From NCBI GenBank assembly GCA_937992175.1, contig CALKLF010000053.1, positions 1 through 41,914 on the forward strand: a stretch of DNA of 41,914 bases. Reading direction: 5' to 3'. Each line of letters begins with the position of its first letter. Positions within the stretch are counted from its first letter, which is position 1. Source of the stretch: an uncultured Fimbriimonadales bacterium. Lineage in GTDB: Bacteria > Armatimonadota > Fimbriimonadia > Fimbriimonadales > GBS-DC. Below the pieces are notes generated by a model. The model did not search any database, was not told where the DNA came from, and saw only the letters and a list, made by a program, of their open reading frames with translations. Shown one piece after another: positions 1-41,914 of the stretch. A program made the translations under genes and the position numbers.

Positions 1-198
<198 letters not shown>

Positions 199-227
199 TC
201 ACAATCTGTGCCCAAATGCACAAAGGA

Positions 228-235
228 AGTATACC
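228..235 (-). promoter_or_regulatory. Extended -10 box (GGTATACT) for atpD
   Basis: GGTATACT reads on the minus strand about 50 nt before the atpD start codon. It matches the recurring extended -10 seen at many start sites in this window; here the leader is long enough to carry a Shine-Dalgarno sequence. Confidence 0.55.
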
Positions 236-280
236 TGATGGCATCAGTGGCACGGGCGTCCCCGCCCGCGCGCAAGCTGG

Positions 281-306
281 TGGCACGGACATTCTTGTCC
301 GTGCCA
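281..306. repeat. Perfect short palindrome (11-bp arms)
   Basis: TGGCACGGACA and TGTCCGTGCCA flank a TTCT loop, giving a perfect hairpin. It resembles in style the GACGGCATTCCTGCCGTC hairpins of the tandem array at 5195-5397 and lies just before a decayed antitoxin gene. Confidence 0.6.
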
Positions 307-342
307 GTCGCTGGGAATACTACTGTCCTGTCCACATCGCCG

Positions 343-547
343 ATGTCGCTGGAGGAACTCATTCGCGCCTTGCCTCCTGAGGTGCAGGGACAGCTGCGGG
401 CGCACGCCGAGCGGCTCTATCAGTAATCTGTCGCCTCTCAGGCGCGTCCGTTTCCGTTCGATTGGGAAGGTGCGCTGGAGTTCCTGAAGGGGCACTTCCG
501 TAGAACTCCTGCACGAGTTGCTGAAGGAGCGCGAGTGTGAAGTTTGA
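343..547 (+). pseudogene. DUF2281-type antitoxin remnant (partner of PIN toxin)
   Basis: The reading starts MSLEELIRALPPEVQGQL, matching the N-terminus of short DUF2281 antitoxins (LPPELQxEV). It hits an in-frame TAA at 424-426, resumes in frame as PFPFDWEGALEFLKGHF, which is the family's FDWxGALxxL motif, and then needs a one-base shift to reach SVELLHELLKERE, the family's C-terminal SVELQHEA-like segment ending at a TGA (545-547). The gene therefore carries one nonsense codon and one frameshift. Its end overlaps the PIN remnant that follows, as expected for an antitoxin-toxin pair. The family assignment comes from motif recall, not a search. Confidence 0.6.
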
Positions 548-665
548 CGCTATCATCTTGCTCGGTCAGTACGCTCTCGCCGAGCAATATAACCTGACAA
601 TCGTGAGTTTCGATTCCGACTTTGACCGTGCTCCACGCGGGCGCAAGGAGCCAAGAGAGTGGATA
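537..665 (+). pseudogene. PIN-domain toxin remnant (C-terminal part only)
   Basis: A GTG-initiated stretch reads FDAIILLGQYALAEQYNLTI and then VSFDSDFDRAPRG. This is the C-terminal third of a VapC-like PIN ribonuclease, including the DAIILAxxLAEG and T/VSFDxDFxR segments that carry the last acidic residues. The N-terminal two thirds with the first catalytic Asp are missing, and the open frame runs on to 779 without further similarity. It directly follows the DUF2281 antitoxin remnant, so the pair is a dead type II toxin-antitoxin module. Confidence 0.55.
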
Positions 666-678
666 CCCCCGCAGCTTA

Positions 679-1007
679 CTACTCAGATGCAACTGCCAAC
701 CGCAACCGCGCCTGCACCTCGCGCCAATCACGCTCCGACAACCTACCGATTACCGACACATCCGTCGCAGGAACGGTGACTAAAAACATCCTACTGCGCT
801 GGGCTGTCGCAGTCCTGCCTGCGCCCAGTCTTGTAGCAAGTAATCAGTGGACGCTGTCGCCGATAGTACCTGCGAGGTCACCACGCACAAGATTACATCA
901 GGACGCTCCTGATGATACACCTCCGTAGACACCACAACCGCAGGGCGTCGTTTTGTGGCGACTGCGCCAGGAATGGAGACAATCACTACATCGTCGGGCG
1001 CAATCAC
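679..1007 (-). pseudogene. MazF/PemK-type toxin, frameshifted
   Basis: The N-terminal frame (1007 to 780) reads MIAPDDVVIVSIPGAVATKR and continues RRPAVVVS and RPDVILCVVTSQ, the conserved beta-barrel core of PemK/MazF endoribonucleases. It stops early after PSAVGCF. A one-base shift at the A5 run at 782-786 (T5 on the coding strand) restores LVTVPATDVSVIGRLSERDW and a C-terminus ending at TAG (679-681), as expected for the family. The start ATG overlaps the antitoxin stop by 4 nt. Either the toxin has been inactivated by a single-base deletion in a short homopolymer, or the deletion is a sequencing error. Confidence 0.7.
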
Positions 1008-1225
1008 GGCGTTGCCTCCGACGCTTGCTCACTGTAGCTTAGTGAGTAAGCGGTGATGTCTCGCAAATCTGCCTCTGTCCAAGCGTCCGAGTCGTCGGTG
1101 CGGAGGCGGCTCTCCAGTTCCTGCAGAATCCGCTGCGCCAACGCCAACCGATCGGCAACCGACAGCCGTTGGATTACTTGCTGATAGATTTCGTCCACGA
1201 CTGTTTCTTGAGTTGGGCGGTTCAT
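1004..1225 (-). CDS. Antitoxin of the MazF/PemK-like pair
   Basis: This 73-residue acidic, helix-rich protein (MNRPTQETVVDEIYQQVIQR at the start) precedes and overlaps the PemK/MazF-like toxin by 4 nt, the standard layout of a type II pair. The segment LSVADRLALAQRILQELES resembles short antitoxins of this kind, which bind the toxin with a C-terminal tail. A longer in-frame start at 1306 exists, but the ATG at 1225 is preferred because TATAAT (1233-1238, minus strand, preceded by GG) ends 7 nt before it, which would give a leaderless message. No Shine-Dalgarno sequence is present. The gene looks intact although its toxin is frameshifted. Confidence 0.65.
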   Translation of the reverse strand: MNRPTQETVVDEIYQQVIQRLSVADRLALAQRILQELESRLRTDDSDAWTEADLRDITAYSLSYSEQASEATP

Positions 1226-1232
1226 CAGCAGG

Positions 1233-1240
1233 ATTATACC
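1233..1240 (-). promoter_or_regulatory. Extended -10 box (GGTATAAT), leaderless antitoxin start
   Basis: GGTATAAT on the minus strand ends 7 nt before the ATG at 1225, so the predicted transcription start falls at or next to the start codon. Confidence 0.6.
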
Positions 1241-1332
1241 TACCTGATTACCATCGCTCACAGCGTCTCGCTTATCGAACCCACCGCGCCCCGCGCTTTG
1301 CGCCAACGCAAAATGGAGAATGCACCATCTAA

Positions 1333-1610
1333 GAGGCTATATAGGAAAGCGAGTGAATTACCCTTACCCCTAACCCCCTCTCCCACTGCGTGGGAGAGGG
1401 GGCTTTGGGCATGGCGCGTGCGCGTCGCGACGCCCACTCCCCTCTCCCGCGACGCGGGAGAGGAGGAACGCCCCGTGCCGCGCCCGCGCCTGACTCCCCT
1501 CTCCCACGGCGTGGGAGAGGGGCTGGGGGTGAGGGCAAAAAAAAGCGCATGCCAACCCATCCTGCACGGGCAAACGCACAGAAAACTTCCTACATTCCCT
1601 AGATAGCCTC
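1333..1610 (+). mobile_element. MITE copy 1 (GAGGCTATCTAGGAAA family)
   Basis: A 278-bp non-coding element is bounded by imperfect inverted ends GAGGCTATATAGGAAA and its counterpart TTCCCTAGATAGCCTC. The interior is made of palindromes of the type CCCTCTCCC-GGGAGAGGG plus a segment GCATGCCAACCCAT shared, in inverted orientation, with copy 2 at 28646. The flanking trinucleotides are TAA (1330-1332) and TTA (1611-1613), both of the form TNA but not identical. End sequence and TNA targets fit mobilisation by an IS5-family (IS1031-like) transposase; no transposase lies in the window. Open frames inside are chance products of the repeats. Confidence 0.75.
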
Positions 1611-1646
1611 TTATAATTCGTGCCCGCCCCCAGAATATTTAAGAAT

Positions 1647-1668
1647 GAAAGCACAGGTAAGTGCTTTC
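1647..1668 (+). promoter_or_regulatory. Perfect inverted repeat before a strong ribosome binding site
   Basis: Arms GAAAGCAC and GTGCTTTC with a 6-nt loop end one base before the AAGGAGG of the 1685 ORF. It is a possible operator or leader hairpin. Confidence 0.4.
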
Positions 1669-1684
1669 AAGGAGGATGATGAGC

Positions 1685-1873
1685 ATGTACGCACTGCTGG
1701 TAACTACGTTGCCTATGCCCGATTCGGGTGCTTCTACGAGTGGCAGCGATGATACTCAGATGCTTCCAAACCAACAACCGCTCAAAGGCTACAAGTGCGT
1801 TGAGCGTGATGCAGGAACAAGTCCTGCACCTGCGCAAACTTCGGTAGAGGAACAAGGCGGTGCCTATTGTTAG
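1685..1873 (+). CDS. Small unknown protein (62 aa)
   Basis: The ORF begins MYALLVTTLPMPDSGAST and ends EEQGGAYC. A strong AAGGAGG (1669-1675) sits 9 nt before the ATG at 1685; two other ATGs at 1676 and 1679 are too close to it. A perfect inverted repeat, GAAAGCAC-AGGTAA-GTGCTTTC (1647-1668), lies immediately upstream of the ribosome binding site and could be an operator or a hairpin affecting translation. The protein is low in complexity and resembles nothing I recognise. The strong ribosome binding site is the main support; it may be a remnant. Confidence 0.35.
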   Translation: MYALLVTTLPMPDSGASTSGSDDTQMLPNQQPLKGYKCVERDAGTSPAPAQTSVEEQGGAYC

Positions 1874-2102
1874 GGAGTGTGTGTAAGAAGCATAAACATT
1901 GAGCCTTTCAGGGAATGCGAACCACAGCGCGACTCGGAATGTGTACCCGGAATCGGATTCGTCAGAATCGTGGTAACCGAAAAAGCAGAGTGTATAATTT
2001 TTCGGGATAGGTCGTGTATTTGCGGACTGTACGTACCTGTACGACCTGACGAGCAATATGTTGACCGAATCCCAATCCCTAATGCCTGTGGAGGGTTGTG
2101 AA

Positions 2103-3188
2103 ATGCAAAGGGCACTGCGAGTCGCGGTTTCTGCTGCATTCAATCTCATCCTAATCGCAGTGGTAGGTTTCACGGATGATGAAAGCTTCCACGATCGCCG
2201 CGAACGCTTGGCGCAATACTACACTTTGGAATGGAATCAAACCTTATATCGTCGTCTGAGCTTAGAGTACATCGACGGTATCAACGCACTTCGCTTACAG
2301 ATGAGGAATAAAGGTTGGGAAGTGCCCCTAATCGACCCAGTACGAGTATTTCTACTATGATATGTTTATCATCAATAAATGAATAAGCAATAAAGAATTT
2401 CTGATAGTTAACTACGGTTTAAACCGCCAAAAGGCTCACAGTGTAGATTATTCCCTATTTTCGTGGCGGTCAGAGCATTGCAGAAGTATTCCGCTACCAG
2501 TTGACCTCACAGCCTTGATATTTATCAACGGCGTCTCACCCTTCCGTGCTTGGGGGATGAATTCAGTAAGTGGCGCTTAGAAAACCTTACTCCCGAAATG
2601 TGGATGTTTAAGCTCGAAATTCCTAAGCAGAAGATGGAAGTGATACTACACTTGAGTAGGAACCATCATGAAGCGCCCGCCAAATTAGAAGTCATCAAAC
2701 CGCGCGAGAAATACACCTACGAAACTCGCCGCTACACTCTTATCGATGGGATATGGCTTCCTGCCGTTGTGGAGTGCGAAACCCACACCCCAGTAGGACA
2801 CACGAAGGCAACCTATGTTCTCTTGAAGGCAGAGAAGAATCAGTTTCCACTACAGCTACCTGAACTTCCAACTGAGTTGCCTGTCCGTCAGTGGCATGGA
2901 CGACCAGAACTTGGTGAACTTACGATCGACGAGACCACAACTTCTACTGCAGTAAATGTACCCGCTTCTATCAAGTGGGGTGATCTAAAAAAGAATATCG
3001 AAAACCAACCACTTTGTCATCCGAGCCGAAGGCGAGGAAACTCGACTGCTCAATCGGCAGGAATCTGTTCCTGCGCTGTGTATTTGCTTCACAGGAGGTT
3101 GCCAACGATGGCAGGAGCCGTCCTTTGCCTTGAATGCGAACCCCTGAATGAGCAGCACATGGGGGGAAGTGCTTGCCCCGCTATCTGA
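2103..3188 (+). pseudogene. Decayed secreted-protein gene, multiply frameshifted
   Basis: The first part (ATG 2103) has a signal-peptide-like start, MQRALRVAVSAAFNLILIAV, then a charged region with RRERLAQYYTLEWNQTL and stops at 2360. Around 2338 a shifted frame continues TQYEYFYYDMFIINK. From about 2490 readable protein (IPLPVDLTALIFINGVSPF) shifts at about 2548 into a longer frame (DEFSKWRLENLTPEMWMFKL to PELGELTID) that contains a YTLIDGIWLPAVVE segment, reminiscent of outer-membrane lipoprotein-sorting-type beta sheets. After about 2990 a third frame looks coding (HFVIRAEGEETRLLNRQES). The pieces probably derive from one or two exported proteins. I cannot name the family; the repeated frame changes show that the locus is dead or badly damaged. 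Confidence 0.4.
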
Positions 3189-3194
3189 ACTGAT

Positions 3195-3407
3195 GTGCTG
3201 GTGACAACCATCCGCACGCTGATGATGTTCTGGCTGGTCTTAGGCTTTCACTGCGCCTGCGCTCAGATTTTTGTGCTTGCGGGATGCGAAACGGAGCAGC
3301 AAGTCAAAGTGGCTGAGCAGCTTATGGAACAGACGCATCAAGAAAGATGGGCGCGGGGGCAATCCTCCCATGCCCTCAACGCGACGGAGCTTTGTCTTTT
3401 CCTATAG
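3195..3407 (+). CDS. Short ORF with signal-peptide-like start (doubtful)
   Basis: A GTG-initiated 70-codon frame contains MMFWLVLGFHCACAQ, which looks like a secretion signal, followed by about 45 residues without recognisable similarity. It lies in the same decayed zone as the preceding pseudogene, has no clear ribosome binding site and ends before a terminator-like palindrome. It may be the 5' remnant of a lost gene for an exported protein. Confidence 0.2.
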   Translation: MLVTTIRTLMMFWLVLGFHCACAQIFVLAGCETEQQVKVAEQLMEQTHQERWARGQSSHALNATELCLFL

Positions 3408-3446
3408 GGTACAACGGTTAAGTTCGGGGATAGAACGCGCAGCAGC

Positions 3447-3519
3447 TTTTTCCAGCCCTCACCCCCTGCCTCTCTCCTGTAAGGAGGGAGAGGAGGCAGG
3501 GGTGAGGGCTGGAAAAAAA
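3447..3519. terminator. Bidirectional terminator-like palindrome
   Basis: Long arms (TTTTTCCAGCCCTCACCCC and its complement) surround a GC-rich core with a TGTAA loop, and T-runs lie on both outer sides. It sits just past the 3' end of the amidohydrolase gene on the minus strand and could end transcription from both directions. The core shares the CCCTCACCCC style of other repeats in the window. Confidence 0.5.
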
Positions 3520-3568
3520 CCGTCGCCTCGCGCCCGGTCACTGAACTCAAGCGTTGCGCTCTTGCCAG

Positions 3569-4891
3569 CTACCTCGGCCTCCCCCGATACCGCTCGTACA
3601 ACCGAATGTGCTTGCTGGTCATCTCGATAGGGCGACCGGCAATCCAGACCTGTATCACTTCCGTACGGATATCGAGCGGGTCGCCGCTCAGCAGTACGAG
3701 GTTCGCGTCTTTGCCGACCTCGATGCTGCCCAGCCGGTGCGACAGCCCCAGAATCTGTGCTGGGTAGAGGGTGATCGACTTTATCCCCTCGTCGCGGGGC
3801 AGTCCGTGCGCGACGGCGGTCGCCACATGGTAGGGCAGGTTGCGGGCGTTGCTGGCGTCGTTGCTGGCGATGCAAAACAGCACGCCCTTCTCATGAAGGC
3901 GTTTTGGCAGCGTGAACGGCTCATCGTAAGGCTCCGATTCCGCGCTGGGCATGTTATGGACGCCCTCCAGAATCGCAGGCACTTGCTTCTCGCGCAGCAG
4001 CTCGGCGACGCGCCACGCTTCCGAGCCGCCCACAATCACCAGGCGCAGTTTCTGCTCTTCCGCCCAGCGAATCGCCGCCTGAATGCCCAGCGCGCTGTTC
4101 ACTCGCACGAACAGGGGCAGCTTGCCCTCCAGAATCGGAATCATCGCCTCGAATCGTGGGTCGCGTTCGTGCGCAGGGACGCCGTCTTTGCCACCTGCCT
4201 GATGCGCCCGCAGATAGCGTCGGGCGTTCTCGATGAACTCGTTAATCGGGCGCATACGGCTCTCCCAGTCGCGACGGCGCGACTCCGCGCTCTGGTTCGC
4301 TGTAGCCGACGGCGCAGGGAAGTTCATAAACAGCCCGATTGGGGTCTTGATGACCATCTCCTCCCATGTCCAGCCATCGAGGTTCATCACACAGCCCATC
4401 CCCGATAGGATCCCGCCCGTCGGCGCGGCGACGACCGTCGTTGTGCCGTTCACGCGCGTCACGGGAATCAGCTCAGAGTCGGGGTTAATGGCGATTTCGG
4501 TGCGGGAGTTGGGGTTGAACTGTCCCGTTTCGCTCGTGTCGATGGTGGCGGCGATGGAGCCAATTTCGGTTAGCCCCAGCGTGGTGCAGGCGTCGATATA
4601 GCCAGGGTAGAGATGGTTGCCCTTGCCGTCGTAGACCTTTGCGTCGCGCGGAATCACCACATTTTTACCGACAGCGGCGATTTTGCCGTCGCGAATCAGC
4701 ACGGTCGCGCCCTCGATGGGAGGCGCGCTGACAGGGTGAACCATCACATTCCGAATCGCATAGACACCGCGCGTTTTTACGGGACGCTCCAACGACGCCT
4801 CATAACGCGGGGCGAGCGGGGACGCATTCTCGTCGCCCCAGCACGCTGCGAACATAAGCACCCATAAACCGTAGAGAACCCAAAGGCGCAT
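3569..4891 (-). CDS. Exported amidohydrolase-family protein lacking the metal-binding HxH
   Basis: This 440-residue protein has a signal sequence (residues 1 to about 19, with FAAC as a possible lipobox) and the fold of imidazolonepropionase-like amidohydrolases: the strand-rich start VMVHPVSAPPIEGATVLIRDG, the PGYID motif (96-100), a TIM-barrel middle, and the C-terminal VGKDANLVLLSGDPLD beta-sandwich. In active relatives PGxID is followed by AHxH; here residues 101-106 are ACTTLG, so the first two metal ligands are absent. The variant with INPDSELIPVTRVNG is shared by a recognisable subgroup of exported homologues, so the loss is probably ancestral. Enzymatic activity is doubtful; a binding or scaffolding role is possible. 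The gene stands alone, with no clear Shine-Dalgarno sequence before its ATG. Confidence 0.75.
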   Translation of the reverse strand: MRLWVLYGLWVLMFAACWGDENASPLAPRYEASLERPVKTRGVYAIRNVMVHPVSAPPIEGATVLIRDGKIAAVGKNVVIPRDAKVYDGKGNHLYPGYIDACTTLGLTEIGSIAATIDTSETGQFNPNSRTEIAINPDSELIPVTRVNGTTTVVAAPTGGILSGMGCVMNLDGWTWEEMVIKTPIGLFMNFPAPSATANQSAESRRRDWESRMRPINEFIENARRYLRAHQAGGKDGVPAHERDPRFEAMIPILEGKLPLFVRVNSALGIQAAIRWAEEQKLRLVIVGGSEAWRVAELLREKQVPAILEGVHNMPSAESEPYDEPFTLPKRLHEKGVLFCIASNDASNARNLPYHVATAVAHGLPRDEGIKSITLYPAQILGLSHRLGSIEVGKDANLVLLSGDPLDIRTEVIQVWIAGRPIEMTSKHIRLYERYRGRPR

Positions 4892-4916
4892 ATTTTCGTA
4901 CTTCGACGCGCGAGCC

Positions 4917-4997
4917 GAGATTCCTCGCCTTCGGCTCGGAATGAGGAGTTTACTTTCGCAAAGACGGCTTTGTCATTCCGAGCGAAGCGAGGAAACT
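4917..4997. repeat. REP-like inverted repeat (ATTCCTCGC-TCGGAATGA type)
   Basis: GATTCCTCGCCTTCGGCTCGGAATGA-like arms face TCATTCCGAGCGAAGCGAGGAA across a short spacer. Related copies lie at 8666-8743, 12781-12859 and 23278-23356, and a half copy at 12903-12933. It is non-coding. Confidence 0.7.
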
Positions 4998-5044
4998 TCG
5001 CGTAGGTCGTGCTTCGTCAGCCCTGATTGTTTGGATGCTTTGCC

Positions 5045-5130
5045 CCCCTCCTTGAGGTTCCCCTCGCGAAGCGAGGGGAACCAAGCCACAATGGTTCCCC
5101 CTACGCAGTAGGGGGAACCTCAAGGAGGGG
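5045..5130. repeat. Double-hairpin repeat with CCTCCTTGAGGTTCCC ends
   Basis: The 86-bp unit has 17-bp inverted ends (CCCTCCTTGAGGTTCCC) and two internal hairpins, CCCCTCGCGAAGCGAGGGG and CCCCCTACGCAGTAGGGGG. A second copy lies at 23137-23222, with T for G in the ends. Confidence 0.7.
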
Positions 5131-5194
5131 ATTCCAAAAATTGAGCGGTGACGAAGCAATAGTAGGTCTCTCAGATGTGAAAACACCCTCTTCT

Positions 5195-5397
5195 GATGCA
5201 ACGGCATTCTTGCCGTCGTGATGCGGAGGCTGACCTTGGTGCGACGGCATTCCCGCCGTTGTGATACAGAGGCTGACCTTGGTGCGACGGCATTCCTGCC
5301 GTCGTGATGTGGAGGCTGACCTTGGTGCGACGGCATTCCTGCCGTTGTGATACAGAGGCTGACCTTGGTGCGACGGCATTCTCGCCGTCGTCTGAAG
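5195..5397. repeat. 43-bp tandem repeat, five units
   Basis: Units begin at 5195, 5238, 5281, 5324 and 5367, each spaced exactly 43 bp; the first diverges at its start and the last is truncated. Each carries the hairpin GACGGCATTCNNGCCGTC followed by a linker with GAGGCTGACCTT. Units alternate between a CGTGATGYGG and a TGTGATACAG linker, so the true period is an 86-bp dimer. There are no unique spacers, so it is not a CRISPR array. Frames on the minus strand across it only translate the repeat. Confidence 0.85.
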
Positions 5398-5485
5398 TTG
5401 TCACTGCGCAGGAGAAACGCGATGCTTATACCGATTGGGGTTTCAGGTGCTACAAAACCTTTGTTGGAGGCGCGCTTACTGTTGT

Positions 5486-5595
5486 TCGCCCTCACCCCCA
5501 GCCCCTCTCCTACGCTGTGGGAGAGGGGAGTAATGCGCGTGCGCAGCGCCACGGTTCCCCCTCTCCCGCGTCGCGGGAGAGGGGGTTAGGAGGCG
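5486..5595. repeat. CCCTCTCCC/GGGAGAGGG palindrome pair
   Basis: Two palindromes (CCCCTCTCC-GGAGAGGGG and CCCTCTCCCGCG-CGCGGGAGAGGG) lie about 100 bp before hisD. They are the same palindromes that fill the MITE interiors, but here the GAGGCTATC ends are absent. Confidence 0.65.
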
Positions 5596-5685
5596 AGGGA
5601 AAAGCTACTGCATGCTCCGCTTGCTCCGTCTGCTTTTGTTCACTTGAACCCTGGATTGGATCTCGAAGGTGAGTTGGAGGAACAA

Positions 5686-5693
5686 GGTATACT
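5686..5693 (+). promoter_or_regulatory. Extended -10 box (GGTATACT) for the his operon
   Basis: GGTATACT ends 3 nt before a GTG (5697) and 9 nt before an ATG (5703). The spacing would start the transcript at about 5700, so the ATG would be nearly leaderless. No good -35 at 17 bp is visible. Confidence 0.55.
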
Positions 5694-5696
5694 CTC

Positions 5697-6992
5697 GTGC
5701 GTATGCTGCCGACGCTGGACGCCAGCACAGAGCCGATGGAGCGGATTCGGGCGTGTCTACAGCAGGGCGCGCCGCAGCCCACGCCCGAAATGGAGACGCA
5801 AGTGCGCGCGATTCTGGAGCGCGTGCGCACGGAGGGCGACCACGCCGTAATGGAGTTCACGCGCCAGTGGGATTGCTCCACGCTGGAGAGCCTCGAAGTT
5901 TCGGAAGCCGAGTTCGAGGCAGCGTACCAGCAGGTAGAGGGGACAGTTATAATGGCGATTCAGCACGCAGTGGCGCGCGTGCATCGCTTTCACAAGTCGA
6001 TGCGCCCGCAATCGTGGCATCTGCTGGAGGCGCAGGGCGGCTGGCTGGGGCAGCTGGTTCGCCCGCTGGAGCGCGTCGGCATCTATGCGCCCGGCGGACG
6101 CGCCAAATACCCCAGCACGGTTATCATGAACGCCGTGCCCGCGAAGGTCGCAGGCGTGCAGGAGGTGATTCTCTGCACCCCGCCGCAGCAGGATGGGCGC
6201 GTGCCCCCGTCGGTGCTGGTCGCAGCGCGCGAGGCGGGCGTGAACCGCGTGTTCAAGGTCGGCGGCGCGCAAGCCATCGCCGCGATGGCGTTCGGCACGG
6301 AGACCGTCCCCGCCGTCGAGAAGATTGTGGGACCGGGCAACCTCTATGTCGCGCTCGCGAAACGCCTGCTCTGGGGTGTGGTGGGTGTTGACCTGTGGGC
6401 GGGTCCCAGCGAGGTGGCGATTATCGCCGACGAGCGCGCGACCCCCGCCTACATCGCCGCTGATTTACTGACCCAGCTTGAACACGGCGCGGAATCGGTC
6501 GGCTATCTGTTCACGCCGAGCCGCGAGGTTCTGCGCGGGACACTGGACGCGCTCGCGACGCAGCTCAGTCAGCGCGCGCGACGGGAGATTCTGGAGCAGT
6601 CGCTGGCGCGGAGCCTCGCTGTGCTGACGCGTAACCTCGCCGAGGCGTTCGATCTCGCGAACATCGCCGCGCCCGAACATCTGACACTGATGGTGCAAAA
6701 TCCAGTGCACTGGCTTAGCCATGTGCGCAACGCGGGCTGTGTCCTGCTGGGGGACGATACGCCGCAGGCGGCGGGCGACTATATTGCTGGTCCCAGCCAC
6801 ACGCTGCCCACGGGGCGCGCCGCGCGGTTCGAATCGCCCGTCTCGGTGGAGACCTTTCTCAAGCGCAGTAGCGTGATTGCCCTCAGCCGCGATGCGCTGC
6901 ACCAACTTGCGCCCGACATCCTCGCGCTAGCGCGTGAGGAGGGCTTCGAGGCGCACGCCGCCGCCGTGCAAATCCGCTTTTCAGAGGAGTAG
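5697..6992 (+). CDS. hisD: Histidinol dehydrogenase
   Basis: HisD oxidises L-histidinol to L-histidine in two NAD-linked steps and needs a metal ion, usually zinc. The 431-residue length is normal. Recognisable family segments are VGIYAPGGRAKYPSTVIMNA, IVGPGNLYVALAKR, DLWAGPSEVAIIAD, the QLEHGAES zinc-binding region, AAPEHLTLM with the catalytic Glu-His pair, and AGPSHTLPTGRAARF. The start is uncertain between GTG 5697 and ATG 5703; the GGTATACT box at 5686-5693 favours the ATG as a leaderless start. The gene is first in a hisD-hisB-hisH operon, 2 nt before hisB. The remaining his genes are not in the window. Confidence 0.95.
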   Translation: MRMLPTLDASTEPMERIRACLQQGAPQPTPEMETQVRAILERVRTEGDHAVMEFTRQWDCSTLESLEVSEAEFEAAYQQVEGTVIMAIQHAVARVHRFHKSMRPQSWHLLEAQGGWLGQLVRPLERVGIYAPGGRAKYPSTVIMNAVPAKVAGVQEVILCTPPQQDGRVPPSVLVAAREAGVNRVFKVGGAQAIAAMAFGTETVPAVEKIVGPGNLYVALAKRLLWGVVGVDLWAGPSEVAIIADERATPAYIAADLLTQLEHGAESVGYLFTPSREVLRGTLDALATQLSQRARREILEQSLARSLAVLTRNLAEAFDLANIAAPEHLTLMVQNPVHWLSHVRNAGCVLLGDDTPQAAGDYIAGPSHTLPTGRAARFESPVSVETFLKRSSVIALSRDALHQLAPDILALAREEGFEAHAAAVQIRFSEE

Positions 6993-6994
6993 GT

Positions 6995-7627
6995 ATGCGC
7001 AATTCCAGTCCCGGTTCTCGGTTTGGCATGTATGAGCGTGAGACGAGCGAGACGCGCGTCTATGTCTCCGTCGATTTAGACGGTTCGGGCAACGCGCAGG
7101 TCAACACAGGCGTCGGCTTCTTTGACCATATGCTGACTCAAATCGCCCGACACGGCTTGATCGACCTCGTGGTGAGCGCGACGGGCGACCTGCAGGTGGA
7201 CGAACACCACACGGTGGAGGATGTCGGCATCTGTTTTGGCAAGGCGGTGCAGCAGGCGTTAGGGGATATGCGCGGCGTCTACCGCTATGGCTGGGCGATT
7301 GTGCCGATGGACGAGGCGCTGGCGATGGTCGCGCTCGACTTCAGCGGGCGTCCTCTGCTGGAGTTTCAGGCGCAGTTCCAGCGCGAGCGCGTGGGGCAGC
7401 TGCCGACCGAGCTGGTGGGGGAGTTCTTCCGCGCGTTCGTGAGCCACGCCCACGCAACGCTGCACATCCGCCTGCTCCAGAGCGCGAACGACCACCACGC
7501 GATTGAGGCGATTTTCAAGGCGTTCGCCAAAGCGCTGGAGATGGCGACCCGCTTCCACCCCCGTCAGTCAGGAACGCCCTCCACGAAGGGGTATATCGAG
7601 GGAACGGAGTCAACTGGAGGCTTATGA
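6995..7627 (+). CDS. hisB: Imidazoleglycerol-phosphate dehydratase
   Basis: HisB removes water from imidazoleglycerol phosphate to give imidazoleacetol phosphate, the sixth step of histidine synthesis, at a di-manganese centre. The 210-residue monofunctional protein shows NTGVGFFDHML, DEHHTVEDVGI, FFRAFVSHAH and NDHHAIEAIFKAFAKAL, which supply the histidine and glutamate metal ligands. It is slightly longer than the usual 195 residues because of C-terminal residues after the family's end. AGAGGAG just before the hisD stop serves as ribosome binding site for the ATG at 6995. Its stop overlaps the hisH start by 4 nt. Confidence 0.96.
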   Translation: MRNSSPGSRFGMYERETSETRVYVSVDLDGSGNAQVNTGVGFFDHMLTQIARHGLIDLVVSATGDLQVDEHHTVEDVGICFGKAVQQALGDMRGVYRYGWAIVPMDEALAMVALDFSGRPLLEFQAQFQRERVGQLPTELVGEFFRAFVSHAHATLHIRLLQSANDHHAIEAIFKAFAKALEMATRFHPRQSGTPSTKGYIEGTESTGGL

Positions 7628-8247
7628 TTGCCCTCATCCACTACGGCATGGGCAACCTGCGCAGCGTGCAGAAGGCGCTGGAGTATTTAGGCGCAGAGGC
7701 GTCGATTACCCATGACCCTGCCGACCTGCGCGCCGCCGACGCAATTGTGCTGCCCGGCGTGGGCGCGTTCGGTGCGGCGATGCAACGCCTTGACGAATCG
7801 GGCATGACCACCGTTCTGCGACGCACCATCGAATCGGGCAAGCCCTTTCTCGGCATCTGCCTGGGACTGCAGCTGCTGTTCGAAAGCAGCTCGGAGTCGC
7901 CCGGCGTGCGGGGACTGAGCATTCTGAAAGGGCGCGTGGTCGGCTTCCACGAGACGCCGAACTTCCCGATGCGTGTCCCGCACATAGGCTGGAGCCGCCT
8001 GCGCCATGCTCAGCCGGACTATCCTCTGTGGCGGGGCGTCCCCGACGGTGCGTATGTCTATTTTGTCCATTCCTACTATCCCCAACCAGCCGATGAGGGC
8101 GTCGTCACGGCGTACTGCGACTACGGCGTGCGTTTCCCCTGCGCCGTCGCAAGCGGGAGCCTCCACGCTGTGCAGTTCCATCCTGAAAAGAGCAGCGAGG
8201 TCGGTCTGCAAATCCTGCGGAACTTCTGCACTCTCATAAATCGCTGA
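7624..8247 (+). CDS. hisH: Imidazole glycerol phosphate synthase, glutaminase subunit
   Basis: HisH is the class I glutamine amidotransferase that releases ammonia for the HisF cyclase, producing imidazoleglycerol phosphate and AICAR. The 207-residue protein begins [15 protein letters not shown]; its nucleophile is the Cys of [10 protein letters not shown], the oxyanion region PGVGAFG is present, and [11 protein letters not shown] supplies the catalytic His and Glu. The ATG overlaps the hisB stop (ATGA at 7624), indicating translational coupling. hisF, its obligate partner, is not within the window, so the operon is only part of the pathway. Confidence 0.96.
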
Positions 8248-8285
8248 ACCCCGTATTTCGCACGGCAGGAACATCTTACCCAAAC

Positions 8286-8614
8286 TTGAATCTAATACAA
8301 TATTATGCCAGAAATGGCTTTACCCTGATCGAGTTGCTGGTTGTGATCGCGATTATCGCCATTCTGGCGGCGATCCTGTTCCCTGTGTTCACCCAGGCGC
8401 GCGAGAAGGCGTGTCAGACCCAGTGTACGAACAACATGAAGCAGAACGCGCTCGCCGTACTGCAATATTCAGGACTACGACGAGCGGTTCACGATGTAGC
8501 ATCTACCTGACGAACCAGAACAACCAGAACTGTATCTTCACGATGTATAACGCCACCTATCCGTACATCAAAAATGCGGATGTGGTACCACCCGGGCAAC
8601 TGCAACTGAGATAA
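8286..8614 (+). pseudogene. Type IV pilin-like (DUF1559-type) protein, frameshifted and truncated
   Basis: The first frame reads [20 protein letters not shown] and [13 protein letters not shown], the prepilin cleavage and transmembrane helix of secreted pilin-like proteins that are abundant in Armatimonadota and Planctomycetota. After LAVLQY a frameshift (about 8465) leads to QDYDERFTM, the family's QDYDE motif, followed by a stop; another shift gives [20 protein letters not shown] and YPYIKNADVV, also family-like, before a final stop at 8614. Full members are longer than 200 residues, so the 3' part is missing as well. Initiation would be at a TTG. The gene lies just before a repeat element. 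Confidence 0.75.
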
Positions 8615-8628
8615 CCCGAGGCTGAGCT

Positions 8629-8768
8629 TAACCCAGGTTGCTACCTATCGTTCTTAGGCGGACGCGATTCCTCGCTCCGCTCGGAATGACAGAGCGGTTC
8701 TCGCGCAAGTAGCCTTGTCATTCCGAGCCGAGGTCGAGGAATCTTGGCAGAGGGAGCAACTTGGGTTA
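8629..8768. mobile_element. Small inverted-repeat element (TAACCCARGTTGCTMCCT ends) around a REP core
   Basis: The ends TAACCCAGGTTGCTACCT and AGGGAGCAACTTGGGTTA are imperfect inverted repeats (about 16 of 18 positions) flanking the ATTCCTCGC/TCATTCCGAG palindrome (8666-8743). One similar end, ACCCAAATTGCTACCTAT, precedes the REP copy at 23278. The element abuts the hemW stop codon and may act as its terminator. No target duplication is certain. Confidence 0.5.
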
Positions 8769-8771
8769 TTA

Positions 8772-9899
8772 TTACTCCTCGAAGAACGCTGAGGCGACCT
8801 CGCTGTGCCAGAGCAACCCTTCCTGTGTGAGGCGGATAGAAGAATCTTTGAGTTCGATCCAGCCTTGACGGACGAGGGCGTCTATCGTGTCGGCATAATG
8901 TTCACGAACAGGCAAGCCAAATCGCGCCTCCAGTGTCGCTAAGTCCACCCCGTTTAGTATCCGCAGCCCCAGCATCAGCGTCTCGGCGACGGAGTCCCAG
9001 CCTGTGAGTCGTTCCCACTCCAGCTCCAACGGCTCACCTGCTGCGATGCGCCGAATATATTCGCGCGGATGCTTAATATTCGTCCAGCGTTTGCCATCCT
9101 TGTACGACACTGCGCTAGGACCGAAGCCCAAATAAGGTTCGTTACGCCAGTAAATCAGATTGTGCTGACACTCGTATCCTTGCTGCGCGTAGTTGGAGAT
9201 TTCGTACTGGATGTAGCCCGCCTTAGCCGTGAGGCGCTGGGCAGAGTAGAACATCGCGACCTGTATCTCATCGTCAGGCAGAGTGAGTTTCCCCTTCCGA
9301 TACAGGTGATAAAATCGTGTGTTGGGTTCGAGCATGAGGGCGTAAAGCGAGAGATGTTCAGGCTTTAGGGCAATCGCCTGCTGCAGATTTGCCTCCCATC
9401 GCTCCAGCGTCTGCTGAGGCAAGGCGAAGATGAGGTCTAAGTTCAGATTCGTAAAGCCTGCTGAGCGCGCCCAGGCTACGCTCTGCGTTACATCGTCAGG
9501 GGAGTGGATGCGCTCCATCCGCTGGAGTTCGTCGGGATCAAACGACTGCACGCCGATGCTGAGGCGGTTGAAGCCCGCGCGGTGCATAAGCTGTAGCTGC
9601 TCCCGTGTCACGCTGCCTGGGTTCGCCTCGCAGGTGATTTCAGCGTCGGATGCGATTTTGAACTGGCGTGTCAGGTGTTCCAGTATGCCAGCCAGCGCGT
9701 CGCCTGACAGGTAGGTCGGCGTGCCCCCGCCGAAGAAGATGGTGTCGAACCGTTCACCTGAATACGGGGACTGCGCAATTTCGCAGTGCAACGCCTCGAG
9801 GAACGGCTCGACCAGCGCGTCCATCCTCGCATAGCTGTTGAAATCGCAGTACCCACACTTGCGGTGGCAGAACGGGATGTGTATATAGATGCCCTGCAT
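8772..9899 (-). CDS. hemW: Radical SAM heme chaperone HemW (HemN-like)
   Basis: This 375-residue radical SAM protein carries the cluster motif CxxxCxxC at C11, C15 and C18 (FCHRKCGYCDF), followed by FFGGGTPT, the glycine-rich SAM site, and LSIGVQSF and LNLDLIFALPQQT segments characteristic of the HemN/HemW family. The N-terminus starts directly at the radical SAM barrel, and the cysteine motif lacks the extra Cys of true coproporphyrinogen dehydrogenase (HemN), so HemW, which binds and delivers heme, is the better name. The C-terminal winged-helix domain is present. Start: ATG 9899, with GGTATCCT 10 nt upstream and no clear Shine-Dalgarno sequence. Confidence 0.88.
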   Translation of the reverse strand: MQGIYIHIPFCHRKCGYCDFNSYARMDALVEPFLEALHCEIAQSPYSGERFDTIFFGGGTPTYLSGDALAGILEHLTRQFKIASDAEITCEANPGSVTREQLQLMHRAGFNRLSIGVQSFDPDELQRMERIHSPDDVTQSVAWARSAGFTNLNLDLIFALPQQTLERWEANLQQAIALKPEHLSLYALMLEPNTRFYHLYRKGKLTLPDDEIQVAMFYSAQRLTAKAGYIQYEISNYAQQGYECQHNLIYWRNEPYLGFGPSAVSYKDGKRWTNIKHPREYIRRIAAGEPLELEWERLTGWDSVAETLMLGLRILNGVDLATLEARFGLPVREHYADTIDALVRQGWIELKDSSIRLTQEGLLWHSEVASAFFEE

Positions 9900-9909
9900 G
9901 TGTAGCCTA

Positions 9910-9917
9910 AGGATACC
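9910..9917 (-). promoter_or_regulatory. Extended -10 box (GGTATCCT) for hemW
   Basis: GGTATCCT on the minus strand ends 10 nt before the hemW ATG, giving a leader of at most a few nucleotides. Confidence 0.5.
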
Positions 9918-10033
9918 CCGAAATGGTGGCGCGGTTCCTTCGCGAACAGATTTATTCTGACATCCGCCGGCGTATATAAAAACTCAAAGCAACGGAATCG
10001 CCGCCACAGTTTGCGTTTCACAGTATCCCTCAC

Positions 10034-10063
10034 TTGACAAGTGCATATGAAAATAGGTATACT
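10034..10063 (+). promoter_or_regulatory. Sigma-70-type promoter TTGACA-18-TATACT
   Basis: A consensus -35 (10034-10039) and a GG-extended -10 TATACT (10058-10063) are 18 bp apart. Transcription should start near 10070, just before GGAGG at 10076-10080. Confidence 0.75.
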
Positions 10064-10088
10064 TATTGACACCATGGAGGTGTTCACT

Positions 10089-10337
10089 ATGGCAGATCGA
10101 CGCAGCGCATATATCGAGGGTATCCTTAAGGCGTTTAAGGCAGGTGAGATCGATATGGCAGAAGCAATTAAGGCAATACGGAGACGCAAGCCGAATCAGG
10201 CGAAGCTGGATGGAGCGCAGGAGTTTGCGAAGCTGATCATGGACGGCAAAATCGAGGAGGCGTTTGCGAAGTATCGCTTCGGTCTCAAGAATGTCCGTCA
10301 GCGACGACGCAGCTCCAAGAACGGTAAGTCTGCCTGA
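10089..10337 (+). CDS. Small basic protein of unknown function (82 aa)
   Basis: The protein begins MADRRSAYIEGILKAFKAGE and is rich in Lys, Arg and Ala, with predicted helices (IDMAEAIKAIRRRK and FAKLIMDGKIEEAFAKYRF) and a strongly basic tail (RQRRRSSKNGK). Start ATG 10089 is chosen because GGAGG (10076-10080) is 8 nt before it; an in-frame ATG at 10074 overlaps that ribosome binding site. It is a self-contained transcription unit with a near-consensus promoter and a textbook terminator, which indicates a real, well-expressed gene. A nucleic-acid-binding role is conceivable from charge, but I recognise no family. Confidence 0.7.
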   Translation: MADRRSAYIEGILKAFKAGEIDMAEAIKAIRRRKPNQAKLDGAQEFAKLIMDGKIEEAFAKYRFGLKNVRQRRRSSKNGKSA

Positions 10338-10351
10338 CCAGCGGCTTGAAA

Positions 10352-10375
10352 CCCCTCCTTCGGGAGGGGTTTTTT
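10352..10375 (+). terminator. Intrinsic terminator
   Basis: CCCCTCC-TTCG-GGAGGGG followed by TTTTTT, starting 15 bp after the stop codon of the small basic protein. Confidence 0.92.
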
Positions 10376-10383
10376 CAATGTGG

Positions 10384-10391
10384 GGTATCTT
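10384..10391 (+). promoter_or_regulatory. Extended -10 box (GGTATCTT), leaderless start
   Basis: GGTATCTT ends 6 nt before the ATG at 10398 and lies directly after the terminator of the preceding gene. The next gene therefore needs its own promoter, and its transcript would begin at the start codon. Confidence 0.5.
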
Positions 10392-10397
10392 TTAGAT

Positions 10398-11483
10398 ATG
10401 CACCGATTCGCGTTTGTGATACACCCGGTCGATGTGAAGCGGGACGCGGCTCGCAAGTATCCCATTGCGAAATACCTGCCCGAACGGTGGGTGGAGCAGT
10501 TGCTGCTGCGTAAGGAGCCGATGGTCGTCTCGCGGATTACAGGGGTTCGGTCGCTGACGGGCGCGACAACGGAGGGCTGGTTTATTGGGTGTCCGCTCTC
10601 ACCACGCATGATGTTGAATCTCCCGCTTGATTTGGTCTATCAGAAAATTATCCGTTGCGGGCAGATTGCGCAGGAGCTGGGCGCAGAGATCCTTGGTTTA
10701 GGCGCGTTTACCTCTGTGGTGGGCGACGGCGGAGTCACAATTGCTCAGAATCTGGAAATTGCGGTGACAACAGGCAACAGCTATACTGTCGCGACGGCGA
10801 TTGAGGCGGCGGTGCTGGGCGCGCGAAAGATGGAAGTGGACATCGCGGACGCTGTGGTCGCTGTGGTGGGGGCGACTGGCTCTATCGGACGCACCTGCGC
10901 TGAAGCGCTCGCGCCACAGGCGCACACAACGCTCCTGCTGGGACGCGATGAGGCGCGTCTGGAAACGATTGCACAGCAGCTGCGCGCCCGCGCACGCGGG
11001 GAGGTGCGCGTCTCCACTGACCTCGCCCGGGACCTGCCGAACGCTGATGTGATTATCACCGTCACCAGCGCGGTCGATGCCGTGATCCACCCCCAAGACC
11101 TCAAATCGGGCGCAGTCGTGGTGGATGTGGCGCGTCCGCGCGATGTGTCCGTGCGGGTGGCGCGCGAACGCGATGATGTGCTGGTCATCGAGGGTGGTCT
11201 CGTGGAAGTGCCAGGTGAGGTCGACTTCGGGTTCGACTTCGGTTTCCCCCCGCGTATGGCGTATGCCTGCATGTCGGAGACCATGATGCTCGCGCTGGAG
11301 GGACGCATCGAGAGCTTTACTCTGGGCAAAGAAGTCACCCTGCAGCAGGCGCAGACCACGCAGGCGCTGGCGCATAAACACGGCTTCCGTCTGGCGGGGT
11401 TTCGGAGCTTCGAGCGTGCGCTCACCGACGCCGAGATTGAGGCGATACGCGCACGGGCAAGGCGCGCCGCCACACTCTCCTAA
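10398..11483 (+). CDS. Acyl-ACP reductase-like dehydrogenase (AAR/COG5322 family)
   Basis: This 361-residue protein resembles cyanobacterial long-chain acyl-[acyl carrier protein] reductase, which makes fatty aldehydes from acyl-ACP. Matching landmarks are LGAFTSVV (AAR: GGFTSII), VTTGNSYT (AAR: TTGNTHT), the NAD(P)-binding VAVVGATGSIG (155-164), IEGGLVEVPG and YACMSETMMLALEG. Cys291 in the last motif lines up with the acyl-enzyme cysteine of AAR (Cys294 in Synechococcus). The N-terminal 40 residues differ from AAR. An 18-nt longer GTG start exists, but ATG 10398 fits the GGTATCTT box. No aldehyde-deformylating oxygenase gene is nearby, so the product could be an aldehyde, an alcohol precursor or something else. 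COG5322 members are also described as amino acid dehydrogenase-like; the substrate is open. Confidence 0.7.
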   Translation: MHRFAFVIHPVDVKRDAARKYPIAKYLPERWVEQLLLRKEPMVVSRITGVRSLTGATTEGWFIGCPLSPRMMLNLPLDLVYQKIIRCGQIAQELGAEILGLGAFTSVVGDGGVTIAQNLEIAVTTGNSYTVATAIEAAVLGARKMEVDIADAVVAVVGATGSIGRTCAEALAPQAHTTLLLGRDEARLETIAQQLRARARGEVRVSTDLARDLPNADVIITVTSAVDAVIHPQDLKSGAVVVDVARPRDVSVRVARERDDVLVIEGGLVEVPGEVDFGFDFGFPPRMAYACMSETMMLALEGRIESFTLGKEVTLQQAQTTQALAHKHGFRLAGFRSFERALTDAEIEAIRARARRAATLS

Positions 11484-11504
11484 GCAGCGCCTTTGAAAAC
11501 CGCT

Positions 11505-12320
11505 TCAGTTATTCGGCTGTATCGTCACCTTCCGTGCATAGTCGTTGCCTTCCGCGTCGCGTGTGCGATGAATCGTGGCGCGAGCGGGCGGCTTAATCTG
11601 CTCTACCTTCACCGCTTTGCCCTTGAAGGTGAACTCCGTGTTCTCGTCGTAGCGGATTTCGCGTAAGTCGCCCGCCTTTGTCAACATTTTCAAAATCTTC
11701 TTCTGGCGGTCGATGTTCTGAATCGTGCCCTGAATGGAGGGCAGCGCCCGCTCGCGCCCGATGTTGGCTTCTTTTTCCGTATTGCTCACGGAAAGTAACA
11801 TCACATCGAGGTTCGAGAGCAGGCGCGGCGCGAGGTACAGCGTCTCGCCCACCGCGAAGTCCTCAATCGTGGCGGGTTTGCCGTCGCGTTCGAAGCGGGT
11901 CTTGGGCGTGAATCGGTAGGCGAAGCGCGTCTTATCGGGCAGCTCCACCACGAGGTAGTTATCTTCCACGCCCTGCAGTACGCCTTTCACTACCCCGCGG
12001 CGCACCTTCTCCAGCCACTTCCAGGTGTCGGGGTCTGCCATCTCACGCACGACAGGGCGCACCTGCGTGCCCACACTCACCCGCGCCATCACCTGCTTGC
12101 CCTCCATCTGGCGGAACTGCTCAACATCGGCGGGCTGTTTGTTCATCCACAGGCGGGGCTTCTTGTGCAGCGTGGCGTTCATATCGGGCTTGCCCGTGCG
12201 CTTGAGGATTATCGTGTTGCTTTCGGGGTCAAACTGGGCTAAAGTCGCCAGAAAAATCTCCGTTTCCGCGAACGCGCCCGTCAGCACGGCGCAGAGCAAC
12301 CAGCACAGTACCGCGCGCAT
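11505..12320 (-). CDS. Secreted protein with three DUF5666-like beta repeats
   Basis: The 271-residue product has a signal peptide (MRAVLCWLLCAVLTGAFA) and three similar segments of roughly 75 residues: ATLAQFDPESNTIIL to MARV, GVVKGVLQGVEDNYLVVELP to LYLAPR, and GTIQNIDRQKKILKML to the C-terminus. Each has the pattern of a short OB-like barrel (x-G-x-V/I-x-x-x-D...T...D/G-K-P/A) seen in DUF5666-type extracytoplasmic proteins. An upstream in-frame ATG (12401) is rejected because the signal peptide and a GAAAGGG ribosome binding site point to 12320. Function unknown. It ends 21 bp from the convergent AAR-like gene. Confidence 0.6.
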   Translation of the reverse strand: MRAVLCWLLCAVLTGAFAETEIFLATLAQFDPESNTIILKRTGKPDMNATLHKKPRLWMNKQPADVEQFRQMEGKQVMARVSVGTQVRPVVREMADPDTWKWLEKVRRGVVKGVLQGVEDNYLVVELPDKTRFAYRFTPKTRFERDGKPATIEDFAVGETLYLAPRLLSNLDVMLLSVSNTEKEANIGRERALPSIQGTIQNIDRQKKILKMLTKAGDLREIRYDENTEFTFKGKAVKVEQIKPPARATIHRTRDAEGNDYARKVTIQPNN

Positions 12321-12425
12321 ATCCCTTTCACCTCGCAGATGTCGGGGTTCGGGGGAAAGGATAGGATTCCTGCTGGGTTTGTGGGGAAGCTGCTGATCCA
12401 CGCCGCGAGATTCAGGTTGTAAAAC

Positions 12426-12747
12426 CTATAGCAGTGTAGTTCGCCACACCGCGTGCGCTGGACTGGGGCGAGATTGAGGTGATTGCTCTGGCGCAAGCGT
12501 TGAGGGCAGACCTTTGGTGAGCAGGTAATCGGCATTTTGCAAGCGCATAGTTGCCCAGTGGATAGTGTCGGGCGTACGCAAAGCTGCGTTGTGCGCCCGC
12601 AACTGCGCCGCATCCAGCACTATTGCGCGTGTGATGGGAAGCAGCGCAAATCCGACTCAAACAACGCCTCGTGATACCGCCGAGTCAGCTCAGCATCCCC
12701 TGCCCGCATGGGCGCAACGAGTGTTTCCAAAGCTGTTAACTCACTGC
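12426..12747 (-). pseudogene. PIN-domain toxin remnant, 5' end replaced by a small element
   Basis: Two frames join into a PIN C-terminal half: SELTALETLVAPMRAGDAEL and RRYHEALFESDLR, then, after a one-base shift in a CCC run (about 12640), ITRAIVLDAAQLRAHNAALR and TPDTIHWATMRLQNADYLLT. The TPDxIHxATA and DYLLTND-type motifs are typical of VapC-like ribonucleases. The first third, with the N-terminal catalytic Asp, is missing; the readable part stops exactly at the inverted-repeat element 12748-12893. No antitoxin is visible. The remnant is dead. Confidence 0.65.
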
Positions 12748-12893
12748 GAGGGTGTTCGGAAAACGCTTCGAGTTGGTGGAGATTCCTCGCCTGCGACTCG
12801 GAATGACAGGGGTTGCGCTCCGAGTGTCCCTTGTCATGCCGAGCGGAGCGAGGCATCTCAAACACTGACGCCCCCGATTTTTCGAACACCCTC
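12748..12893. mobile_element. Small inverted-repeat element (GAGGGTGTTCGGAAAA ends) with REP core
   Basis: The ends GAGGGTGTTCGGAAAA and TTTTTCGAACACCCTC are inverted repeats (15 of 16) flanking a REP-like core (12781-12859). The left end marks the break of the PIN toxin remnant, suggesting that insertion, or a deletion next to it, destroyed that gene. It is not related to the GAGGCTATC MITE at its ends. Confidence 0.55.
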
Positions 12894-12958
12894 CCATCAA
12901 CTTGACATTCCGAGCTGAAAAGCGAGGAATCTCGGCATGAGTACAACTTTGGTTCGAA

Positions 12959-13909
12959 TTACAACCCGCAGCCTGTGCCGAAGTTGAACAGCACAATCAG
13001 CAGGTCTGCGTCATCGACCACGCTGTCGCCGTTCAAATCGGAGGCGGCGTCGTTCCCGCCGAAGTTGAACAGCACCTGCAGCAGGTCCGCGTCATCCACA
13101 CAGCGGTCGCAGTTCACATCGCCCGCCACTGCTGGCTTATCACCGGGATTCAGGTTGCCTGGCGTCACCTCACGGTTGAACTGCGCGGGCAGCGTACCGA
13201 TAACCGCGCGGTTGGAGGTGCTGGTCTGGAACGGACCGAAGTCGCCTGTGCCTGCCCGTCCCGCGTCCGCCGCGATAATCGAGCCATTCTGGAAGAAGAT
13301 AATCACATCAGGCTCCCAGGTGGTGCCGTCGGTGCGGCGGCGCAGCGTGGGCGGAATGTCTACGCCGTTCAGCTGCGTGGAGTAGATGGCGTCAAACTCG
13401 CCGGGTGCCACATCGTCGTCCGTCCAGCCGAAAGCATGCACCGCCTCCTGCCATAGCACATTATCGATAATGCCGTCGTCGTTCGTGTCGATGTCGCTGC
13501 CCACTTGTCCCGTGAAGTCGCGCACTAGCGCCACGGTGTAGCTGTCGTTGCCCATGCCTGCCAGTGTGAAAGCGTTCACGATGCTCACCACCGTCGTCTC
13601 GGCGGCGGGTTCGGGCAGCAGCACCGCCTCGCCGTCGCGCACCAGCAGCAAGCCGTTCGCGCCCGTGCTGTAGTTGCTCAGGTCAATCGCCCAGTGGATG
13701 TTGCCGGGGTTGAACAGCCATTCGCCGTCGATGCCAATTAGCCAGTAGCCCTGCAGGGAGAAGTTGGGGCGGCAGCTTTGAATCTCGATAAACTCGCGCC
13801 CCGCGTCAGGGGAGCCGGGGGGGTTCACCATCGCTTCGGTGATGCGCACCTGCGCCGTCGCTGTCAGCACGATGCCAGTAATCGCCAGAAGACTCACTAA
13901 GCCTCTCAT
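12959..13909 (-). CDS. Secreted protein with C-terminal dockerin-like repeats
   Basis: A 316-residue exported protein: signal peptide (MRGLVSLLAITGIVLTATA), then RITEAMVNPPGSPDAGREFI, which resembles lamin-tail-type beta-sandwich domains (MxNPxGxDxGxEFIEI), a variable middle, and a C-terminal dockerin-like pair, GDVNCDRCVDDADLLQVLFN and SDLNGDSVVDDADLLIVLFN. The two Asx-rich loops are typical calcium-binding F-hand motifs. Start ATG 13909 follows GGAGG by 8 nt; a longer frame is open upstream. A GGTATTCT box lies at 13929-13936. Such proteins are often surface or matrix components; no cohesin is present here. Confidence 0.75.
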   Translation of the reverse strand: MRGLVSLLAITGIVLTATAQVRITEAMVNPPGSPDAGREFIEIQSCRPNFSLQGYWLIGIDGEWLFNPGNIHWAIDLSNYSTGANGLLLVRDGEAVLLPEPAAETTVVSIVNAFTLAGMGNDSYTVALVRDFTGQVGSDIDTNDDGIIDNVLWQEAVHAFGWTDDDVAPGEFDAIYSTQLNGVDIPPTLRRRTDGTTWEPDVIIFFQNGSIIAADAGRAGTGDFGPFQTSTSNRAVIGTLPAQFNREVTPGNLNPGDKPAVAGDVNCDRCVDDADLLQVLFNFGGNDAASDLNGDSVVDDADLLIVLFNFGTGCGL

Positions 13910-14011
13910 TTCATAAGCCTCCGGCGCAAGAATACCTGACAGCTCGTTAAGCAAGCGTTAAGAAATTGATTTCCTCAACGCCGATGCGTGCGCCCACACA
14001 ATCGCGCGAAA

Positions 14012-15109
14012 TTACTCTATCGGTTCGTACCGTGTATTTCGGCGCCTGGGAATGAACCCCGCTGCACGGATTACTCGTTCGATCTCCGTCGCGTTCAAGA
14101 TGAACTTCGTCCCATGCGCTGAGACGACATTCTCCTCGATCATCGTAGACCCCATATCATCCACGCCGTAGCGCAGAGCGACGGTGATTACTTTCGGTCC
14201 CTGCGTGAGGATGCTCGCCTGCAGGTGGTCGAAGTTGTCCAGCATCAGGCGTGCGACGGCGACCGTGCGCAGATACTCGGCAGGTGTGGCTTTTTTAATA
14301 CTGGGCAAGTCCGTGCCTTCAGGCTGGAAGTTCCAGCACACGAACGCCGTGAAACCGCCTGTCTCGTCCTGAACCTCGCGCAGGCGAATCAGGTGTTCCA
14401 CGCGATCCTCGATGGTCTCCACATGCCCGTACATCATGCTCGCCGTGCTGCGTAAGCCCAGCTGATGCGCCTCACGCATGAAATCCAGCCATTCCTGCGC
14501 CGTGTCTTTGAAGGGCGCAATCTGCCGACGTACCCGATTCACTAAAATCTCGCCACCTGCGCCTGGAATGGAGTTGAGTCCCGCTTCTTTCAGCCGAATC
14601 AGCGTATCGCGCACGCTCAGGCGCGAGATGTGCGCGATGTAGAGTATCTCCGTCGGCGACAACCCGTGAATAATCACCTGGGGATAGTGTTTCTTAATCA
14701 GACGGAACAGATTCTCGTAGTAGTCGATTTTCAGTTTCGGGTTCAGCCCGCCCTGAATGAGAGCTTCCACGCCGCCCTGCTGCACCAGTTCGTCAATTTT
14801 GTGCAGGATTTCCTCGTCGCTGAGCAGGTAGCCCTCGCTGTGGTTAGGCGGGCGATAAAACGCGCAGAACTTGCAGCGCACCCAGCATACATTCGTGTAG
14901 TTGATGATTCGCCCGATGACATAGGTCACATAGGGCTGCGGGTTTTTCTGCATCCGCACATGGTGCGCCAGCGCGCCCAACTCAGGCAGGTTCGGATAAC
15001 GAAACAGCGCGACGCCGTCTTCAAAGCTCAGCCGTTCGCCCGCAATCACCTTCTCGGCAATCTGTTCAAAACGGGCGCGCTCAACGCTGCGTACAGGCGT
15101 TTCTAACAT
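14012..15109 (-). CDS. mqnC: Cyclic dehypoxanthine futalosine synthase (radical SAM)
   Basis: MqnC closes dehypoxanthine futalosine to the spiro-cyclic intermediate in the futalosine route to menaquinone. The 365-residue protein carries the cluster motif C75, C79, C82 (NYTNVCWVRCKFCAFYR), EALIQGGLNPKL, IHGLSPTEI, GLNSIPGAGGEILVNRVRR and the STASMMYGHVE segment characteristic of the MqnC/MqnE/CofH group; SIPGAGGEIL and the length favour MqnC over MqnE. Other mqn genes are not in the window. GGTATACT (15134-15141) and a distant GGAGG precede the ATG. The gene is divergent from the UPF0182 gene. Confidence 0.9.
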   Translation of the reverse strand: MLETPVRSVERARFEQIAEKVIAGERLSFEDGVALFRYPNLPELGALAHHVRMQKNPQPYVTYVIGRIINYTNVCWVRCKFCAFYRPPNHSEGYLLSDEEILHKIDELVQQGGVEALIQGGLNPKLKIDYYENLFRLIKKHYPQVIIHGLSPTEILYIAHISRLSVRDTLIRLKEAGLNSIPGAGGEILVNRVRRQIAPFKDTAQEWLDFMREAHQLGLRSTASMMYGHVETIEDRVEHLIRLREVQDETGGFTAFVCWNFQPEGTDLPSIKKATPAEYLRTVAVARLMLDNFDHLQASILTQGPKVITVALRYGVDDMGSTMIEENVVSAHGTKFILNATEIERVIRAAGFIPRRRNTRYEPIE

Positions 15110-15133
15110 TGGATAAGATAACCTCCGACAGGA

Positions 15134-15141
15134 AGTATACC
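15134..15141 (-). promoter_or_regulatory. Extended -10 box (GGTATACT) for mqnC
   Basis: GGTATACT on the minus strand lies 24 nt before the mqnC start codon, with GGAGG between the two. Confidence 0.5.
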
Positions 15142-15219
15142 CGCTCCGGTGGGAACGGCGGCTTCAGGAGCAACCTCGCTTGCCTGAATTGGGGGATTCC
15201 TGCGCTTAGTCCATCGACA

Positions 15220-15227
15220 GGTACAAT
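15220..15227 (+). promoter_or_regulatory. Extended -10 box (GGTACAAT) for the UPF0182 gene
   Basis: GGTACAAT ends 7 nt before the ATG at 15235, which supports a leaderless start there and argues against the longer open frame starting at 15109. Confidence 0.5.
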
Positions 15228-15234
15228 AATCGGT

Positions 15235-18036
15235 ATGGAAACCCGTCAGAAATTCGCGACAGGCGTGATTGTGGTCGTCCTGTTCGTGATGCTGTTTGGG
15301 GGCGTTCTGGTTAACCTGTATACTGACTACCTGTGGTTTGTGCATGATGTGAACTACCCCCAGATTTTCGGGCGCATCCTCGCGTTGCGCTGGATACTGT
15401 TTCTGCTGGCGGCGGTCGGCTTTTTCGTCTTCGCACTGGCGAATTTGATGATTGCGAACCGCATCGCGGGCGCGACGGATGAGCCTGATCTGGCGATACG
15501 CGGAGGACGCATCGTGCGCATCACGCGTGCGGTGCGACGGGGCACTTACTACCTGCTGATTCTGGGCGCGCTGGCGTTCTCGGTGTTCGTGGGGCTGAGC
15601 GCGAGCGCGTACTGGCATGACCTGATGCTGTTCCAGAACGCGCAATCAGTTGGCGTGAACGACCCGCTGTTCGGGATGGATGTCGGCTTCTATATGTTCC
15701 GTCTGCCGTTCCTGTCGTTTTTGTCGGGGCTGCTGGTGTTCGCCACGCTGATTGCGCTGGTGGGGATTGGCGCGTTTTACTATTTCAATCGCGCGCTGGG
15801 CTGGCTGGGCGGGATGCCCACTTTCCTGCCCTCTGTGAAGCCCCACATGCTGATTCTGGCGGTGCTGTTCCTGCTCTCGTTCGCATGGTATCTGTGGCTC
15901 GCACGCTACGATTTAGTGTTCTCGGAGCATGACCAGTTTTTCGGGGCGGGCTACACCGACATCCACGCGCGTTTGCCAGTTCTGACGATTACGGTGTTCG
16001 GTTTGCTGATTGCGGCAGTGCTGTGTCTGGTGAGTCTGCGCAGGGGGGCGGGGCTGCTGCTGCCGATTGGCGGTTTCGCGACGGTGCTGCTGTTCTGGGT
16101 CGCCGCCTCGTTGATTTACCCGCCGCTGGTACAGCGGTTCGTGGTCATCCCCAATCAGCTGGAACGCGAGAGCCAGTATATCGAGCGCCACTTAGAGTTC
16201 ACCCGCCGTGCCTATAACCTTGACAAGATTCAGGTGCGCGTGATGGATGTGCGGGATGACCTGACCGCCGCCGACCTGCAGGGCGCGCAGGGCACGCTGG
16301 AGAACCTGCGCCTGTGGGATTTTCGCCCGCTGCGCCAGGTGTATAATGGGCTACAGGCGCTCAAACCCTACTATGCGTTCGTGGACATCGATGTCGACCG
16401 CTATGAGGTGAACGGCGGGCTACGGCAAGTGCTGCTCTCCGTGCGCGAGCTAAATCTGGAGGGGTTGCCTGCGCCTGCGCAGCGCTGGCAGAACCTGCAC
16501 CTGCTCTACACGCACGGCTACGGGCTGGTAATAAACCCTGTGAACGAAACCACAGGCGAAGGGCAGCCTGTGTTCTGGATTCGCAACCTGCCGCCGCAAA
16601 TCGCCGAGCCGGTTCAGGAACCCCTCAAACTCACCAACCCCGCCATCTACTTCGGCGAGAACCTCGACCGCTATGCCATCGTACGCTCGAATCTCAAGGA
16701 GCTGGACTATCCCAAGCTCACGGGCGCAGGCGACGCTGAGGAAAATGTCTACACCACCTACAGCGGTGACGGGGGCGTGCCGATTGGCGGACTGCTCACG
16801 CGCCTGATGTTCGCAATTCGACTCTCCGACCAGAACATCGTGCTGACGGGCGATTTGAACCCTGAATCGCGCCTGCTGTTCCGCCGCAACATCCGCGAGC
16901 GCGTGCAGGCGATGCTCCCCTTCATCCGCTGGGACGACGACGCCTACCCCGTGATACACAACGGCGAGATTGTGTGGATTTACGACGGCTACACCTTCAG
17001 CCGCAACTACCCCTACAGCCGTCCCTTCTTCTCGCGCGACCGAGTCGTGCGCCAGTTCAACTACCTGCGCAACTCGGTCAAAGCCACCATCCATGCCTAC
17101 ACGGGCGAGGTGAACTTCTATATCGCCGACGATAGCGACCGGCTCATTCGCGCATACGCACAGGCGTACCCGAATGTGTTCAAACCGCTGAGCGAAATGC
17201 CCGAAAACTTGCGCAAGCACATCCGCTATCCCATCGACCTGTTCGAGGTGCAGGCGCAGCTGCTGGAGCTATATCACACGACGGACGCCCGCATCTTCTT
17301 CAACAAGGAGGATGTGTGGGCGATTGCCCGCGAGATTCTGCAGAACAACGAGACCGTGCCGATGACGCCGTACTATGTGATTATGCAGCCGCCGGGCGAG
17401 CAGCAGCCGCGCTATATGCTGACCCTGCCCTTCACCCCACAACAGCGCAAGAACCTCGTGGCGTGGCTCGCGGCGCATTGCGACCCCGACCGCTATGGTG
17501 AACTCGTGCTGTACCGCTTCCCGAAGCAGAAGACCGTGTATGGCTCCGAGCAGATTGAGGCACGGATTAACCAGAACCCCGAAATCACGCAGCAGCTGAA
17601 CCTGTGGAACCAGCAGGGGTCGCAGGTGTTTCGGGGCAACCTGCTGATTATCCCGCTGGGGCAGGCGATGCTCTATTTCAAGCCGATTTACCTGCAGGCA
17701 CGCACGGAGGGGGCGATTCCCGAACTCAAAAAAGTGGTGCTTGCCAGCGGCGAGCGCGTGGTGATGACCGACACGGTGGAGGAGGGCCTGCAACTGTTGC
17801 TGACGCGCCGTGTGGGACGCACGCCGCCGCGCGTCGCGCAGAACGGCGCAACGCCACCCACGCCGTTGCCCCCCGCAACAAGCGAGCAACCTGTAGACCT
17901 GCGCGCACTCGCCCGCGAGGCGAACCGTGTCTATCGCGAGGCGCAAAACGCGCTGCGTAACGGCGACTGGGCCACCTACGGCGAGTGGATGAAGCAGCTC
18001 GAGAACCTGCTACGGCGGATGCAAGGCGAGCGATAA
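15235..18036 (+). CDS. UPF0182 family (COG1615) integral membrane protein
   Basis: This 933-residue protein belongs to the large UPF0182 family of unknown function. About seven transmembrane helices fill the first 300 residues (for example FATGVIVVVLFVMLFGGVLV and YYLLILGALAFSVFVGLSA), with the family landmarks TDYLWF, NDPLFGMDVGFYMFRLPF and NQLERESQYIERHLEFTRRA. The long extracytoplasmic part includes a YTTYSGDGGVPIGG loop and RDRVVRQFNYLRNSVKA. The C-terminus ends in a Pro/Ala-rich linker and a helix. Start ATG 15235 is chosen over the open frame from 15109, which would overlap mqnC. Its 3' end faces uvrA across a perfect palindrome. Confidence 0.88.
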   Translation: METRQKFATGVIVVVLFVMLFGGVLVNLYTDYLWFVHDVNYPQIFGRILALRWILFLLAAVGFFVFALANLMIANRIAGATDEPDLAIRGGRIVRITRAVRRGTYYLLILGALAFSVFVGLSASAYWHDLMLFQNAQSVGVNDPLFGMDVGFYMFRLPFLSFLSGLLVFATLIALVGIGAFYYFNRALGWLGGMPTFLPSVKPHMLILAVLFLLSFAWYLWLARYDLVFSEHDQFFGAGYTDIHARLPVLTITVFGLLIAAVLCLVSLRRGAGLLLPIGGFATVLLFWVAASLIYPPLVQRFVVIPNQLERESQYIERHLEFTRRAYNLDKIQVRVMDVRDDLTAADLQGAQGTLENLRLWDFRPLRQVYNGLQALKPYYAFVDIDVDRYEVNGGLRQVLLSVRELNLEGLPAPAQRWQNLHLLYTHGYGLVINPVNETTGEGQPVFWIRNLPPQIAEPVQEPLKLTNPAIYFGENLDRYAIVRSNLKELDYPKLTGAGDAEENVYTTYSGDGGVPIGGLLTRLMFAIRLSDQNIVLTGDLNPESRLLFRRNIRERVQAMLPFIRWDDDAYPVIHNGEIVWIYDGYTFSRNYPYSRPFFSRDRVVRQFNYLRNSVKATIHAYTGEVNFYIADDSDRLIRAYAQAYPNVFKPLSEMPENLRKHIRYPIDLFEVQAQLLELYHTTDARIFFNKEDVWAIAREILQNNETVPMTPYYVIMQPPGEQQPRYMLTLPFTPQQRKNLVAWLAAHCDPDRYGELVLYRFPKQKTVYGSEQIEARINQNPEITQQLNLWNQQGSQVFRGNLLIIPLGQAMLYFKPIYLQARTEGAIPELKKVVLASGERVVMTDTVEEGLQLLLTRRVGRTPPRVAQNGATPPTPLPPATSEQPVDLRALAREANRVYREAQNALRNGDWATYGEWMKQLENLLRRMQGER

Positions 18037-18066
18037 TAATACGAACTGGGAGAGCAGATGTCGCAG

Positions 18067-18129
18067 TTCCGCTCTCACCCCCAGCCCCTCTCCCGCGGCG
18101 CGGGAGAGGGGCTGGGGGTGAGAGCGGAA
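18067..18129. terminator. 63-bp perfect palindrome between convergent genes
   Basis: Two perfect 30-bp arms (TTCCGCTCTCACCCCCAGCC at the outer end) enclose a 3-nt GGC loop. It sits between the 3' ends of the UPF0182 gene and uvrA and can form the same hairpin in either transcript. It lacks T-tracts, so termination is an inference; the core is the window's common CCCCTCTCCC repeat. Confidence 0.6.
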
Positions 18130-18185
18130 AACAGCAGGCACGCCCCACAGTGAAGGTTTTACGGCACTTGAAACCTCAGTCGGTA

Positions 18186-20342
18186 CTACTTCACCATCGC
18201 CCGCAAAAATTGCCCTGTGTAGCTTGCATCGCAGGCGGCGACTTCCTCTGGCGTTCCCTCCGCCACAATCAGCCCCCCCGCATCGCCCCCTTCCGGTCCC
18301 AAATCGATAATCCAGTCCGCTGTCTTGATTACATCGAGGTTATGCTCTATCACAATCACCGTGTTGCCCACGTCCACGAGGCGGTGCAGCACGCTGAGCA
18401 GCTTGCGCACATCCTCGAAGTGCAGTCCCGTGGTGGGTTCGTCCAGAATATAGACCGTGTTGCCTGTGGCGCGTTTGCTGAGTTCGGTGGCGAGTTTGAC
18501 GCGCTGCGCCTCGCCACCGGAGAGCGTCGGCGCGGGCTGCCCTAGCCGAATGTAGTCCAGCCCCACATCGTAGAGCGTCTGCAGCTTGCGGGCAATCGCA
18601 GGGAACGGCGCGAAGAACGCCAGCGCTTCCTCCACGGTCATATTCAAGACATCGGCAATCGTCTTGTCCTTGAACTTCACTTCGAGCGTCTCGCGGTTGT
18701 AGCGTTGCCCCTTACACACTTCGCAGGGCACATACACATCGGGCAGGAACTGCATTTCGATCTTTATCATGCCGTCGCCGCGGCAGGCTTCGCAGCGTCC
18801 GCCCTTCACATTGAAGCTGAACCTGCCGGGCTGGTAGCCGCGCGCGCGGGCTTCGGGCGTGCCAGCGAACAGCTCGCGAATCGGGTCAAACACGCCCGTA
18901 TAGGTGGCGGGGTTGCTGCGGGGGGTGCGCCCAATCGGCGACTGGTCGATATCAATCACCTTATCCACAAACTGCAGTCCGTTGATATGGTCATGCTCGC
19001 CCCAGATGCGTCGCGTGCCGTACACATGGTACATCAGGCGAGGAAACAGCGTCTCCTGAATCAGGGTGCTTTTGCCCGATCCTGACACGCCCGTGATGCA
19101 CACGAACAGCCCCAGCGGGATGCGCACGGTAAGGTTCTTGAGGTTGTTGGCGCGCGCGCCGTAAAGAACCAGCCAGCGTTCGGGGTGCGGTGGACGGCGG
19201 ATTGCTGGCACTTCGATGCGCCGCTCGCCCGACAGGTACTGCCCCGTGAGGCTGTCGGGGCAGTTCATCACATCCTGCACCGAACCTGCCACGACCACCT
19301 CGCCGCCGTGCTCGCCTGCGCCAGGTCCCAGATCAATCACATAATCGGCGGCGCGGATGGTCTCCTCGTCGTGTTCGACCACCAGCACGGTGTTGCCCAG
19401 GTCGCGCAGGCGTTGCAGCGTGTGAATCAGTTTCTGGTTATCGCGCTGGTGCAGCCCGATGCTAGGTTCGTCCAGCACATACAGCACGCCCATCAGCCCG
19501 GAGCCGATTTGGGTGGCGAGGCGGATGCGTTGCGCCTCGCCGCCGGAGAGCGTCGTCGCCGCGCGGTCTAAGGTCAGGTAGCCCAGCCCGACATCGAGCA
19601 GGAAGTTCAGGCGCGTGCGCACCTCTTTGAGGATACGCTCGGCGATGGTGCGCTCGCGCGGCGTCAGTTGCGCTTCTAAATCGGCGAACCAGCGCGCCGC
19701 CTCCTCGATGCTCATCGCCGTCACTTCGGCGATATTCTTACCCCCGACCGTCACGGCGAGGCTCTCAGGCTTGAGTCGCTTGCCCTGACAAACGGGGCAC
19801 GGGCGCGTCGCCATAAACTGCTCCAGCTCCTGCTTGATGTATTCGCTTTCGGTCTCCTCGTACCGCCGCTTGAGAATATTAATCACGCCCTCGAACTCGG
19901 TGTCGATGTAGCGCGTGCGTCCCCAGCGGTTGCGGAACTCGACGGTCACATTACCCTTCGTACCGTACATCAGGGCGTGGAACTGTTCGGGCGAGAGGTT
20001 TTGCAGGGGCGTGTCGATGGTGAAGCCGAGCCGTTTGGCGACGCCTTCAAACATCGCCAGTCGCCAGTCGGTTAGTTCGCCGTCGCGTTTCACAAACGGG
20101 CGCAGCGCGCCCTGCCGAATCGAAAGGCTGCGGTCAGGCGCAATCAGCTCGGCGTCGAACTCGGTTTTCGTGCCCAGCCCGGTGCATTCGGGGCATGCGC
20201 CGTAGGGGCTATTGAACGAGAAGTTGCGTGGCTCCAGCTCGCCCAAACTGACGCCGCAATCGGGGCAGGCAAAATGCTCGGAAAAGTGCAACTCGGTATC
20301 GGGCGCGACAGGCTCTCCTGCAACGAGCAGCGGTTGAGGCAT
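18186..20342 (-). CDS. uvrA: Excinuclease ABC subunit A, lacking the N-terminal quarter
   Basis: UvrA scans DNA for damage and loads UvrB in nucleotide excision repair. This copy has 718 residues against about 940 normally. Present are the zinc-binding CPDCG...CPECTGLG and CPVCQGKRL, signature 1 ([19 protein letters not shown]), Walker B1 ([16 protein letters not shown]), Walker A2 ([10 protein letters not shown]), the CEACRGDG...CEVCKG zinc module, signature 2 and Walker B2 ([16 protein letters not shown]). Absent are Walker A1 and nearly all of the UvrB-binding domain; similarity begins at LLVAGEPV, directly after the ATG. GGTATAAT ends 6 nt before that ATG, so the shortened frame has its own leaderless promoter. 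The frame is open further upstream (to 20612), but that translation is not UvrA-like. Possible explanations are a rearrangement with a full copy elsewhere, a split gene, or a functional truncated form. Confidence 0.85.
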
Positions 20343-20348
20343 AACAAG

Positions 20349-20369
20349 ATTATACCCATCGGGTATAAT
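20349..20369. promoter_or_regulatory. Palindromic divergent -10 boxes (ATTATACCC-ATC-GGGTATAAT)
   Basis: A perfect 21-bp palindrome places GGTATAAT on both strands. The minus copy serves the truncated uvrA; the plus copy would start a transcript near 20376 leading to the ABC permease gene. Confidence 0.6.
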
Positions 20370-20375
20370 CCTGTA

Positions 20376-20565
20376 TCCTGCCGTGTGCGTGACGCCCGAG
20401 GTGGATCGAACCGTCGCCAATCTTGGCAGGGAGCGACGGCTTGACTGAGTGGCAGCGTCGTGACCGCGACGAATCGCGAAGCGAGCCGAACCTCCCAAAA
20501 AGGAACCTGGGGTTCGCGACCCCAACGGCGCACGGCACGGCGGGGAAATAAACAGGTTTTCCTGC
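20376..20565 (+). ncRNA. Candidate structured leader RNA upstream of the ABC permease
   Basis: No gene on the plus strand explains this 210-bp stretch. It can fold as a multi-branched RNA: an outer imperfect helix pairs about 20378-20396 with 20526-20543 (GCCGTG...CACGGC), an inner helix pairs GAGGT (20398) with ACCTC (20490), and it encloses the hairpin CCGTCGC...GCGACGG (20411-20439), itself containing GCCAATCTTGGC, and a second stem CGTCG...CGACG. Then follow TGGGG-TTCGCGA-CCCCA and CAGG-TTTT-CCTG. It matches no riboswitch class I can recall. It could be a cis-regulatory leader or an independent small RNA. Confidence 0.35.
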
Positions 20566-20587
20566 CTCCGCAGCGAATTCTTCCTGT

Positions 20588-21472
20588 GTGAGTCGGGAGC
20601 TGCAGCGCACACTCTACGGGCATCTGTTCATCCTGCCGTGGCTGGCGGGGTTTCTGCTGTTCACGCTTTATCCCATCCTCGCCACACTCTATTTCAGTTT
20701 CACGGACTATAATGTGCTGGGCGCGCCGCGCTGGGTGGGCTTGCAGAACTATCAGAGCCTGCTCGCCGACCGCGACTATTTCTGGAAATCCGTCGGTAAC
20801 ACGCTGTTTATCATGATTGAAGTGCCCCTGAGCATCGTGTTGGGGATTGGACTGGCGTTGCTGTTGAACCTCTCGTTGCGGGGTCAGGCCGCGTATCGGG
20901 CGCTGTTTTATCTGCCGTCCGTTGTGCCTGCAGTGGCGACGGCGTTTTTGTGGGTGTGGGTGCTAAACCCGCAGAACGGATTGGCTGCGCCCGTGAACGC
21001 AGGGCTGAGTCGGCTCGGACTGGTGTCTATCAACTGGTTCACCGACCCTGCGACGGCAAAGTGGGGCTTTATCGTGATGGACTTATGGGCGATTGGGGGC
21101 GTGATGGTGATTTATCTGGCGGCGTTGCAGGGCGTGCCGACCCACCTGTACGAGGCGGCGCGCATCGACGGCGCGCGCGGCTGGCAACTAATCCGGCATG
21201 TCACCCTCCCGCAAATCGCGCCCGTGATTCAATATATGCTGATTATCGGGGTCATCGGCGCATTTCAGTATTTCACCCAGACCTATGTCGCCACGCGCGG
21301 GGGACCCGAAAACAGCACGATGTTCTACGCGCTCTACCTGTTTCAGAACGCCTTTGAGTTCTTCCGTTTCGGGCACGCCTGCGCGATGGCATGGCTGCTG
21401 TTTCTGATCACCCTGCTGGCGACTTATGGGATATGGAAAGTGTCGCTGAGTAGGGTGTTTCAGGATGGGTAG
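20588..21472 (+). CDS. Sugar-type ABC transporter permease (MalF/UgpA-like)
   Basis: The 294-residue protein is a complete inner-membrane subunit of a carbohydrate ABC importer: the start [20 protein letters not shown] and [10 protein letters not shown] are typical of MalF/UgpA-type permeases, six helices follow, and the EAA loop reads [20 protein letters not shown], the coupling site for the ATPase. The start is a GTG at 20588 without a good Shine-Dalgarno sequence. No substrate-binding protein, second permease or ATPase lies nearby: the downstream DNA is a broken hicAB. The gene is therefore an orphan whose partners must be elsewhere. The long structured leader suggests regulation at the RNA level. 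Confidence 0.85.
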
Positions 21473-21503
21473 AACCCGCAGAGACAGACCCTATATGGGG
21501 TCT

Positions 21504-21642
21504 CAATCTTGCATTAAGTCAAAAAGGTCATCGCGCGAGAGACCACACTGATTGAGAATGTCTCGCAAGGTGCCGCGCACGAGTTCCTGTGGAGAAGCAA
21601 GCGTATAAGTTCCTGCCCCGATAGCACAGGCAGTTTAGGCAT
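21504..21642 (-). pseudogene. hicA: HicA toxin remnant with internal deletion
   Basis: The N-terminus MPKLPVLSGQELIRLL and the C-terminus PQELVRGTLRDILNQCGLSR DDLFDLMQD are clearly HicA (family: SGxExIxxL and RGTLRxILxQAGLS). The central 35-40 residues, including the GSHxxx active-site histidine strand, are missing, and the two halves are out of frame. CAGGAACT occurs in both halves near the junction (21610-21640), a possible footprint of slippage or recombination. The start overlaps the restored hicB stop. Confidence 0.7.
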
Positions 21643-21870
21643 GCACAGCGACCTCCAGAGGGTAAAAAAACCACTTCCGCCGCGCTTTCGGGAACATCTT
21701 CACCGAAACTCTCTATGTAGAGTTCGACTGCTTCCTGTAAATTCGCGCGCGCCTCGTCCAGAGTGCGACCCTGCGTCGTCACATTCAGTTCCACGCAACG
21801 AGCGATATACCGGTCGCCTGCGCGTGATAAGAGCTGTATAACGCCGTGTCCGAGTTCTGCTGCGCCGCAT
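21636..21870 (-). pseudogene. hicB: HicB antitoxin, frameshifted twice
   Basis: MRRSRTRTRRYTALITR leads, after a shift at about 21820, into AGDRYIARCVELNVTTQGRT and LDEARANLQEAVELYIESFG, the partial RNase H-like fold of HicB with its VTQGxTxxEAxxNLxEAxxLY signature. Near the end a T7 run (A7 at 21664-21670 on the plus strand) is one base too long; removing one T restores the expected LEVAVHA ending. The gene has a GGTATACT box 6 nt before its ATG. Together with hicA it is a dead toxin-antitoxin module between the ABC permease and carA. Confidence 0.72.
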
Positions 21871-21876
21871 AGGACA

Positions 21877-21884
21877 AGTATACC
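21877..21884 (-). promoter_or_regulatory. Extended -10 box (GGTATACT) for hicB
   Basis: GGTATACT on the minus strand ends 6 nt before the hicB ATG, another leaderless arrangement, preserved although the gene is broken. Confidence 0.5.
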
Positions 21885-21911
21885 GAACAGAGCAACCTCC
21901 CCTGCTCGTCG

Positions 21912-23012
21912 CTATTCCATCATCGCCAGAAACTCATTGAAAAATGGGCGACTGTCCCACGGACCGGGCGCGGCTTCGGGGTGATACTGCATGGTAATCA
22001 CTTTCAGGTCGCGATGGCGCACGCCCTCCACCGTGTTGTCGTTCAAGTTGATATGCGTCAGCTCCAGCCCTGTGCCTTCTAAACTTTCTAAGTCTACCGC
22101 GTAGCCGTGATTTTGGGCGGTGATGTCCACACGCCCAGTAAGCAGATTCTTCACGGGGTGGTTGCCACCACGATGCCCGAACTTGAGCTTGTAGGTGTGC
22201 GCGCCTAACGCCAGACATACCAGCTGATTGCCCAGACAGATGCCCGCCACAGGAACCTTGCCCAGCATCTGCCGCACAGTGTCGATCACGGGCTGCAGAC
22301 GCGCGGGGTCGCCTGGTCCAGGCGAGAGCAGCACGCCTTCGGGCTGATGGGCGAGAATCTCTTCGGCGGGCGTCGTGGCGGGCAGGATAATGGAGCGCAC
22401 GCCCAGACTCGCCAGTCGGCGCGGGATGTTCCACTTCACCCCGCAATCCAGAATCACAACGCGCTTGCGATAGCCGTCGTCGGGCGCGTGCATCGGTTCC
22501 ATCCCGTCGCGCCCCCATTTGTAGGGCTGCGGGGTGGTCACGCGATACACGAAGTCCTCCTCATCGTAGCGCGGGGCGGTCTGCAGGCGGTGGAGCGCCT
22601 CTTCGGGCGTCTCGTCGGTGGTAATCGTCGCCATCATCACGCCGTGATAGCGTACACGCAGCGTGACGGCGCGAGTGTCCACGCCGCTGATTGCCACTAC
22701 GCCCCGCGCGGCTAAGTAGTCATGGATCGTCTGACGCGCACGCCAGTTCGAGGGGGTGTCGCACGCCTCACGCACCACAAAGCCCGCCGCCTGCGCCTGA
22801 CGCGACTCGTCGTCCTCGCTGTTCACGCCGTAGTTGCCAATCAGCGGGTAGGTCATCAGCACAATCTGACCTGCGTAGGACGGATCCGTCAGAATCTCCT
22901 GATAGCCCGTCATGCTGGTGGTGAACACCAGCTCGCCTGTCGCTCGACCTGTCGCGCCCAGCGACTCGCCCGCGAACACACTGCCGTCTTCCAGCACCAG
23001 ATACGCCTTCAT
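21912..23012 (-). CDS. carA: Carbamoyl-phosphate synthase small (glutaminase) subunit
   Basis: CarA hydrolyses glutamine and passes ammonia to CarB for carbamoyl phosphate, the precursor of arginine and pyrimidines. The 366 residues show the CarA-specific N-terminal domain (LVLEDGSVFAGESLGATG, TGYQEILTDPSYAGQIV) and a class I amidotransferase domain with LSPGPGDP, nucleophile Cys259 in GICLGNQL, and His344/Glu346 in QYHPEAAPGP. Start ATG 23012 lies 10 nt after GGTATACT (23023-23030); no Shine-Dalgarno sequence is seen, and a longer frame to 23096 is rejected. carB is not adjacent. The gene follows the dead hicAB without shared regulation. Confidence 0.96.
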   Translation of the reverse strand: MKAYLVLEDGSVFAGESLGATGRATGELVFTTSMTGYQEILTDPSYAGQIVLMTYPLIGNYGVNSEDDESRQAQAAGFVVREACDTPSNWRARQTIHDYLAARGVVAISGVDTRAVTLRVRYHGVMMATITTDETPEEALHRLQTAPRYDEEDFVYRVTTPQPYKWGRDGMEPMHAPDDGYRKRVVILDCGVKWNIPRRLASLGVRSIILPATTPAEEILAHQPEGVLLSPGPGDPARLQPVIDTVRQMLGKVPVAGICLGNQLVCLALGAHTYKLKFGHRGGNHPVKNLLTGRVDITAQNHGYAVDLESLEGTGLELTHINLNDNTVEGVRHRDLKVITMQYHPEAAPGPWDSRPFFNEFLAMME

Positions 23013-23022
23013 TCGGCGAGAG

Positions 23023-23030
23023 AGTATACC
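23023..23030 (-). promoter_or_regulatory. Extended -10 box (GGTATACT) for carA
   Basis: GGTATACT on the minus strand ends 10 nt before the carA ATG; the leader would be only a few bases long. Confidence 0.55.
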
Positions 23031-23136
23031 CCGCGAGGGCGTGGCAGCAAGGGGGCTGGGGGGTAAGGTTAGAAAAAGCGGAGGCTTGTGGGGCAAGATT
23101 GTACTCAGGTCGTGTTCCCTTATCAGCCAGTGAACT

Positions 23137-23222
23137 CCCTCCTTTAGGTTCCCTCTACTGCGTAGAGGGAACCATGCAGGGTTCGGTTCTCCTCGCGTAG
23201 CGGGGGGAACCTAAAGGAGGGG
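23137..23222. repeat. Double-hairpin repeat, second copy (CCTCCTTTAGGTTCCC ends)
   Basis: Same design as 5045-5130: inverted ends around two hairpins (CCCTCTACTGCGTAGAGGG and a CTCGCGTAGCGGGG-type stem). Confidence 0.65.
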
Positions 23223-23277
23223 GGCAGAACGACGCAGAAAGGGGACGATTAATATCACCCAAATTGCTACCTATGTC

Positions 23278-23356
23278 GAGATTCCTCGCCTTCGGCTCGG
23301 AATGACAGGTTCATTTTTGCAAAAACAGCTCTGTCATTCCGAGGGGAGCGAGGAAT
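23278..23356. repeat. REP-like inverted repeat (ATTCCTCGC type)
   Basis: GAGATTCCTCGCCTTCGGCT and the opposed TGTCATTCCGAGGGGAGCGA form a long imperfect hairpin, sister of 4917-4997. It is preceded by ACCCAAATTGCTACCTAT, which resembles the end of the 8629-8768 element. Confidence 0.65.
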
Positions 23357-23388
23357 GACATTTTGGCATATTTTCCCCCGTGCTGATA

Positions 23389-24728
23389 TTACTCGCCTGA
23401 AGACGGCGAAGCTGCGGCAGGGCGAATCCGAATCACCTTCACCTGCCCCTCGTAGGAGAGCAGCACGAGCCACGGCGTGCCCTTCAAACGCACGGGCAGC
23501 ACTGCGCTAATCTCACCCTCGCCAAGCTTCACGCCGCGCCACACGCCGTCGCGAAATTGCACCAAGTAGCGCGCCGCACCTAAGTGGTGTCCTGTGATGA
23601 GTTCCTCGACCCCGTCGCCATCGTAGTCCCCTGACCAGAGCGGGCTGGTATCGCGTAGATAGGCGAACTGCCAGTGCGCGGGATTCAGTGCGTCCTTGCC
23701 AGAAGGGAAACCGACCAACACGGTTCGCGTAGTTGGAGTGCTGCCAAAAAGCCCCATCAGCGATGAAGAGCGGTACACCCCCAGCGCCATCCCATGCTGC
23801 GTTTCCAGCGTGTTCCGCTCCAACGACACAGCTTCTGGCAGTCGTTGCTGGTATCGCGCAATCTCCCGAAACTGCCCGTTATGCGCCTGCAGCACGAGCC
23901 AGCGCAGGGTGCGCGTCTGTTTGCCCGAATTGTCCGCGACGATGATTTCCACTTTGCCGTCGCCGTCCAAGTCAGACAGAGAATAGGAAACGCGCTCGAT
24001 GGCTGGCGGCGACGCGCCCCCGCGCGCAATCGGGAGCATATTAAGCGCGGAGTTGTCAATCAACTGTTGAATATGCGCGGGCGTGGCGGACTTCAGCGTC
24101 TCGAACTGCAGGCGGTTCGCCTCATCCACGCGCAGCTCCGCCAGTTTGCCTGTGTCGGTCTGCAGAAGATATTCGCCCACCACGCCGTCGCCGTCCAGGT
24201 CGACGCTCAGCGCATTCTCGAGCGGCTCTCCCTTTAGTTCCTAATCGGCTGCGATTGCCACTTGCCGTCGGCATAGCGGAGGCGAACCGCCTGGCGCGTG
24301 GCGAGATCCCACGCTACGGTCTCGCGCAGCAGGGGAAGCTCGCCTTGCTGAAACTGAGCCAGCCATCTGAAGCAGTTCGGCGTCGTCAGTTCGCTGGGCA
24401 GCAGGGCAATCAGGGGCGTCTGCGCGGTTGCGCCGTTTTCGAGCGACATCCAGCAGGTCTTTTTTGGCAACATCCTACCGCCTCTCGCGCCCGAACTCTG
24501 AAAGTAAGTCAGGAGTTCGGGTTCGCCGTCGCCATCGAAGTCAACAACGGAGGCGTGGAGGAACGCTCCGAAAGTGTTTGCAGGCGGTTTGAATGCGCCG
24601 ATGCGTTTCCGCTCAATCGGCAACGGCTCAAGCCCCGACTGCGAAGCCCGACGCTCTGTCCAGAACCAGATTAGCCCGAACAGAAGCACCACGACGACAC
24701 TGCCCACTATCCACTTGTGTTTGCGCAT
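23389..24728 (-). pseudogene. Membrane-anchored FG-GAP/VCBS-like protein, frameshifted
   Basis: Two frames form one protein of about 446 residues. The first (24728 to 24234) has an N-terminal anchor (HKWIVGSVVVVLLFGLIWFW) and VVDFDGDGEPELL; it ends ...KWQSQPIRN at a TAA. The second continues, one base out of frame, as LKGEPLENALSVDLDGDGVV and carries SDLDGDGKVEIIVAD and WSGDYDGDGVEELITG, calcium-binding-type FG-GAP loops of beta-propeller repeats. The paralogue directly upstream runs through the equivalent point uninterrupted, which identifies this as a frameshift near 24234-24245. The second frame has no plausible start of its own. ATG 24728 is 5 nt after the upstream stop, with GAGGTG before it. 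Confidence 0.65.
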
Positions 24729-24733
24729 GGCGT

Positions 24734-26392
24734 TCACCTCGCGAGTTGAATCGCTTCTATCTTGCCGTCTCGATAGACGAGGATGAGTTGCGGCGTTCCG
24801 TTGCGCTGGGCGGGGAAGGCGGCGACAAGCGGCGCACTATACTTCAGGGGCGTTAGTCGCCACTTGCCCTCGCGGAACTGCGCAATCGCGCCGCCGTCCG
24901 TGAAATTGCTCAGCGCGTACTCCTCGACGCCGTCGCCGTCGTAGTCTCCATACCAGAGGACTCGCCCGTCCACCGCGAGCGTTTTCCAGTGTTTCGGGTC
25001 GGCGCGATACTCGCCTTCGGGCAAGCCGACCAGGATAGTTGCGCTGGTAATCGTGCTGAGCGATGTGAGGTCAAACGACGACGCGCTTCCCTGCTCGCTG
25101 CGGGCGACGGGGCTAAGGCGTAGGGCGGATTCCGAAAGTTCGTGGGTCGTCTGCCCTAATAGGGTGTCGCGCCCTGCGGTCAGCCAGTGCGCGTCCCCAA
25201 GGCGAATGAGGTTCACAGGGTGTTCCGCTGCGCGCTCCTGAAACGCGCCGTTGTCGAACCGCCAGACAATCCAGCGCGTCTTGTTGCGAGACGCAGTGTG
25301 GTTGCCGACGATTTCGTCGCGCCCGTCGCCGTCAAGGTCCTTCACCGTGAGCGCAATGTAGGGTTTCTGGAGCAGTTTGTGCGTCGCGATAAGTTGCAGA
25401 TTGCCTTCGAGCCAACGGTACACCCAGATTTGGAAGCCGAACTTGGCAGGGTCGTCCGCGCGGCTCGCATAGAGGATTTCGGCAGGCGCAACGCCGTCCA
25501 GCTCAGCGACGATGATTTGCTCGCCTGCCTTGAAGGGGCGCGGGAACGGCGTCGTCCTGCCCTTTGAGAACCGTACTATGCGCTTCAGCACATCGAGCTG
25601 CTCTGGCTTGCCGTCGCCGTCCCCGTCGGGCAGCAGTACGGTCGGGCACGGCAACTGATAGTGAAACTCGGCGGGCGTGACGACTTGAGTCTGCCCGTTC
25701 GGCAAGACATTCCTCTTTGAGACAAGCCCATGCAGCCGATTCACTACCTGATTAGGGTCAGGGGGCGTCTCTGGCAGCACATTCCAGCGTTTCTCTCGAC
25801 TCATTCGAAACGCGAGCTGACTCGGAAACCACTGCGCGCGCAGTGTCTCGAGCCACCCATCCTCGTCGCTATCGAGCCATGCAATCATCGGGAACCGCTC
25901 GAAGCGGAGGCTGGAGACGGGTTCGCTCGTGAATCGCCCGTTGCGCCTGTGGATGCGCACAATCTTCTGGGTTGGCTCATACCAGCCGAGCAGTTCGCGC
26001 GGGACGAGGGTAGGCTTGGAAGGCGCAGTTTGGTCTGCCAGAGGCAGGGACGTGAGGAAGTCTCTTCGCGGCGGCGGGAGAACGGGCGCGGGCAACGGTT
26101 CGAACCTGCCCTTGAGATCGCTCCAGACGCTCGGCTCGCCCCGCTGACTGGCAAGGCGCTCGAACACGGCGACAGCTTCGGTCTCTCCGTCGCTATTGAG
26201 ATCCGCAGGAAACGCCATCGCCACATGCTGGGTTCCAGGTTGCTGAGGGAACTGTCCCAGCGATTCGCGCCTGAGTCCAACTTCAGGCAATCGCGGCGCA
26301 CGGCTCTGCTGACCAATCCACAGCAAAGCTCCTATCCCCAAAACGAACACCAGTACACTGAGCGCAATCCACCATTTGCGTCGGGTACGCAT
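24734..26392 (-). CDS. Membrane-anchored FG-GAP/VCBS-like repeat protein
   Basis: This 552-residue protein has an N-terminal transmembrane anchor (KWWIALSVLVFVLGIGALLW) and at least five Asp-rich loops: ADLNSDGETEAVAV, LDSDEDGWLETL, PDGDGDGKPEQLDV, KDLDGDGRDEIVGN and YGDYDGDGVEEYALS. They mark the blades of an extracytoplasmic beta-propeller of the FG-GAP/VCBS type, found in cell-surface and carbohydrate-associated proteins. It is a tandem paralogue of the frameshifted gene that follows; the two share layout and the WxGDYDGDGVEE segment near the C-terminus. Start ATG 26392 has a G-rich ribosome binding site (AGGGGGG) 8 nt upstream. Ligand and role unknown. Confidence 0.75.
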   Translation of the reverse strand: MRTRRKWWIALSVLVFVLGIGALLWIGQQSRAPRLPEVGLRRESLGQFPQQPGTQHVAMAFPADLNSDGETEAVAVFERLASQRGEPSVWSDLKGRFEPLPAPVLPPPRRDFLTSLPLADQTAPSKPTLVPRELLGWYEPTQKIVRIHRRNGRFTSEPVSSLRFERFPMIAWLDSDEDGWLETLRAQWFPSQLAFRMSREKRWNVLPETPPDPNQVVNRLHGLVSKRNVLPNGQTQVVTPAEFHYQLPCPTVLLPDGDGDGKPEQLDVLKRIVRFSKGRTTPFPRPFKAGEQIIVAELDGVAPAEILYASRADDPAKFGFQIWVYRWLEGNLQLIATHKLLQKPYIALTVKDLDGDGRDEIVGNHTASRNKTRWIVWRFDNGAFQERAAEHPVNLIRLGDAHWLTAGRDTLLGQTTHELSESALRLSPVARSEQGSASSFDLTSLSTITSATILVGLPEGEYRADPKHWKTLAVDGRVLWYGDYDGDGVEEYALSNFTDGGAIAQFREGKWRLTPLKYSAPLVAAFPAQRNGTPQLILVYRDGKIEAIQLAR

Positions 26393-26468
26393 CGGGTATC
26401 CCCCCTGTGGCGGGGGGATTCGCGCATCAGAAAGAGATTCCTGCCCCAGTGCCACCTGCGGATGTGAA

Positions 26469-27497
26469 TCAACGTGCTACAGGCAGACCAAACCGATATG
26501 GCGTGCGGTAGACCCCTTTCTCCGTGACAATCGCCGTAATCAGAGAGGCGGGCGTCACATCGAACGCTGGGTTCAGCGCGGGCGCGCCCGTCGGGGCAAT
26601 CTGCAGACCGCCGAGGTGCGTAATCTCCGTCGAGTCGCGATACTCGATGGGGATTGACGCGCCGTCGGGCGTTGCGGGGTCAATGGTCGTCTCAGGCGCG
26701 ACGATGTAGAAGGGGATTCGATGATAATGCGCCAGCACGGCGAGTGTGTAAGTGCCGATTTTGTTCGCGGTGTCGCCGTTGGCGGCGATGCGGTCTGCCC
26801 CAGCCAGCACTGCGTCCACTTTGCCCTGCGCCATCAGCGTCCCCGCCGCGCCGTCGGCAATCACCTCAAACGGGACGCCCTCTTGCAAAAGCTCCCATGC
26901 TGTGAGCTTTAGCCCCTGCAAGCGCGGGCGCGTCTCGCAGGCGTAAACACGCTGCAGTTTGCCCTGTTCGTAGGCGACGCGAATCACGCCCAGCGCGGTG
27001 CCAATCCCGCCCGTAGCGAGCGCGCCCGTGTTGCAAATCGTCATCACGCGGGCGTTTGGGGGCAGCAGCGCCGCGCCGCGTTCCGCCATCGCGTGGTCGG
27101 CTTCGTAATCCTCGCGCTGGATTGCCCGCGCTTCGCTAAGCAGGCGTTCGCGCGCCTCGTCGGGCGTGTGGCTCTGCGCGACGACTCGCTGGAGGCGTTC
27201 AATCGCGCCGAACAGGTTCACCGCCGTCGGGCGCGTCTGCGCAAACGCGGCGCACACTTCGCCGAACACTGCGCGGAAGGCGTCTATCGTGTTCGCCTGG
27301 ATCTGGCGCGCGGCTAACGCCAGCCCATACGCGGCGGCGATGCCGATGGCGGGCGCGCCGCGTACTTTCATCGCGCAAATCGCCTCCGCCACCCCGCGCC
27401 AGTCGTCGAACTCCTCAATCACCACACGCTCGGGCAGCTGCGTCTGATCTAAGATCGCCACGACGCCCTCGCGCCACGCTACAGGCTCTACCTTCAT
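26469..27497 (-). CDS. mtnA: S-methyl-5-thioribose-1-phosphate isomerase
   Basis: MtnA converts methylthioribose 1-phosphate to methylthioribulose 1-phosphate in the methionine salvage pathway. The 342-residue protein has KVRGAPAIGIAAAYG, Cys155 in TICNTGALATGG and Asp235 in AGADRIAANGD, the two catalytic residues, plus NKIGTYTLAVLAHYHRIPFY and PFYIVAPETTID of the family. Relatives such as eIF2B-like or ribose-1,5-bisphosphate isomerase proteins differ at these motifs. Start ATG 27497 is 8 nt after GGTATCCT (27506-27513); a longer frame to 27647 runs across the opposite promoter and is rejected. No other salvage gene is near. Confidence 0.95.
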   Translation of the reverse strand: MKVEPVAWREGVVAILDQTQLPERVVIEEFDDWRGVAEAICAMKVRGAPAIGIAAAYGLALAARQIQANTIDAFRAVFGEVCAAFAQTRPTAVNLFGAIERLQRVVAQSHTPDEARERLLSEARAIQREDYEADHAMAERGAALLPPNARVMTICNTGALATGGIGTALGVIRVAYEQGKLQRVYACETRPRLQGLKLTAWELLQEGVPFEVIADGAAGTLMAQGKVDAVLAGADRIAANGDTANKIGTYTLAVLAHYHRIPFYIVAPETTIDPATPDGASIPIEYRDSTEITHLGGLQIAPTGAPALNPAFDVTPASLITAIVTEKGVYRTPYRFGLPVAR

Positions 27498-27505
27498 CGT
27501 GGAAA

Positions 27506-27513
27506 AGGATACC
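27506..27513 (-). promoter_or_regulatory. Extended -10 box (GGTATCCT) for mtnA
   Basis: GGTATCCT on the minus strand ends 8 nt before the mtnA ATG, consistent with a leaderless transcript. Confidence 0.5.
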
Positions 27514-27563
27514 CTCTGCCCGCGCGCCCGCGCCCCCTGTCCAGCAAAAAAGCAGTAGGAAAA

Positions 27564-27576
27564 GGGGAATTTCCCC
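27564..27576. promoter_or_regulatory. 13-bp palindrome GGGGAATTTCCCC
   Basis: A perfect palindrome around a central T lies 18 bp upstream of the -35 box at 27595, within the mtnA divergent region. It is an operator candidate only. Confidence 0.25.
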
Positions 27577-27594
27577 CGATTTTCCCTTCCCCCC

Positions 27595-27623
27595 TTGACA
27601 GAACCTGAAAAATTTGCTATAAT
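27595..27623 (+). promoter_or_regulatory. Full-consensus sigma-70 promoter TTGACA-17-TATAAT
   Basis: TTGACA (27595-27600), a 17-bp spacer and TATAAT (27618-27623) match the consensus exactly. Transcription should start near 27630; a GTCCC-ATTGAC-GGGAC hairpin begins there. It now drives only a decayed gene. Confidence 0.85.
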
Positions 27624-27670
27624 AGAGGCGTCCCATTGACGGGACACGGAAATCGCTCAAGCAGGTCTCA

Positions 27671-27838
27671 ATGATGAGAGGACGCACTTTACGAGGCATT
27701 CGCCAGTCTCTGGCGCTTAGTCGCGCGATGCGACTCGCTGTCGGTCTGCTGACCCTGTCGTTGCTGCTCCCACCCCAACTCGGCGTCGCCGCCGAACTCG
27801 CTCATACACGCGAGGAGGGGGAGGTTAAATACCTATGA
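27671..27838 (+). pseudogene. N-terminal remnant of a secreted (probably RHS-type) protein
   Basis: A 55-codon frame, MMRGRTLRGIRQSLALSRAM followed by RLAVGLLTLSLLLPPQLGVAA, is a long signal peptide with a basic start, cut off by a TGA after about 12 mature residues. It is driven by a full-consensus promoter. The downstream dockerin-like and RHS-like fragments suggest that it was the start of a large exported YD-repeat protein; internal deletion removed most of it. The frame itself could still be translated as a short peptide. Confidence 0.5.
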
Positions 27839-27893
27839 CAGTATAATATCTCCAGTCGCTGTTTCTGAACCCGCTTTCTGGTCGAAATTTGCC

Positions 27894-28197
27894 GTGACCC
27901 TGCTCCAAAACGCCGTCGCCTGTCCGTCCGATGTTCCCGTCCTGACCCTGCCCAACGGCGACGCGAACCGCGACGGCAAAGTAGATGAAGACGATTACCG
28001 CCTCGTGGACGCCGCGCTGGGTACATCCGACCCGAACGCCGACCTGAACGGCGACGGCGCGGTAAAAGACGACGACCTTGCGCTTGTCAAAGCGCCTTAG
28101 GACTGTCCAGCGCCCCGTCGTGGGGCAACTTCGGCGCGCTCGGCGGCTGGTACACCCTGCAGTTCGCGGTGCAGCTGGGCGACTATCTGGACAGCGC
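27894..28197 (+). pseudogene. Dockerin-like fragment
   Basis: PNGDANRDGKVDEDDYRLVD and PNADLNGDGAVKDDDLALV form a pair of calcium-binding dockerin-like loops, ending at TAG (28098-28100). A neighbouring frame then continues with SWGNFGALGGWYTLQFAVQL and a stop after QVGEW. There is no start codon with a ribosome binding site, so these are internal pieces of a larger exported protein, probably that begun at 27671. Confidence 0.5.
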
Positions 28198-28221
28198 AAA
28201 TCACTCGGTTCAAGTCGGGGA

Positions 28222-28377
28222 ATGGTAGCGAGCGCTAACGTACTGGCTGGAGGCGCACTGGTTAGCCTGGCGGGTGCAACAGCCGCTTTACCCCAATAGT
28301 TGGGGGTCAGGGCTGTCTTCTTAGGCGGCTACTTGATTGCGCGAGGTACAGCGGGGCTTATGGGCTACCTCTTCTAA
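28222..28377 (+). pseudogene. Small membrane-like frame with in-frame TAG
   Basis: MVASANVLAGGALVSLAGAT continues AALPQ, then TAG at 28297-28299, then in the same frame LGVRAVFLGGYLIARGTAGL and MGYLF before TAA. The hydrophobic glycine-rich helices on both sides of the TAG look like one small membrane protein or the hydrophobic tail of an RHS-associated module. The nonsense codon breaks it. Confidence 0.35.
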
Positions 28378-28431
28378 TCGCTGGTGGGAGCGCGAAGCGA
28401 GCATGTCCACGCACTCTGGAGGAAAAACGAA

Positions 28432-29076
28432 ATGCATAGCTTCTGGAACTTTTTTGGAGAGTGTACGGCGTGTTCATGATAGGAGTAGGGGTATACTCGC
28501 TTTGGAATGCGGGGCAAACTTGCTGGTTAATGCTCCGTCGAGTGCCTCCTGCGCGTCCCCCCTTGCGCCCTCTGTTGAAAGCGTGGCTGCTCTACGCGCT
28601 GTTTTTTCTTGCCTGTGGAAATCTCGTTTTCATTACGGCGCCTTAGAGGCTGTCTAAGAAATGTAGGGAGCTTTCTGTGCGTTTGCCCGTGCGGGATGGG
28701 TTGGCATGCGCTTTTTTTGCCCTCACCCCCAGCCTCTCTCCCGCGACGCGGGAGAGGGGAGTGGGCGTCGCGACGCGCACGCGCCATGCCCAAAGCCCCC
28801 TCTCCCACTGCGTGGGAGAGGGGGTTGGGGGTGAGCGGCGTCGCCTCGCAAGACATCCCCCGACTCATCGCCTCTCCCACTGCGTGGGAGAGGGGGTTGG
28901 GGGTGAGGGTGATTCACTCGCTTTCCCAGATAGCCTCTTACACGGCTGATCTGTTTTCAACGCCTATCGTCATGGTTGTCGTTGCAAGCTCGGTTCTCCT
29001 GTGGCTTCTGGTTTGGCTGATCAGGCGTCTCAAGGTCAAGAAATTGCGCATGACAGGTTCGGATAGAACACAGTAA
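28432..29076 (+). pseudogene. Small membrane protein gene split by MITE copy 2 and frameshifted
   Basis: The start is fixed by GGAGG (28418-28422), 9 nt before ATG 28432. MHSFWNFF then needs one extra T in the T6 run (about 28447-28452) to give WRVYGVFMIGVGVYSLWNAG and, later, WLLYALFFLACGNLVFITAP. The MITE at 28646-28937 interrupts it; if the element and one TTA copy are removed, the frame continues directly as YTADLFSTPIVMVVVASSVL, then a LLWLLVWLIRRLK helix, ending at TAA (29074-29076). The ancestral product was about 117 residues with three or four membrane helices. Family unknown; it lies within the RHS remnant locus and might have been an immunity-type protein. Confidence 0.65.
28646..28937 (+). 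mobile_element. MITE copy 2, with perfect TTA target duplication
   Basis: The 292-bp element has ends GAGGCTGTCTAAGAAAT and CCCAGATAGCCTC (imperfect inverted repeats) and is flanked by TTA on both sides (28643-28645, 28938-28940). Its interior contains several CCCTCTCCC/GGGAGAGGG palindromes and the GGGATGGGTTGGCATGCGC segment shared with copy 1 in inverted orientation. It interrupts a small membrane-protein gene. It encodes no transposase. Confidence 0.88.
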
Positions 29077-29137
29077 AGCCGTATATGGCTGGAGTGGTTG
29101 ACGAACAACTCAAGGTGGAACTGAAGAATAACAGCAT

Positions 29138-29353
29138 CAGTGGACGAACCTCAGCTTCGGCACAGGGCTGTATCAGCGCGGCTCGGACTACCTGTACTGG
29201 AACCTGCGCGGCGACTTAGCAGGAATCCACAACTCCTCGTCGAATGTGCCGATTACCGACGCCTTTGGTGCGAGTGTGAGCGGCATGCAACAGGTGTATG
29301 ACTGGAACAGGGCGTGGTTGTATAGGAACGAGCCGACGGAGACGGGCGGCTGA
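29138..29353 (+). pseudogene. RHS/YD-repeat protein remnant (near the core domain)
   Basis: The frame QWTNLSFGTGLYQRGSDYLY, WNLRGDLAGIHNSSSNVPIT and DAFGASVSGMQQVYDWNRAW is the typical sequence just before the RHS core, where YYHxDxLGS-like repeats lead into a RYYDPxxGRF core. It stops after NEPTETGG, before the core itself, and has no start codon. It is the last trace of a large YD-repeat protein whose beginning may be at 27671. Confidence 0.65.
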
Positions 29354-29357
29354 TTAG

Positions 29358-30533
29358 TTAGAAAGTAAGTTTCTCGACCGCTCGCACTGCGTCGCGCCCG
29401 ACCTCGTCCAATTTCCGATGCCCTGAAAGCGCGAGCGTAAGGTCAAAATCGGCGAGGAAGTTGCGCAGGTAGGTATGAACCCCGTTCTTGCCGTCGATTC
29501 CCAGCGCCCACATCACGGGTCTGCCCAGCCCGACCATCTGTGCGCCGAGCGCGAGGGCTTTCAGCGCGTCTGCGCCCGTGCGAATCCCGCTGTCGAACAG
29601 CAGAGGAACCTGCCCGCCGACCGCCTGCGCAATGGTGTCCAGAGCGTCCAGCGCAGGAACCGCCCCATCTAACTGCCTGCCGCCGTGATTGGAGACGATT
29701 ATCCCATCCACGCCGCGCTTTACCGCCTCCTGCGCATCGTCGGGGTGGAGCAGCCCCTTGAGCAGAATCGGCAGCTTCGTCTGCTGGCGCAGGAAATCGA
29801 GGTCATCCCATGTGAGGCTGGGATTGCCGAAAATCGCCGCGAACTGCATCACCGCGCTGCCTGGGTCCTCTTCGGGGGGCGCAGCGAGCAACGAACGGAA
29901 CACGGGATCGCTGAAGTAGTTCGCCAGCCCGTCACCGTGCATGAAGGGCAGATAGGCATGGCGCAGGTCACGCGGACGCCACGCCAGCATGAAGGTGTCG
30001 ACGGTCACGACAATCGCGCTGTAGCCCGCCGCTTCCGCGCGCCGCACGAAGCTCGCAGCGACTTCGTGGTTGCGGCTCCAGTAGAGCTGGAACCAGCGGG
30101 GCGCATCGCCCATCGCCTCGGCGACCTGCTCGATGGAATACGACGAGACGGTACTCAGCGTGAAGGGGATTCCAAGTTGGGCGCAGGCGCGCGCCGTTGC
30201 CAGCTCGCCGTCGGGATGCACAATCCCCTGCACGCCGATAGGCGCAACATAGACGGGCGCAGGAAACCGCTGTCCGAATAGCTCGACGCTCCAGTCGCGC
30301 TGCGACACATCGCGCAGGAAGCGTGGGAGAATCTGCCACTGGTCGAATGCTTGCAGATTCGCGTCTGCCGTGCTTTCCGTGACCGCGCTGCCCGCCACAT
30401 AGTCGAACGCTTCGGGCTTCATCGCCTGCTGCGCCATCGCCTCCAGCTCGGCGTACTCCACAGGGAACCGTTCGGGCATGCCAAACAGCCCCTTGCGATA
30501 AATCTCCAGCTGACGCTCCATGCCTGTCTCCAT
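29358..30533 (-). CDS. FMN-dependent alpha-hydroxy acid oxidase (lactate 2-monooxygenase-like)
   Basis: A 391-residue TIM-barrel flavoenzyme that oxidises an L-2-hydroxy acid, probably lactate, using FMN. Visible family features are VAPIGVQGIVHPDGE, the STVSSYSIEQVA and WFQLYW segments, Lys259 (LLKGLL) near the flavin, and His283/Arg286 in SNHGGRQLDG, the proton-abstracting and substrate-binding pair, followed by DSGIRTGADALKALALGA. The N-terminus (MERQLEIYRKGLFG) resembles actinobacterial lactate 2-monooxygenases, which release acetate; a simple oxidase or dehydrogenase remains possible. Start ATG 30533 is 9 nt after GGAGG. It is monocistronic. Confidence 0.9.
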   Translation of the reverse strand: METGMERQLEIYRKGLFGMPERFPVEYAELEAMAQQAMKPEAFDYVAGSAVTESTADANLQAFDQWQILPRFLRDVSQRDWSVELFGQRFPAPVYVAPIGVQGIVHPDGELATARACAQLGIPFTLSTVSSYSIEQVAEAMGDAPRWFQLYWSRNHEVAASFVRRAEAAGYSAIVVTVDTFMLAWRPRDLRHAYLPFMHGDGLANYFSDPVFRSLLAAPPEEDPGSAVMQFAAIFGNPSLTWDDLDFLRQQTKLPILLKGLLHPDDAQEAVKRGVDGIIVSNHGGRQLDGAVPALDALDTIAQAVGGQVPLLFDSGIRTGADALKALALGAQMVGLGRPVMWALGIDGKNGVHTYLRNFLADFDLTLALSGHRKLDEVGRDAVRAVEKLTF

Positions 30534-30621
30534 CGTCGGAACCCTCCGCTACAGGATTCGTTCCCGTCGCGAAAATTCCTGTACCCCCCTATAAATGCGG
30601 GAACTCTTTCTGAGTCATATC

Positions 30622-30629
30622 AGTATAAG
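30622..30629 (+). promoter_or_regulatory. -10 box (AGTATAAG) before the DUF1887-like gene
   Basis: TATAAG (30624-30629) ends 8 nt before the ATG at 30638, matching the window's leaderless spacing though without the GG extension. Confidence 0.35.
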
Positions 30630-30637
30630 TATGCACT

Positions 30638-31561
30638 ATGCAAGTTAGGGTCTGTAAGGAGGGGGATGTCTACTCCCTGCTGAGTCAAATTCTGGAAGAG
30701 TTGCGAGCGATTCGCGGTCTACTGGAGGGGCGGTCGGTTGAGTCTATGCCCGACGCACCTCAACAGGTTGAAGACAAGCCTACAAGCGCGCCGTCGACGA
30801 CGCCTGCCGTCCCTGTCTATACCACACGGCAAGCCGAAGCCTATCTCCATCGCTACCTGACAGGGCGACGGCTGCGCATTGTGGAGTCTCAGGACATGAC
30901 GCCCGAAAACTCCGTGATGCGCCAGCGGATGCATCTGGCGTACTTTATGGGACAGCACTACGCTATCACGGAGGTCATGCTGGAAGAGTTGCGCGCCACG
31001 CTGCAGTGTCCGCGCCCCGTGTTGGTGGATGTCGCAGGGCTGCCCGAACAGGCGATCTCGGTGCTGACCAACACGGGCAAGCGGCTGTACGACCTGTATA
31101 TGTTACAGGCATATGAGTACCATCGTCGGGAGCGTTTTATGCGATTGAAGGTACGCCCGCACCCCTTCGTTCATAACTACCTCTCTGGGGGGTGGTTTGA
31201 GTTGTATGTGGCTCAAGAGGCGCAGAAGTTGCTCGGCGGTCGCCTGCTGCTGGCGAAGCGGAATGTGAAGCTGGAGGCGGAGGGCGGCGCGGTCTGCGAA
31301 GCCGACCTGATTCTGGTCGTGGCGAGCGCGAGCGGCGAGATGCGCCTCGCGGTGCTGGAGTGCAAGAGCGCGAACGCGCTCTACGAAGATGAACCGCGCC
31401 AGGTAAAGCGGCTCAATAACCTGCTCAATCTGGGAATGCAGCGCTCAGCAATTGTGTTCCCTGACCCGCCCAGTCCCGCGTTCGCGGATTGCTGGTTCCA
31501 GCAGACGGGTTCGCAGGTGATTGGGCGCGAGCAGCTGGCGCAGTTCCTGCGGGGTCTTTAA
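30638..31561 (+). CDS. PD-(D/E)XK nuclease-like protein (DUF1887/Card1-type C-terminal domain)
   Basis: This 307-residue protein ends in a recognisable PD-(D/E)XK core: Glu188 in GGWFELYVAQEA, Asp223 in CEADLILV, and Glu241-x-Lys243 in RLAVLECKSANAL, with the following helix KRLNNLLNLGMQRSAIVF. Spacing and the W(F/L)E-x-Y-V start resemble the nuclease domain of DUF1887 (Card1/Can2) CRISPR ancillary effectors. The N-terminal half instead has a coiled-coil-like start (LLSQILEELRAIRGLLE), a Ser/Thr/Pro linker and an unassigned helical region; I see no CARF-like Rossmann motif, and there is no CRISPR locus here. Start ATG 30638 follows TATAAG closely. The stop overlaps the convergent deacetylase by 4 nt. 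Confidence 0.65.
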   Translation: MQVRVCKEGDVYSLLSQILEELRAIRGLLEGRSVESMPDAPQQVEDKPTSAPSTTPAVPVYTTRQAEAYLHRYLTGRRLRIVESQDMTPENSVMRQRMHLAYFMGQHYAITEVMLEELRATLQCPRPVLVDVAGLPEQAISVLTNTGKRLYDLYMLQAYEYHRRERFMRLKVRPHPFVHNYLSGGWFELYVAQEAQKLLGGRLLLAKRNVKLEAEGGAVCEADLILVVASASGEMRLAVLECKSANALYEDEPRQVKRLNNLLNLGMQRSAIVFPDPPSPAFADCWFQQTGSQVIGREQLAQFLRGL

Positions 31562-32337
31562 TCGCCTGGAGCCTCGGCGCGCGGTTCCCTACGACCGCGC
31601 GCCGCCTGCAACCGCTCCACAATCTCAGGCACTGTGACGAACTCGAAGCCGCGCCTCCGCAGGGCACGGATCAGTTCGGGCAGCGCGTCGGCAGTGTGCG
31701 GGTAAGTGTCGTGCAGGAGCAGGATACTGCCGTTATGCGCCCGTAGCGCGTAGCGATAGACCCAGGCACGGGTGGATGTTGGGCGTTCAGGCTCGCCCAG
31801 CACAGTCGCCATCACGAGGGGCATTTGCCAGCGTTGCACGGCGCGGCGCACTGCGTCGTTCTGTTCCAGATACGGCGGACGATAAGCGGTCAGTTGCACC
31901 CCTGCCCGCCGCGCCAGAACCTGACAGTCGCGAATCTGACGCCACACCTGCTCCTCCGTGAGGTCGGTCTGGCGCTGATGATCGTAGCTGTGGCAGCCGA
32001 GCGCGTGCCCTTCCGCCGTGATGCGCCGCGCCAGTTCGGGATAGCGTTTGAGCTTGGTTCCCACCACGAAGAATGTCGCCCGAACGCCTTCCTGTTTCAG
32101 GATGTCCAGAATGCGCGGGGTTGTTTCAGGGTCGGGTCCGTCATCGAAGGTGAGCGCGACGCCAGGGACGCTGGGGTCGCCGCGCCATAGCACACCCTCG
32201 CGCGTCATCAGATGCTCGCCCCGCACGCGCTGAAGCCAGTATTCAACGCTCAGCAGTCGCTCGCGCGATTCCCCGGTCAGGTCAGGCAGAAAGTAATACG
32301 CCAGCAGCAGGCACAGCAACGCGTCCACGCAGTGCAT
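31558..32337 (-). CDS. Membrane-anchored polysaccharide deacetylase (NodB homology)
   Basis: A 259-residue carbohydrate esterase family 4 enzyme with an N-terminal anchor (VDALLCLLLAYYFL). The NodB motifs are clear: ALTFDDGPDPETTP (catalytic base and first metal Asp), GCHSYDHQRQ (metal-binding His pair), YRPPYLEQND, and SILLLHDTYPHT. The enzyme removes N-acetyl groups from peptidoglycan, chitin-like or xylan-like polymers outside the membrane. Start ATG 32337 follows GGTATAAT by 15 nt; longer frames are rejected because they run into the divergent promoter. It is divergent from the small gene at 32367. Confidence 0.9.
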   Translation of the reverse strand: MHCVDALLCLLLAYYFLPDLTGESRERLLSVEYWLQRVRGEHLMTREGVLWRGDPSVPGVALTFDDGPDPETTPRILDILKQEGVRATFFVVGTKLKRYPELARRITAEGHALGCHSYDHQRQTDLTEEQVWRQIRDCQVLARRAGVQLTAYRPPYLEQNDAVRRAVQRWQMPLVMATVLGEPERPTSTRAWVYRYALRAHNGSILLLHDTYPHTADALPELIRALRRRGFEFVTVPEIVERLQAARGRREPRAEAPGD

Positions 32338-32349
32338 CCATCGCACGCG

Positions 32350-32360
32350 GGTATTATACC
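32350..32360. promoter_or_regulatory. Overlapping divergent -10 boxes (GGTATTATACC)
   Basis: On the plus strand GGTATTAT ends 9 nt before ATG 32367; on the minus strand GGTATAAT lies 15 nt before ATG 32337. The two boxes occupy the same 11 bp, so RNA polymerase probably cannot use both at once. Confidence 0.5.
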
Positions 32361-32366
32361 GTCGCC

Positions 32367-32759
32367 ATGAAAAGCGTTGTGGTTTCACGGCATGCCCTTC
32401 TGCCCGCGCAGGAGCAGGCGTTGCGCGAGCTGGGCGCGGAGGTAGTGGAGACCTGCGCGCAGTATGACCCTGACGCCGACAACCCGCGCTGGAAAGCGCA
32501 GGGGGTGGAGGCGATTTTTACCGTCGCGCTGCCGCCGTCGCTGCTCGCACGCCTGAGTGAGGCGTTTCGGGTGTTCACTTTCGATATGGAGAGCGTTGGG
32601 ATGGCACACGATGAAGAAGAAGCGAAGGCGTGGTGCGCCCAGGCGCCTCAGACGCGCAGCTACCTGCCCGCGCGGGAAGGGAGCCTGCGCCTGCTGGAGT
32701 TTCGAGGCGTGTCCGAGCTAAAAATTCAGATTCAGACCACGCGCGTCTGGGAAGTGTAG
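32367..32759 (+). CDS. Unknown small protein (130 aa), Rossmann-like start
   Basis: The protein begins MKSVVVSRHALLPAQEQALR and alternates strand and helix (ELGAEVVETCAQYDPDA, VEAIFTVALPPSLLARLSEA, FRVFTFDMESVG), followed by an acidic segment and a beta-rich end (EFRGVSELKIQIQTTRVWEV). The VxSRHxxL start is reminiscent of short CRISPR-associated proteins such as Csx16, but the rest does not support that identification. No Shine-Dalgarno sequence; the start is leaderless after GGTATTAT. It is a plausible real gene because its promoter and codon use match its neighbours. Confidence 0.6.
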   Translation: MKSVVVSRHALLPAQEQALRELGAEVVETCAQYDPDADNPRWKAQGVEAIFTVALPPSLLARLSEAFRVFTFDMESVGMAHDEEEAKAWCAQAPQTRSYLPAREGSLRLLEFRGVSELKIQIQTTRVWEV

Positions 32760-32796
32760 TGAGTTCGATCAATCGGGGCGCGACGAGTGAAAACCA

Positions 32797-32850
32797 TCGG
32801 CGGGGACACCGACGCTACGCATCCCGCGCGTAGCGTCGGCGTCCCGCCGA
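32797..32850. terminator. Strong hairpin between convergent genes
   Basis: TCGGCGGGGACACCGACGCT and GCGTAGCGTCGGCGTCCCGC pair nearly perfectly around ATCCCGC. It lies between the 3' ends of the 130-aa gene and fadN and may end both transcripts; no T-tract follows. Confidence 0.5.
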
Positions 32851-32879
32851 CAAGGTCCCGAATCCAAAAATTCAGAGGA

Positions 32880-35222
32880 TTAGTTCCTCAACGGCTTGCC
32901 CGTCTCCAGCATGTGGCGCATGCGATCCCATGTTTTGGGCTGCTGCGCCAGGTAGCCCACCACCTGAATCTCCAGCTGATAGAAGTAGGAGAGGGGCATC
33001 TCGGTGGGCTGGCTCAGGTCGCCGCCCGCCAGCACATACGCAATCTGCGAGGCGACAGTGAAGTCATGCTCAGTGATGAAGTTGCCCCGCTTGAGGTTGT
33101 GCAGCTCAATCAGCAGGCGGGTCAGCACGGTGTTGCCGTATGCCATCGCCTTCGGCTCTTCGGGGGGGGTGTAGCCCTGCTGCGCGAGGTGCAACGCCTC
33201 CTGCTTGGCAAGCCACAGGATGCGGTCGGGGTTGACGGAGATTTTATCCACGCCCTGACGCAGGAAGCCGTACTGCTCGCCTTCCAGTGCGCTGGTCGCC
33301 ACCTTGCCGAAGCCCAGCGTCTCCATCACGCGCCGAATCGCGGGGTACGGGTCGGCGTTCGGGGGCAGGCTGCTCAACGCGCGGTACAGCATGGTCGAAG
33401 TGCCGCCGCCGGCAGGGATAATGCCTACGCCCACCTCCGGCAAGCCAATATAGGTCTCCGCGCTCGCCACCACGCGGTCGCAGTGCATCGCCAGCTCGCA
33501 CGCGCCGCCCAGCGTGTAGCCGAAAGTCGCCGCCACAGTGGGCACTTTGGCATGGCGCAAGCGCAATAGCGAGTCCTGGAACGCCTTGCCGCCCATCAGC
33601 AGCTCGTCGAAGTCGCCCGTGCCAATCATCATCAAGAAGAGTTGCAGGTTGAAGCCGACGGAGAAATGCTCGCCGATGCCCGTGACCACCAGCCCGACGC
33701 CCTCGCGCTCGGCGCGGTCTGCGCCTTTGTAGAGCATTTCCATCACGCCGGGTCCCAGCACATTCATCTTGCTGTGGATGCCGACGCAGAATACGCCATC
33801 GCCAAGGTCGTAGATTGAAGCGTCGGCGTTGCGCTCCACCTCGGGGCAGTGGCGCGCCATGTTCGTGGGCGTAAGGAACTCAGGATCAGGGCGATACGGG
33901 GCAACCTGCCCTGCGCCCAGCCACACATAAACGGTGGTGTCGCCCGTGTCGGCGGTCTCGTAGAACGCCTTGCGCCCGAAGCGCAGCAGGTTCTGCACCA
34001 TCTCCGGAACTTGCATGCCCTCGCGCTCCATGCGTTCGGCGGTCTCGCGCACGCCGAATGCGTCCCAGGTCTGGAACGGTCCAATCTCGCGGTTGAAGCC
34101 CCACTTGATGGCGTGGTCAATCGCGATGGGGTCGTCGGCGAGGTTGGGCGCGTGCTGTGCGGTGTAGCGCAGCGTCTCGGCGTGCAGTCGCCACAGGAAC
34201 CGCCCCTCACGGCTGTCGTGGTTCACCAGCGCGCGCAGTCGCTCCTCCAGTGGCAGCTTCTCCAGCGGGTCGATATGGGGGAATTTGGCTTTCTGGCGCG
34301 GGCGATACTCGTAGGCGTTCAGGTCTAACGCCTCGATGCTGCCATCCTTCTGGCGGCGGTAGAAGCCTGCGCCTGTCTTCTCGCCCAGCCTGCCGTCGGC
34401 AAGTAGGCGTTGCACCACTTCGGGCAGGGCGAAAGTGCGCTTCTCCTCATCGGTTTCTAAGCGTTCGTGCAGGTTGTTCGCCACACTCGCCATCACATCC
34501 AGCCCCACGATGTCCGCCAATCGGAAGGTCGCGCTGCGCGGGTTGCCAATCAGCGGTCCCGTAAGCGCGTCCACCTCCTCGATGGTCATACCGAACTCCT
34601 GCATCAGCGGGAATACGACCATCATCGAGTGGATGCCGAGACGGTTGGCGATGAAACCCGGTGTGTCGCGGGCGATGACCACACGCTTACCCAGCACGCG
34701 CTCGGCAAAGCGGGCGACGCCCTCCACGATGTCGGGGTCGGTCTCGCGGCGCGGGATAATCTCCAGCAGTTTCAGATAGCGCGGAGGGTTGAAAAAGTGC
34801 GTGCCCAGAAACCGCCGCTTGATTTCGTCTCGGCAGTCGTCGCTCATTTCGTGAATCGACAGCCCGCTGGTGTTGGTGGACAGCACGGCGCGGTCGTTCA
34901 CATAGTCCTGCACGCGTGTCCACAGCTGGCGCTTGATGTCGGGCTTCTCTACAACGGCTTCAATCACCCAGTCCGCCTCTTTCAGGCGCGGGAAGTCGGA
35001 ATCAAACCCTCCAATTTCGATACGGCTTGCCAGTTCGGGCAGGTAGAACGGCGCAGGTTTGAGTTTGCTCACGCGCTCCAGCCCCTGCTTGGCGTGGTCG
35101 GGCGTCAGGTCTAACAGCAGCACTTGCCAACCGATGTTGGCGAGGTGCGCGGCGATTTGCGCGCCCATCGTGCCTGCGCCCAGCACGGCGGCTCTGCCTG
35201 TGGTGGTGTGTTCGTTCAGCAT
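32880..35222 (-). CDS. fadN: 3-hydroxyacyl-CoA dehydrogenase / enoyl-CoA hydratase, FadN type
   Basis: This 780-residue bifunctional beta-oxidation enzyme has the FadN order: an N-terminal NAD-binding 3-hydroxyacyl-CoA dehydrogenase (AVLGAGTMGAQIAAHLANIG at 12-31, STNTSGLSIHEMS, GTHFFNPPRYLKLLEIIP, DTPGFIANRLG) and a C-terminal crotonase domain (VVTGIGEHFSVGFNL, LGGACELAMHCDRVVAS, GLPEVGVGIIPAGGG). It hydrates trans-2-enoyl-CoA and oxidises the hydroxyacyl-CoA. Length agrees with Bacillus FadN. AGGAGG lies 9 nt before ATG 35222, and a GGTATAAT box at 35290-35297 gives a leader of about 60 nt. No thiolase or acyl-CoA dehydrogenase is adjacent. Confidence 0.9.
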   Translation of the reverse strand: MLNEHTTTGRAAVLGAGTMGAQIAAHLANIGWQVLLLDLTPDHAKQGLERVSKLKPAPFYLPELASRIEIGGFDSDFPRLKEADWVIEAVVEKPDIKRQLWTRVQDYVNDRAVLSTNTSGLSIHEMSDDCRDEIKRRFLGTHFFNPPRYLKLLEIIPRRETDPDIVEGVARFAERVLGKRVVIARDTPGFIANRLGIHSMMVVFPLMQEFGMTIEEVDALTGPLIGNPRSATFRLADIVGLDVMASVANNLHERLETDEEKRTFALPEVVQRLLADGRLGEKTGAGFYRRQKDGSIEALDLNAYEYRPRQKAKFPHIDPLEKLPLEERLRALVNHDSREGRFLWRLHAETLRYTAQHAPNLADDPIAIDHAIKWGFNREIGPFQTWDAFGVRETAERMEREGMQVPEMVQNLLRFGRKAFYETADTGDTTVYVWLGAGQVAPYRPDPEFLTPTNMARHCPEVERNADASIYDLGDGVFCVGIHSKMNVLGPGVMEMLYKGADRAEREGVGLVVTGIGEHFSVGFNLQLFLMMIGTGDFDELLMGGKAFQDSLLRLRHAKVPTVAATFGYTLGGACELAMHCDRVVASAETYIGLPEVGVGIIPAGGGTSTMLYRALSSLPPNADPYPAIRRVMETLGFGKVATSALEGEQYGFLRQGVDKISVNPDRILWLAKQEALHLAQQGYTPPEEPKAMAYGNTVLTRLLIELHNLKRGNFITEHDFTVASQIAYVLAGGDLSQPTEMPLSYFYQLEIQVVGYLAQQPKTWDRMRHMLETGKPLRN

Positions 35223-35289
35223 CGCTATTTGCCTCCTTAGTACGTGGTGAATTTTCGACTCGTCGGTTAAAACTCCTGCGAGCGCAGGG

Positions 35290-35297
35290 ATTATACC
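35290..35297 (-). promoter_or_regulatory. Extended -10 box (GGTATAAT) for fadN
   Basis: GGTATAAT on the minus strand lies about 68 nt before the fadN ATG. This longer leader carries AGGAGG. Confidence 0.5.
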
Positions 35298-35334
35298 TGC
35301 TGCACGGGCGCACAGCGCAGTAGAGCGCTCATCA

Positions 35335-35357
35335 GGTATAATTTAGCCACGCTAAAT
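35335..35357 (+). promoter_or_regulatory. GGTATAAT box followed by a 17-bp palindrome at the start site
   Basis: GGTATAAT (35335-35342) is overlapped by the palindrome ATTTAGC-CAC-GCTAAAT (35341-35357), which covers the expected transcription start of the Rieske-sufS-sufU operon. A repressor bound there would block initiation; an iron-sulfur or redox regulator would suit the operon. Confidence 0.5.
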
Positions 35358-35370
35358 ACAGGAGCCGCCT

Positions 35371-35688
35371 ATGTGGCTGAAGGCTATCCCAACCGAGCTA
35401 TCGGAAAACGAGTTTCGTACCGTAGAAATAAATGGGCAGCGGATTCTCATTGGGCGAGCGTCGAAGGGCTACTTCGCCGTGCTGGATCAGTGTTCCCATC
35501 AGAAGTTGCCGCTCTCGGAGGCGGATGGATTGCCGGGGCGCATCCACCGCGACCTGCTCGAGTGTCCCCATCACGGCGCGAAGTTCGATCCGTACACAGG
35601 GCAGGCGAAGGGCTTGCCCGCAATTCGCCCGATTAAAGTATTAAAAATCAAAGAGGAAGACGGTTTCGTATGGGTAGACTTAGAATGA
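35371..35688 (+). CDS. Rieske-type [2Fe-2S] ferredoxin associated with the SUF system
   Basis: The 105-residue protein is a single Rieske domain: Cys41-x-His43 (DQCSHQKLPL) and Cys65-x-x-His68 (LECPHHGAKFD) bind the cluster. It resembles the small NirD/biphenyl-dioxygenase-type ferredoxins often encoded beside sufS and sufU, where they may supply electrons or sense the cluster state. AGGAG (35360-35364) is 6 nt before the ATG. sufS starts 19 nt downstream, so the three genes form one operon. A promoter with a palindrome lies directly upstream. Confidence 0.9.
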   Translation: MWLKAIPTELSENEFRTVEINGQRILIGRASKGYFAVLDQCSHQKLPLSEADGLPGRIHRDLLECPHHGAKFDPYTGQAKGLPAIRPIKVLKIKEEDGFVWVDLE

Positions 35689-35707
35689 AGTTTCGGAGGC
35701 GATTCGT

Positions 35708-36946
35708 ATGGCGACAACGACTTTCTCGATCGACGCGAGCGAGATTCGCAGGCAGTTTCCGTTCTTTCAGCCGCATCCGGAGATGCGGAGCCTAATCTAT
35801 CTGGACAACGCCGCCACCACGCAGAAGCCCTACTCGGTCATCGAGGCGGTGAGCAACTTCTGGGCGCATCACAACGCGAATGTGCATCGTGGGGGGCACG
35901 GTGCAGGTGCAAAGGCGTCGGAACTTTACGAGGCGGCGCGCCAGCGCGTGGCGCAGTTTCTCAACGCCCGCGAACCTGCCGAAATCGTGTTCACACGCGG
36001 CACGACTGAGGCGATTAACCTCGTCGCCAGCAGCTGGGGTGAAGCGTTCGTCAAAGCAGGTGACGAGGTTATCATTACCGAAATGGAACACCACGCGAAC
36101 CTGCTGCCCTGGATGCGCCTCGCCGAGAAGCAGGGCGCGACGCTAAAGGTGTGGCGCATTACGGACGATGGCAGGCTGAACCTGGACGACCTGCGCACGC
36201 TGCTCACCGAGCGCACGCGACTCGTCGCGGTCGTGCATATCTCGAATGTGCTGGGCGTGGTCAACCCTGTCGCCGAGATTTGCCGACTAGCGCACGATGC
36301 AGGCGCGCTCTGCCTCGTGGACGCCGCGCAGAGCGTCGCGCACATGCCCGTCGATGTGCAGGCAATCGACTGCGACTTTCTCATGTTTTCGGGGCACAAA
36401 GCTTACGGTCCCACAGGGATTGGCGCGCTCTACGCGAAGCGTTCCCTGCTCGAAGCGATGCCCCCCTATCAGGTTGGCGGCGGAATCGTGAAGACCGTGA
36501 GCTGGGAACGGCTCGTGTGGTCGGAGCCGCCCGCGAAGTTCGAGGCGGGCACACCCCCCATCGGCGAGGCGGTCGGGCTGCACGCCGCATTGGACTTCAT
36601 CGACTCCATCGGGCGCGCGACTATCGAAGCCTACGAGCATGAACTGACGCGCTACGCCCTCGAACGCCTGCAGGAGGTTCCGGGGCTGCGCCTGTTCGGA
36701 CCCACGCCCGACCGCGCGGGCATCTTCGCGTTCATGCTGGAGGACATCCACCCGCACGACATCGCGACTGTGCTGGACGCACGCGACATCGCCATCCGAT
36801 CGGGACTACACTGTGCGCATCCGCTGGGCGCGCGGCTCGGCGGCTCGACGGCGCGCGCCAGCCTCGCCGTCTATAACGACACCGCGCACATCGACGCGCT
36901 CATCGAAGGGCTTCACGAGGTACGCAAGGTCTTCGGCTATGTTTGA
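35708..36946 (+). CDS. sufS: SufS-type cysteine desulfurase
   Basis: SufS takes sulfur from cysteine for Fe-S cluster assembly, with PLP as cofactor. The 412 residues include YLDNAATTQKP, HRGGHGAGAKASELYEAAR, EMEHHANLLPW, the PLP lysine Lys231 in FSGHKAYGPTGIGALY, GTPPIGEAVGL and the catalytic Cys369 in RSGLHCAHPL, all typical of group II desulfurases. GGAGG precedes ATG 35708 by 8 nt. Its end overlaps the sufU start by 8 nt, indicating translational coupling with the sulfur acceptor. No sufBCD genes follow; the scaffold must be encoded elsewhere. Confidence 0.95.
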   Translation: MATTTFSIDASEIRRQFPFFQPHPEMRSLIYLDNAATTQKPYSVIEAVSNFWAHHNANVHRGGHGAGAKASELYEAARQRVAQFLNAREPAEIVFTRGTTEAINLVASSWGEAFVKAGDEVIITEMEHHANLLPWMRLAEKQGATLKVWRITDDGRLNLDDLRTLLTERTRLVAVVHISNVLGVVNPVAEICRLAHDAGALCLVDAAQSVAHMPVDVQAIDCDFLMFSGHKAYGPTGIGALYAKRSLLEAMPPYQVGGGIVKTVSWERLVWSEPPAKFEAGTPPIGEAVGLHAALDFIDSIGRATIEAYEHELTRYALERLQEVPGLRLFGPTPDRAGIFAFMLEDIHPHDIATVLDARDIAIRSGLHCAHPLGARLGGSTARASLAVYNDTAHIDALIEGLHEVRKVFGYV

Positions 36947-37361
36947 TGAACTGTATCAGGAGATTATCTTAGACCACTATCGCCACCCGCGGGGTCGGGG
37001 CGAGCTGGAGCCGCCCAAAATCACGCAGGAAGGCTTCAACCCCTCCTGCGGCGACGAGGTGATTCTTGACCTGCGCCTCGAGGACGGGCGCATCAGTGAT
37101 ATTCGGTTTCACGGGCGGGGCTGCTCCATCAGTCAGGCGTCCGCCTCGATGATGACCGAAGCCGTCAAAGGCAAGACTCTTGCAGAGGCGCACGCGCTCA
37201 TCCAGCAGGTGTTGGCGATGGTCAAGGGCGAGGCAGAGGGCGACCCCGACGCGCTGGGCGACATCGTCGCGCTGGCGGGCGTGCGTAACTTTCCCGTGCG
37301 TGTCAAGTGCGCCACCCTTGCATGGCACACGCTGGAAGAGGCGCTGCGCAGTGCAACCTGA
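36939..37361 (+). CDS. sufU: SufU-type zinc-dependent sulfurtransferase
   Basis: SufU accepts persulfide sulfur from SufS. This 140-residue protein has the IscU-like ligands Cys37 and Asp39 (NPSCGDEV), Cys62 (GRGCSISQASASMM) and Cys124 (RVKCATLAWHTLEEAL). The 18-20 residue insertion before the last cysteine (KGEAEGDPDALGDIVALAGV) is the hallmark separating SufU from IscU. The ATG lies inside the end of sufS, so the longer open frame to the left is only the sufS sequence in another frame. Last gene of the operon. Confidence 0.95.
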   Translation: MFDELYQEIILDHYRHPRGRGELEPPKITQEGFNPSCGDEVILDLRLEDGRISDIRFHGRGCSISQASASMMTEAVKGKTLAEAHALIQQVLAMVKGEAEGDPDALGDIVALAGVRNFPVRVKCATLAWHTLEEALRSAT

Positions 37362-37379
37362 TAGCAGTCTGGGTCGGCT

Positions 37380-37480
37380 GCCCTGTCTCCCCTCTTGCGG
37401 CGCGGGCGAAGGGGGAACAGGCAGCTCGGCGCACATGCTTGGCTCCCCTCTCCCATCGCGCGGGAGCAAGGGTGCGGTTG
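37380..37480. repeat. Palindromic repeat cluster after sufU
   Basis: GCTGCCCTGT...ACAGGCAGC and CTCCCCTCTCCCATCGCGCGGGAG form hairpins of the window's common CCCTCTCCC style. The stretch to about 37560 is G-rich and contains several GGG runs; I see no gene. Confidence 0.5.
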
Positions 37481-37576
37481 GGGGTGCGTCGGTTGCGGGG
37501 GGTCGGGTGCGTCGGGTGTTGTATCAGGCGGCGGTGGTGGCAGTGCGGTGTGAGGGGCGTTGGCGGGTGAAGCCGT

Positions 37577-37652
37577 TCCTATGCAAACAAAGCCCGCCTG
37601 CGCGGACTAAAACCCTGCACAGGCGGGGTTTCGCTTGCACAGGAACGACTTT
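37577..37652. repeat. Inverted repeat GTTCCTATGCAA...TTGCACAGGAAC
   Basis: The outer arms pair, and inside them AAAGCCCGCCTG-type and CAGGCGGGGTTTCGC-type arms pair, giving a long imperfect hairpin. Repeats with AAACCCGCCT-AGGCGGGTTTCG are widespread in several bacterial phyla. Confidence 0.5.
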
Positions 37653-37744
37653 AGTCGACTGGGCAGCCGATTGGTCAGCTTCAAACCCCATAAGTCCTCC
37701 AAGGTGGAATCGTTCCTTTTTACCCGAATGCCTGCGCCAAAGTT

Positions 37745-37850
37745 ACCCCACCCCAACCCTCCCCGCAAGCGGGGAGGGAGCACATGCGCGGGCAGCCGCG
37801 ACGCCTCCCCCGTTCACGGGGGAGGTCGGGACGGGGGGAGAGACCAGCAG
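37745..37850. repeat. Paired palindromes CCCTCCCCGC/GCGGGGAGGG and CCTCCCCCGT/ACGGGGGAGG
   Basis: Two GC-rich hairpins are separated by CACATGCGCGGGCAGCCGCG. No coding signal in the stretch. Confidence 0.5.
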
Positions 37851-37870
37851 GCGAAGGGGACGCAGCGCAA

Positions 37871-38110
37871 TCATATTGATGGAGATGCCCACAGGTAATG
37901 AATCAACACACTGCCGTCGCGCACCTGGTCGGCAAGCCGCCGCCACATTGCCTCGCCTATAGCGCGGTACCGATCGTAAGCGTTGTTGGGCGAGTACTCA
38001 CGCGGGGGAATCTGGATGTCGGGCGTGCGCAGGAACTAGCCCAGCACGCCCGCGACTAACAGAATCCACACGTCGAGCAGCACGGCGCAGCCAATCGCCC
38101 ACTTGCGCAT
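37871..38110 (-). pseudogene. Membrane-anchored unknown protein with in-frame TAG, truncated
   Basis: The ATG at 38110 shares its A with the TAA stop of the E1 gene. The frame reads MRKWAIGCAVLLDVWILLVA and GVLG, then TAG (38036-38038), then in the same frame FLRTPDIQIPPREYSPNNAY, DRYRAIGEAMWRRLADQVRD and GSVLIHYLWASPSI to a TGA. The part after the TAG continues the pattern (one membrane helix, then a PPREYxPNNAYD segment) of small anchored proteins that I have an impression are common in Armatimonadota. A nonsense codon and probable 3' truncation make it a pseudogene; the 24-residue peptide before the TAG could still be made by coupling to E1. Confidence 0.55.
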
Positions 38111-40089
38111 TACTCCAGCGTGGTCTGAATCGCCTGAATCACGCGCGGCAGGTCGGGCAGAATGGCGTACTCCAGTTCGGGGCAGAACGGGATATGCACA
38201 TCGTAGCGGGCGACCAGCTGCGGCGGCGCAAGCAACAAGTTGAACCGCTCCGGTACGCTGGTCATTTCGGTGATAATCGCCTGCCCGAAGCCGCAGGTAC
38301 GGTTGTCTTCGTGAATCACGACCAGCCGCCCCGTTTTCGCCAGCGACTGCCCGATCGTCTCCCAGTCGCAGGGAACCAGCGTGCGCAGGTCGATAATCTC
38401 CAGCGAGACGCCCTGCCCCGCGAAATGCTCGGCTGCCTGGAACGCAAGCTCCAGCGTGTTGCCCCACGCGACGACGGTGACATCCGAACCTTCGCGCCGA
38501 ATCGCCGCCTTGCCGAACGGAATCGCGCGATACGCCTCCACAGGCTGGCGCACGCGGAAGATGTGCTTGGGAATCAAAAACAGCGTCGGGTCGTCGTCTT
38601 GAATCGCCGCCCAGAACAGCCCCGCCGTGTCTTCGGGCGTGCTGGGGATGGCGATGCGCAGTCCCGGCGTGTGCGCCCACCAGCCGTCGTTGCTCTGGCT
38701 ATGCCACATGCCGCCTGCGGGCAGGTACGCGCCGTAGGGCGAGTAAATCACCAGCGGGCACTTCCATTCGCCCTTGCTGCGCCAACGCAGTGTGGCAATC
38801 TGCGACACCAGCTGATGGAAGCCCGGCGTGATGAAGTCGATGAACTGAATCTCGAACACAGGGCGGTAGCCCATCGCCGCCAAGCCGACCGCTGTGCCCA
38901 CAATCGTCGCCTCCGCCAGGGGCGAGTTGCGCACACGGTCGGGATATTTGCTGCTCAGCCCCTTTGTGAAGCCGAACACGCCGCCTTTGGGGTCTTCGAT
39001 ATCCTCGCCGAACACGACGATGTTGTCGAAGGTCTCCATCGCGGCGTGCAGCGTGCGGTTGAACGCCGCCACCATCGTGGTCGGCTCGCTTTCCACTTCC
39101 AGCGGCAGGGGTTTGTAGGCGGCGGGCGGCTCGCCGTATAAATGGTCTAACACATGCGCCGGGTCAGGCAGCGGCACGCGCTCCACCTCTTGATAAATCG
39201 CGTCCACCTCTTTCACGATGTCCGCCTGCATCTGCTCGTACTGCTCCTGCGTCAGCTCGCCCTCAGCGATGAGTTGCTCCACAAACAGGCGGATGGGGTC
39301 GCGCTCGAACATCGCCTCGATCTCTTCGGCGGGGCGGTACACGCGGTGGTCGTCCGCGCTGGTGTGCGAACTCAAGCGGTCGATCTCGCACCACAGGATG
39401 GTGGGTCCGCCGCCCGTGCGCGCCTTCTGAATCGCTTCGCCTGCCTTCTCGTAGACTTCCTGTACGTAGCGCCCATTTACATAGGTAATCAATTGCTCAT
39501 CAAAGATATGCAGGCGCATGGGCAACATGTGGCGCGTGGGCGTGCTGATGCCGTACTGATTGTCTTCCACTACGAACACGATGGGCAGTTTCTCCTGCAC
39601 GGCGTAGCACACGGCTTCGTAGAACTCGCCCTGCCGGGTGGCGGCATCGCCGATGTTGCACACCACCACGCGATCGTCGCCCGCCAGTTTGATGCCCCAC
39701 GCTGCGCCCGCCGCTGGCAGACACTGCGCCCCTGTCGGCGTGGCGACCGAGAACACATTCAGCGTTTTGGAGGAGTAGTGCGCAGGCATATTGCGCCCTT
39801 CGGAACTGGAACCTGCACGCGCCATAAAGTCCAACGCAATCTCGCGCGTGGTCATGCCCCGCGCCAGCATCAGTGCGCGGTCACGATAGGTGGGGAAAAT
39901 ATGATCGTCGGGGCGCAGATGATAAGCAATCGCCGCCAGCGCTTCATGCCCCATGCCGGGCACCTGGAACCAGCCCTTGCCCTGTCGCATCAGGATTCCT
40001 TCGCGGCGGTCGCCCTCCCGCGACAACATCATCACGCGCAACAATTCTAATTTCGGGAAACTTGTTCGTTCCATCGTCATAGGCTTCAT
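38110..40089 (-). CDS. 2-oxoacid dehydrogenase E1, fused alpha and beta subunits
   Basis: The 659-residue protein joins both halves of a heterotetrameric E1: the alpha part (about 1-330) has PGMGHEALAAIAYHLRPDDH, GRNMPAHYSSK and the thiamine diphosphate site GDAATRQGEFYEAVCYAVQE with VVEDNQYGIST; the beta part (about 340-659) has VVFGEDIEDPKGGVFGFTKG, NSPLAEATIVGTAVGLAAMG and IIDLRTLVPCDWETI. It decarboxylates pyruvate or branched-chain 2-oxoacids and acylates the lipoyl group of E2. The TPP motif starts GDAA instead of GDGA. The alpha-part motifs are closest to branched-chain E1. AGGAGG lies 11 nt before ATG 40089. E2 and E3 genes are not adjacent. Confidence 0.9.
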   Translation of the reverse strand: MKPMTMERTSFPKLELLRVMMLSREGDRREGILMRQGKGWFQVPGMGHEALAAIAYHLRPDDHIFPTYRDRALMLARGMTTREIALDFMARAGSSSEGRNMPAHYSSKTLNVFSVATPTGAQCLPAAGAAWGIKLAGDDRVVVCNIGDAATRQGEFYEAVCYAVQEKLPIVFVVEDNQYGISTPTRHMLPMRLHIFDEQLITYVNGRYVQEVYEKAGEAIQKARTGGGPTILWCEIDRLSSHTSADDHRVYRPAEEIEAMFERDPIRLFVEQLIAEGELTQEQYEQMQADIVKEVDAIYQEVERVPLPDPAHVLDHLYGEPPAAYKPLPLEVESEPTTMVAAFNRTLHAAMETFDNIVVFGEDIEDPKGGVFGFTKGLSSKYPDRVRNSPLAEATIVGTAVGLAAMGYRPVFEIQFIDFITPGFHQLVSQIATLRWRSKGEWKCPLVIYSPYGAYLPAGGMWHSQSNDGWWAHTPGLRIAIPSTPEDTAGLFWAAIQDDDPTLFLIPKHIFRVRQPVEAYRAIPFGKAAIRREGSDVTVVAWGNTLELAFQAAEHFAGQGVSLEIIDLRTLVPCDWETIGQSLAKTGRLVVIHEDNRTCGFGQAIITEMTSVPERFNLLLAPPQLVARYDVHIPFCPELEYAILPDLPRVIQAIQTTLE

Positions 40090-40142
40090 CGCCGAAACGC
40101 CTCCTGTATTTGCATCACGCCTGAACTGAAGCAGGCGAGGGG

Positions 40143-40150
40143 ATTATACC
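40143..40150 (-). promoter_or_regulatory. Extended -10 box (GGTATAAT) for the E1 gene
   Basis: GGTATAAT on the minus strand lies 54 nt before ATG 40089; the leader contains AGGAGG. Confidence 0.5.
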
Positions 40151-40175
40151 TGTTTTGAGGCGTTGGTTTCTCCGC

Positions 40176-40496
40176 TCAGTTTTTCCGAAGCAACGCCAGC
40201 ACCATCGCCACGAACGCAATCGCGCTCAGAATCATCGTGATTCCGCCCGGCATCCACTTGCCTGTGGTAAAAAAGCGATAAGCGAAGAACAGCCCCAGCG
40301 CCAGCGCAACGACCGCGCTCAAGCCAAAGCCTAAAGTGGGATTGCGGAAACTGAGCCCCAAGCCCAGCAACAACAGCGCAGCGGCAATCAAGCCGTTAAT
40401 CAGTGAGACCATGCTTTGCGCCTGCATATAGCCCATCACGCCGCCTGCGGCGATGATAATCGCATACAGCAGCAACACGATTTGAAACGCATTCAT
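40176..40496 (-). CDS. TMEM14-like small membrane protein
   Basis: The 106-residue protein has three or four helices (FQIVLLLYAIIIAAGGVMGY, SLINGLIAAALLLLGLGLSF, LGFGLSAVVALALGLFFAYR, ITMILSAIAFVAMVLALL) with glycine motifs of the TMEM14/UPF0136 family, whose bacterial role is unknown. AGGAGG at the very end of argD is 9 nt before its ATG, and only 3 nt separate the two genes, so it is the second gene of an argD operon. A functional link to arginine synthesis is not implied. Confidence 0.8.
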   Translation of the reverse strand: MNAFQIVLLLYAIIIAAGGVMGYMQAQSMVSLINGLIAAALLLLGLGLSFRNPTLGFGLSAVVALALGLFFAYRFFTTGKWMPGGITMILSAIAFVAMVLALLRKN

Positions 40497-40499
40497 CGT

Positions 40500-41702
40500 T
40501 CATACCTCCTCAAACACTTCGGATAAGATCTGGATTGCCTCGTCCACATCCGGCTCGGTAATAATCAGCGGCGGCACGATACGCAGAATTGTCTCGCCGA
40601 CGGCGTTGAGGATGAGCCTGCGCTCCAGAGCTTTCTGGAACACGGTGCGGGCGATGGGCTGGGTGAGTTCTACGCCGACCATCAGCCCGCGTCCGCGCAC
40701 TTCGCGGATGGGCGCGCCCGCCGCGCGCAGGTCGCACAACCGCGTCTGCAGGTACGCCCCCACGCGCGCGGCGTTTTCCAGCAAGTTCTCCTGCTCGATA
40801 ATCTCAATCACGGCGAGCGCGGCGCTACACGCCAGTGGGTTGCCCCCGTAGGTCGTGCCGTGTTCGCCCGCCTGCAGCACTTCGGTCGCGACGCCGCGCA
40901 TCAGGCACGCGCCGATTGGGAAGCCGCCGCCCAGCCCCTTCGCGGTTGCCACAACATCAGGCAACACGCCCGCATGCTGATAGGCGAACCATTTGCCTGT
41001 GCGCCCGAAGCCCGCCTGCACCTCGTCGGCAATCAGCAGCGCGTTGCAGCGGTCGCATAAGCGGCGCGCCTCCTGCAGATACTCGTCGCTAATCGGATAG
41101 ATTCCGCCCTCGCCCTGAATCGGCTCCAGCAGGATCGCCGCCGTGCGCTCGCTGAAGGCGTGGCGCAGCGCGTCGATGTCGTTGCGCGGCAGGGCGCGAA
41201 AGCCAGGTAAGAGCGGCTTGAACGGCTCCTGATACTTCGCCTGCATCGTGGCGGACAGCGCGCCCATCGTGCGCCCGTGAAAACTGCCCTCCAGCGTCAG
41301 AATCTCGTAGTCGGGCGTTCGCTTAATCGCGTTGGCGAACTTGCGGGCGATTTTGATGCCCATTTCGCACGCCTCCGCGCCGCTGTTGCAAAAAAACGCC
41401 TTCTCCATGCCCGATAGTTCACACAAACGCCGCGCCAGTCGCGCCTGCGGCTCGGTCAGGAAAAAGTTGCTGGTGTGCATCAGCGTCTGCGCCTGCTCGC
41501 AGATACGCTTCGTTAGATGAGGATGGCAATGCCCAACCCCACAGACAGCAATCCCCGCGAGGAAGTCTAAATACGCGTTGCCCTGTTCGTCGTACAGCCG
41601 CGCGCCTACCCCCCGCACAAACAGCACTGGCTGACGCCGATACACCGGCAACACATACCGCTGGTCTAACTCTGCAATCGTCTCGTACAGGGGCGTAGTC
41701 AT
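40500..41702 (-). CDS. argD: Acetylornithine (or related) aminotransferase
   Basis: This 400-residue class III PLP aminotransferase converts N-acetylglutamate semialdehyde to N-acetylornithine. Landmarks are DFLAGIAVCGVGHCHP, FFCNSGAEACEMGIKIARKF, SFHGRTMGALSAT, LLEPIQGEGG, LIADEVQAGFGRTGKWFAYQ and the PLP lysine Lys255 in ATAKGLGGGFPIGA, plus HGTTYGGNPLA. ArgD, ornithine and succinylornithine aminotransferases share these; ArgD is the usual function in such bacteria. Start ATG 41702 is 9 nt after GGTATAAT; a longer open frame runs into the MITE upstream and is rejected. It is followed by the TMEM14-like gene. Confidence 0.9.
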   Translation of the reverse strand: MTTPLYETIAELDQRYVLPVYRRQPVLFVRGVGARLYDEQGNAYLDFLAGIAVCGVGHCHPHLTKRICEQAQTLMHTSNFFLTEPQARLARRLCELSGMEKAFFCNSGAEACEMGIKIARKFANAIKRTPDYEILTLEGSFHGRTMGALSATMQAKYQEPFKPLLPGFRALPRNDIDALRHAFSERTAAILLEPIQGEGGIYPISDEYLQEARRLCDRCNALLIADEVQAGFGRTGKWFAYQHAGVLPDVVATAKGLGGGFPIGACLMRGVATEVLQAGEHGTTYGGNPLACSAALAVIEIIEQENLLENAARVGAYLQTRLCDLRAAGAPIREVRGRGLMVGVELTQPIARTVFQKALERRLILNAVGETILRIVPPLIITEPDVDEAIQILSEVFEEV

Positions 41703-41711
41703 ACGGGAGCG

Positions 41712-41719
41712 ATTATACC
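41712..41719 (-). promoter_or_regulatory. Extended -10 box (GGTATAAT) for argD
   Basis: GGTATAAT on the minus strand ends 9 nt before the ATG. The MITE target duplication begins only 2 bp upstream of the box, so any -35 sequence lies inside the MITE end. Confidence 0.6.
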
Positions 41720-41723
41720 CTGA

Positions 41724-41897
41724 GAGGCTATCTAGGAAAGCGAGTGAATTACCCTCACCCCCAACCCCCTCTCCCACGCAGTGGGAGAGGGGGCTTTGGG
41801 CATGGCGCGTGCGCGTCGCGACGCCCACTCCCCTCTCCCGCAACGCGGGAGAGGGGCTGGGGGTGAGGGGAACTCGCTCGATTTCCTAGATAGCCTC
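41724..41897 (+). mobile_element. MITE copy 3, with perfect TGA target duplication
   Basis: A 174-bp element with ends GAGGCTATCTAGGAAA and TTTCCTAGATAGCCTC, a perfect 16-bp inverted repeat, flanked by TGA on both sides (41721-41723, 41898-41900). The interior has two CCCTCTCCC/GGGAGAGGG palindromes separated by GCATGGCGCGTGCGCGTCGC, also found in copies 1 and 2. It is the shortest and most symmetrical copy and lies directly upstream of the argD promoter. Confidence 0.9.
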
Positions 41898-41914
41898 TGA
41901 GTATTTTTACCTAA

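Follow-up and report, generated by a model that had tools for sequence, protein, structure and literature searches.

Between a minus-strand uvrA-type gene and a plus-strand gene for a carbohydrate-type ABC permease, the window (the whole stretch of 41,914 nucleotides analysed here) contains a segment, positions 20376–20565, that is rich in nested complementary sequences. What does this segment encode, and does it belong with the permease gene that follows it? A first-pass annotation had read it as a structured non-coding RNA acting in cis, possibly a new leader of the permease. The structured, non-coding part of this reading stands, whereas its novelty and its attachment to the permease do not. 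The plus-strand segment is almost certainly a single-copy, free-standing 6S RNA (ssrS) gene of about 170 nt with estimated ends at 20376 and 20545. Judged by its sequence, the locus is an ordinary 6S RNA gene that had gone unrecognised, the 6S kind itself being long known.

The segment folds stably and matches the 6S RNA family

The predicted fold of 20376–20565 reached −91.9 kcal/mol, against a mean of −72.0 (sd 4.5) for shuffled sequences (z −4.41), and none of the 200 shuffles folded as well. All three elements described in the first-pass annotation appear in this fold, namely the outer helix (20377–20396 with 20527–20544), the inner arm (20429–20496) and the TGGGG-TTCGCGA-CCCCA hairpin (20508–20524).

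Rfam at the gathering level returned no match anywhere in the window; the first-pass annotation had likewise seen no known riboswitch signature. The scan is blank because the locus scores 32.3 bits with the 6S model RF00013, under its gathering score of 46.4 bits, which is a database threshold and not a biological trait. When the 501 bases from 20200 to 20700 were searched, RF00013 aligned full length, over model positions 1–187, to 20372–20550 of the plus strand (32.3 bits, E 6.9e-5), and among the 4227 Rfam families it was the sole one matching this interval up to E 5. In whole-genome searches of the window's genome (G000; 2.83 Mb in 133 contigs), RF00013 gave nothing at E <= 0.001; we take this to reflect loss at the first-look filter, the same locus scoring 32.3 bits when presented alone. 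The blank genome searches were the reason for four further tests of the 6S identity.

Covariance models were used in both directions. Model R2, with an RNAalifold structure, was made from 21 Armatimonadota 6S loci drawn from the 30 best-scoring RF00013 loci of the phylum; they come from other families, none of them from Fimbriimonadales. R2 placed its best match in the window at 20372–20550 with 63 bits and E 1.8e-14 (runner-up E 0.06), and in the whole genome it gave one match at E <= 0.001, the 6S locus (E 1.2e-12). As RF00013 had picked the sequences of R2, the test, although independent of the window, still depends on Rfam. Conversely, model R1 was trained on the window's family, with 16 sequences that include the window itself and those of G015 and G017. 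It was applied to an outside set of 34 RF00013 loci (4 from the search of relatives and the 30 best-scoring of the phylum search), where it recovered the RF00013 place in 33, with E <= 0.01 in 32 of them. Thus, the searches in both directions identify the RNA as 6S, and the claim that it is new has to be withdrawn.

A blastn search with a 261-bp stretch of the window matched 14 of 60 other genomes (G015 with 69% identity, E 6.8e-10). Identity ceased at about 20545 in 10 of the 14 relatives, which places the conserved end of the RNA there and not at 20565.

A rod-shaped RNA with covarying stems

6S RNAs are rods made of a closing stem, a large central bubble and a long apical arm, and the predicted fold of the window's RNA has this shape; its length of about 170 nt is slightly under the 6S range of roughly 180–200 nt. 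The 5′ strand of the closing stem (20377–20396) pairs with the 3′ strand (20527–20544), the 5′ side of the central bubble extends over 20397–20428, and the apical, or internal, arm (20429–20496) carries a GUGGCAGC-stem-GAAUCGCGAAGC motif (20449–20481) shared with Armatimonadota outside the family. A hairpin on the 3′ side of the bubble, UGGGGUUCGCGACCCCA, occupies 20508–20524.

Covariation among the collected homologues was evaluated in alignment A3, a MAFFT alignment of 16 family sequences for which the structure was the window's own fold minus one small hairpin. In A3, 95.4% of 843 cells were paired and 21 of 53 pairs had changed on both sides, and neither value was reached by any of 500 shuffles. 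As a control, the partner was slid by 1–3 columns, which brought pairing down to 39–45%. The both-side changes were found in the closing stem (5 of 18 pairs, with 99.3% of cells paired), in the apical stems (14 of 24 pairs in helices 3–6) and in the small 5′ hairpin. The 3′ hairpin was paired in 98.2% of cells, with both-side changes in none of its 7 pairs across the 16 sequences; it is conserved, but covariation is no proof of it. A wider alignment, A5, had both-side changes in 34 of 46 pairs; its rows, 4 of them antisense, had been fitted to the structure. An RNAalifold fold of alignment A2 (20 sequences from four families) had 31 pairs, of which 20 showed a both-side change in at least one sequence; we preferred A3 to A2 because the apical arm is poorly aligned in the latter.

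These changes also bear on the idea that the segment is a dispersed repeat or other DNA-level element, or else an unrecognised coding stretch extending the minus-strand uvrA gene at its N-terminal end. The uvrA frame does stay open upstream through the RNA region (ORF 18186–20612, minus strand), as the coding version would have it. This open frame is, however, no evidence of coding, because homology to UvrA does not set in before residue 16 in the protein beginning with the ATG at 20342, so the earlier statement that the segment has no convincing coding frame stands. Moreover, the changes are compensatory on paired columns, and the uvrA part adjoins the RNA in 5 of the 11 RNA-bearing genomes of the genus (it is on another contig in 5, and none is listed for G004). 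The RNA is single-copy in the genome, so it does not match a repeat, and no plasmid match was found. Both candidates were rejected on these grounds, and we consider their chances negligible.

Across the bubble, CGAACC (20407–20412) can pair with GGUUCG (20511–20516), and this helix shows compensatory changes by lineage. Many other Armatimonadota 6S RNAs have UUUUGAGCC/GGUUCAAAA at this place, in contrast to the CGAACC/GGUUCG of the window. The outermost pair was C-G in 20, U-A in 19 and G-C in 5 cells of A5, an alignment fitted to a structure that holds the helix and containing the 4 antisense rows. It is not a new element, because the Rfam consensus line already has a helix there. The bubble helix and the 3′ hairpin are mutually exclusive, since 20511–20516 overlaps 20508–20524; with the helix forced, the predicted energy was −85.1 kcal/mol, against −87.0 kcal/mol for the free fold. 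The hairpin is thus predicted in the free RNA, as parts of PMC8876501 describe for B. subtilis 6S-1, but in the window it competes with the bubble helix. According to this modelling, the competition of the helix with such a strong hairpin may be a special feature.

A predicted promoter at a near-constant distance

An independent 6S gene would have a housekeeping promoter of its own, and a predicted −10 box is present in front of the RNA. The plus-strand TATAAT noted in the first-pass annotation is indeed there, within GGTATAAT at 20362–20369. The predicted 6S promoter (20341–20369, plus strand) comprises a weak −35 sequence, ATAACA (20341–20346), a 17-nt spacer and the −10 sequence TATAAT (20364–20369); in a pattern scan of the window this combination had 10 of 12 matches. 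Of 20 sequences, 18, among them the window's, have a −10 box with at most one mismatch (15 of them an exact one) whose end is 6–9 nt upstream of the conserved CCTGC start. A conserved −35 box was not found, the best candidate having 2–4 mismatches in each of the 20 sequences, and neither was a plus-strand terminator for the 6S gene. Taken together, the computation shows homology to 6S RNA, a rod fold under covariation and a −10 box at near-constant distance.

Positions 20348–20370 form a perfect 10-bp inverted repeat, GATTATACCC-ATC-GGGTATAATC, which amounts to two back-to-back −10 boxes. One of them would serve the 6S gene and the other lies on the minus strand, 6 nt upstream of the uvrA ATG, so that an mRNA from it would be leaderless. 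The spacing between the two halves differs in G008, G009, G010 and G011; because of this variation among relatives, the repeat looks like two promoters and not like an operator.

Inside the 6S gene, the minus strand has a hairpin followed by a T run (20497–20525) that resembles an intrinsic terminator. The A run that makes this element is kept in the 11 sequences of the genus, but not in G015 or G017. The element might stop antisense transcription.

The RNA does not stay with the permease gene

The neighbouring permease gene (20588–21472, plus strand; GTG at 20588) lies outside the RNA and encodes a carbohydrate-type ABC permease (PF00528, E 1.9e-17); its score with the GlcT model NF040931, 101 bits, is below the cut-off of 360. 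The start of the gene, on the same strand and about 42 nt past the 3′ end of the RNA, invites the view that the RNA is a riboswitch or attenuator that responds to a ligand and regulates the permease as part of one shared transcript. The permease is directly downstream of the RNA in 7 of the 11 RNA-bearing genomes of the genus as well. A cis-acting leader would be expected to remain with the gene that it regulates, and across relatives the RNA did not. The RNA and the permease orthologue sit on different contigs in G003, G009 and G011 (with 543 bases left beyond the RNA on its contig in G011), and G001 lacks a close orthologue (best 36%). In the five other genera of the family, no permease relative was detected within 1.5 kb of the RNA (tblastn, E <= 1e-5). 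With R1 and R2, each genome yielded a single RNA locus, so a second copy was not found at the separated permeases. The end-to-end match to 6S RNA, and a sequence identity that in 10 of 14 relatives stops at the 3′ end of the RNA (20545), argue against a leader too. We therefore abandon the assignment as a leader of a sugar ABC permease, which we regard as very unlikely, in favour of a free-standing 6S RNA gene.

Read-through from the 6S promoter into the permease gene may still occur, because the permease directly follows the RNA in those 7 of 11 genomes; the permease would at most be a lineage-specific neighbour and a passenger of read-through. In G004, the permease orthologue beside the RNA (locus L016, about 1272–1274) is in two pieces in different frames.

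In the other genera of the family, the neighbours of the RNA include a T2SSE ATPase (G013, G016), Uma2 (G014) and rarA (G017). Genes for rarA or ygfA are typical neighbours of 6S RNA genes in other bacteria, and neither is a direct neighbour of the window's copy. At 16 of the 34 outside loci and, within the family, in G017, rarA follows the RNA within about 200 bases and in the same orientation. The window differs in this respect from other Armatimonadota, as its 6S gene lies between a uvrA part and the permease gene. Passages of PMC8414754 report that rarA adjoins 6S in lactic acid bacteria, where it is upstream of 6S, and in B. subtilis, and according to PMC9130861 the neighbours of 6S follow no pattern common to all bacteria.

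The neighbouring uvrA gene is split

The divergent gene on the other side (18186–20342, minus strand; ATG at 20342) encodes the C-terminal part of a split UvrA, corresponding to positions 243–924 of the TIGR00630 model. The N-terminal part (model positions 1–239), which we take to contain the first Walker A motif, is encoded by an ORF on another contig (G000:C15:9450-10166, plus strand, in L152). UvrA in the window's genome is thus made from two separate genes, neither of which contains extra sequence of intein size. Among the 18 genomes of the family, the C-terminal part was listed in 15 and the N-terminal part in 13; an unbroken gene covering 1–924 was present in G015 alone, and neither part was listed for G002 and G004. 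In the single-contig genome G010, the two parts are about 1 Mb apart. A literature search on split uvrA found no report; a search on UvrA gene fission and excinuclease was not empty. The split uvrA gene may be more unusual than the 6S gene beside it.

6S RNA genes in Armatimonadota

In 101 genomes (the window's own and 100 relatives), RF00013 found 10 at E <= 0.001, and 6 of these were over its cut-off. The window's-family genomes over the cut-off were G015 and G017, where R1 takes the same loci, both belonging to its training set. Of the genus, 13 genomes were searched and 11 contain the RNA; not one of the 13 passed the RF00013 cut-off, and R2 recovered all 11. For Armatimonadota as a whole, RF00013 gave 105 of 291 genomes at E <= 0.001 and 92 of 291 over the cut-off.

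In the order Fimbriimonadales, R1 found the RNA in 16 of 113 genomes, all in the window's family. R2 found it in 20 of the 113, consisting of 16 of the 18 genomes of the window's family, 3 of family f5 and G018 of family f2; the two missed in the window's family are 65% and 69% complete. Under strict filters, no genome of family f3 was matched by RF00013, R1 or R2, and among the misses that were listed (a part of all misses) many f3 genomes are 97–99% complete. The 6S RNA of f3 is either absent or further diverged. A literature search for 6S RNA in Armatimonadetes or Fimbriimonas, with the broad survey Wehner 2014 outside its reach, yielded nothing beyond a paper on streamlined genomes of acidophiles.

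Comparison with known systems and a proposed mode of action

The window's RNA shares with other Armatimonadota 6S RNAs (RF00013, ssrS) its length, the closing stem, the central bubble spanned by a helix, the apical GUGGCAGC...GAAUCGCGAAGC and the strong model match in both directions. With the 6S RNAs of E. coli and B. subtilis it has the bubble-bearing rod and the 3′-bubble hairpin in common; in contrast to them, its sequence has diverged below the Rfam gathering score and its projected product-RNA start has no adjacent adenine.

Such divergence from the Rfam consensus, together with a bubble sequence and a predicted product-RNA start unlike those of well-studied cases, could be taken to mean that this is a polymerase-binding RNA akin to 6S but of a separate kind, or a 6S RNA with an altered target. 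Ms1 RNA of Actinobacteria is an example of the former, being RNA-polymerase-binding and structurally related to 6S. However, Ms1 as described in portions of PMC9130861 is about 300 nt long, has extra hairpins at both ends and binds the core enzyme, whereas the window's RNA has about 170 nt, a closing stem formed by its own ends, and no extra 5′ or 3′ hairpins. Ms1 RNA itself was rejected for these differences. Besides, RF00013 alone scores up to E 5 among the Rfam families, and the models built in both directions tie the RNA to loci well above the 6S cut-off, which makes a relative distinct from 6S, or an altered target, highly improbable, and a true 6S RNA the preferred identification.

The 5′ side of the bubble is the predicted template for the product RNA (pRNA). 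The pRNA start of E. coli was projected through the RF00013 alignment onto C20415, from where the template reads toward lower coordinates. The projected pRNA, 5′-GACGGUUCG..., has GG at positions 4/5, as do the pRNAs of E. coli and further Gram-negative bacteria according to sections of PMC8414754. The same sections have an adenine adjoining the known pRNA starts. The neighbours of C20415 in the window are U and G, with no adenine beside it, and as this usual adenine is missing we only infer the start at C20415.

By analogy with 6S RNAs elsewhere, the RNA would be made from its own sigma-A-type promoter and be plentiful in stationary phase, and its rod would imitate an open promoter and occupy the housekeeping RNA polymerase holoenzyme, so that transcription would be dampened when nutrients are short. 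Upon the return of nucleotides, the polymerase would begin near C20415 and copy a short pRNA from the bubble's 5′ side. This synthesis would free the 3′ side (20508–20524), the hairpin would form and the lower stem would open, and the polymerase would let go of the 6S RNA. The cycle of capture, dampening and release is inferred from the 6S biology of other bacteria, for which passages of PMC8876501 and PMC8414754 describe open-promoter mimicry, a held polymerase and release on copying of the pRNA.

The predicted folds allow a further proposal, a 6S RNA with two states, which we offer tentatively and think rather unlikely to hold. Across Armatimonadota, the covarying bubble helix would keep the template shut, and in the window's family the 3′ strand could alternatively fold into the stable UGGGG...CCCCA hairpin. 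A switch between closed and open states, about 2 kcal/mol apart in the prediction, would then be built into the free RNA and would set the ease with which the polymerase escapes.

That a further lineage has 6S RNA is as expected. The analysis removes a false lead to a new riboswitch and shows that the 6S gathering score of Rfam misses a bacterial genus in which a phylum-specific model recovers the RNA. A bubble helix whose sequence changes by lineage while its pairing is kept bears on the closure of the template before pRNA synthesis.
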